The notes under the pieces were generated by a model, which made no database searches, was not told the origin of the DNA, and saw only the letters and a program-made list of their open reading frames with translations. Shown in pieces: positions 1 to 40,242 of a DNA stretch of 40,242 nt; position 1 is the stretch's first letter; every line of letters begins with the position of its first letter. The stretch comes from Candidatus Thorarchaeota archaeon (GTDB taxonomy: Archaea > Asgardarchaeota > Thorarchaeia > Thorarchaeales > Thorarchaeaceae): contig JAUWOA010000008.1 of NCBI GenBank assembly GCA_030612365.1, forward strand, positions 1 to 40,242, given 5' to 3'. A program made the position numbers and the translations under genes.

Positions 1-1
1 T

Positions 2-145
2 CGCCCAATAACACAGCAAGTGGCAATGGCAACAGGAACTGGAAATTACGCAGCACTCATGATAAATCAGTTCTTGGGCAATGAGTACGAGAAGGACCGA
101 TTATTCGATCATCCGGATTGCCGCGGACTCATTCATCCCGATTAG
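2..145 (+). CDS. C-terminal end of a thioredoxin-reductase-like flavoprotein (partial)
   Basis: An open frame enters from the left edge and stops at TAG 143-145, leaving 47 residues. The segment QQVAMATGTGNYAALMINQF resembles the last helix of thioredoxin reductase-type FAD/NAD(P)H disulfide oxidoreductases, where a 'RQ-x-A-TAAG-x-G-x-x-AAL' stretch contacts the flavin. It is followed by a polar tail of about 20 residues ending in LIHPD. The FAD- and NADPH-binding motifs and the CxxC lie outside the window, so the identification rests on this short match and on the downstream thioredoxin-fold gene. Another pyridine-nucleotide-dependent flavoprotein is possible. Confidence 0.5.
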   Translation, partial: RPITQQVAMATGTGNYAALMINQFLGNEYEKDRLFDHPDCRGLIHPD

Positions 146-228
146 TCTAATCTCGACCCCAAAAGATAGCCTTAAAAGCAGGTTGCTTCACTATAGTTAA
201 TAATGCAATTCCTTTTGGAGTGATTAAT

Positions 229-705
229 ATGACAAGCAACGACAAACTCCTAGCAATACTAAATAGACAGATTGAGATAGAGAAGCGCACGCTCAACACG
301 CTCATCAAGGCAGAGGAGAGCTTCAGGGAAACTGCAGTACGCCTTGTCTGCATGGAGCTTCGCCTTGATACTTGGAAACACGTGAAATTCTTGGAAGGCA
401 TGATAGAGATGCTAACAACTGCTCCATGCGATACGTGGTCCGCTAAGATACAGCGCTACGTAGACAGAGTCAAACTAGAACGGATGATTGACAGTCTTGT
501 TCAAGAAGAAGATATGATGGCTGACCTTTATGGGGAGGCTCTAGCCGAAATCCAAGACCCAATTGCGGAGCTGCTTCTATTGCACCTCAAGGATACTGAA
601 GAGCGCCATAGTCAAGACCTGAAGGAGATCATGCGCATTATTCGGACTGCCCCGTTGCAGTCAGTGAAAGCCGAGAAGGGAAGTGACATTGTCTGTGAGG
701 ATTGA
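229..705 (+). CDS. ferritin-like / rubrerythrin-like four-helix protein
   Basis: A 158-aa all-helical acidic protein without signal peptide. Spaced acidic and histidine residues suit a ferritin-like diiron bundle: IEIEKRT in helix 1, RLDTWKH in helix 2, VQEEDMM in helix 3 and DTEERH in helix 4. The last carries ExxH; helix 2 has Asp instead of the usual Glu, so metal binding is plausible but unproven. There is no rubredoxin domain; the only cysteines are scattered. ATG 229 is preferred because GGAG at 217-220 lies 8 bases before it; an in-frame GTG at 220 overlaps that site. It lies between a reductase-like and a thioredoxin-like gene on the same strand, which suggests a role in peroxide or redox defence (inference). 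Confidence 0.75.
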   Translation: MTSNDKLLAILNRQIEIEKRTLNTLIKAEESFRETAVRLVCMELRLDTWKHVKFLEGMIEMLTTAPCDTWSAKIQRYVDRVKLERMIDSLVQEEDMMADLYGEALAEIQDPIAELLLLHLKDTEERHSQDLKEIMRIIRTAPLQSVKAEKGSDIVCED

Positions 706-745
706 GAGGGAACTACGTCCAGATTCTTGAGGAGGACCGTAGAGA

Positions 746-1255
746 ATGCAAGCAATTGGAGTGAAACCAATGCCAACACTCAATGATGTGACAATAGACG
801 CCCCGACTGCAAATCAATACATTGACAGCATGCCGGCAGGTCATCGCGGCGGCTTCGTTAGACAGCGGGATAGCTATGAGCTTGACATGGACATTATTGA
901 GAAACTAAGGACATATACCAACGACCACGAGATTGTGGCCCTGTTCGCAAACTGGTGTGGTGACTCGCGCAAAGCCATACCTGTGCTAGCTCGTCTAGAA
1001 GATAAGATAGGACTGAAGGTTCGTGCTCTTGGGGGAATGACAAAGCCATCTTGGGAAGATAAGAAAAGGAACCCGGGAATGAACTGGGCGATTCCTCCTA
1101 GTCCAAGAGAGGTTGAAACGCTAAGTGTAACAAGCAGCCCGACTATCATTATTTTCAATGACGCTGGAGTAGAAGTGGGCAGAATTAAGACGAGGCCCAA
1201 GGTTGAGCAGACCGTTGAAGCAGAGATTCTCAGAATCATTGAAGATAGCAAGTAG
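746..1255 (+). CDS. thioredoxin-fold protein with WCGDS active site
   Basis: A 169-aa cytoplasmic protein. The motif NWCGDSRK near residue 70 sits after a hydrophobic beta strand (IVALFA) and before a helix, as in thioredoxins. The later SSPTIIIF supplies the cis-proline loop and next strand, and DAGVEVGRI the final hairpin. WCGDS instead of WCGPC means only one cysteine in the motif. This resembles the Thioredoxin_9 family, where WCGDA/S is normal, so ordinary dithiol reductase activity is not expected. The start is ambiguous: ATG 746 follows GAGGAGG at 729-735, while ATG 770 follows GGAG at 758-761. It is the third gene of the redox group, 40 bases after the ferritin-like gene. Confidence 0.8.
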   Translation: MQAIGVKPMPTLNDVTIDAPTANQYIDSMPAGHRGGFVRQRDSYELDMDIIEKLRTYTNDHEIVALFANWCGDSRKAIPVLARLEDKIGLKVRALGGMTKPSWEDKKRNPGMNWAIPPSPREVETLSVTSSPTIIIFNDAGVEVGRIKTRPKVEQTVEAEILRIIEDSK

Positions 1256-1320
1256 AGGGTTTTGAAAGATAACGGTGGCTTCAACTGATCGTGAGCCATA
1301 TATGGCAGAGAGCGAAGAGG

Positions 1321-1345
1321 GTTAAAAGAAAAGAGAAGAAGGGGA
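1321..1345 (-). terminator. pyrimidine-rich archaeal terminator
   Basis: Read on the minus strand, the first 50 bases after the stop of the surface-protein gene contain a run of T and C (CCCCTTCTTCTCTTTTCTTTT). Archaeal RNA polymerase commonly terminates at such T-rich tracts without a strong hairpin. A short GGGG/CCCC dyad lies just before it. The site lies between convergent genes. Confidence 0.45.
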
Positions 1346-1370
1346 TTTGGACCCCTACTTCGAATTCAAT

Positions 1371-4300
1371 TCATTTTGAACCAGCTCGACGCCTAAGGAG
1401 CACTTTGACTGCAACATAGAGAAGAACAACTGTTGCTGCACCCACGAAGAAACCATATTCAGACATTAACGAGCCTATTTCCTCACTTATTCCTTCCAAA
1501 CCAACTGGATTGTGAACCATATATTCCAGCTCGAATGTAGCGGAGTTCCCAGCTTCATCAATTGCTGTAAATTCGAGTGTGTAGTTGCCGTTTTCGAATT
1601 CTAGAGTGTTCCAAGAAATGACGTTTCCACCAGTTGTTGTGACAAGCGTGCCATCAACTCTGAACTCAATAGAATTCATGCCACTTCCAGTATCTGTAGC
1701 TGAAACCTGGAAATGCACTGTATCTCTTACAGCATCAAATGTCGATGGCCCACTCACTCCTAACTCTGGAGCAATTAAATCTGTGACTACAAAACTTAAT
1801 GGAAACTCCGCGGATCCCAGTGTCTGTGAGGAGTTAAAGACATCATAGGCTTCAATATAGTATTCAACTAACGTGTTCCAAGGTTGACCAGCTATCTCTG
1901 CTGAATACAAAGCTCCTGAAGAATCCATCAATCCAGTGTTCCATGAGGCGCCATTGATGCTGTAGTGAAGAGTAACATTGGTTATGCCACTTACATCTGT
2001 AACACCAACTGAGATTGTTACTGGTTGCCCGTATTGTGGTTCTGAAGGAGTGACCAAGGAGTAGGTCAACTCTGGTGGAGCCACATCATTTTGGACATCG
2101 ACGGAAAACGAGTCAGCAACTGAATTTCCCTTATTGTCATAGGCAAGGGCTGTGACAATTCTAGTGCCATTCACAACTGTACGCGTGTTCCACGTAAACT
2201 CATATGGTGCGGTATCGTCCTGACCTAAACTTGTACCATCAACTTGGAAATCGACATAGTCAATTCCACTTCCAATATCACTAGCTACCGCTGATAAATT
2301 GACATTGCCAGTCACAATCTGTCCATTCACTGCACCTGAAAGACTAACCATAGGATCTATATCATCATCAACAGTATAGGTATAGAATTGTCCTAGATTG
2401 TCATCGATTGCAAATGTGCCAGTCCAATCTGTAGCATTCAGATAATACTCAACAATTGTCCCGTAGCTCGAAATCGGAAGTGTTGCTGTATAGATATCTC
2501 CGACATTTGCAGCAGTGGCTTCATTCCAGATACCTCCATCTTGTCGATAGTACACTTCAACGCACATGACTCCTGCTAATGCATCAGTTACCGTCGTGCT
2601 AACATCGACCGTTTCGTAATACATTGGATCTACAGGAGAATGAGATATGAAGGCGATTTCCGGAGGTGATGCATCCCCAAGTCCAAGGTCGTCAAAGAGA
2701 ACTGACAAAGATTCACCAGATTCAGCATTTACCTCAATGACAAATCGATTCAGGGAATACTCTCCAGCACCAAAAGATTCCTCAAGATCAGCTGTCAGGT
2801 TTCGATATGTATTAACCCAGACACCAGTTGTATTTATGGCATCAAGGAAGATATGCACATTGTTGGAACTATTACTTGGACTGTAGGACTGGGTCCTTGC
2901 CAGGTAGTAGTATATCTCATAGCTTGAATTGAACTGCAGCCGAAATCTTGCGTATGCAAAAGACGATGATCCAGAAGAGAGAGTATCCGTTCTCCACCAG
3001 AAATTCGTATACATTGATGGATCAATAGTGGTTTCAAAATCCCCTCTAAATACGCCAGCGCTTACGCCATTCGCCACTGTCAAGTTACATGCATACATTC
3101 CCGAATGAGAATCTGTTGATCGAGAAATGTATGACGGAACCCCTGACCATATCGCCCATGTGCCCATAGGTGGCGAGTATGAATCCCACAAATCGATCTC
3201 GAAACCGGGATCACCTGTTGCGTAGGTTCGAACTTGAAAGTCATCAATTAGTAGTTGAACCGATGAATTCGCTCGAAGACCAACAGCCATTGTAAATCTA
3301 AAACTATATACAGTCAGATTCATCCATCCAATTTCAGCAACAGCTGCCGACACATCGATGTAAGTATGTTCCCAAGTGTTTCTTGAGCCATAAGCATCTG
3401 GAAAAGTATACACGTTGTTTGATGTGTTACTGAAAGCTGAATAATCCGAATCATACCCAAGATAATGATACCAGTTATAATACCCGGATTCGTTTCTAAA
3501 GCGTAAACGGAAGTATGCATTGGCGCCACCACTGTTCCATGTATCTGAATACTTCCAATCGAACTCAATGGCCATTGATCCAGGCATGAATGGATAGTAG
3601 CTCTCCCATGGATATCCCTTCCTTTCGTAAAGACTGGCGTAACCGTTTGAGTTCTCAGCCAAGGCAGTACAACTCATGTTGAGAGAGTATATTCCATCAG
3701 TACTATCTGTACTGGTTGTTACATCAGCTGGCGAGTAATGCTGCTGACTCCAAGATCCACTAGACTCAAAATCACCATTCTGTACGAATTCGTAATCTGT
3801 TCCATTGACCATACTGACATCATCTATAACCCAGGATGAAGATTCTGGTACACGTATTGGTACATTTGAATAGAAGTAGACTGAGTTTATTCTTCTTGTT
3901 GAATCACCAGTCCAAAATTCCGGGTAATCAAGATAGTCCTCAGTTATATTGCGCCTGAAATGATTCCATTGGCTCGCGGTTTCATTCATCAGATAGTATA
4001 CTCCTGAGGTATAATTATTGGGGATGTAGGATCCGTAGGAGAACACGTAATTCAGTCCCTGCCAGTACCATGTCGAGTTGACAGTTTCGACATACAAGTT
4101 CAAGAATGCACCCTGATCAATTGCACCCGGATCTTCCAAGTAGTAGTAGAAATCAAGAACAATCCCATTAGTTACGTATGGGTTTGGAGCGCCAAATACT
4201 TGACTCAGATAAGCATAGCTTCCCGAAGTTGTTGAGCCCCATCCAGTGATTTGTCCTGAATATGTGCCACCATAAGGGCGATCCTGATACGTGGAGTTGC

Positions 4301-4559
4301 CCCAGCCACCAAATGATCCATAGTAGCTGTAATCCATTGGAGCTCCGTAGGCATATCTCTCTTCGAAACTTGGATTATTCATCACATTTGTAAGCAAAGG
4401 AGCGGGGTCGCCGCAAGACGCTACCGTGTTCTCTTGAACAGCGGGTGCTATTTGAATATCCTCGACTACTTTTAGATTCGCGGCTGGAGCCGTAATAGCC
4501 GCTAGTGGTAGCAATAGACTCATTATAGTAACAAATGCGATAATGTACTGTTTGTTCAT
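1371..4559 (-). CDS. large anchored surface protein, three jelly-roll plus Ig-like domains (paralogue 1)
   Basis: A secreted 1062-aa protein. ATG 4559 is chosen because GGAGGT at 4567-4572 lies 7 bases upstream and the product then begins with a signal peptide (MNKQYIIAFVTIMSLLLPLA). Three related segments starting NPSFEE (about residue 63), NGDFESS (about 255) and DPGFE (about 448) look like CBM4_9/galactose-binding jelly rolls, rich in Tyr, Trp, Ser and N-x-S/T sequons. From about 636 come Ig-like domains with DxGSG and D-x-x-GN-S signatures. Residues about 1036-1058 form a membrane helix followed by RRRAGSK, so the bulk faces outside. It lies 34 bases downstream of its paralogue, probably in one operon. 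Ligand unknown; adhesion or glycan binding is inference. Confidence 0.9.
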   Translation of the reverse strand: MNKQYIIAFVTIMSLLLPLAAITAPAANLKVVEDIQIAPAVQENTVASCGDPAPLLTNVMNNPSFEERYAYGAPMDYSYYGSFGGWGNSTYQDRPYGGTYSGQITGWGSTTSGSYAYLSQVFGAPNPYVTNGIVLDFYYYLEDPGAIDQGAFLNLYVETVNSTWYWQGLNYVFSYGSYIPNNYTSGVYYLMNETASQWNHFRRNITEDYLDYPEFWTGDSTRRINSVYFYSNVPIRVPESSSWVIDDVSMVNGTDYEFVQNGDFESSGSWSQQHYSPADVTTSTDSTDGIYSLNMSCTALAENSNGYASLYERKGYPWESYYPFMPGSMAIEFDWKYSDTWNSGGANAYFRLRFRNESGYYNWYHYLGYDSDYSAFSNTSNNVYTFPDAYGSRNTWEHTYIDVSAAVAEIGWMNLTVYSFRFTMAVGLRANSSVQLLIDDFQVRTYATGDPGFEIDLWDSYSPPMGTWAIWSGVPSYISRSTDSHSGMYACNLTVANGVSAGVFRGDFETTIDPSMYTNFWWRTDTLSSGSSSFAYARFRLQFNSSYEIYYYLARTQSYSPSNSSNNVHIFLDAINTTGVWVNTYRNLTADLEESFGAGEYSLNRFVIEVNAESGESLSVLFDDLGLGDASPPEIAFISHSPVDPMYYETVDVSTTVTDALAGVMCVEVYYRQDGGIWNEATAANVGDIYTATLPISSYGTIVEYYLNATDWTGTFAIDDNLGQFYTYTVDDDIDPMVSLSGAVNGQIVTGNVNLSAVASDIGSGIDYVDFQVDGTSLGQDDTAPYEFTWNTRTVVNGTRIVTALAYDNKGNSVADSFSVDVQNDVAPPELTYSLVTPSEPQYGQPVTISVGVTDVSGITNVTLHYSINGASWNTGLMDSSGALYSAEIAGQPWNTLVEYYIEAYDVFNSSQTLGSAEFPLSFVVTDLIAPELGVSGPSTFDAVRDTVHFQVSATDTGSGMNSIEFRVDGTLVTTTGGNVISWNTLEFENGNYTLEFTAIDEAGNSATFELEYMVHNPVGLEGISEEIGSLMSEYGFFVGAATVVLLYVAVKVLLRRRAGSK

Positions 4560-4593
4560 TGGTAGTACCTCCATTCTTCTGCAAGCTGTCATC

Positions 4594-7500
4594 CTAGGCT
4601 GCCCTCCGCCTTTTGAGCAGAATCCGAATAGCAATCATAAGAACAACGACAGTTCCGGCTCCGACGAAGAAGCCGTACCCTGCCATGAAATCTCCAAGTG
4701 CTGAACCGATTCCTTCCAGTCCAACAGGATTGTATACAGAATATTCTATCTCAAGAATAACGAGATTACCAGCACCATCACTCACGATGAATGCGATAGT
4801 GTGATTTCCATTTTCTAGTGTTAGAGTATCTAGAGTGAATATCTCGTTTACAAGAATATCAGCGGCAACCAAAGCAGTTTCAACTGAAGCTCCATCTATC
4901 TCTATGTGGTAGTCACCTATTCCACTCCCAGCGTCAGAGGCACTCAATGAGAATTGGACAGTCCCACTGATGGCTTCAGATATTGGCGGCCCTGAAACAC
5001 TCAGAACTGGCGCAGTATTGTCTGCAACTATGTATCCAAATGGGTCCGCCGGACTTCCTGTCATAGTTGAAATGCCATAGGTGTCGTATGCAACAATGTA
5101 GTAATTGATTTCGACCTCCCAGGGGCGTCCCCAAATTGCTGCAGTGAACAGTACGCCGGACTGTTCCATTTCAACAGTAATCCAATCCCCACCATCAACA
5201 CTAAGGTATAGAGTGACATTCTCAACAGCAGTATAGTCTGTTACAGTTACTGATACATGTACATCCATTCCATAGGTTGGATTCTCTGGATTAACTATGA
5301 CTTCGGAGATAACGGGACCAATGACATCGTTATCAACTATGAAAGTTCGATTTGCCATATCCGAGTTACCTGCCCGGTCATAAACAATGACTCCAACGTT
5401 GTGGGTTCCATTTGCCAACGTCCGAGAATCAATATCAAAGGTCCAAGGCATTAAGGTCTTGCTTCCGAGAAGCTCAGAACCATCCCAGAGTTCTACGTAA
5501 TCAACTCCGCTGGATCCAGAGCCTGGGTCATTAACGGTCAACTCGATTGAGAATGCACCCTCAACAATTTGATCCTCCAACGGATGATCGATAACAACGG
5601 TAGGATTGACATCATCACCTGATGAATAGGTATAGTACATTCCACTATTGTCATCTACGCTTGTCAAGCCTCCAGTATCATTTGCAGACACGTAGAAATC
5701 AACGTCGATTCCGTACGCTGCGGGCGTAATCCAAGCCTCATACTGTGTTCCAGTGTAGGTCATATCAACTGTGGACCATGAACCATTATTGAAGTGGAGC
5801 TGGACTGTATCAATATCTAGATCAGATGCTTGTGCGCTAACCAAGACAGGATCATAATACATTGGAGATACGGTTTCTCTTGTGACAGAACTGATTACTG
5901 GTCCATGAGTATCCATCACAAAATGTATGTCATCAAATAGAACAGAAATGTTTGACATTGAACTTGAATCCGCATAACATATAATGCCTGTAAGATTCCA
6001 TGCGCGTTGGCCGAAAGCTTCGTTCAAGTCATTCCAAGGATTTCGAACTAGGTTGGTCCAGACTCCTGTTTGGTTAAACCCGTTCACAGTGTAGTAGACT
6101 ATATTTGTTGAATTTGCATAAGACGTGCTCGGAGTAGCACCAACTATATAGTTAAGCATAACATTGTAAAATTGAAGCTGAATGTATGAGAGAGCAGCCG
6201 CATCTCCATTAACGTAATCCAAGCGCCACCAGAAGTCAGTATGATGGCTGGGAGTAATTGGAACGAACTGATGTCTATATATTCCTGTACCCGGCCCATC
6301 CCACGTAGTGAGATTGGCAGCGTATTTCCCTGAGTGTGAATCTGTTGTTATGTTCTGATAGGGGTAACTGCTGCCTGTTGTATGCCATCCTAATATCGAA
6401 TCACTTGTGCTCCAATACCAGTCTTGTTCAAAACCAGGGTCATAACTGGGATATGTTATGCTCTTGAAGTCATCAATGAAGAGATTGACCGTCGAATTGT
6501 CTTGAGTTCCAGAAGTTACCTCCCAATACATATCGTAACATGTTCCTCCTGTCAGATTGAAATGATCAATCATATCATGCAAATCTATTGCGAAATGATT
6601 CCACACACCCCGTGAACCAAAACCAGGTACTTTGAAATACACGTCAGAAGAAGAATTCGAATAAGGCGACAAATCATTCCCCCGTCCAAAGAGGTAATGC
6701 GCCCGATATGAATGACTGCTGTTATCATACCAGATATGGAAGTCGGCTTCTTGAGACCCTCCGCCACCTTCTACATCTGTATACATCCAATCAAACTCGA
6801 TAATACTCTCACCAAGATCTGTTGGAAATAGGCCCTCATAGTACCCAATCCAATACTCTGCTGCCGCATAGCTATTGGTGATTTTTGGCAAGTTTGCCGC
6901 AGTCAGATTCATGGACTGTGCTCCGTCGGTACTAACAGCTGAAGTAGTTTCGACAAATCCAGGAGCTCGATTACTGTACGACCACTCAGAAGTTCCTTCA
7001 AAGTCCCGATTTCCAAGGAATTCAAAAGCTGTAGAGTTTGTTAAGCTTGTATCATCTATAAGCATCTCAACAAAATCAGATTCTGATTGAGATGAGGCTG
7101 CATAGAAGTAGATGTATTGCAAGTATGTTGACGCAGCTGGTGACCCAAATTGCTCCGTGAATGCAGTTGTTATTTCCAAATGCCCATTGTTCCAAATTCC
7201 AACGGTACCGTTTGCCAAAATGTAACAAGAGTTCGAGCTGTTCCCTGGAGACCATGAGCCATGAAGGAAAGCATAGTACATGTAATAGTACTGTCCCGAT
7301 ATGCCATCACGAAATTGGCAGTATGCATAGAGTCGGGTTCCGCCTTCAAGAGTTGGAATTGATGTTGCGTTCCAGTAGAAATCCAAAGTGAGACCTTCAT
7401 TCACACTCGGTAAATTCTCAGATTCTGCAGATGGAGGATAGTGATCGCCCAAGTGTTGGTAAATACATGCCCGACTGGTCGATTGATAACCCCTTGCTCT

Positions 7501-7815
7501 TATGAGCGCTGAATAGCTACCTGCATGTGTCTCATCTTGGTAGGATATGTTTTGAAATGTATAGGAAGAACTCCAATATCCCCAATCCTCAGGGGCACCA
7601 ATACTATTGGTTTCCTCGAAGCTTGGGTTCTTGACTACATTGGTTAAGAGATAATCTTCACCACCTGCTCCAGAAACTTGTGTATCTTGAACAGGTGCTA
7701 TTGTGTTCGGAACAGATTCCTTTTCGGAAATATTAACCATTGGTGCCAAACTGCCAAGTATTGGAACCAACAGAACGATTGCAACAAAACCAACTAGGAC
7801 GTGTATTCTCCTCAT
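4594..7815 (-). CDS. large anchored surface protein, three jelly-roll plus Ig-like domains (paralogue 2)
   Basis: A 1073-aa protein with the same plan as the next gene: signal peptide (MRRIHVLVGFVAIVLLVPIL), NPSFEE segment at residue 63, a second at about 265 (NRDFEGTSEW), a third at about 460 (DPGFEQDW), Ig-like domains from about 638, and a C-terminal helix with basic tail KRRRAA. The two proteins also share juxtamembrane NPVGLEGI and YGFFVGA, showing tandem duplication. The start has GGGAGA about 8 bases upstream. Many N-glycosylation sequons are visible. It lies 147 bases downstream of the ABC ATPase gene, so its own promoter or co-transcription are both possible. Surface location is well supported; function is not known. 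Confidence 0.9.
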   Translation of the reverse strand: MRRIHVLVGFVAIVLLVPILGSLAPMVNISEKESVPNTIAPVQDTQVSGAGGEDYLLTNVVKNPSFEETNSIGAPEDWGYWSSSYTFQNISYQDETHAGSYSALIRARGYQSTSRACIYQHLGDHYPPSAESENLPSVNEGLTLDFYWNATSIPTLEGGTRLYAYCQFRDGISGQYYYMYYAFLHGSWSPGNSSNSCYILANGTVGIWNNGHLEITTAFTEQFGSPAASTYLQYIYFYAASSQSESDFVEMLIDDTSLTNSTAFEFLGNRDFEGTSEWSYSNRAPGFVETTSAVSTDGAQSMNLTAANLPKITNSYAAAEYWIGYYEGLFPTDLGESIIEFDWMYTDVEGGGGSQEADFHIWYDNSSHSYRAHYLFGRGNDLSPYSNSSSDVYFKVPGFGSRGVWNHFAIDLHDMIDHFNLTGGTCYDMYWEVTSGTQDNSTVNLFIDDFKSITYPSYDPGFEQDWYWSTSDSILGWHTTGSSYPYQNITTDSHSGKYAANLTTWDGPGTGIYRHQFVPITPSHHTDFWWRLDYVNGDAAALSYIQLQFYNVMLNYIVGATPSTSYANSTNIVYYTVNGFNQTGVWTNLVRNPWNDLNEAFGQRAWNLTGIICYADSSSMSNISVLFDDIHFVMDTHGPVISSVTRETVSPMYYDPVLVSAQASDLDIDTVQLHFNNGSWSTVDMTYTGTQYEAWITPAAYGIDVDFYVSANDTGGLTSVDDNSGMYYTYSSGDDVNPTVVIDHPLEDQIVEGAFSIELTVNDPGSGSSGVDYVELWDGSELLGSKTLMPWTFDIDSRTLANGTHNVGVIVYDRAGNSDMANRTFIVDNDVIGPVISEVIVNPENPTYGMDVHVSVTVTDYTAVENVTLYLSVDGGDWITVEMEQSGVLFTAAIWGRPWEVEINYYIVAYDTYGISTMTGSPADPFGYIVADNTAPVLSVSGPPISEAISGTVQFSLSASDAGSGIGDYHIEIDGASVETALVAADILVNEIFTLDTLTLENGNHTIAFIVSDGAGNLVILEIEYSVYNPVGLEGIGSALGDFMAGYGFFVGAGTVVVLMIAIRILLKRRRAA

Positions 7816-7860
7816 GCGAAAGGTCTCCCTAAGCGTACTTCGTACTCACTTACCAAGGCA

Positions 7861-7868
7861 TTTATGCT
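7861..7868 (-). promoter_or_regulatory. possible TATA box for the paired surface-protein genes
   Basis: On the minus strand AGCATAAA lies about 46-53 bases before ATG 7815, in an A/T-rich 147-base gap. This would give a leader of about 25 bases carrying the Shine-Dalgarno site. No clear BRE is visible, so the call is weak. Confidence 0.3.
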
Positions 7869-7962
7869 AAAGGGAATGCAATGAATCCGACCTTATTTTT
7901 GTTGCTGTACGATGTTTAGTCTTGTGATTAGTTGGACTATTAGCAGAGCAATTGTTTAGCAG

Positions 7963-8847
7963 CTAGAATCCCATTCGATGCAGTTCCTGCTCGAGGAAAT
8001 GCTTAGTTTGGTGGAGATTGTGCCAGCGCTCAGCGAAATTCGCTGCGTCAATTCTTTGTTCCTTGTACATGCGCTGTACGTCTGATATCTCAACGTTGGT
8101 TTCTGTCAGCCGGTCCTTGTACATTTGCGCCATCAAGGCGGCACTTGCCGCTGCTGATTCGCTTGGCTTCTGCATGGATATGATTGTGCCATCCATAATG
8201 CGATAGATTCTATCAGTCTGCCTTGCAATCGCAGGATCGTGTGTAACAACGAGCACCGTTTTGCCCATCTCCTTATTGACCTCGTGAAGGAATCGTACTA
8301 TCCTGGCACCCGTTTCGGTGTCCAAGTCGCCTGTAGGTTCATCACATATGAGAATCGGCGGGTCATTCGCAAGTGCTGAAATAATTGCGACGCGCTGCTT
8401 TTCACCGCCGCTAAGTTCATCGGGCTTGTGCTTTGCTCGAAGAGTGAGACCAACACGTTCGAGAAGGTCCGTGGTTCGTTTCTTCCGTTCGTTTGCAGGT
8501 GTATTGACTGCAAGCATTGGAAGCTCCACATTCTCGTAAGCGGTCAGCGTTGGAATAAGGTTGAGTGTTTGAAAGATATGACCCACAACTTTTTGCCTCA
8601 GCTTGCCTAGCTCAGCATTACTCGCATTAGTGATATCTCGACCAGCGACCCAGGTCTTTCCAGCTGTTGCTCTCGCGAGACCTCCGATGATATTCAACAA
8701 TGTGGTCTTGCCGGACCCTGAAGGTCCGACTATTGCAATCATTTCACCTTGTTCGATCTTCATCGAGAGACCCCGAAGTGCCTGTACTTCTAGGTTACCG
8801 AGCTTGAAAACTTTCATCAAGTCGTCACATTGAATGTAGCTTACCAT
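7963..8847 (-). CDS. ABC transporter ATPase, LolD/MacB type
   Basis: A 294-aa nucleotide-binding subunit. It has Walker A GPSGSGKTT (41-49), a Q-loop FQTLNL near 92, signature LSGGEKQR (145-152), Walker B ILICDEPTGDLD (165-176) and the switch histidine in VTHD (203). The EPTGDLD sequence and overall spacing are typical of the MacB/LolD/FtsE group, which drives FtsX-type permeases mechanically rather than acting as a pore. A charged helical extension of about 65 residues after position 228, probably coiled coil, is longer than usual for LolD. The gene starts 10 bases after the permease stop, with GAGGTG 6 bases before ATG. It may work in release or export of surface proteins or lipids (inference). 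Confidence 0.93.
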   Translation of the reverse strand: MVSYIQCDDLMKVFKLGNLEVQALRGLSMKIEQGEMIAIVGPSGSGKTTLLNIIGGLARATAGKTWVAGRDITNASNAELGKLRQKVVGHIFQTLNLIPTLTAYENVELPMLAVNTPANERKKRTTDLLERVGLTLRAKHKPDELSGGEKQRVAIISALANDPPILICDEPTGDLDTETGARIVRFLHEVNKEMGKTVLVVTHDPAIARQTDRIYRIMDGTIISMQKPSESAAASAALMAQMYKDRLTETNVEISDVQRMYKEQRIDAANFAERWHNLHQTKHFLEQELHRMGF

Positions 8848-8857
8848 CTATTACACC

Positions 8858-11638
8858 TCATTCGCGTAGAACGTCCACCTTATCTTCCGTAAATCTTGAT
8901 GTCAATAGCACTGGTATGAGCGCTGAGATCAAGACAACAATCGCAATTGCCGCCATGCTAAGGATGGCAAGCGGGGACAGGACAATTTGCGGCCGGACCA
9001 ATATCTGAGTGTTCTCGCTCACATTGGCAATATCACCAAATAGCTGGATGAAGCCAGTGAGCAGACCTAGCATAAGGGAGAACAAAATCATAACCAACAC
9101 TTCGCCCGCGAGCACCTTAAGGGTCTGTCCACGGGTGAACCCTCTTACGCCAAGAAGCGTAGTTTCATACTCTTTTTCCTTTAACGTAAGCCCTACTACT
9201 AGCAAGGTTCCAACAACAGCGAGCACGCAACCGAAGAGGATGCCTACCCACCTTGCACGGGTACCGCCTACTTCGAATGTATTCTCTTGTGCGGCCGCAA
9301 CTCTTGTCGTCGTGGAGTCCGTATCAACAACCTCAGGGAACGCGGCGGAAATTTCCGCTTCAAGGAGCGTACCGTTTGTGCCTGGAATTGTCTTCATCAA
9401 TAGAAGCCCAGTCGATATGTCTTCGAGGTCGGTTTCGTTGAGATAATCATAAGGCACGTACGAAGGGTACGTTCCACCAAAGGCAATCTCCCCGACCATA
9501 TCCGACAACAGATCCTCTACTGGGCTCACATAACCAATCAACGCCACTATATCCATCCTGTGGAGGTCACTTGAATCGGTTCCCCTGAGAGTTATGGAGT
9601 TTCCAACACGAAGTTCTAGCTGTCTTGCTAATGAAACTGACAAGATGATCTTGTTGCCAGTGAAGTTTGAAAATACATCCTCAAGAACTGCGCCGGAAAA
9701 CCAGCTGGGTTCATAGAAGGCCGCTTCAGTCCAGGTAGCGGGTTCTATTCCTCTGACGTCAACCCCGCCCCGAGAGCTTGTCATCGTAAGCCAGTATTCG
9801 GTAGTCACGTCTGTAATGCTCTCAATATTCTGGGCAAACTCCTGGATTTCCGTCATATCCGATCCAGCAAGGAATGATGCGCTCACATCAGAACCCACAT
9901 AGTAAAGGTTGGTCCTTTCAAGCCTATCCTGCTCCGCAAACAAACTGCCTACGCTAAATACACCATAAGATACAATGAGAGCCACAGTAAAGACGAGTGC
10001 CGCATTTCTCACAGGATTCCTTTTGACATTGCGAGTTGCCAACGCTCCAAAGGGCCCAAAGAATCTCCCGCCAATACGAACCACAAATTCCTGAAACTTC
10101 TGGGAGCCGCTCAACAGTATCTTCGTCAGGCCATACAGAAACAGTATTGGTCCTATGAAATTGAGAAGGGCATCTATGGGGGTCCAAAGCAAAATCGCAA
10201 TAAGAACAATGAAACCAGAGCTCATGGCAGTAGCTAGCAGAGTCTGCATGCTGATTCCCAAGATCCACACTACAATCTTGTAAGTGCCCAGCAATAGAGC
10301 TATCCGAGGCAAGAGATTCTTGTATTCGCGCTGCTCTTCGATGTAGATGTACTGCTTGAGACTGTCTAGAGGATCCAGTTTTGCTGCACGGTCCGCAGGT
10401 CCACGCACTGACCATAAGGCAATGAAGAGACCAAAGCCAATGATGACAGCAGTATTGATTGGATTCGCACTCAGCGCAACGAATGGGGTTTCCATGCTCA
10501 CATCAAGAATCAAATGGGCAATAGCGGTCCCACAGAACAAACCAGCGACCCCTCCAATCAACCCAATTATGGCTCCCTCGAACATCAACATACGTTTGAT
10601 TACCTTCGGCCCGAATCCCTTGGTCTGCAGCAGGCCAAACTCTCGTCTTCTTAGATTGTAGCTTACATCACTCAGCATCGTTGAGGAGTACCAGCTCATG
10701 AAGATAATCGGTGCTGCCAAGCTCACAAACGCCAGAATTAGAATTCCTGACATTAATGACAGCATCTGCAATGTAGAACCAATGAGGTTAGTAACTTGAG
10801 TGTTGAAATGAGCTGTTCTATCCTCCACCCTTGCTAGGGTATCAGCGATGTTCGCGGACGATGCCCCTACATCATAGGGATTTACTAGAACATCTCGGTC
10901 CAGTCTGGCTAGAAAGCCGCTGGACATGACCATGCGGGTCACGTTCTCCTGTTGGTCGAACCACTGAACCATGGGCTGGATTGTAGATTCCCAGTCTACA
11001 ATCAAGAGATCATAGGTTCGCCAATCACCTATCTCAATTTGAATGAAGCCTAAGTCAATAATCTGCACAGGATTAAGCAACCGGACGGTTTGCGATGGAA
11101 TGTCGATGAACCCAGCAATCGTCAGATTAATTTCCACAGATGAGAAGTACGGAAACTCTGTAGTCTGAATTGGTATGGATGTCTGAATAATCTCACCAGC
11201 TTTCAAGAGCGAGGCATTCGCAGAACTCGCAACTACCCACGTTTCATTTGCAGCAAGTGACGTGGACCCATTGATATGCTCGAAAGTATTCCAAAGCGTA
11301 CTCTGTGGATCAGCTCCCACAATGTCAAAAGATTCGCCTCTACTTGCATTATGGTTGTATGTGTACTTGCTGTAGACGTCTGCGCTCACAACGTCAGGCA
11401 TATCCTCCATGAGCGCCTTAAGATCAGTAAAGTTCTGGTTTGACCAAGTGATGTTGTTTGCTGAAATGCGAGCATCATAGTCAAGCTCGTCGAGAGCATT
11501 CAAGAGAGCCTCCTTGGTCATGACATCAGCGGAAACAATCATGCTTGAGAAAAACGTGGTCGCAATCAGCACTCCGATTGTGAGTGCAATGAACAGCTTA
11601 TGGCCTCTGAGAACCCTCTTGATGGCGTACTTGAACAT
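8858..11638 (-). CDS. FtsX/MacB-family ABC permease, large duplicated form
   Basis: A 926-aa integral membrane protein. A first membrane helix at about 14-34 is followed by a large outside domain to about 285. The first FtsX core (helices about 288-316, 352-380 and 395-413) contains RRREFGLLQTKGFGPKVIKRM, the typical coupling segment. More helices lie at about 445-510 and 547-567, then a second outside domain to about 780. The second FtsX core ends the protein, with LGVRGFTRGQTLKVLAGEV and a final helix before LLTSRFTEDKVDVLRE. This two-half layout matches large FtsX-like permeases. GGAGAGAG lies just upstream of ATG. It pairs with the adjacent ATPase. Substrate unknown; the surrounding secreted proteins make an envelope role likely. 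Confidence 0.92.
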   Translation of the reverse strand: MFKYAIKRVLRGHKLFIALTIGVLIATTFFSSMIVSADVMTKEALLNALDELDYDARISANNITWSNQNFTDLKALMEDMPDVVSADVYSKYTYNHNASRGESFDIVGADPQSTLWNTFEHINGSTSLAANETWVVASSANASLLKAGEIIQTSIPIQTTEFPYFSSVEINLTIAGFIDIPSQTVRLLNPVQIIDLGFIQIEIGDWRTYDLLIVDWESTIQPMVQWFDQQENVTRMVMSSGFLARLDRDVLVNPYDVGASSANIADTLARVEDRTAHFNTQVTNLIGSTLQMLSLMSGILILAFVSLAAPIIFMSWYSSTMLSDVSYNLRRREFGLLQTKGFGPKVIKRMLMFEGAIIGLIGGVAGLFCGTAIAHLILDVSMETPFVALSANPINTAVIIGFGLFIALWSVRGPADRAAKLDPLDSLKQYIYIEEQREYKNLLPRIALLLGTYKIVVWILGISMQTLLATAMSSGFIVLIAILLWTPIDALLNFIGPILFLYGLTKILLSGSQKFQEFVVRIGGRFFGPFGALATRNVKRNPVRNAALVFTVALIVSYGVFSVGSLFAEQDRLERTNLYYVGSDVSASFLAGSDMTEIQEFAQNIESITDVTTEYWLTMTSSRGGVDVRGIEPATWTEAAFYEPSWFSGAVLEDVFSNFTGNKIILSVSLARQLELRVGNSITLRGTDSSDLHRMDIVALIGYVSPVEDLLSDMVGEIAFGGTYPSYVPYDYLNETDLEDISTGLLLMKTIPGTNGTLLEAEISAAFPEVVDTDSTTTRVAAAQENTFEVGGTRARWVGILFGCVLAVVGTLLVVGLTLKEKEYETTLLGVRGFTRGQTLKVLAGEVLVMILFSLMLGLLTGFIQLFGDIANVSENTQILVRPQIVLSPLAILSMAAIAIVVLISALIPVLLTSRFTEDKVDVLRE

Positions 11639-11671
11639 CTCGTGTCACTCTCTCCTGTCGCGATGTGAATC

Positions 11672-11680
11672 CAATATAAG
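11672..11680 (-). promoter_or_regulatory. TATA box of the ABC permease gene
   Basis: CTTATATTG on the minus strand lies 34-42 bases before ATG 11638. Transcription about 25 bases downstream would leave a short leader holding the Shine-Dalgarno site. The spacing suits an archaeal core promoter. Confidence 0.5.
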
Positions 11681-11693
11681 GTGACTGTAGGAT

Positions 11694-11810
11694 TCATCCA
11701 GCCATTCCGAAACTCGAAAGGAAGAAAGTGATCGAATCATCCCCTGCAAGTTCAAGACTTGTCATGATGTTGTCAGCTAGTGTGCTAAAATCGGTCCTGA
11801 AGTCTGACAT
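11694..11810 (-). CDS. possible 38-aa leader ORF
   Basis: A short frame of 38 codons begins at ATG 11810 with GGTGA 7 bases upstream and ends 56 bases before the permease start. It encodes MSDFRTDFSTLADNIMTSLE and then a short hydrophobic end finishing FGMAG. It has no recognisable family. A palindromic TATA box (11880-11887) lies about 70 bases upstream. It may be a leader peptide of the ABC operon or chance; codon composition alone cannot decide at this length. Confidence 0.25.
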   Translation of the reverse strand: MSDFRTDFSTLADNIMTSLELAGDDSITFFLSSFGMAG

Positions 11811-11844
11811 TGTCGTTTCACCACGTGAATGTTCCGTGAAATGG

Positions 11845-11911
11845 GAACGTTTGGCCTATCCCAAGCTCAAGTGCATCTTCTTATAAGTAGTTTGGTAAAC
11901 GCCAAACGTTC
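11845..11911. promoter_or_regulatory. inverted repeat bracketing a palindromic TATA box
   Basis: Two perfect 11-base arms, GAACGTTTGGC at 11845-11855 and GCCAAACGTTC at 11901-11911, flank CTTATAAG at 11880-11887. A third half site GTTTGG lies at 11890-11895 and pairs with CCAAAC at 11902-11907 across 6 bases. On the minus strand one arm covers the BRE side of the TATA box and the other the expected start point. This arrangement suits a dimeric repressor controlling the ABC operon. No regulator gene lies next to it. Confidence 0.45.
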
Positions 11912-11958
11912 GGTAGAGTTCAATCGAACAGGGTTAGGCAAACATTAGGTGCTGCGAC

Positions 11959-12552
11959 TCATCCTTCGTCTGGCGCGAACTCGGTGGGCTCAGATAGTTC
12001 ATCCCAAGCCCTCCTCTTGTCGTATACTACAGCCACGCCTATTACCATTGCCATAAGAGTAAGGCTAGATAACACCACAATTGGCATCGTCACCGAAGGG
12101 TCGATTGGGCTATGGGTGGATTCAATCAAGTTCACTGTCAGGTGGTAGGTTGTAGCTGAATTGTTCGCCATGTCAAAAGCGGAAATCCAGAGTTCATGAC
12201 TCCGATTGAATTGTAGCCTGTTAATGGATGCGGCATAGTAGCTTCCGTTGTAAAGCAACTCGTATTCCGTACGATTCAGAGTTGTATCCTGGATTACTAG
12301 TGAAACATTCCTTACGCCTGAAACCGGGTCTCTCACGTCAGCCCATACCGTGAAAGGCTCGCCCCCATAGGCTGATCTTGAAATGTTCCACACTTCTATT
12401 GTAGGGCGAAGGGTATCCTGGAGACCTGCAACAGCCCTTTGTTGGGGATTTGCTGCTGCGGATGTTTTGACAACAATGCTGGGAGCGAGAATCATCACTG
12501 CAGCTAGAATGACGACCATATAGAAAACCGTTCTGCCGCTCATAGTAGTCAT
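11959..12552 (-). CDS. small Ig-like membrane-anchored surface protein
   Basis: A 197-aa protein with an N-terminal signal helix (about residues 8-27), an outside domain and a C-terminal membrane helix (about 153-176) followed by an acidic tail ending FAPDEG. The outside part contains DPVSGVRNVSLVIQ and SAFDMANNSATTYHLTV, the same Ig-like pattern as the repeats of the two large surface proteins in this window, and several N-x-S/T sequons. No clear Shine-Dalgarno site precedes ATG 12552 or the in-frame ATG at 12543, so a leaderless transcript or a distant promoter is possible. It could be an accessory subunit of the surface layer or of the nearby ABC system; no specific function can be assigned. 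Confidence 0.8.
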   Translation of the reverse strand: MTTMSGRTVFYMVVILAAVMILAPSIVVKTSAAANPQQRAVAGLQDTLRPTIEVWNISRSAYGGEPFTVWADVRDPVSGVRNVSLVIQDTTLNRTEYELLYNGSYYAASINRLQFNRSHELWISAFDMANNSATTYHLTVNLIESTHSPIDPSVTMPIVVLSSLTLMAMVIGVAVVYDKRRAWDELSEPTEFAPDEG

Positions 12553-12949
12553 TCAAATGAACCATTCGACCCTAATTAGATTCTCTGTTAATGCAGCCCA
12601 TCTAGATAACGGGCAGCAGACGAAGGACAATCGTATGGAAAGAAGAAGGAAAGGGTGGGCACCGGGATCAACAAGCAAAGCGACGCTTGCCGCGCCACCA
12701 CCATATCTATTTCGCGTCGCCTTCCGATGTACTCATTTTGGAGTACGCGCAAGACTCTCAACCGCACGCCATAGTTGATGAATCGACTTGTTTACGATAC
12801 CTGTGCCCTTGATGCAATGCATCTATGTCATTGCGCTTCATGTCCTTATAGCTTTTGGTTCCTGCCCAGTTCCCCCATATTGAATGGCGGCGCTAGGTTC
12901 AGGGTATCCGTCTGCGGCGAAAACTATTAGGACATATTATGTTTGGCTT

Positions 12950-12970
12950 CGGATATATAAAAGTTATCCG
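12950..12970 (-). promoter_or_regulatory. TATA box inside a short inverted repeat
   Basis: CGGATA at 12950-12955 and TATCCG at 12965-12970 enclose a perfect box, TTTATATA on the minus strand at 12953-12960. It is the best TATA match in the gap but lies about 400 bases before the nearest minus-strand start (12552). Confidence 0.4.
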
Positions 12971-12999
12971 GTGTTGTCTTCCCGAAACAAGGGAGAGAA

Positions 13000-13020
13000 G
13001 GAAGAGCTCAAGACTCTTCC
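13000..13020 (-). terminator. hairpin terminator of the giant surface-protein operon
   Basis: GGAAGAG-TCTTGAG-CTCTTCC forms a perfect 7-bp stem 10 bases past the stop at 13030. On the minus strand it is followed by the pyrimidine-rich TTCTCTCCCTTGTTT. Position and strand fit the end of the two-gene operon. Confidence 0.65.
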
Positions 13021-13029
13021 TCATGCTGT

Positions 13030-16000
13030 CTAGTCCCTATGCCTGAGCATCCGGCGCCTCTTCTTCCAAGCCAGTCCCAAATAACCCAATACACTGACAG
13101 GCAGAACAGCTACCACGACTGTCGTGACAGCTGCCATCAATAAACCAGATGGAGATATTTCAACGAACAGTGGTACTGGAGGCATAACGCTGCTGTTGCT
13201 AACTACGTATACCAGGTTCTCGTCGAAGAGCATTAGGTCGAGGATTCCGTTGTCGTCAAAGTTGCCAACAGCCGTTCGTTTGATACCATGAGCAGCTGCA
13301 TATGCCCCAAACACACTGCCATCTGAGCTATCGATGACAGCCACATAGCCATAGCTGTTGAGAACAATATCGAAGATGCTGTTCGAATCAACGTCCAAAA
13401 ATTGCACCCGTTTCCGAATGACTGTCGGTGCATCGTACTGCCACTCCTCGACGAAAGCTGTTCCGCTATATCCAACAAGCCCAACCTCTCTGACATTTAC
13501 TACTGCTTCATCCTCTGGATCAGTCTGATCCACATCGACTGCATGGACGCTGTCAATGGTTCCGTTTATTGTAACCTGCCAAAGAATAGTTCCTGGCCAG
13601 ACAACACCTGGGTCAAATACTGTGACCTGACCGTTCCTGCAGCCAACTACCACATCATCACAGCCTGCGCTGTTGAAGTTGCCCGTGTCGATGGTATAGA
13701 CTCCCGAGGAGTCCAGACTCAATGTGCCGATATGACCTGCGAGTCCAGTGTAGAAGAAAACATTGCCATCCCTTCCACCAATCGCTATGTCGAGACGCGT
13801 ATCGCCATCGAAGTATCCCGTCGTGACAGCCGAGGTCCTCGAACTGGTATTGGTGCTGCTCACAAACCGTAGACCGCCATCTGTATCGTAGATGGCGATA
13901 CCTGCAGTCATGGCGACATCCTCGTAGACAATGAGATACTCGTTTCCAGGGATTGCCATGCTAAAGTTCCCTAACGCGATGTCAGTCATGGCATTGTTAC
14001 CGCTTGCCACATGATTGATTCCCGACAAAGCGATTCCTGTTGCCCCATCCACGCCAATAACCGTGTGACTCACACCATCGTAACAACGCATCAGCAAATC
14101 AAGGGTCATGTCATTTCTTAGGTTGCCGAACTGAATCTCACGGACTATCCCTGGCGTCGAGATATTCCACAAGACTGTGGGACTCAACGGGTCGAATAGC
14201 GTCAGTGTGTTGGTTCCATAAGCCACAGCATACTCGGTGATTCCGTCACCGTTGATGTCATGCACCCAAATGCTTTCAACCGCACTCACGAGTGTGTAGT
14301 TCCAATAGGTCGACCAGTATCCGAAGACTTCGATCCTCTCGGCAATCTGCGGTTCCATTTCCTTAAAGACGTAGAAATCCCCATTTGTTGCGGATCCCGC
14401 TATCTCGTCAAGTCCGTCACCATCGAAGTCCCCAGCGGCCAGTTCGCTGTAAGTATTTGAACTCATGTCGAACCAGACCGGCACACCAGTCATGGCATCC
14501 AGGGCTATTACGGCACCGTCATTCGTGCAGAGAGCAATCCCAAGTCGACCATCCGCGAATGTAGCAAGCATAGCATCATCAATCTCATCAACTTGAGGTT
14601 CGTATGACCACATAACCCCACCTGACGTGAATTCCTCGTAGTACACACCGGTATTAGTAACAATAACGGCCTCATAGAACGAGTCGTTGTCAAAGTCCTC
14701 AACAAAGAGCCACCGCATCGTAGAGGAAAATATGCTGCTTGAGTTGTATACGATGGCCTGAGTCTGAGGATCAACTGCCCAGAGACTATTGCGTGCACTA
14801 ATTATCTCATCATATCCATCATTGTTAAGATCTGCGATTGCAGGCATGCAATAATCAAGGCCAATCATATATGGAATCCGGAATATGGTTGTCCCATTGT
14901 TTCCGTACATGACTGTCAATGTGCCGTTAGTATGGAACACAGCGATGTCCAGATTCTCCCTGCCGCTGAAATTGCCAAGCACTACTGAGCCAAAGAACAT
15001 TTGTCCCAGATTCCGTTCCCACATCACAGAGCCACCCCAGCTTAGAACGGTGATGTTATGCTGCGGAGCGCCGCCATCAACGACGACAACTTCACTTGTA
15101 CTCGCGCCCATGACGTCGCCAATAGCCACCATGCCGAAAGCAAAGGTCCGTGTATCGTACCGCCAATGAAGATTGCCGGTTTCTGCGCTGTGCAACGTTA
15201 CATTGCCATCCCAATGATATACGGCTATGTAGTGTTGTGTTGGTGTCATGGCTCCGATAGTTATCATGTAGATGGGTACGCTAAAGTCACTGTTCGTCCA
15301 AAGAAGTGAGCCATCATCATCGAAAGCACGAAGCGTGCCTGTCTGCTCACCTCGCACAATTTCATCCTTTCCATCACCATCTATATCGAAAACAGCCACA
15401 GCATGCGTAACAGCACCCGAGCTTTCCGACACACCTGCTCCTGTTGTGCTATTCCAAAGCGACTGGCTATACATCAGAGAGAAAGTATCCTGACCTGAGA
15501 TGTCAATCTCCAGTACAAAGACATCTCCTCGCCTACACGAGATACCAATCTCCTCCCAGCCGTTTCCGTTGGTGTCATATACTGTCACCCCAGTGACAGG
15601 AGTGTCGTACCTGAGAGAGAGCCAGGCTTCTTCATGTTCCATAATGCCGCCACCGACATTGGAGTGTTTCAACTCATACACTCCGACTCGGTCCTCAAAG
15701 CCTGCTACAACCTCTCTGCGAGCATCGCCATCAGTATCGCCTACAGCTAGGTCCACAACTGGTCCGATGTTGAAGTGCGTGAACCTTGACGATGGATTAA
15801 TGCCAAAGACCCAATCTGCAGCCTCAGTATACTTCCTGTCAGCCCACGGATCGTTTGGCCTGATGTCGGCAGGATCGTAGATACTGCTGTCGGCTGCCTT
15901 GTGGAAGAAGTCGAATGCGAAGGAGTACATGAACCCTCCACCTCTCAGACCCATAACTGTGGGGCTATATGCCATGGGAGAAATGACATGGAGAGGACCA

Positions 16001-19000
16001 GCAAGACCCTCAACATAGTACATTACGCCCTCGGGCTCTTCGACCCTAGTTATGAAGCTGGGCAACGTATTCATTGGTTCTTCCTGATGCCACTGCATTG
16101 GCGAAGAGCCATAGCTCATTTGAATCCTATCTTCTATGGGAGCCTCAGCTGACTCATAGACAACCACCAAAGATTCCTCCGGAGCATCCAACTGATGAAT
16201 ATCTGGATTGATCTCGTTATTGTACGAACTAGTGGCCGCGTACATCCGGCTATCTTGCCAAATGAATGAACTGTTACTTGTAGCCACGTAGATGTCGTAG
16301 TCGGTCTTTGCAATAGAATCGTTTCGAGCAGCTATAGCAAGAGCAAAGCCGCCATCGCGTGTATTGATTATGTCAAAGTCCTGAATGTGGTAGTCCGCAA
16401 AGTCTACATACTGAACTGGGAAGCCAACCATGGACCAAACACCCCACGAGGTTGACGTCCTATAGTTGACTGTGCTACCAGCATAGAAGTATGCTACTCC
16501 TAGGGTACCGCTACTGTGCATGAACGCCTTTGGCTTCTGGTACTGGAATTCGGTCGTCCAGCCCGCCACACGGACTGGCTGATCCCAGTTAATCCCCGGT
16601 CCGCTACCGGTGTACCTGGTGATCCATATATCGTAATGGTACGTGGAAGTTGCGAAATCGTAGAAACGCGCAGTCCATGTCAAGTACAAGGTGCCGTTCT
16701 CGTGCAAGAAGAGCGCGGGGTCGACTTCATACTGAAGAGTATAACCATCGTAGGGTGATGGGTAAGAGTTGAAGCCGGTCGTAGTGTTTATTGTTCTCTC
16801 GTACGGTGACCATATATCTAGGGGCGCGACATAGTATTTCCAGTACAGGTTTTCATTCTGAACGAACACTCCGAAAACGAAGTCATCTGAAATGGTGAAC
16901 CCGTACTCGATGTCATTCTGACCCCTAGAGCTCAAATCATACAACTCCTGATACACGAGGTTGTACCGGGTGGATACGAGAGGAACTATTGGGTAGTTCG
17001 GCGAGGCTGTCACGACCTCGACCTTTTGGTAGGTGGAGATGCTTGTGTTCCACTCCCAGATATCGAATCCCTTCATATGGCCAATGATTATCTCCTGATT
17101 TGAGTCATAGTCTTGGTCGTCAAGGATAACACTAGTCACAGGGTTCCACTTCGTCACTTCATGCGGAGCTTCCCAAGCCTCAGCAAAGGCCGCGCCCCTC
17201 CATTCATAGACTTTCAAGAAACCGTCTTGTCGGACTTGAGTGACATTGATTCTTCCGCCGATAATCACCTCACGGAAACCGTCCTCATCTGTATCACAGA
17301 GTGTCATCGTTTCTATCGAGGCATAAAGGAAGTTATCATGTGCGCCATTGCCCACAAGGTAGTATGTGCCGTCAGGCACGTCCTCGTCCATGAAGTACTC
17401 GGTTGATGAATTCCACGCGTCGTGCGGGACGTTGTAGATAAACAAGAATGGTCCAGCTGCTACAACTAGCTCGTTCATTCCATTCAAGTCGATGTCATCA
17501 CCTGCACCAATGGCAGTGATTTCCTCGACCAGATCCCATCCGTCTGTAGTGTTGTAAATGGAATCTCTGAAATCGATGGTATGCACAAACTTGTATGTAT
17601 CGTCAATTCCCGTGTCCTCAAAGATGTAAACTTGCAGCCCTGCTGCAGCTACGAGCTCTTTGTATCCATCACCGTCGATGTCACAGTCCGCAACAACGTG
17701 CTTCACATGGTCCCAAATCACTCTCTGAAACTCACCTGAAATGCCACCTAGCTCCTCCCAGTAGTATGGGCTCGTGTCACTGGTTTCAGTGTGGTTGATG
17801 TCGAACGATCTAAAGGCTCGTTTGTACGTATTGTTGATCATATGCTCGAAAATGTAGACATTATTGTCATAATCTCCGACTATGATTTCACCATTGCCGT
17901 CGCCATCGATATCACCCGACGTTATTGAAAGAGTCCATTCCTTTAGGTCGAACTCAGTACTCCAAGATTCGGAAACATGATATCCCAAGTTTAAGGGTAT
18001 ACTGCCGCCAGCGGTAATTGCAAAGTCGTACTTGTATACCGTTGGATAGGTTGCAAATACGTAGCTTACTGACTGAGTGTGGACTGGCCAGCTATGGTAC
18101 AAGAAATGACCTACGGGGTCAGGTTTGACACTCCACATGGTGTACTCCGCGTCCCCCAAGGTTTCGTAGCCGAGGTCGCCGTAGAGATTGGTCATGAGTC
18201 CTGTCTGCATGCCCCAGCTATTCGGAACTATCCTGATGTCTGTCAGCCCCATGAACTTCATGTTCGTATCTGGGTTTGTATTTGAGAACAGCTTTTTATT
18301 CTCGGTCCAGCTTGGGTCATCGTTGGACCCCTCATTCTCCCAGTAGGTGGCACCATTCCTACCATCATAGCTGAGAATGATGTCCCAATCACCGTCTTCA
18401 TCCATATCCCAGACTTGTGGCTGTCCCCAATAGCAGTTCATTGCACGCTCGTTCATTTCCGCAAAGAACCCTGGGTGCAAGAGGAACATAGGTCCTTCCT
18501 CCAAGCTGCCGATATTTTCACAGTAGTACAGGAAGCCAGTTGATAGAACCATATCTTGATCATTATCATTGTCCCAATCAACAAAATGCATTCGTGGCAC
18601 GGTCTTCGCGTTCTGAATTGCTGTAGTCAACGCACCGGTTTCGTCAAAAAAGGCCATTTTAAGATTAGTAGCAGTATCGTAGACGTCGAGTTCTGTAGGC
18701 CTGCGGTAGAACTGAAGACCAGCATTGATGTCTCCGGGGTCAAGTCCATAGAGCCCATCAGCTGCTTCGGGGTTGAAGGAGCCCACTGCAGCCCAGAGGT
18801 ACTCGTCATCCATGAAAAGATGTGCTAGCTCTATTGTCAGTGGAGCATTCGACCAGCCGGCATTGTAAGGCTCGACGAGCGCAAAGAGAGCAGAGAGCGC
18901 AGGATCAGCAATAAGATCTTCGGGGTTTCCCTCGTAAACCCAGATGTCACCCAGTGAGTTGATGACAATCAGATTCTGGGGAAACGCCATGGCACCATAG

Positions 19001-21006
19001 TGGAAATCATCATTCGGGTCAACGTCTCCGATTGTGTAGTGCTGATATTCGAACCCAGTGAGCACATCGATGCCAGATGCCATACCGGAGAACGCCCAGA
19101 TGGGTAGTTCAGACGGAGTCTGTACATAGGCCATATCCCAGACGTTCGCACCCACTGTGAAGAAATCATCTCGTGAGGAATCCCAAACAAGGTCGTAGGA
19201 ACTACCGTATTCGTAGGCGTAGATGTTACCCATGACAGTCGCAATGATGAGTCGGTCCTCCATATTTGGCGGTCCGCTTAGGTTTATGCTCGTGGGCAAC
19301 GGGCCGATAGTCACTGTAAGAGCTGTGGTTAGCTGTGTGTATACCTGTATGAGCTCAATCGAGTCGATGCTGTACAGCCCACCATTGTATACAGACACTT
19401 TGATGTATCTGAACCAATCCCAATGACGAGCGCCGAGGGCGTCATCAACGTCCACATGCAGCCAGTTGCTCGCAAACTGAATTCTCGAAACGTCTACCTG
19501 TTCGAAATCAGTTCCATCCTGAGAAACCGAGATGTTGAAACGTGAGAAGATGGTCGACGTGAGCACGTTCTGGAATTTGAACCGAATGTCATTCGCAGAG
19601 CTTGCGCTCCCTGTGCCCTCTTCATCATTTCCGAAATCTATGACAGCAGTGGCATTGTCAACATATGCAGGACTGGCATCGAAGGTGGAATAATAGCCAT
19701 CCGATTCATTGGCCATTCCTGTGTTGTAGGGGTAGCACTCCGCGTCGGGGTCAAAGAGGCCTCCGCCCAAATACCTGTATGCGATAGGCTCTGGAATAGC
19801 TGTGCCATTCGAAAGCAAGTATGTCACATTATTCGCAGAAACAACGCTATCAGCCCAGAAATCAAGCCTCCATGGTGACTCCTCTGAGGTCTGCCAGGCG
19901 TCCCAATCCCGATAGACGCGTTCGTACATGAAGGTCCTAGAAGCTGTATCCCAGTTGAGGATGAAGACTCCCTGGCCCTGGGCCACCAAAGCAATCTCCT
20001 CGCCTGGCGAATCATCTAGCTCACCAGCCGTCATGGACATTATTGGTCTCCACGTGTAGTTCGCACTCGTCCAATTCAGATAGTAGTGGTTGTCATTGAT
20101 TAGCGGAAAGGGCTCGCCGTTAATCATCATGGTTATACCGTCGTTTTCGAATACATAGACAATACCCTCGCGGGTTCCAACGATGATTTCTGGCAATCCG
20201 TTATGATTTGTATCACCAGTCGCCAATGTGTAGATTTTGCCGTCGATTGTGTCGCCTGAGTTCCAGACCTCACGGAAGGTGATCCAGTGCTCTGGACTGA
20301 ACGGATATCCTGAATGATTATCATACTCGAAGCAGCGAACCTTGCCATCCCACCCACCAATAATGAGATCTGCTCTGTAGTCTAGGTCGACATCAGCTAT
20401 CTCTACATCAAAGGCACGGAATGTGTCGGGGCTGGTCCACACATGGTCAAACATATTCTCAGTGTTTGCCAGCGGGTCATAGATGTGCCTTTGTTCGAAC
20501 AAATAGACATGTCCATCTGCGGATGCTACGGCAACCTCTAGGAAATCATTGAGATCAGTATCACCCCAGGCCATGGCCATCACATCAGCGCCGATTATGC
20601 CGCTTCCAATGTCCCAGACCTTATCGAAGTCGCCGGTTTCGATGTTCAACCTAAATATGTGAACCTCATTGTCATAGAGATAACCTCCTGCGAGAGCTAG
20701 GAAGCCGGTTTCCTCGTGGTACGCCACGGCATGAATCGCAGCCTTTGTCTTCCAGGGCTCGTAGGTCGTCTTGTAGTTGTTCTCCTGATCTTGAAGAACA
20801 AGGCCAATGTCCCAATCATCTGGCAATCCAGGTTCGGTGTCAGTCAAAGCCCGTATTGCAGCGTCCTGAATGCCGTCTGGCAAACTATCCACAGTATCGA
20901 TTTGTCCCATAAGGGGCTGTATGTTCATTGGCAAGGCAGGTATAGCAGCGAAGCTTCCTACCAGCATCACGCTAAGCGCAAACAGGGTAAGTATCTTGTA
21001 CTTCAT
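13030..21006 (-). CDS. giant FG-GAP/beta-propeller surface protein with C-terminal anchor
   Basis: A 2658-aa secreted protein. ATG 21006 is chosen since it opens a signal peptide (MKYKILTLFALSVMLVGSFA) and AGGAGAG lies upstream; the frame extends further but into arginine-rich sequence antisense-like in character. At least 16 FG-GAP/VCBS-type repeats such as GDIDGDGNGEIIVGDYDNN (about residue 1035) and GDFDGDGLDEIAG (about 2190) occur from about 145 to 2600, as in integrin-alpha propellers; their Asp-rich loops bind calcium. A discoidin-like segment lies at about 440-555 and a BNR/sialidase-like propeller at about 1400-1640. A helix at about 2620-2645 and KKRRRMLRHRD anchor it. It begins 7 bases after its upstream partner. 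Probable adhesion or cell-cell contact role (inference). Confidence 0.92.
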   Translation of the reverse strand: MKYKILTLFALSVMLVGSFAAIPALPMNIQPLMGQIDTVDSLPDGIQDAAIRALTDTEPGLPDDWDIGLVLQDQENNYKTTYEPWKTKAAIHAVAYHEETGFLALAGGYLYDNEVHIFRLNIETGDFDKVWDIGSGIIGADVMAMAWGDTDLNDFLEVAVASADGHVYLFEQRHIYDPLANTENMFDHVWTSPDTFRAFDVEIADVDLDYRADLIIGGWDGKVRCFEYDNHSGYPFSPEHWITFREVWNSGDTIDGKIYTLATGDTNHNGLPEIIVGTREGIVYVFENDGITMMINGEPFPLINDNHYYLNWTSANYTWRPIMSMTAGELDDSPGEEIALVAQGQGVFILNWDTASRTFMYERVYRDWDAWQTSEESPWRLDFWADSVVSANNVTYLLSNGTAIPEPIAYRYLGGGLFDPDAECYPYNTGMANESDGYYSTFDASPAYVDNATAVIDFGNDEEGTGSASSANDIRFKFQNVLTSTIFSRFNISVSQDGTDFEQVDVSRIQFASNWLHVDVDDALGARHWDWFRYIKVSVYNGGLYSIDSIELIQVYTQLTTALTVTIGPLPTSINLSGPPNMEDRLIIATVMGNIYAYEYGSSYDLVWDSSRDDFFTVGANVWDMAYVQTPSELPIWAFSGMASGIDVLTGFEYQHYTIGDVDPNDDFHYGAMAFPQNLIVINSLGDIWVYEGNPEDLIADPALSALFALVEPYNAGWSNAPLTIELAHLFMDDEYLWAAVGSFNPEAADGLYGLDPGDINAGLQFYRRPTELDVYDTATNLKMAFFDETGALTTAIQNAKTVPRMHFVDWDNDNDQDMVLSTGFLYYCENIGSLEEGPMFLLHPGFFAEMNERAMNCYWGQPQVWDMDEDGDWDIILSYDGRNGATYWENEGSNDDPSWTENKKLFSNTNPDTNMKFMGLTDIRIVPNSWGMQTGLMTNLYGDLGYETLGDAEYTMWSVKPDPVGHFLYHSWPVHTQSVSYVFATYPTVYKYDFAITAGGSIPLNLGYHVSESWSTEFDLKEWTLSITSGDIDGDGNGEIIVGDYDNNVYIFEHMINNTYKRAFRSFDINHTETSDTSPYYWEELGGISGEFQRVIWDHVKHVVADCDIDGDGYKELVAAAGLQVYIFEDTGIDDTYKFVHTIDFRDSIYNTTDGWDLVEEITAIGAGDDIDLNGMNELVVAAGPFLFIYNVPHDAWNSSTEYFMDEDVPDGTYYLVGNGAHDNFLYASIETMTLCDTDEDGFREVIIGGRINVTQVRQDGFLKVYEWRGAAFAEAWEAPHEVTKWNPVTSVILDDQDYDSNQEIIIGHMKGFDIWEWNTSISTYQKVEVVTASPNYPIVPLVSTRYNLVYQELYDLSSRGQNDIEYGFTISDDFVFGVFVQNENLYWKYYVAPLDIWSPYERTINTTTGFNSYPSPYDGYTLQYEVDPALFLHENGTLYLTWTARFYDFATSTYHYDIWITRYTGSGPGINWDQPVRVAGWTTEFQYQKPKAFMHSSGTLGVAYFYAGSTVNYRTSTSWGVWSMVGFPVQYVDFADYHIQDFDIINTRDGGFALAIAARNDSIAKTDYDIYVATSNSSFIWQDSRMYAATSSYNNEINPDIHQLDAPEESLVVVYESAEAPIEDRIQMSYGSSPMQWHQEEPMNTLPSFITRVEEPEGVMYYVEGLAGPLHVISPMAYSPTVMGLRGGGFMYSFAFDFFHKAADSSIYDPADIRPNDPWADRKYTEAADWVFGINPSSRFTHFNIGPVVDLAVGDTDGDARREVVAGFEDRVGVYELKHSNVGGGIMEHEEAWLSLRYDTPVTGVTVYDTNGNGWEEIGISCRRGDVFVLEIDISGQDTFSLMYSQSLWNSTTGAGVSESSGAVTHAVAVFDIDGDGKDEIVRGEQTGTLRAFDDDGSLLWTNSDFSVPIYMITIGAMTPTQHYIAVYHWDGNVTLHSAETGNLHWRYDTRTFAFGMVAIGDVMGASTSEVVVVDGGAPQHNITVLSWGGSVMWERNLGQMFFGSVVLGNFSGRENLDIAVFHTNGTLTVMYGNNGTTIFRIPYMIGLDYCMPAIADLNNDGYDEIISARNSLWAVDPQTQAIVYNSSSIFSSTMRWLFVEDFDNDSFYEAVIVTNTGVYYEEFTSGGVMWSYEPQVDEIDDAMLATFADGRLGIALCTNDGAVIALDAMTGVPVWFDMSSNTYSELAAGDFDGDGLDEIAGSATNGDFYVFKEMEPQIAERIEVFGYWSTYWNYTLVSAVESIWVHDINGDGITEYAVAYGTNTLTLFDPLSPTVLWNISTPGIVREIQFGNLRNDMTLDLLMRCYDGVSHTVIGVDGATGIALSGINHVASGNNAMTDIALGNFSMAIPGNEYLIVYEDVAMTAGIAIYDTDGGLRFVSSTNTSSRTSAVTTGYFDGDTRLDIAIGGRDGNVFFYTGLAGHIGTLSLDSSGVYTIDTGNFNSAGCDDVVVGCRNGQVTVFDPGVVWPGTILWQVTINGTIDSVHAVDVDQTDPEDEAVVNVREVGLVGYSGTAFVEEWQYDAPTVIRKRVQFLDVDSNSIFDIVLNSYGYVAVIDSSDGSVFGAYAAAHGIKRTAVGNFDDNGILDLMLFDENLVYVVSNSSVMPPVPLFVEISPSGLLMAAVTTVVVAVLPVSVLGYLGLAWKKRRRMLRHRD

Positions 21007-21013
21007 TCCGTTC

Positions 21014-24000
21014 TCACTCTCCTTTCGTTCCCTTCTTGGGACTGGCATTCGTCTTCTTCTTCTTGGCAGATTTCTTCTTCGTGGTCTTCTTGGCGGGTGA
21101 TTTCCCCCGCCCGGGCTTGGTCCTAAGCCGTCCGTACAGAACTGTCCACCATCCTTTCTTGTATCCCACAAATCCTACAATAATCACACTTGCAATCGCT
21201 GCGACTCCCAAGCCTAACAGCAGCCATGGAAATGGGGTGTCTCCTGACTGCACAATGTACCATGTAACCTGAGCGTGAATCACACCGGTGGTGTTCCTAC
21301 CGAACACTTGCATGGTGATATTGCCAGTAGGCCACCTAATCTCATCGCTGTGCCAGACCTGTGATGCGGGTAGATATTCCAGCGTGTAGTTCTCACTCCA
21401 TCCGGCCCCATTCTCATAGCGGAACCACATGTCCTGGAATATGGTATAATTGACGACTACCACTGCGGTATCCTGATAGACAGCTTGACCACTAAGCGGC
21501 GTCATGATTCGCATTGTGCTCTGACCGCGCTCTGTCGCAAGAGCCATCTGAAACTCCTCTGTTGTAGTAAATGAGAGCGGATCTAGACCCAAGGCTATCT
21601 CAAGGCCATCCGAGTACCCATCTCCATCCGTATCAAGAAGCGCAGGGTCAGTACCGTGGATGTAGTATTCATCCCCATCCAGCAGACCGTCGTGATCGCT
21701 GTCCGGGTTGAAGATTCCGCCACCAAGCACCATCTGGAGACCTAGCGCGAATTCAATCCCATCGGGAAGACCATCGTAGTCGGTGTCGTATTCCAGGGTA
21801 TCGGGTATGCCATCATTATCCGTGTCAGTGTCCATAGGGTTGCTACCGTAGAAGAACACCTCTGCGCCATCCGGAAGATAATCGTCATCACTATCGGGAT
21901 CTGTAGCACTGGTCGGATACGTACCTTCTTGAGCCAGTATCTCAGCGCCGGCAACGCCGCCAGACTCAGGAATCACTATTTCTTCTGGAGGGTCGCCCTC
22001 TGCAGGTTCGTCCTCCGTGGTCATGCCTATTGACCAGTTGGTCGGCGGCCACGCACCGTAAGGATAGACCTCGTATAGGGTTTCTTGAGTGTCATTAAGT
22101 CCATCTCCGTCGGTGTCAATGTCAAGCGCTGAAGTGTTGTAGACCCAAACCTCCCACCAATCAAGTATCGTGTCTGAATCAGTATCATTACTCGTGGGGT
22201 TTGTATTGAACACCATGATTTCTTGATAATCGGTTAGCGTGTCATTGTCCGTATCTCGCAGCACAGGTGATGTGTTGTATCTCAGGACTACGGTCAGAGA
22301 CTCAAAGGGATAGATTAGGTCCGTAGCATTCTCGATAATCAGCTCTGCGCCGTCCAATAACAAATCGTTGTCGGTGTCGTTTGACAGAGGGTCTAGCGGA
22401 ATTGGGTCCATCCACGGGATATCGCCAGAGCCGAGGTAAAGCTCCATGGCATCTCCAAGACCATCCATGTCGGTGTCGGGTTTCGTGGCATTTGTTCCGT
22501 ACAACATGATTTCATGATAGTCGCTCATTGGCCACGTCATCTCACCAAGCTCATTCGGTTCTGTTATTGAATCACTGTCCGTATCCCAAGCGAGCGGATT
22601 CGTCCCGTAAATGAGAACCTCGTCCCCGTCTCCAAGTCCATCTCCGTCAGTGTCGTAGGTGAATGTGTCAGTGAAGTAGACGAAGAACTCCTCATAGTCG
22701 TTAAGACCATCATTATCACTGTCTTCGTCCATGGGGTCGCTACCTGTAACTAGCACCTCATAGCCGTCCATAAGGCCATCTCCATCAGAGTCGTCAGCCA
22801 ATGGATTGGTATGCCAAAAGAAGAGCTCTTCTCCGTCGCTCAGGCCATCGAAATCGCTGTCTGCCAAGGTTGGATCAGTACCGTAGATAAACCACTCATC
22901 ACCGTCTGAAACCATGTCCAGGTCAGTATCGGGTGATAGCGGGTCGGTACCAAGGAGAAGGTCGACCATGTCAAAGAGACCGTCGTCGTCAGTGTCTGGG
23001 TCTAGATAATATGTATGATTACTGTCCTGTCTTAGCACGCCTTCTAGTCCATCTAGAAGACCATCATCATCGCTGTCGCCATCAGTCGGATCACTAGGCG
23101 GGTCTTGCGCTAGTTCGTAACCATCAGAGTTGAGCCACGCTCCCGGCGGAGGGTTGAGTCGCTCTGCTTCAGTCACTCCAGTGTCTCCATCTGTATCAGG
23201 GTTACAGGGATTCGTGTGAACGTGTTTCTCGTACGGCTCGCCCTCGTCATCATAAAGGATGATTGTGAAGCCTCTCAGCTCGTTGCCATCACTCATTGGC
23301 CACTCCTGGCCCTCAGTGCCGGCCGGGTGCAGCCGTTGATTTAGCATCATGTCGACGTCGCCATTGTAGAGCTGCATGTACGAATCATCATCCGTATCTG
23401 CGTCGAGTGGATGTGTGTATCCACCATTGAATATGATAGGTGCTGGGTCACAGCCAGAGCCTGGTGTGTCATTGTACAGCGAGTCTGTGCCGTAGAATGG
23501 GCCCATCGGACCCTCATCACCATCAAGGATTGTATCTCCATCCGTATCTGGATTCAAGGGATCTGTATGGTCATTGTAAGCTACGCCTCCAATGTAGACG
23601 TACTCGACTGTTGGGGTTATGCCAGACATGTCCCATGACGTTCTAACTTCATAGTAATCAGAGAGACCGTCCCCGTCGCTATCAAAACTAAAGGGATCGG
23701 TTCCATAGACTTTCACTTCCTCGTAATCGTCTAGGCCGTCATGCTCAGTGTCAACATTCAGAGGGTTGGTCGAGAGGTCCCATTCTTCTCCATCCAAAAG
23801 GCCCTCCCCATCGGTATCAGGATTTGTAGGATCCGTACCCATTGTTATTACCTCAAGCTTATCATTGGCACCGTCACCATCTGTATCGGCGTTGTTGGGA
23901 TCGAGCCCGGGGTAACCATTCTCAAATACATCACTCAAACCGTCTCCATCACTGTCAAAGCCCATACCCGAATCCTGGTATTCTGCGGACCCCTTACTGG

Positions 24001-27000
24001 GTGAGAGATCCCAAGGCCCACCAGCCTCCCATGTCCAAGTCTTCTTCCATGTCCAAAGCAGGAATCGAATCTTCAGTTTGAGTGTAAGCAGCAGCCGCAG
24101 CAAAATGTGCATGGGTTGCGCAAGAGCCTGATCTTGGAAGAAGGATAGTGTGATTTCCATGGACCCGTAGAGCTTAGCCGAAGCCACTATGATATCTATG
24201 CCTAGGGATATTGCAGCACCAAGTACCATCACCAATGAAAATACCGAGGCACGGGACGTGGCTGACTTCAAGACAATGTCCAACTCAATGCTGAACCAGA
24301 GGTCTATCTTGATATTGCCCAAGCCAATGTATGAGGCCAACTTCGATAGAACGCCGCCTCCCACGCCGCCAGTAACGAAGTCTAGCAAAGTAATTGTCTT
24401 GGTCATGGCAACCTTCAGACTAAGCACCCAGGTGTCGATTGTGAAGATACTGCCAGGAATGATAATTGCCTTCCTCATTGTGAAGAGATTCACTACACCC
24501 TTCGCGTAACCTGAGAATTGCAGGTTGAGACCCATAATACTGAAGAGGTTCTCCATGAAGCTGTTCTTCGAGGAATCAAACCCTGTGAGACCCAGCTCGA
24601 ACATGAACTGAGGCGTTATCTCCCAAGACCAAAATATCGCATTTAGGAAATCAGCAAACCCACTAATCGAGAATGAAGCACGTCCTTCGAAGATAATAGC
24701 TTGAAGCCAGTCAAAGAACTCGCTTGTAAGAAATTTGAAGTTGGGTTTGATGCCGATATTGAATGTGAGCTCGAATAGTGACCATGAACCTAGTCCAATT
24801 GGCAGAATGCCGTTGTGACCAAGGAGATCATTCAAGCCACCAAAGACACCATTGATAGCGTTCTCTAGCTGCACCAGTAGAGGAGTTATCATTCCTTCGA
24901 GCCAGTCAAGACACTTGCCGATTATCCACTTGACACCATCCGTGAAGATGCCCATTATGTCCATCAGAGAACCCAGAAAATCCCCTAGTATGCCGAGGTT
25001 GAAGGCGCCTGTCAAATGACCGGCTGCAAAGTCGAGGATTTGTTCAATAGCTGCTTGAGGACTTAGACCTCCGGCACCTATGCCAAATGCATCAGGGAAG
25101 AAAGAGCCCATCAGAGTCAACATCACGTCAATGGGCACGTCGTCGAATGAAGGAAATATGCCGATGAGTGAGCCTGCAGACATGAGCAGCGCATTCATTA
25201 TGCCTTCGAATGACATGTCCTTGACGGACATGAGGAGGTTCATCATGCCGCCTACAATATCTCCGAATGTGTCCAGAACCGCATCAACATCCGGCCCCAC
25301 GGGGAGGTCTACTCCACCCATGAATCTAATCACATCAGCCAGTATCTCCGGCATATCACCAAGCTCGGACATGAAGCTGCTCGTGGTGTGACTAATCATC
25401 ATCTTGAGAGGATCGCTATCAGATACTGACGCGATTATGCCTAGGATAGGCTTTACCGCGTTCGTTAGGGCATCGATTGTATTTGTCAGCTCGGTGCTAC
25501 CGAGTCCAAGTTCTCCAACCAGACCTTCAGCAATATCGAATATGTCTGGTACATCAGCGGGAGTAAGGCCACCATCTAGAAAGCCAGCCATCAAGACCAT
25601 GGTGTCAGTGACAAGTGTCTTGGTGCTAGTTGGAACAGAAACAGTAAGATTGGAATCGAGAATATCGCCTATGTCACCCCTTAATGCGCTAACAGTAACT
25701 GGTGTGGGGGCTTCAACGACGTCTTGCATCACACACATCAAGTGTTCTGTGAGGTCCTCTGCAGTTCCCACAATCCCCGAACCTCCAACGAAATCCACAA
25801 CAAGGATTTTTAGCAGGTCAAAGAGTGAACTCAACTCAAACTTGTTTACCTGCTTCACTGCTGATAGGCTCAGCTCAATGAGTGACATTATCTTCCCGAT
25901 CACTTCTTCGCCTGCAGTACCAGTGAGAACACCAAGTGCTGTATTGAGCAGGTTCGCGCCAACATCATCAATAAAATTCGAGAAGTCGAAACTTGAAAGA
26001 TAACCTACAATTGATTTAATGAAACTGACGCCTTTTGAAACAAGGGTAGTCAAACCAGTCGTCATCCCAAGAGTAGCTGCAAGTGTTTTGTTCAGCAACG
26101 CACCAAGTATATTCTCTGTTAGGAAACTGAGTATCGTATCAAATACTCCCTTGCCATTGGAAACTACGTCAGCAATAAGATCCCAAAGGTCTCCACCAAT
26201 GTCAAGCACATCGCTAAGGAAGTCCATCACTCCAGGAGGGAGGAAATTAGGAAGGAGAGCAGACAGTAATTCGGTAATGACATTCCGAATACTGCCAAGT
26301 CCACCCTTCAGCTCAAATAGACCCGCCAAGATGGGTTCCAGGAGGGTCTTGAGCGGCTCAGGGAAGGGGAACTGTTCCACTAAGGGCATAATCAACGATT
26401 TGATGGGATTTTCGACATCAAAGTCTGTGACGAGACCCAAGAATGGGATAATCATATCAAAGATGTCTTTTAGTCCATCAAGTGCTGACTCAGGAATCGA
26501 AAGCACTGTTTTTCCTGCCGATCCAAGGACCTTGAGCAAGATATCAACAACCTTGCCGATTCCACCCTTAAGACCTGACAGCAGGGGTATTTTACCAAGT
26601 ATGAAACTTGAAGCGTCAACATCAGCCAATTCGCTTAGCTGAATCATGGGGGAGAAGTCATCAGGAAGCTCATCAAGAGGCACTTCAATGAGATTCCCCT
26701 CGGCATCAAGCCGGAACGCAGCATCCTCCACCTCCGCTGGATGCCGATCTAACATGCGCTGATATCTTTTTTCAGCAGCCAGAGAATCAACTTCGCCCAC
26801 TGGATTAATTGGTTCAAATGAGCGTTGTATCAGTTCGTTTAGGTTGTCAGCATAGATCTGGAGAACCATCTTCTCCAAATCATCTGCAGCATCTTTGTAT
26901 TCCGCGCGTACATGTTCACGAGTTCTGCAAATCTCTCGAATAGACCATATGTCATATAGAATGAGAATTAGTGCGTCAGCCACTTCTGATTCACTGTGGT

Positions 27001-27481
27001 GTATTGTCGCGTCAGAGGATTCTAGATAGTGGTCAAGGGATAGAGTATTGCCCATCCCGACAATATGCTGGGTCAACCGATGGCGGTTCAGAGTCTGATA
27101 AAACTGACGCCACGACATTTCCCGGTCAGGAAAGAGTACACCGTTTAGATTAGATTGCAGCGCATAGATGGCAATCCAAGGTTCATCCAGTAACCAGTAA
27201 GATACATCGCTATGCGAAGTCACTGGTATCATCGTCACATGATTTATCCTCACTGTGACAATTTCGTTAACACCTTCAGCCACAGCAGACATCATCTCGT
27301 CAGCGGGGTCATAGAAGACGTAGATACTATCGAGGTTGTAGCCCTCGAAAGGTTTCGGTATTAGCTCCTCATCATGCTGCAGTGCCTGACTAGCCCACAC
27401 GGCTTGGGGGGCAAGGCTAAGCAACATCAGCGAGATAAAAACAGCAGTAACAAATTGGACTTTCAACAGTCTCCTGTTCAT
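21014..27481 (-). CDS. giant calcium-repeat surface protein with helical domain and lysine-rich tail
   Basis: A 2155-aa protein with signal peptide (residues 1-31). An N-terminal alpha/beta domain (about 48-165) is followed by a very hydrophobic, Leu/Gly/Ile-rich region at about 290-1170, reminiscent of lipid-binding or tape-measure-like amphipathic helices. About 26 thrombospondin-type-3-like repeats (D-x-D-x-D-G-x-x-D) follow at about 1172-1970, each able to bind calcium. A membrane helix lies at about 2083-2105, then a cytoplasmic tail of about 48 residues packed with KKK, SPAKK and SPKKG. GAGGAGG lies about 11 bases before ATG 27481. First gene of a two-gene operon. No family is recognised for the N-terminal half. 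Confidence 0.92.
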   Translation of the reverse strand: MNRRLLKVQFVTAVFISLMLLSLAPQAVWASQALQHDEELIPKPFEGYNLDSIYVFYDPADEMMSAVAEGVNEIVTVRINHVTMIPVTSHSDVSYWLLDEPWIAIYALQSNLNGVLFPDREMSWRQFYQTLNRHRLTQHIVGMGNTLSLDHYLESSDATIHHSESEVADALILILYDIWSIREICRTREHVRAEYKDAADDLEKMVLQIYADNLNELIQRSFEPINPVGEVDSLAAEKRYQRMLDRHPAEVEDAAFRLDAEGNLIEVPLDELPDDFSPMIQLSELADVDASSFILGKIPLLSGLKGGIGKVVDILLKVLGSAGKTVLSIPESALDGLKDIFDMIIPFLGLVTDFDVENPIKSLIMPLVEQFPFPEPLKTLLEPILAGLFELKGGLGSIRNVITELLSALLPNFLPPGVMDFLSDVLDIGGDLWDLIADVVSNGKGVFDTILSFLTENILGALLNKTLAATLGMTTGLTTLVSKGVSFIKSIVGYLSSFDFSNFIDDVGANLLNTALGVLTGTAGEEVIGKIMSLIELSLSAVKQVNKFELSSLFDLLKILVVDFVGGSGIVGTAEDLTEHLMCVMQDVVEAPTPVTVSALRGDIGDILDSNLTVSVPTSTKTLVTDTMVLMAGFLDGGLTPADVPDIFDIAEGLVGELGLGSTELTNTIDALTNAVKPILGIIASVSDSDPLKMMISHTTSSFMSELGDMPEILADVIRFMGGVDLPVGPDVDAVLDTFGDIVGGMMNLLMSVKDMSFEGIMNALLMSAGSLIGIFPSFDDVPIDVMLTLMGSFFPDAFGIGAGGLSPQAAIEQILDFAAGHLTGAFNLGILGDFLGSLMDIMGIFTDGVKWIIGKCLDWLEGMITPLLVQLENAINGVFGGLNDLLGHNGILPIGLGSWSLFELTFNIGIKPNFKFLTSEFFDWLQAIIFEGRASFSISGFADFLNAIFWSWEITPQFMFELGLTGFDSSKNSFMENLFSIMGLNLQFSGYAKGVVNLFTMRKAIIIPGSIFTIDTWVLSLKVAMTKTITLLDFVTGGVGGGVLSKLASYIGLGNIKIDLWFSIELDIVLKSATSRASVFSLVMVLGAAISLGIDIIVASAKLYGSMEITLSFFQDQALAQPMHILLRLLLTLKLKIRFLLWTWKKTWTWEAGGPWDLSPSKGSAEYQDSGMGFDSDGDGLSDVFENGYPGLDPNNADTDGDGANDKLEVITMGTDPTNPDTDGEGLLDGEEWDLSTNPLNVDTEHDGLDDYEEVKVYGTDPFSFDSDGDGLSDYYEVRTSWDMSGITPTVEYVYIGGVAYNDHTDPLNPDTDGDTILDGDEGPMGPFYGTDSLYNDTPGSGCDPAPIIFNGGYTHPLDADTDDDSYMQLYNGDVDMMLNQRLHPAGTEGQEWPMSDGNELRGFTIILYDDEGEPYEKHVHTNPCNPDTDGDTGVTEAERLNPPPGAWLNSDGYELAQDPPSDPTDGDSDDDGLLDGLEGVLRQDSNHTYYLDPDTDDDGLFDMVDLLLGTDPLSPDTDLDMVSDGDEWFIYGTDPTLADSDFDGLSDGEELFFWHTNPLADDSDGDGLMDGYEVLVTGSDPMDEDSDNDGLNDYEEFFVYFTDTFTYDTDGDGLGDGDEVLIYGTNPLAWDTDSDSITEPNELGEMTWPMSDYHEIMLYGTNATKPDTDMDGLGDAMELYLGSGDIPWMDPIPLDPLSNDTDNDLLLDGAELIIENATDLIYPFESLTVVLRYNTSPVLRDTDNDTLTDYQEIMVFNTNPTSNDTDSDTILDWWEVWVYNTSALDIDTDGDGLNDTQETLYEVYPYGAWPPTNWSIGMTTEDEPAEGDPPEEIVIPESGGVAGAEILAQEGTYPTSATDPDSDDDYLPDGAEVFFYGSNPMDTDTDNDGIPDTLEYDTDYDGLPDGIEFALGLQMVLGGGIFNPDSDHDGLLDGDEYYIHGTDPALLDTDGDGYSDGLEIALGLDPLSFTTTEEFQMALATERGQSTMRIMTPLSGQAVYQDTAVVVVNYTIFQDMWFRYENGAGWSENYTLEYLPASQVWHSDEIRWPTGNITMQVFGRNTTGVIHAQVTWYIVQSGDTPFPWLLLGLGVAAIASVIIVGFVGYKKGWWTVLYGRLRTKPGRGKSPAKKTTKKKSAKKKKTNASPKKGTKGE
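21574..23965 (-). repeat. array of about 26 thrombospondin-type-3-like calcium repeats
   Basis: The encoded motif D-[ST]-D-x-D-x-x-x-D recurs roughly every 20-45 residues, for example DSDGDGLSD, DTDGDGLND and DTDNDGIPD, usually followed by GTDP or NTNP. Unit length and DNA sequence vary, so this is an old protein repeat rather than a recent DNA duplication. Such arrays form calcium-stiffened stalks in known proteins. Confidence 0.9.
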
Positions 27482-27667
27482 TTACACATATGCCTCCTCG
27501 ACGGCGTAACCGAATCGAAGAGGTAGTCAGAATTCGCATCCCCGATATGACTGGCTATAGATAATGAGTGAACCCTCCCATTGTCTACATTCAGCCGCTG
27601 AGGGGCATGCGCGATTTTCCTCTCTCTCCGGTCGCCCAGCGAACTTGCAAATGGAGAGCAGCAGAGG

Positions 27668-27677
27668 ATATAATATT
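27668..27677 (-). promoter_or_regulatory. TATA box of the giant surface-protein operon
   Basis: The minus strand reads GGAAATATTATATCC here. Initiation about 25 bases on would give a leader of about 160 bases before ATG 27481. The palindrome just upstream strengthens the call. Confidence 0.5.
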
Positions 27678-27693
27678 TCCCTCGTATTGCTCC

Positions 27694-27715
27694 GCATATC
27701 ATTCATGTGATATGC
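27694..27715. promoter_or_regulatory. palindromic operator candidate
   Basis: GCATATCA and TGATATGC form a perfect 8-base inverted repeat with a 6-base spacer. It sits 17 bases upstream of the minus-strand TATA box, the usual place for an archaeal activator site. Confidence 0.5.
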
Positions 27716-27823
27716 AGGCCATACATCGCGGCGTTTCAACCCTTTTGGCGCGTTCATGACGATAATGCAGTTGGTTTCAGCTCTCGGAAGATAAACCAAA
27801 TCAATAGAAAGCGCACATTGCCG

Positions 27824-27858
27824 CCATTGCCGCCATTTTCTAGCAGAAGCGGCAATGG
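27824..27858. repeat. 10-bp inverted repeat (hairpin) with adjacent direct repeat
   Basis: CCATTGCCGC at 27824-27833 and GCGGCAATGG at 27849-27858 are perfect complements with a 15-base loop. TTGCCGCCA also occurs twice in tandem at 27818-27835. It could be a terminator for minus-strand transcripts or a binding site; there is no clear T tract on either side. Confidence 0.4.
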
Positions 27859-27918
27859 AGGAAGTATGGAATCAAGAACACACAAGTGAATGGAGAGCAT
27901 GACATGAAATCGTGGTCC

Positions 27919-27927
27919 TTCTATATA
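27919..27927 (+). promoter_or_regulatory. TATA box for a leaderless small gene
   Basis: TTCTATATA is centred about 25 bases before ATG 27948, the distance at which archaeal transcription starts. The mRNA would therefore begin at or next to the start codon, which agrees with the missing Shine-Dalgarno site. Confidence 0.45.
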
Positions 27928-27947
27928 CAATGCAAGCATTCTCGTGT

Positions 27948-28103
27948 ATGACTGAATGGACATCGGCAACGCTGATTCGCTTCATTCGGAGTCAGCTCGA
28001 GAACAATCAAGGCCTTGATGTCAGACCGAACTTCGAGGTTCATACTGGAATCCTGATTCGTCAGGGCGACAGCGAGTGGAAACTCAACCTGGAATCCATT
28101 TAG
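27948..28103 (+). CDS. hypothetical 51-aa protein, probably leaderless
   Basis: The frame begins MTEWTSATLIRFIRSQLENN, a likely amphipathic helix, and continues with alternating strands (FEVHTGILIRQ, SEWKLNLESI). Codon choice resembles the neighbouring real genes. No family is recognised; small alpha-beta proteins of this kind may be regulators or antitoxin-like, but nothing here shows that. An in-frame GTG at 27912 lies before the TATA box and is less likely. It points toward the acyl-CoA ligase gene, whose stop lies 85 bases away on the other strand. It could also be the end of a decayed gene. Confidence 0.5.
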   Translation: MTEWTSATLIRFIRSQLENNQGLDVRPNFEVHTGILIRQGDSEWKLNLESI

Positions 28104-28188
28104 TACGTCCTTGGCGGCTTGATTACCAATTCACTTCCATGCTGCTTCTCATCGACATTTTGGAAGTTGAGCTCTAGTTCAGCAATAT

Positions 28189-29625
28189 CTAGATATTCCG
28201 GGAAGACCGTGTTTCATAATACTTGCAAACTCCAGAGAGTGCACCAACCGCCTCACTGATATTTCTGAAAACGGGTAGTCCCGCTTGAACGAACTTCTGC
28301 CATGCCGTTTCTCTTGCCTCAGGGTAGGCTACTTCGGGTATTGCCACCAGAACCGGCTTCTTTTCGTTCTCCACCACTTCTCTTCCTGCTTTGGCCATGA
28401 TTTCCCACAGACCCTCGACAACATCAGCGGCGCCCATGATTGAAGCAACTTGATGGATGTTATGAACGTCCGCCTGCAAGATGATTGAATTGAACGCAGG
28501 GTCAGCACCAACGATACGGATTGCCTTGGCCATTGTTTGGTCATTGTAGTAGTCTGCAGCGAGATCAATGGGATTCTCTACGGAATTGCCAACCCCTCTA
28601 ATCAGTGTCCGCAATTTTTTGACGGTTTCCGGAGAAGAAGGAGGTACCTGGAGTCCACGCTCAACACATAGGTCAGTGTAAATCACACTGGTTCCGCCGC
28701 TTATCGCAATGATTCCAACATCAGGTGAGCGTGGTTGAGGGCTTTTCGAGAAAACGCTGAGAGTCGCTTCCAAGTTTTCCAATGTGTCAACTGCGACAAC
28801 GTTTGCCTGACGGAATGCTGCATCCCAGATTTCATCCTTGCCAGCTAAGGCGCCTGTATGAGATGAAACCGCTCTAGATCCCTCTATCGAACGTCCGCCC
28901 TTGACAGCAACAACAGGCTTCTTCTCAGCAATTCGCTTGAGAGACTCAAGCAGGTGTTTTCCATCACTTGTTCCCTCAATGTAAACGCCCACGACATCTG
29001 TTTCTTGATCTGTTTCGAGGTAGTCGAGAAGCTCATAGGGAGAGATATCCACTGCATTCCCAAAACTGAACATCTTGCTGAAGCCAACGCCCGCGTGTAC
29101 AGCTGCTGTATAGATTGTAATGGCAATACCGCCGGACTGTGAAACGAATCCAACATTTCCTGAGAGCCTATCTACTGTTGGCATGAACGCAAAGCCAATC
29201 TTTGGATACATTAACCCCATGCAATTTGGTCCAAAGACTCTAAATGACATTGAGTGAATGAGGTCTTTGACTTCCTTCTCGCGCTGCCTACCCTCCTCCG
29301 TACCGAGTTCTGAGTAACCGCTTGTGAAGATAGTTGCTCCCTTTACACCCTTTTGGGCGCATTCCTTCAGCACTTCAGGGACAGCTCTCAACGGCACTGC
29401 AAGGATGACATAATCAACAGACTCCGGTATATCCAGAAGGCTCCGGTATATCTTATGGCCCAGAACCTCCTCCCCCGACTTTGAAACCAACCATACCTTG
29501 AGATTGTGATCCCACTGAAGCATGGAATGGGGCCAGTAGTAGCCCATCTGTGCTGAGACACCAACTATCGCGACAGACTTGATCTCAAGCATCTCTGATA
29601 TTGTGGGCCGAACTATGGAGTTCAT
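28189..29625 (-). CDS. ADP-forming acyl-CoA (acetyl-CoA) ligase, alpha subunit
   Basis: A 478-aa enzyme subunit. Residues about 12-140 form a CoA-binding Rossmann domain (SVAIVGVSAQ, ILAVPLRAVPEVL, FGPNCMG at 131-137). The two following flavodoxin-like domains resemble succinyl-CoA ligase, with SQSGG (162-166) and GNAVDIS. SSHTGALAG carries His256, matching the histidine phosphorylated during catalysis. The family converts acyl-CoA, ADP and phosphate to acid, CoA and ATP in archaeal fermentation of sugars and amino acids. Length matches stand-alone alpha subunits (about 450-480 aa); the ATP-grasp beta subunit is not adjacent and must be encoded elsewhere. GGAGA lies 8 bases before ATG. Acyl specificity cannot be read from sequence. 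Confidence 0.9.
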   Translation of the reverse strand: MNSIVRPTISEMLEIKSVAIVGVSAQMGYYWPHSMLQWDHNLKVWLVSKSGEEVLGHKIYRSLLDIPESVDYVILAVPLRAVPEVLKECAQKGVKGATIFTSGYSELGTEEGRQREKEVKDLIHSMSFRVFGPNCMGLMYPKIGFAFMPTVDRLSGNVGFVSQSGGIAITIYTAAVHAGVGFSKMFSFGNAVDISPYELLDYLETDQETDVVGVYIEGTSDGKHLLESLKRIAEKKPVVAVKGGRSIEGSRAVSSHTGALAGKDEIWDAAFRQANVVAVDTLENLEATLSVFSKSPQPRSPDVGIIAISGGTSVIYTDLCVERGLQVPPSSPETVKKLRTLIRGVGNSVENPIDLAADYYNDQTMAKAIRIVGADPAFNSIILQADVHNIHQVASIMGAADVVEGLWEIMAKAGREVVENEKKPVLVAIPEVAYPEARETAWQKFVQAGLPVFRNISEAVGALSGVCKYYETRSSRNI

Positions 29626-29666
29626 GAGGTTGTCTCCGAGCTAAGCCACGGAAACCGTCAATGCCG

Positions 29667-29674
29667 ATTTAAAG
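29667..29674 (-). promoter_or_regulatory. TATA box of the acyl-CoA ligase gene
   Basis: CTTTAAAT on the minus strand lies 42-49 bases before ATG 29625, predicting a leader of about 20 bases that includes the GGAGA ribosome site. It is a good box A match. Confidence 0.55.
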
Positions 29675-29871
29675 ACTACCGTAGAGGGTCTTCACTGGCT
29701 GCAGCACAAGGCTTTTCTTTAGATGAAACGCCGCAGGACTCGGTTGCTAAAAGGACCACTAGCGAAAGACCTTAATGCTGGGTGAAACAAACTGGCAGTT
29801 CTGAGGGGTTCTGCAGGTCCTCAAGCGTTGCCCTTTGCTTTAGCATTGCAAAGAGATGGAGACAAGACTAC

Positions 29872-31683
29872 ATGCGCGTATACCTTGATGCCAATTTCTT
29901 CATATCCGGATTCAGTGACAGACCTAAGGACGTATTCGTCATCAAGGAGGCTGCCGATAAAATCGGGATGGAGCTCTGGATTAGCAGACAGGTCTTCCAT
30001 GAGCTTCGTTGGTATATTCGAAGAGAGGTTGAACAGATGATCCAGATAGATGAAACTCTGTCGAAGGATATCAAGGCGCTTATCGCAGACATCAATAGAC
30101 CTGAGGGCGCACTCCCTCAATCCAATGATATGTCCCTCATCCTTGCTGCGATGCGAGTTAAAGGCTCCAAGATTGTAACCAGTGACCTCAAACTCTTGAA
30201 CACCATCGAGGACCTCAACATCGAAGTTGAAGGGATAGTTGGGTCTGCTTTCGCCTTGCAGCTAATGGAATCAGTTGAAGATGAAGGCCTTGTGAAAAAG
30301 CTCAGCATAATACGTGAGCGAATCTACACACAAGAAGTCAGATACAGCATCTCTCGTCAGGAAGCCTACGATCCAGTAACCAGAATACGCATCATCGAAG
30401 AACATGCTATGCGCGTTCTTAGAGAAGTGAAGCGGCCAGCTCGAGTCGACAGGTCTCTCTCCCAAGGCCAGCCCCTCTTTGTGCTCGACTTCATTGAGGA
30501 CATCAAGGCAGGCATTCCTACAATGTTCGATGATTTCCAAGAGATGAAGTACGATACACTGGCAAATGAAATCGAAGCTGTTCAGAACGAGATTGAACGC
30601 CTTCTCATTATGTCAACGCTAACAGAATCCAGTGAAACCCATAAGCGACTTGTCACACATGCCGCTGACATCACCTTATTCCTCTATTATTTGGAAATGA
30701 TGTGTCATCTGTATCGTGGAACCAAAGAAGGCATCAACGATGCCATCAGAATCTCAGACGAATCCTTCAGACTGTTGATGTTCACAGGTGTGGAGAATGA
30801 CGCTCTCAAGGCTTCAGTTTTCTTCGTGAGAATCATCTTAGCACTCATTCTAGAGGATTATGAGGAGATTGACTACTACTACAGTCTGTATGATTCGATG
30901 CTTGAAAGAGTGGGACTCGACGACATGAAAGAAACCTCAGAAGGGTTCTATATCACTATGCAGATTCTCAGGAAATTCATGGGTGGATTCTCTTTGACGC
31001 AGTCCAAGCTGCGATTTCCTGATGTTACTATTGCCATGTTGAATGACATAGCAAAGTACTGCCTGCTGTTCGATGATCATGATAACGCTTGGCAGCTCTC
31101 GGTTAATGCGTACAAAATAGGGGTGGCTTACGGAAAAGAAACAGGAGCGTTGATGTCATTCTTGCAGCTCTACAAGGTATCGTCTTCATCCCACGATCGA
31201 CTGAACCCCGCATTGGAGAAAATAGCAGAGCATGCTCTCAAGATATTCGTGAAGAAGAACTGGAACACTGCACAGGTCACTCCGATTCTGAACGAGATTC
31301 AGGGAAATATGCCTCCTCTTGAGGAGATGACAACCGAGAAGCCAATTCCACTAGAGAAATTGCCTGAGTCACTTCGAGGACGGATGGATGTTCTTGTGGT
31401 TTACGAAATTGATGGCGCGGACATCCTAGTTGTTAGAAACGACACACTACAAGGGCGAGTAGGCATCCTTCTCGAGAAACACCCTAGCTTGAAGAACCTG
31501 AAGACTGGTCACAAGATAGCGCTAACAAAAGGTGATTTCAAGATTAGTAACGCCGCTCCGAATCTTGTCAAGAAACACTCTATCGTCCTAACTATCACGC
31601 CAGAAGAGGGTTCAGAGATTTCTTACGAAGGCGAATACGGGTTTAGCTACCTGAAAGTAGCAGCACCCAAGGCGAAAGTCTAG
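29872..31683 (+). CDS. PIN-domain protein with long helical region
   Basis: A 603-aa protein. ATG 29872 is chosen because GGAGA lies 9 bases before it and it opens directly on the PIN fold (MRVYLDANFF); upstream codons in the same frame are not protein-like. The PIN acidic residues are visible: D6, E44 (FHELRW), D86 (SNDMSL) and D105 (TSDLKLL), so a metal-dependent RNase active site looks intact. From about 130 to 520 the sequence is helical and resembles tetratricopeptide-type scaffolds. A beta-rich segment closes the protein (about 525-600). Far longer than VapC toxins (about 130 aa), and there is no antitoxin gene next to it. RNA target unknown. It shares an operon with the next membrane protein gene. 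Confidence 0.85.
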   Translation: MRVYLDANFFISGFSDRPKDVFVIKEAADKIGMELWISRQVFHELRWYIRREVEQMIQIDETLSKDIKALIADINRPEGALPQSNDMSLILAAMRVKGSKIVTSDLKLLNTIEDLNIEVEGIVGSAFALQLMESVEDEGLVKKLSIIRERIYTQEVRYSISRQEAYDPVTRIRIIEEHAMRVLREVKRPARVDRSLSQGQPLFVLDFIEDIKAGIPTMFDDFQEMKYDTLANEIEAVQNEIERLLIMSTLTESSETHKRLVTHAADITLFLYYLEMMCHLYRGTKEGINDAIRISDESFRLLMFTGVENDALKASVFFVRIILALILEDYEEIDYYYSLYDSMLERVGLDDMKETSEGFYITMQILRKFMGGFSLTQSKLRFPDVTIAMLNDIAKYCLLFDDHDNAWQLSVNAYKIGVAYGKETGALMSFLQLYKVSSSSHDRLNPALEKIAEHALKIFVKKNWNTAQVTPILNEIQGNMPPLEEMTTEKPIPLEKLPESLRGRMDVLVVYEIDGADILVVRNDTLQGRVGILLEKHPSLKNLKTGHKIALTKGDFKISNAAPNLVKKHSIVLTITPEEGSEISYEGEYGFSYLKVAAPKAKV

Positions 31684-31706
31684 AAACTCTCTTGGAGGTG
31701 ATGATC

Positions 31707-32117
31707 GTGGACCCACTCATCGGGTTCATAATAATAATGGGTGTACTGATTGCAACTGCATTCAACTACATCTTAAATCGAGCTCCTGGTTCAGATCCTG
31801 AAGATTTTCAGGTAGGTCCTCCACAGCTAGGAATCAGATGCGACTGCTTCCTCAATACCCTCATCATTGGAAGCATTCTGGTTCTCGCACTCTCCGCGTC
31901 CTCATATGTCTTCGAAACCAGAACTGAACTCCATATTGCTGGATTCATTGCATTCGTTATTATCACTGCAGCGGGCATCTATGGGCGGACCATACGACAT
32001 CGCGAGTGGAGAGAACTCGGGGAGATCCTTGAGAGAGCAGTACCTAAACCTCCGGACCGCCCGTATCCTGAATCATTTGATATTGTGATTGAGGATGACG
32101 ACGAAGAGTGCGACTGA
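31707..32117 (+). CDS. small three-helix membrane protein, function unknown
   Basis: A 136-aa protein. GTG 31707 is taken as start since GGAGG at 31694-31698 is 8 bases upstream; TTG 31692 and ATG 31701 overlap or crowd that site. Membrane helices are visible at about residues 4-22 (DPLIGFIIIMGVLIATAF), 53-71 (LIIGSILVLALSASSYVF) and 79-96. A polar loop with CDC (IRCDCF) precedes the second helix, and the acidic tail ends EDDDEECD. No family is recognised. It follows the PIN-domain gene by 23 bases, so the two are probably co-transcribed, and it converges with the cupin gene 11 bases beyond its stop. Confidence 0.75.
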   Translation: MDPLIGFIIIMGVLIATAFNYILNRAPGSDPEDFQVGPPQLGIRCDCFLNTLIIGSILVLALSASSYVFETRTELHIAGFIAFVIITAAGIYGRTIRHREWRELGEILERAVPKPPDRPYPESFDIVIEDDDEECD

Positions 32118-32128
32118 TTCTAGAGAAT

Positions 32129-32506
32129 TCACGATTCCAGTTGGATCTTGTCATCCTTCAGATTCGGAAACTTAATCGCTATTATGACAACATCGTCCCC
32201 TTCGGGGGTTTCAAACCAATGAGCCTCGCTGGGTTCCACAAGCACCACATCTCCTTCATCGACATCGAGGAGCTGATCGCCTACTCCCATCTTTGTCTTA
32301 TTCATGATGATGAAGATCTCTTCAAGCGTTCCGTGTGCGTGGGGATCTGTCTTCATTCCTCCTGGAATCCTTACATAGATGAATCCACCATTTTGCAATG
32401 GCTTTTTGAACTCGACATCTGCTACATACTTCCGGCCGTAACCTGCTAGCCCAATCATCTCAACATCTGACGCACGCCAAATTTTGACCAAGAATATCAC
32501 ATCCAT
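32129..32506 (-). CDS. cupin-domain protein
   Basis: A 125-aa single-domain cupin. The first motif gives PHAHGTLEEIF with His56, His58 and Glu62/63, and the second HWFETP with His96, making a complete 3-His/1-Glu type metal site. The GDVVLVEP turn between them is typical. Such proteins range from dioxygenases and sugar isomerases to ligand sensors; nothing here fixes the substrate. ATG 32506 is preferred because upstream codons (to GTG 32551) are not protein-like; no Shine-Dalgarno site is evident, so translation may be leaderless. A small ORF lies directly upstream on the same strand, possibly linked in one transcript. Confidence 0.82.
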   Translation of the reverse strand: MDVIFLVKIWRASDVEMIGLAGYGRKYVADVEFKKPLQNGGFIYVRIPGGMKTDPHAHGTLEEIFIIMNKTKMGVGDQLLDVDEGDVVLVEPSEAHWFETPEGDDVVIIAIKFPNLKDDKIQLES

Positions 32507-32559
32507 TACATTTGTGTCCAATAAGACGTTATGAGTAAAAAGGAAGCTCACTAGAATGC

Positions 32560-32688
32560 TCAGGGGGGGGCCTTGTTGCCGGGATTTGTCTTCTGATAAT
32601 CGAGTTCGATAACTTCTGGGAAGTCGTTGAACTTCTCACTTGCTGTGTGTCTCACACGTAGTATATGCTTGTTGAACTTGCTCTTCAA
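32560..32688 (-). CDS. hypothetical 42-aa protein with TTG start
   Basis: Beginning at TTG 32688 with GGGAGG 9 bases upstream (32698-32703), the frame reads KSKFNKHILRVRHTASEKF, then NDFPEVIELDYQKTNPGNK and stops at TGA 32560-32562 after a run of eight C. Codon choice resembles real genes and the protein is basic then acidic, without membrane helices. A TATA-like GTGATATAG lies about 60 bases upstream. The frame directly upstream holds a TAG, so a longer form is not supported. A one-base slip in the C run would join it to the cupin frame. No family is recognised. Confidence 0.45.
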   Translation of the reverse strand: MKSKFNKHILRVRHTASEKFNDFPEVIELDYQKTNPGNKAPP

Positions 32689-32824
32689 CTAGTCTTGCCT
32701 CCCGGCGGTAGACATTCCTCTTCAGGCGGGGTCGATTGCAGGAAACTGCCTATATCACTTCCGGAAGAATTGGGATAGTATGTGAATCACAGGGATTCCA
32801 GCTCAACATAGTAGCCTATTTAGC

Positions 32825-32842
32825 CTCCCTTTGAGAAGGGAG
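32825..32842 (+). promoter_or_regulatory. stem-loop in the leader of the Rossmann-protein gene
   Basis: CTCCCTT-TGAG-AAGGGAG is a perfect 7-bp stem with a tetraloop, about 47 bases before the start at 32889. The rest of 32689-32888 shows no gene. It could be a leader control element or a terminator for something upstream; there is no T run after it. Confidence 0.35.
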
Positions 32843-32888
32843 TTCATGTAGTTCAACGCACCAGACGTTGAGGCGGTGACACTTGGCT

Positions 32889-33392
32889 GTGGCGATGAGG
32901 ATCATATCAGTGATTGGCGGGGCAGACAGCAATCAGGAAACCTTAGAGCTAGCTGAAAGCATTGGAGAGGAGATTGCGAAAAGAGGCGTTGTTCTCCTGT
33001 GTGGGGGTCTCGGAGGAATCATGGAAGCTGCATGCAGAGGCGCAAAGAAGCACGATGGGCTTACGATTGGAATCCTACCAACAGACGCCAAGGAACATGC
33101 GAATCAGTACGTCGATATTGCCATACCCACAGGTCTGGGTTATGCGCGCAATTTCTTAGTAGCCAAGGGTGGGGATGGAGTAATAGCTATTGATGGCTCT
33201 GCAGGAACATTGAGTGAGATGGCAATCGCGTGGTTCTCTGACAAGCCAATTGTAGCGCTAGCACAAACCGGTGGATGGGCTGGAGAACTCGCTGGCAAGA
33301 GAATCGATTCCCGTCGCTCAGATGTTGTCCATTCCGCTTCAACACCTGAAGAGGCAGTGGATATGGTCTTGAAAGCCCTTGGTTGGGACTGA
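32889..33392 (+). CDS. TIGR00725/LOG-like Rossmann-fold protein
   Basis: A 167-aa cytoplasmic protein. Visible are a first strand and glycine turn (SVIGGADSN), CGGLGGIMEAACRGA and GSAGTLSEMAIAW. The latter corresponds to the PGGxGTxxE signature of the lysine-decarboxylase-like (LOG) superfamily, with Gly-Ser-Ala replacing Pro-Gly-Gly. The TIGR00725 branch is related to molybdenum-cofactor carrier proteins, not decarboxylases, so nucleotide or cofactor binding is the most that can be said. GTG 32889 is preferred: GGTGA lies 9 bases upstream; ATG 32895 is also possible. It is the first gene of a plus-strand pair with the PPP phosphatase, 18 bases apart. Confidence 0.82.
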   Translation: MAMRIISVIGGADSNQETLELAESIGEEIAKRGVVLLCGGLGGIMEAACRGAKKHDGLTIGILPTDAKEHANQYVDIAIPTGLGYARNFLVAKGGDGVIAIDGSAGTLSEMAIAWFSDKPIVALAQTGGWAGELAGKRIDSRRSDVVHSASTPEEAVDMVLKALGWD

Positions 33393-33410
33393 TACCAGAG
33401 GATGCGTTCC

Positions 33411-34250
33411 GTGAAACTCGTCAAAGATGTACTCGGCGGAAAGAAAGACATCACGGCGGAGGATGTCAAACAGCTTGTCGGAATGATGTGCGATTTGTAT
33501 GATTCCCAGCCCAATGTAGTAGAAATTCCTGGAAGACGTGTGATCTTTGTTGGTGACCTTCATGGAGACCTCGATTCTGCTTTAGCAGTCCGAGACTACT
33601 TCCTGAAGTCGAAGGACTACTCCATGGTCTTCATGGGGGACTATGGCGACCGGGGGCCAGCTCAAGTTGAAACGTTCAATCTCGTCATGGCGCTTGCACT
33701 GCAGTTTCCGGACCGTATCATAATGCTCCGCGGCAATCACGAGTCGGATGAGGTTGCCACAAGGTATGGCTTCTATATGGACATCAGTCGCAAGTATTCT
33801 CATTCCATGTTCGAACATTATCTGAACGTGTTCACGGTTCTACCTCTTGCTGGATTTAGCGACAACGGTATCTTCTGTTGTCATGGCGGGATTCCAGAGA
33901 ATGTCAATAATCTGAGCCAGATTCTCGCAATCGATAGATGTTTCCCCAACTTCCCGGACGATATTGCCTATCAGATGGTCTGGAATGATCCCAAGGACCG
34001 TGACTTCGATTTCAGACCAAGCTGTAGAGGTCAGAGAATGAAGTACTTTGGCCAGGCTGCCTTTGACCGGTTTGCGGCTGACATGGGCATAGAGCTCATG
34101 CTAAGAGGTCATGAGGTCTTTGAGGAAGGTTTCAAGAGCTTCTTTGGAGGAAGGCTATTCAGTGTATTCACTGCAACAGCAGGAGGGACAGTGAAACCAA
34201 AGATGGCACGACTGAAGGATGACCTTAGAATCAAACCTGTTCCGATATGA
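33411..34250 (+). CDS. PPP-family serine/threonine protein phosphatase
   Basis: A 279-aa metallophosphatase of the PP1/PP2A type. The signature motifs appear in order: GDLHG (48-52), GDYGDRG (76-82), RGNHE (107-111), then CCHGGIP and LRGHE. All metal-binding Asp, His and Asn residues are present; the usual Val in GDxVDRG is Gly. Two metal ions would activate water to remove phosphate from Ser/Thr. GTG 33411 is chosen over ATG 33402 because AGAGG ends at 33401, leaving 9 bases to GTG but none to ATG. It lacks long regulatory extensions. Partner kinases are not in the window. Co-transcription with the Rossmann-fold gene is likely. Confidence 0.9.
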   Translation: MKLVKDVLGGKKDITAEDVKQLVGMMCDLYDSQPNVVEIPGRRVIFVGDLHGDLDSALAVRDYFLKSKDYSMVFMGDYGDRGPAQVETFNLVMALALQFPDRIIMLRGNHESDEVATRYGFYMDISRKYSHSMFEHYLNVFTVLPLAGFSDNGIFCCHGGIPENVNNLSQILAIDRCFPNFPDDIAYQMVWNDPKDRDFDFRPSCRGQRMKYFGQAAFDRFAADMGIELMLRGHEVFEEGFKSFFGGRLFSVFTATAGGTVKPKMARLKDDLRIKPVPI

Positions 34251-34339
34251 GTGCTTTGAAAGATAGATAGCAATCAGTACGAAGGCTCACATTGAGGAAA
34301 CTTCTTAACGTCTTCAAATGGCAAACATATTCGTGGGTG

Positions 34340-34347
34340 TTTTATAG
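34340..34347 (+). promoter_or_regulatory. TATA box of the DUF362 operon
   Basis: TTTTATAG lies 42-49 bases before ATG 34389 in the 138-base gap after the phosphatase gene. It predicts a leader of about 20 bases and probably drives the four-gene group to 38154. Confidence 0.5.
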
Positions 34348-34388
34348 GCCAAGAGTGCCATGAGTCTTCGCCCCAGGATGATACAGAG

Positions 34389-35471
34389 ATGCCAAAGGTA
34401 GCCGTCGTCAAGACCTCTCCAAAAACAGTCTATGATGACATTGCGCGGCTCATGGATTTCGCGGATTATGATAAATTCGTATCAAAGGATGTCATGACGA
34501 CAATCAAGCTCAACCTCTCTTGGAGCAAATTCTACCCAGCTTGTTCAACGAATCCCTACATCTTCGATGGTTTGCTAAGAAAGCTCATCGCAGATGGGTT
34601 TGATAATCATAACATTCAGGCTGTTGAGAATGAAACAGTTGTGACCAACATCTACGCAGGAACAAAAGGGAATAACTGGTACCCAGTCATGAAGAAACAC
34701 AGGATCAAATTCCTGCCGTTAATCAATGCAACATACGTTGGTGTGAAGCTTCCAAGGAAGACACTTGTTCTAGAGGACATCTTCGGTGAAGTGATTGCTC
34801 CCAAGGAAATCTTCGGCACGAATATCATCCATTTGCCTACGATAAAGACACACGGTCACACTCAGATGACTGGGGCGCTCAAAGACTCCTTTGGCCTTTA
34901 TCTAACAAAGAATCGACATTTAGCTCACCTGAAGATACACGAAGTTCTGGTTGACCTTCTTCTGCTGCAGAAGACGATTTCCCATTCTGAGTTCGTCATT
35001 ACTGATGGTAGTGTTGTCGGCGATGGACCCGGTCCACGCACCATGATTCCCAAGATTGGGAACGTCCTTGTAGCAAGCAGCGATATGGTTGCAGCAGACA
35101 CAGCGCAAACCCGCTTGATGGGCATTGACCAAAGACTAGTTCTCAAACTTCAGATGGCCAAAGAGCTTGGTCTTGGGGAATCAGACCCAGAGAAGATTGA
35201 ACTTACAGGCGACTTTGAGTCATGGGATGACCTCCCGAACTTTCACCTTAGTCCGGGTAAGAGCCCTGTCATAACTTGGAATCGAGGGTTCCTGAAATTT
35301 CCGGGGATGGAGACATTTCTATTCAAGTCCCCGTTGATGTGGCTGCCCACTCAGCTATCGGGTCTGTATCATGACGCGTTCTGGCTGCCAATAAAGGGCA
35401 AGAAGTGGGTCCGCTGGTTCCTTGAGGAAACGGAGTGGGGTGAACTCTGGAAGTCTTACTCGACGGAATAG
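34389..35471 (+). CDS. DUF362-family protein
   Basis: A 360-aa protein. The opening strand (VAVVKTSPKTVYDDI), TIKLNLSW, ADTAQTRLMGI and especially the middle HLPTIKTHGHTQMTGALKDSFG match the DUF362 domain, whose biochemical role is not established. There are no ferredoxin-type cysteine clusters, unlike some members, only one Cys (YPACSTN). The last 60 residues contain aromatic and hydrophobic patches (FKSPLMWLPTQLSG) that may touch the membrane. It starts the group with the UbiA-like, PHP and flippase-like genes; its stop lies 12 bases before the UbiA-like start, so a shared transcript and pathway are likely. Function within that pathway unknown. Confidence 0.85.
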   Translation: MPKVAVVKTSPKTVYDDIARLMDFADYDKFVSKDVMTTIKLNLSWSKFYPACSTNPYIFDGLLRKLIADGFDNHNIQAVENETVVTNIYAGTKGNNWYPVMKKHRIKFLPLINATYVGVKLPRKTLVLEDIFGEVIAPKEIFGTNIIHLPTIKTHGHTQMTGALKDSFGLYLTKNRHLAHLKIHEVLVDLLLLQKTISHSEFVITDGSVVGDGPGPRTMIPKIGNVLVASSDMVAADTAQTRLMGIDQRLVLKLQMAKELGLGESDPEKIELTGDFESWDDLPNFHLSPGKSPVITWNRGFLKFPGMETFLFKSPLMWLPTQLSGLYHDAFWLPIKGKKWVRWFLEETEWGELWKSYSTE

Positions 35472-35483
35472 GAGAAGATTGGA

Positions 35484-36437
35484 ATGGCAGCAAAAGATTA
35501 CATTCGGCTTATGCGACCTCATCAGTGGTACAAGAATCTCTTGGTATTCCTAGCGATAGTCTTTGTAGAGATACCAACAGCATGGCCATGGGAGACCTTG
35601 CCTGCGGCGTACAATTTCTGGAACTACCCTCCGCTGATTGTGGGTTTTCTGGTGTTCTGTGCTGTTTCCAGCGCGGGGTACATATTGAACGACATTACAG
35701 ATCTAGAGCAGGATGCCGTGCACCCTGAGAAAAAAGAACGACCATTACCCTCTGGTCGCGCATCGAGCAGGTCTGCCAAAGGACTGGCGGTCATGCTCTT
35801 GGTAGTTGGATTTTCAGTGGCATATCTCGAGAATGTACTCTTCCTTATCATCGTTCTCATGTACTTCGTTAACTCACAGCTCTACAATTACTTCTTGAGG
35901 AAGTGGGCCGTTGTTGATGTCGTCGATATCGCTTTTGGTTTCGTTCTAAGGGCTATTGCTGGAACCGCTATCCTACTAGTGCCTTTCACATCCTGGCTTG
36001 TGATCGGGGTCTTCTTCTTTGCGCTCATCCTAGCATTTGGTAAGCGAAAGAACGAACTTCAATACCTTGGAGAGGATGCAGCGAAGCACAAGCCTGTGTT
36101 CACTCAATACACTGAGGCGATGCTTGACCAAGGCATAACAATGTCTGCCACTTGGCTAGTTCTCTTCTATGCACTCTACACGTACAACAATTTCCCCGGA
36201 GAGATGATGGTGTACCAGCCCGTGATGATGACCGTACCGATTGTTGCCGGACTAATCCTTCGCTATGTTTACCTCATCCAGACAGGCAGCCCTGTGGGCA
36301 GAAAACCGCACCTTGCTCTAAAGGACAAGGGGATCCTGTTCGGCGTCGTGCTGTTTGTCATAGTGCTTGGGGTAGCGCTATTCTTCTGGCGGGGAATTCT
36401 TGAGTTTCTCCTGACTGTGTTCCCGTTGTTTCCGTAG
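35484..36437 (+). CDS. UbiA-family enzyme, decaprenyl-phosphate phosphoribosyltransferase-like
   Basis: A 317-aa protein with about eight or nine membrane helices. RPHQWYKNLLVF near the start, ILNDITDLEQDAVHPEKKER with the Asp-rich NDxxDxxxD motif, DVVDIAFGFVLRAIAG and FGKRKNEL are the features of polyprenyl-phosphate 5-phosphoribosyltransferases (Rv3806c type) rather than of quinone or heme prenyltransferases. The reaction would join polyprenyl phosphate with PRPP to give polyprenyl-phosphoryl-ribose 5-phosphate, on the cytoplasmic side. GGAGA lies 7 bases before ATG and overlaps the end of DUF362. The next gene is a PHP phosphoesterase-like protein, a fitting partner. Other UbiA substrates remain possible. 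Confidence 0.8.
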   Translation: MAAKDYIRLMRPHQWYKNLLVFLAIVFVEIPTAWPWETLPAAYNFWNYPPLIVGFLVFCAVSSAGYILNDITDLEQDAVHPEKKERPLPSGRASSRSAKGLAVMLLVVGFSVAYLENVLFLIIVLMYFVNSQLYNYFLRKWAVVDVVDIAFGFVLRAIAGTAILLVPFTSWLVIGVFFFALILAFGKRKNELQYLGEDAAKHKPVFTQYTEAMLDQGITMSATWLVLFYALYTYNNFPGEMMVYQPVMMTVPIVAGLILRYVYLIQTGSPVGRKPHLALKDKGILFGVVLFVIVLGVALFFWRGILEFLLTVFPLFP

Positions 36438-36446
36438 GTGCATACG

Positions 36447-37127
36447 ATGAACGACAGGCTTTCCGCCTTTGACTTGCACTTTCACACGCTCTACTCCAAG
36501 GACGGCCTGAACAACCCCCGAATGCTCTTCAAATACATGAAGCGCCACGGTCTCAGAGGAATCGCCCTTACAGAGCATTGGAAACCATCCATCCTGAAGG
36601 TCATCAAAAGAAATGGACGGTTTCTTTTGCCAGCTTGCGAGTACAAATGTTCCGACTATGGAGAGCTCATTGGATTGTTCATATCCGAGCCAATTGAGAA
36701 CCGGTCATTTGTCGAGATTGCAGAGGACATCCATGCACAAGGCGCGATAACGATTCTCCCGCATCCAATGGATCCCTTGAGAAAGCACACCGCGTTAAGG
36801 CGGGGCTTACCTGAGGAGCTAGTTAAGAAACATGTGGACCTGATTGAGGGAATAAACTCCCGATGCATGGTGAACCTGTTCAATACATGGGCGCAGAAGC
36901 TAGCCAAGCGCCTTGGCAAACCAATGACTGCAGGAAGCGATGCCCATTCCTTCCTGGAGATAGGACATGCGAAAACTTGGCTTCAAGATATCGAAACAGC
37001 AGATGACATCTACGATGAGCTAAGGAAAGGTAGGACTCAGATTGCCGGCTACTGCTCATTTCCCTTGGTTCACCTTCCATCCGTATTCTGGCAAAGAATG
37101 AGGAGAATTGCCTATGACGAATGGTGA
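36447..37127 (+). CDS. PHP-domain metal-dependent hydrolase
   Basis: A 226-aa soluble protein. PHP motifs appear in order: DLHFHTLYSKDG, ALTEHW, CEYKCSD, LPHPMDP, GINSRCM and GSDAHSFLEIG, giving the full set of His, Glu and Asp ligands for a trinuclear metal centre. PHP proteins include phosphatases such as histidinol-phosphatase and nucleases. ATG 36447 is chosen over GTG 36438 because AGGTG at 36436-36440 is then 6 bases upstream. It lies 9 bases after the UbiA-like gene and overlaps the next gene by 14 bases, so translation is probably coupled. By context it may remove the 5-phosphate of a lipid-linked ribose (inference). Confidence 0.85.
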   Translation: MNDRLSAFDLHFHTLYSKDGLNNPRMLFKYMKRHGLRGIALTEHWKPSILKVIKRNGRFLLPACEYKCSDYGELIGLFISEPIENRSFVEIAEDIHAQGAITILPHPMDPLRKHTALRRGLPEELVKKHVDLIEGINSRCMVNLFNTWAQKLAKRLGKPMTAGSDAHSFLEIGHAKTWLQDIETADDIYDELRKGRTQIAGYCSFPLVHLPSVFWQRMRRIAYDEW

Positions 37128-38154
37128 GGAAATTTCAACACGGACAGGAAATGAATTCATCAGTATCAGAAAGCTGATTGCATTCGTACTCATAGGAGCT
37201 GTCGTCTATCTTGCAATACTATTCTATGTTCAGATCGACCCGGTAATTGCTGCGATTAGCTCCATTCCGTACTGGATTCTGCCTGCTATGATTACCCTAT
37301 CGTTCCTGAACTATTTGATCCGGTATGTGAAATGGCAGTACTACCTGCGCCGCATCGACATCAACCTTAGTCACGCTGATAGCCTCAGCATTTTTCTGGC
37401 GGGTTTCTCGCTCACTACTACTCCGGGCAAGATGGGGGAAGCTGTAAAGGGCGTCTTCATCAATGACATAGACGGAACACCCCTGGCTAAGACCGCTCCT
37501 GTAGTAGTTTCAGAGAGAGCGACTGATCTCATCGCGATGATTGTTCTTGCGCTGGCCGGTTTTAGTATTGGTTTTGCGGGTGGAGATCAGCTCTACCTTA
37601 TTGTGTTGCTTGGAGCTGCGGCAGTCGTAGGCGCGGTAATTCTGGGTCGTAGTGAATTCTATAACGGAATCCTGCAAAGGCTAACTTCTTTTGGACCACT
37701 AAAGAGATTCTCGAATAACAGCAATTTGATTGTCGATACTATGACTAAGACGATGTCGCCAAAGCCAATGGCAGTAAGCACGGCGATTAGTGTTCCTGGG
37801 TGGTTCATGGAATGCATAGCACTATGGCTACTTCTCAGTATTCTATCTGGTGCAGGGTTTCCATCGCTTTCTCAAGCCTCGCTGTTTCTGCTTCTGCAGG
37901 CAACGTTCATCCACGCAACAGCGTCCGCCATCGGAGCAGTTTCCTTCTTGCCGGGAGGACTCATTGCCTATGAAGGTACAGCTGGCATACTGATTCCACT
38001 CTTGCTCGGTTTCACCGAAAGTCAAGCTGGAGTTGCGATAATCATCATAAGATTTGTAACTCTCTGGTTCAGCGTTATAGTTGGATTTGTGGCTCTTGCA
38101 GTTGTGGAGAGAAGACGTCGTGTGCGGGAGCAGAGTGGTTCCCATCAAGCTTAA
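37114..38154 (+). CDS. flippase-like integral membrane protein (LPG synthase TM / UPF0104 family)
   Basis: A 346-aa protein with about eight membrane helices. The pattern LSIFLAGFSLTTTPGKMGEAVKG, VVSERATDLIAM and SAIGAVSFLPGGLIAYEGTAG is diagnostic of the lysylphosphatidylglycerol-synthase membrane-domain family (TIGR00374), found in archaea in AglD-like proteins and thought to move lipid-linked sugars. No aminoacyl-transferase domain is attached. GAGGAGA at 37100-37106 sets ATG 37114 as start. The 14-base overlap with the PHP gene ties it to the UbiA-PHP pair. It is the last gene before a new promoter-like box for TyrRS. Confidence 0.85.
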   Translation: MTNGEEISTRTGNEFISIRKLIAFVLIGAVVYLAILFYVQIDPVIAAISSIPYWILPAMITLSFLNYLIRYVKWQYYLRRIDINLSHADSLSIFLAGFSLTTTPGKMGEAVKGVFINDIDGTPLAKTAPVVVSERATDLIAMIVLALAGFSIGFAGGDQLYLIVLLGAAAVVGAVILGRSEFYNGILQRLTSFGPLKRFSNNSNLIVDTMTKTMSPKPMAVSTAISVPGWFMECIALWLLLSILSGAGFPSLSQASLFLLLQATFIHATASAIGAVSFLPGGLIAYEGTAGILIPLLLGFTESQAGVAIIIIRFVTLWFSVIVGFVALAVVERRRRVREQSGSHQA

Positions 38155-38156
38155 AA
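38149..38156 (+). promoter_or_regulatory. possible TATA box of the TyrRS gene
   Basis: GCTTAAAA overlaps the stop of the preceding gene and lies 35-42 bases before ATG 38191. A transcript would begin near 38180 with a very short leader. Confidence 0.4.
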
Positions 38157-38190
38157 CCGAAGGAAAACAAAGCTCCGGCTGTGAGTCTAG

Positions 38191-39207
38191 ATGAGCAGTC
38201 CACTAGAAATGGCAGAGAGTAACGCTGAAGAAATAGTTACAAATGAGGAATTGAAGCACATTCTCGAATCCAAGCCCGGTTTCAATTTCTACTATGGGAC
38301 TGCTCCCACAGGTCCGTTTCACTATGCATATTTGATACCTCTCAACAAACTGGTGCAACTGGCGAAACTTGGTGGAAAGGGCACCATTCTCCTAGCGGAC
38401 TATCATGCACATTTGGATAGCCAGAAAACATCTTTTGACCTGATGGACCTAAGATCGAAGTACTACGAAGAATGCATACGAGGTATCCTCGGTTCTGCCT
38501 CCAAGAAACTCAAATTTGTTAGGGGCTCCACATACCAGCATAAGCGAGAGTACGTTGAAGATCTATACAGGATAGCAGCCCGCATAACAACGACCAGAGC
38601 CAAGAGAGCGGCAAGCGAAGTTGTTAGGATGCGAGGGGATGCCAAGGTTTCTGAACTCCTCTATCCATTGCTGCAAATATTGGATGTGAAATATCTTCAA
38701 ACCGATATCACTGTAGGTGGCATTGACCAGAGGAATATCTACATGCTAGGTAGAGAGCATCTGGAAAACATCGGGTACCAGAAGGGGGCTTACATCTTCA
38801 TGCCATTGCTACCTTCACTAAAGGGCGGCGGTGCCAAGATGTCAGCAAGTGATCCTTCCACGCACATCAGGGTGACTGACAGTCCTGAGAGCATCAAGTC
38901 AACCATTAGGAAGGCTTACTGTCCAGTGGGGGACTTGGAGCAAAACGCCATCACTTCCACGGTGAGATACATCCTTATGCCCCGGTTGGGCAAACTCCAT
39001 GTTCCAAGAAAAGAGAAGTTCGGGGGCGATGTTGAGTTCAAGTCTATTGAAGCCTTTGAAAAGGCGTATGTAGAGAAGGAGCTCCACCCAATGGACGTCA
39101 AGCAGGCGGTAACGGAAGCACTGATTGCCATTCTCAAGCCTGCCCGAGAGTACTTCGAGGGTCATCCTGACATCCTGCAGCAGATCGAGGAAACCTTCGA
39201 GGAATAA
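38191..39207 (+). CDS. tyrS: tyrosyl-tRNA synthetase, archaeal type
   Basis: A 338-aa class I synthetase that charges tRNA-Tyr. The Rossmann entry FYYGTAPTGPFHYAYL replaces the usual PSGxxHLGH, giving HYAY where HIGH is expected, with the first His kept. LLADYHAHLD, GGIDQRNI and KMSASDP (Lys216, Met217, Ser218) follow. The C-terminal segment, KAYCPVGDLE with EKFGGD and KELHPMDVKQAV, matches archaeal/eukaryotic TyrRS closely. The length suits the compact archaeal form; there is no S4-like bacterial domain. It starts 36 bases after the flippase-like gene and has weak ribosome-site sequence (GTGAG). A related TrpRS is less likely because of the C-terminal match. Confidence 0.88.
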   Translation: MSSPLEMAESNAEEIVTNEELKHILESKPGFNFYYGTAPTGPFHYAYLIPLNKLVQLAKLGGKGTILLADYHAHLDSQKTSFDLMDLRSKYYEECIRGILGSASKKLKFVRGSTYQHKREYVEDLYRIAARITTTRAKRAASEVVRMRGDAKVSELLYPLLQILDVKYLQTDITVGGIDQRNIYMLGREHLENIGYQKGAYIFMPLLPSLKGGGAKMSASDPSTHIRVTDSPESIKSTIRKAYCPVGDLEQNAITSTVRYILMPRLGKLHVPRKEKFGGDVEFKSIEAFEKAYVEKELHPMDVKQAVTEALIAILKPAREYFEGHPDILQQIEETFEE

Positions 39208-39251
39208 AACACCTGGACAGCAACTATTGCCATCCAGGCATTTCAGCATTC

Positions 39252-40242
39252 TCAGTCAAGACGGATACCGAGACTGTCCAATAGCGCCTCAAGATCTGCT
39301 CTTGAGAGATTCTTGGCCTGCTCTACGATGATGTCAATCTCATCGGTACCTATGCCTTTCTGCTGGAGCTTCTTCCGGAGTTCGTCGAGTTCCTCGGGCA
39401 GACTTCCCAGAAGCTTAGGCTTTGCTAGCTCCTGTTTCAGCTCAAGCCTGGCCTCGGACAAGGCATCTGCGCGGCGGGCTTCTTCCTGTTCAATGACCTC
39501 GCGAATGAATCCTGGGCGCTCACTTGCCTTCATGCGGGAAAGGTCTGCCCGGAATGCGGCCACTTCCACTTCTCCAAGACCAGTGAGCGCAGCCAATTGC
39601 TCCAAAAGTTCGTCGACCTCTGGAACCACTGTAACGATAGATTCGCCAGTTACGTCCTCGATTGCTTTCTGAATACCTACTGGCTGCAATTCCTCGTTGG
39701 CAATCTCCAGTATGAGCTCAGCTCTAGTGCGAACATTCGCAGGTGCAGGAATCTTGCCAGCTGCTAACACCTTCAACATCTTGTTGATGACTCGTATAAT
39801 CCACGGAATACTCCAGACCTTGACGTATACTACAAGAAGACCTGCGAATATGGCTAGGATTCCACCGCCGACGTAACCAAGCATCTGCTGCAAAGCCTGT
39901 TGAGGTGTGATGTCTGACTGAATCTGGAACGTCACCACCTGAGAATCGTACTGATTTCGCGCGAAGGTAATGGCCACGTCAAATGTGTATGCTCCAATCA
40001 CCTGGAAGTAGAGGTAGTACGTTCCATTGTTGAATGGTTCGTAGGTCTGGTCTTCGAAGTAAGTGATTAGGTCTTGATCGAAGGAAACGATCGGTGTCAC
40101 ACCACTGAGCCCAACGCCATGGTCGAGATCAATATAGCTCACCGGAATCATCAGAAATGCACCGGGCGTTGTTATTATGGTCTGGTTGATTGTTGTGTAT
40201 GTTGTGTGCACATTACGCACTTCCAACGTGAACTGCTTATTC
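39252..40242 (-). CDS. C-terminal part of a membrane-anchored surface protein (partial)
   Basis: The frame is open to the right edge, so the beginning is missing; at least 329 residues are visible. The outside part is beta-rich (YYLYFQVIGAYTFDVAITF) with N-x-S/T sequons. It is followed by a membrane helix (YVGGGILAIFAGLLVVYVKVW) and a long cytoplasmic part of about 180 residues. The last 100 residues are strongly charged and probably coiled coil (EARRADALSEARLELKQEL and following), ending LEALLDSLGIRLD. Unlike the other surface proteins here, which have short basic tails, this one has a large inside domain suited to protein contacts. Function unknown. It converges with TyrRS, 44 bases apart. 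Confidence 0.8.
   Translation of the reverse strand, partial: NKQFTLEVRNVHTTYTTINQTIITTPGAFLMIPVSYIDLDHGVGLSGVTPIVSFDQDLITYFEDQTYEPFNNGTYYLYFQVIGAYTFDVAITFARNQYDSQVVTFQIQSDITPQQALQQMLGYVGGGILAIFAGLLVVYVKVWSIPWIIRVINKMLKVLAAGKIPAPANVRTRAELILEIANEELQPVGIQKAIEDVTGESIVTVVPEVDELLEQLAALTGLGEVEVAAFRADLSRMKASERPGFIREVIEQEEARRADALSEARLELKQELAKPKLLGSLPEELDELRKKLQQKGIGTDEIDIIVEQAKNLSRADLEALLDSLGIRLD

Follow-up and report, generated by a model that had tools for sequence, protein, structure and literature searches.

The mycobacterial decaprenyl-phosphoryl-arabinose pathway consists of Rv3806c, Rv3807c, DprE1/DprE2, and the SMR-type transporter Rv3789. Lipid-linked pentofuranose donors are thus described for bacteria, and in Citrobacter youngae the three-component pentofuranose system comprises the PPPRS ORF15, the MATE flippase ORF14, and the GT136 ORF12, along with the epimerase ORF13 (PMC11127046). 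We found no description of an archaeal lipid-linked pentofuranose pathway in the open-access literature that we searched. A PHP protein and a phosphoribosyltransferase (PRTase) are encoded next to each other in a phage-like element of Halanaeroarchaeum (PMC4866403).

Here we analyzed a 40,242-nucleotide stretch of a Candidatus Thorarchaeota genome from the Asgard archaea (the window), which encodes a DUF362 protein, a UbiA-superfamily protein, a PHP-domain protein, and a flippase-like membrane protein in tandem. This cassette probably encodes an archaeal form of the polyprenyl-phosphate pentose pathway, built from a PRTase, a PHP 5-phosphatase, and an LPG_synthase_TM-type flippase. In our model, UbiA would work on the cytoplasmic side of the membrane and move 5-phosphoribose from PRPP onto polyprenyl phosphate of the dolichyl type, and PHP would then take off the 5-phosphate, yielding polyprenyl-phosphoryl-ribofuranose. 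The LarA-fold DUF362 protein might next tailor the lipid-linked sugar, perhaps by epimerization, and the LPG_synthase_TM protein would carry the product over the membrane. Finally, the product would be consumed by a GT-C glycosyltransferase; a gene for such an enzyme adjoins the cassette in other archaea, though not in the Thorarchaeota locus. Taken as a whole, with substrates and reaction directions that we infer, it is fairly likely that the cassette serves to synthesize a pentose on polyprenyl phosphate and to export it for use in a surface glycan.

Linkage of the cassette and the fold of DUF362

All four genes lie on the forward strand. The DUF362 gene (34389..35471, 360 aa) is separated by 12 bases from the gene for the predicted UbiA-superfamily polyprenyl-phosphate phosphoribosyltransferase (35484..36437, 317 aa); the PHP gene (36447..37127, 226 aa) follows after 9 bases and overlaps the gene for the flippase-like protein (37114..38154, 346 aa) by 14 bases. 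ORF coordinates and Pfam matches confirm this arrangement, including the 9-base gap and the 14-base overlap, as given by the first-pass annotation. The same order is found in 17/17 Thorarchaeota loci having enough flanking sequence. Yet unrelated neighbors of the cassette are also conserved in Thorarchaeota, so synteny within this group alone is weak evidence. Outside Thorarchaeota, permuted cassettes read UbiA-PHP-flippase-DUF362 (L093), UbiA-DUF362-PHP-flippase (L096), and DUF362-UbiA-PHP-flippase (L099). Methanogen-group archaea carry all four genes in other orders, with several of the cassettes adjoining GT-C glycosyltransferase genes, and haloarchaeal plasmids combine UbiA-PHP-flippase with an SDR epimerase. 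Thus, the conserved linkage anticipated by the first-pass annotation does recur across archaeal phyla, in permuted orders.

DUF362 could nonetheless be a chance or regulatory neighbor with no action on the lipid-linked sugar, so that UbiA, PHP, and the flippase alone would form the pathway. The haloarchaeal plasmid cassettes lack DUF362, as do 7 of the 14 methanogen-phylum genomes that have UbiA. In addition, Asgard family f9 has DUF362 without this UbiA type, and we know of no DUF362 member with an established reaction. Against this, UbiA is present in 7/8 DUF362 genomes of the methanogen phylum versus 14/295 genomes overall (p=7e-10, a statistic that ignores kinship), where DUF362 sits inside the cassette at permuted positions. 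Among 228 Asgard genomes, 102 have both genes and 100 have neither, a count that likewise ignores kinship, and in Asgard family f27 the gap between UbiA and DUF362 is at most 84 bases in 6/6 genomes; in some Asgard families the two genes are unlinked. Even a DUF362 gene without UbiA (L107) adjoins an LPG_synthase_TM gene, and the haloarchaeal plasmids have an SDR epimerase where DUF362 is missing, as in the Citrobacter O2 system. We consider a bystander role for DUF362 rather unlikely, though it deserves serious weight. Co-occurrence and co-location support the earlier suggestion that DUF362 is a new component of the pathway, but outside Thorarchaeota it is an optional one.

What might DUF362 do? 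In Pfam, the protein matched DUF362 alone (PF04015, 5.6e-20), and searches of PDB sequences with the single sequence and with a profile returned no relatives. When the AlphaFold2 model (mean pLDDT 90.9) was used to search the PDB by fold, the top 14 matches all belonged to the LarA (lactate racemase) family of nickel-pincer nucleotide enzymes (E 6e-6 to 2e-3, TM-score ~0.4), to which DUF362 is about 10-15% identical. Profile-profile comparison of the cassette DUF362 proteins with LarA sequences was not significant; adding generic DUF362 sequences gave a near full-length LarA alignment (P=0.003), at a probability of only 11%. DUF362 and LarA share Pfam clan CL0471 (PMC11770544). Judging from the model, DUF362 is related to LarA in fold.

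The likeness extends to the spacing and identity of key residues. K153, H155, K165, and H180 are invariant in 30 DUF362 sequences; by alignment, H155 is the equivalent of the LarA catalytic H174, while K165 corresponds to the NPN lysine K184 without gaps and H180 to the Ni-ligand H200, one residue nearer. In contrast, DUF362 has no match to Lar_N (DUF2088), and neither a conserved histidine at the H108 site nor a clear equivalent of R75 was found from the alignment and conservation across the 30 sequences. Because only one of the two catalytic histidines (the H174 equivalent) is present, we do not class DUF362 as LarA. We found no iron-sulfur domain in the protein, and no membrane segment by hydropathy. 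LarC is encoded in 22/25 DUF362 genomes (missing in G060, G345, and G457) and is widespread in other genomes too. It is conceivable, if doubtful, that DUF362 epimerizes polyprenyl-phosphate-linked pentose by shuttling hydride with a nickel-pincer-type or analogous mechanism. If true, this would give DUF362 its first function, as an epimerase that replaces DprE1/DprE2 or the SDR epimerase, and would extend LarA-like reactions from 2-hydroxy acids to a lipid-linked sugar. In this uncharacterized family, both the fold and the conserved residues suggest chemistry of the LarA kind, and the cassette, if our reading is right, offers it a concrete role.

The PHP protein and the flippase-like protein

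The PHP protein matches Pfam PHP_C (4e-15) and PHP (8e-6), and its model (pLDDT 92.4) resembles PHP phosphoesterase structures. The metal-ligand pattern HxH...H...E...H...DxH (H14, H16, H47, E68, H109, D168, H170) is invariant in 18 sequences, and hydropathy indicates no membrane segment. The start codon ATG 36447 is conserved, with GTG at 36438 as an alternative. By its modeled fold, which does not fix a substrate, the protein is predicted to be a metal-dependent phosphoesterase, and it is a candidate 5-phosphatase for lipid-linked phosphoribose. It might instead be a phosphodiesterase involved in carrier recycling, or have PRPP or a nucleotide as its substrate: nucleases and nucleotide phosphatases are among the fold matches, together with uncharacterized PHP proteins, and the family is broad (285/295 genomes of one phylum have a match). 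However, PHP lies directly 3' of UbiA in Thorarchaeota, in several methanogen-phylum genomes, and on haloarchaeal plasmids, and other lineages place a HAD or PAP2 phosphatase next to this type of UbiA, which makes another role for PHP unlikely in our view. The variation of the adjoining phosphatase by lineage, among PAP2, HAD, and PHP, fits the earlier idea that PHP is an unrelated replacement for the 5-phosphatase. Some UbiA loci have no PHP gene.

The last gene of the cassette encodes a protein matching LPG_synthase_TM (Pfam PF03706, 6e-38) and TIGR00374 (54 bits, cut-off 43). Its start is ATG 37114, with TTG at 37108 as an alternative. These matches assign the protein to a flippase family, and it may export the lipid-linked pentose. 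PF03706 is named after MprF-type proteins that act on phospholipids, and MprF-type domains flip lysyl-phosphatidylglycerol. The UbiA product could then serve a membrane lipid head group or some other pathway, with the LPG_synthase_TM protein flipping that lipid in an MprF-like manner; a glucosaminyl phosphatidylglycerol flippase model also matches, at 42 bits, far under its cut-off, and no glycosyltransferase gene adjoins the cassette in the window or in the Thorarchaeota loci compared. But PMT_2 GT-C genes lie near cassettes in other archaeal phyla, and DolP-mannose mannosyltransferase genes adjoin the haloarchaeal plasmid cassettes, joined in 2/3 by GT39, so that we give a lipid head group little credence and favor a surface glycan as the destination of the pentose.

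In the Thorarchaeota genome itself, weak PMT_2 matches occur away from the cassette. An 840-920 aa protein encoded upstream in other Asgard loci was considered as a GT-C candidate and rejected, as the three that were scanned are M48-peptidase membrane proteins. The first-pass annotation had pointed to sequon-rich surface proteins nearby. Three large ORFs in the window are indeed rich in N-x-S/T (22, 23, and 33 sequons, compared with 12, 11, and 19 after shuffling), but their distance from the cassette is 13-33 kb and they are on the opposite strand. Sequon richness is the one feature that ties these proteins to the cassette, whose sugar might decorate them.

The UbiA protein as a predicted phosphoribosyltransferase

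The UbiA protein (Pfam UbiA, 7e-24) scores 139-198 bits against NCBIfam models of the decaprenyl-phosphate phosphoribosyltransferase type, compared with 60 bits for the top model outside this group. Since its 197.8 bits against the equivalog NF008977 fall under the curated cut-off of 234, we do not assign it to that equivalog. The top PDB match is the Rv3806c structure (8j8j, E=6.5e-27). An initial tree was too loose to judge rival placements, because its unrooted split contained them. In the tree rebuilt without two long branches, UbiA falls on the side of Mycobacterium Rv3806c, where 39 PRTase-type rows group together (support 96/97.8). AU tests reject its placement with archaeal ether-lipid paralogues (p=0.00095) or with E. 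coli UbiA/MenA (p=0.010), so the quinone or ether-lipid affinity that would have undercut the first-pass annotation was not found. In the initial tree, the bacterial PRTases included branch within the sampled archaeal diversity, raising the question of the pathway's origin.

Of the 11 PRPP/Mg contacts of Rv3806c (PMC10994848) that we compared, 8 are identical in UbiA, 2 are conservatively changed, and 1 is lost. Rv3806c R22, K28, Y70, N73, D77, K87, R90, Y138, and K143 correspond to R11, K17, Y66, N69, D73, K83, R86, Y134, and R139 of the window protein, and most of the matched residues are invariant or nearly so in 32 aligned sequences. The changes are K143 to Arg and Y157 to Phe, the latter also seen in some mycobacteria, and the ribose contact Gln135 is not conserved. 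UbiA superfamily membership and the weak matches of other Asgard UbiA paralogues would allow for an ordinary prenyltransferase (of ether-lipid, quinone, or haem type) sharing the Asp-rich motif by chance, but this is highly improbable given that the NCBIfam ranking, the best PDB match, and the tree with its AU tests all oppose it, and that the 5-phosphate contacts K28 and Y70 are conserved while phosphoribose-binding sites are reported as unconserved in other UbiA enzymes (PMC10994848). By homology, then, UbiA is a PRTase-type relative of Rv3806c, with PRPP as its likely substrate.

Comparison with described pathways

The haloarchaeal plasmid sets of Halostagnicola, Natronococcus, and Haloterrigena have an identical UbiA-PHP-flippase core in the same order, with SDR epimerase and DolP-mannose mannosyltransferase genes where Thorarchaeota have DUF362. 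These sets are annotated as decaprenyl-phosphate phosphoribosyltransferase, PHP, and LPG_synthase_TM.

With the mycobacterial pathway, the cassette shares a homologous first-step enzyme that keeps most PRPP contacts, and in both a phosphatase gene adjoins the PRTase gene. However, the mycobacterial phosphatase comes from another family than PHP (a PAP2 gene takes that place in the Rhodococcus operon), the DprE1/DprE2 genes are missing from the archaeal cassette, and the transporter is SMR-type Rv3789 rather than LPG_synthase_TM.

The Citrobacter youngae system likewise encodes together a PRPP-using UbiA-type PRTase, a phosphatase step, and a dedicated flippase; a GT-C transferase and, optionally, an epimerase for the sugar are encoded with them. 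In Citrobacter, the phosphatase is HAD rather than PHP, the flippase is MATE rather than LPG_synthase_TM, and the extra enzyme is an SDR, whereas Thorarchaeota have the LarA-fold DUF362; a GT-C gene is linked in Citrobacter, while none is adjacent in the Thorarchaeota window, where the host is archaeal. If our reading is right, Asgard archaea, methanogen relatives, and haloarchaea would possess an archaeal version of this pathway, with a phosphatase and a flippase unrelated to those of Citrobacter and mycobacteria.

Linkage of the cassette across archaeal phyla

The cassette consists of DUF362 (34389-35471), UbiA (35484-36437), PHP (36447-37127) and a flippase-like LPG_synthase_TM gene (FLIP or LPG_TM; 37114-38154) in a Thorarchaeota (Asgard) genome, and all four family assignments are secure on sequence. 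Given conserved ATG starts, including those of PHP and LPG_synthase_TM, the DUF362-UbiA gap is 12 bases, the UbiA-PHP gap is 9, and PHP overlaps LPG_synthase_TM by 14 bases; the first-pass annotation had located these ORFs, that 9-base gap and the overlap correctly. Directly upstream (32883-34250) are two genes separated by 9 bases, one SLOG/TIGR00725 (LOG-like) and the other encoding a calcineurin-like phosphatase; the pair is retained in Thorarchaeota loci with enough flank and has no match in the other-phylum loci compared.

The order DUF362-UbiA-PHP-flippase holds in 17/17 Thorarchaeota loci with enough flank, with UbiA identity down to 57%. Because unrelated neighbours are also retained, this order alone is weak evidence, and recurrence outside Thorarchaeota is stronger. 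The first reading anticipated conserved synteny, and the linkage does recur, permuted, in other archaeal phyla. Among 295 genomes of the phylum that includes the methanogen-related G065, the cassette-type DUF362 subfamily occurs in 8, UbiA in 14 and both in 7 (Fisher p=7e-10). Orders there include UbiA-PHP-FLIP-DUF362 (L093), UbiA-DUF362-PHP-FLIP (L096), DUF362-UbiA-PHP-FLIP (L099) and UbiA-x-PHP-x-FLIP-DUF362 (L095), and PHP likewise immediately follows UbiA in L098; an Aenigmatarchaeota locus (L050) reads UbiA-FLIP-DUF362. Across 228 Asgard genomes, DUF362 is present in 121, UbiA in 109 and both in 102, counts that ignore relatedness. The two genes lie <=84 bases apart in 6/6 genomes of Asgard family f27 that have both, share a contig at <=12 kb in 37/45 of family f2, and are not linked in family f20.

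One Asgard family carries DUF362 without a UbiA of the polyprenyl-phosphate phosphoribosyltransferase (PRTase) type (L107:8824-11033, L108:9164-10201); in L107 it adjoins an LPG_synthase_TM gene and two proteins without a Pfam family. In several Asgard families, a large M48-peptidase-domain protein sits directly upstream of UbiA (L106:5609-8230, L110:5773-8295, L127:2328-5093).

UbiA and PHP

As first proposed, UbiA is, judged from its sequence, a PRPP-type enzyme: model ranking, structural match, PRPP contacts and phylogeny agree. Against the decaprenyl-phosphate phosphoribosyltransferase models of NCBIfam it reaches 139-198 bits and against the related UbiA model PRK08238 143; other UbiA models give at most 60. 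Because the score falls under the curated cut-off of the NCBIfam equivalog, we place the protein in the PRTase clade and not in the equivalog. Its best solved-structure match is Rv3806c, the mycobacterial PRTase (8j8j, E=6.5e-27), for which PRPP contacts have been listed (PMC10994848). Rv3806c R22, K28, Y70, N73, D77, K87, R90, Y138 and K143 align with R11, K17, Y66, N69, D73, K83, R86, Y134 and R139, most of them invariant or nearly so across 32 archaeal UbiA sequences; at Y157 the protein has Phe, which is reported from mycobacteria as well, and Q135 is not retained. A maximum-likelihood tree puts all 39 PRTase-type sequences, including Rv3806c, on one side (96/97.8). Grouping the Thorarchaeota UbiA with archaeal ether-lipid-type paralogues (p-AU 0.00095) or with E. 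coli UbiA and MenA (p-AU 0.010) was rejected. One methanogen-phylum PRTase-type UbiA is broken by stop codons (G130:C1:865008-865851).

The confident PHP model (pLDDT 92.4) most closely resembles solved PHP phosphoesterases such as PsfC and RNase AM; an amidohydrolase with bound AMP/phosphate ranks lower among the matches. The metal-ligand pattern H14, H16, H47, E68, H109, D168, H170 is invariant. Among the bacterial plasmids inspected, PRTase-type UbiA stands with PAP2 in Rhodococcus, with HAD plus GtrA in Lactococcus, and with an FAD oxidoreductase and SDR in Flammeovirgaceae; in one Asgard f2 genome it has HAD beside it. Since PAP2, HAD or PHP adjoins UbiA according to lineage, unrelated phosphatases appear to fill one position. 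This pattern fits the suggestion that PHP is a replacement phosphatase; from position and precedent, it would be the 5-phosphatase. At L109:10972-11712 an HAD-family hydrolase gene abuts UbiA, in a genome with no adjacent PHP gene.

The DUF362 partner

The 14 best fold matches of the confident DUF362 model (pLDDT 90.9) are all LarA-family nickel-pincer nucleotide (NPN) enzymes, and DUF362 shares a Pfam clan with the LarA family domain DUF2088 (PMC11770544). LarA1 binds its cofactor via K184, R75 and H200, with H108 and H174 as acid/base. A DUF362 segment ending KTH155...K165 gives a gap-free alignment with LarA ...H174...K184, whose score was reached in 20,000 column permutations 0 times for generic DUF362 and 15 times for the cassette subfamily; an independent profile alignment, of low overall probability, pairs the same segments. 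Across 30 cassette-type sequences, H155, K165 and H180 never vary. As no counterpart of H108 or R75 is evident, DUF362 is not a LarA. LarC, required for NPN synthesis, is present in 22/25 DUF362 genomes, a presence not specific to them.

Conserved active-site motifs are favoured intein sites, and several other Thorarchaeota carry an in-frame intein (Intein_splicing 8.8e-22, LAGLIDADG) exactly between K153 and T154, in the conserved HLPTxKTHGHT motif (L120:640-3342, L121:5911-8676, L122:6820-8382, L124:6198-8408); long forms, with the LAGLIDADG endonuclease, and short forms both occur.

DUF362 is optional in the cassette. On three haloarchaeal plasmids (L146, L147, L148) UbiA-PHP-LPG_TM keeps the Thorarchaeota order and is accompanied by genes for an SDR epimerase and a DolP-mannose mannosyltransferase; two of the plasmids add GT39, and none of the three cassettes has DUF362. 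Because an SDR epimerase replaces DUF362 here and sets the pentose in the three-component Citrobacter pentofuranose system (PMC11127046), an epimerase role for DUF362 is a reasonable, if unproven, hypothesis.

Glycan context and known systems

The haloarchaeal gene set suggests a mobile glycan module; PHP, PRTase and an NAD-dependent epimerase were listed near one another, uninterpreted, in a Halanaeroarchaeum phage-like element (PMC4866403). PMT_2 GT-C genes lie close to the cassette in L093, L096, L099 and L050. The Thorarchaeota cassette has no adjacent glycosyltransferase gene, and PMT_2 matches elsewhere in these genomes are weak. The large ORFs of surface type at the opposite side of the window, which were the proposed targets, are indeed enriched in N-glycosylation sequons relative to composition; nothing was found connecting them to the cassette. 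The flippase position after UbiA-PHP is occupied, in a cassette from Methanothrix, by a small EamA/SMR-like membrane protein (L049:4388-4750), a parallel to the part that Rv3789 plays in mycobacteria.

We read the cassette, with good confidence in its core, as a predicted archaeal form of a known route, the polyprenyl-phosphate pentose pathway. Our search of the open-access literature found no paper describing an archaeal version. Compared with the known pathway, the archaeal cassette has its own phosphatase and flippase families, plus a LarA-fold DUF362 partner.
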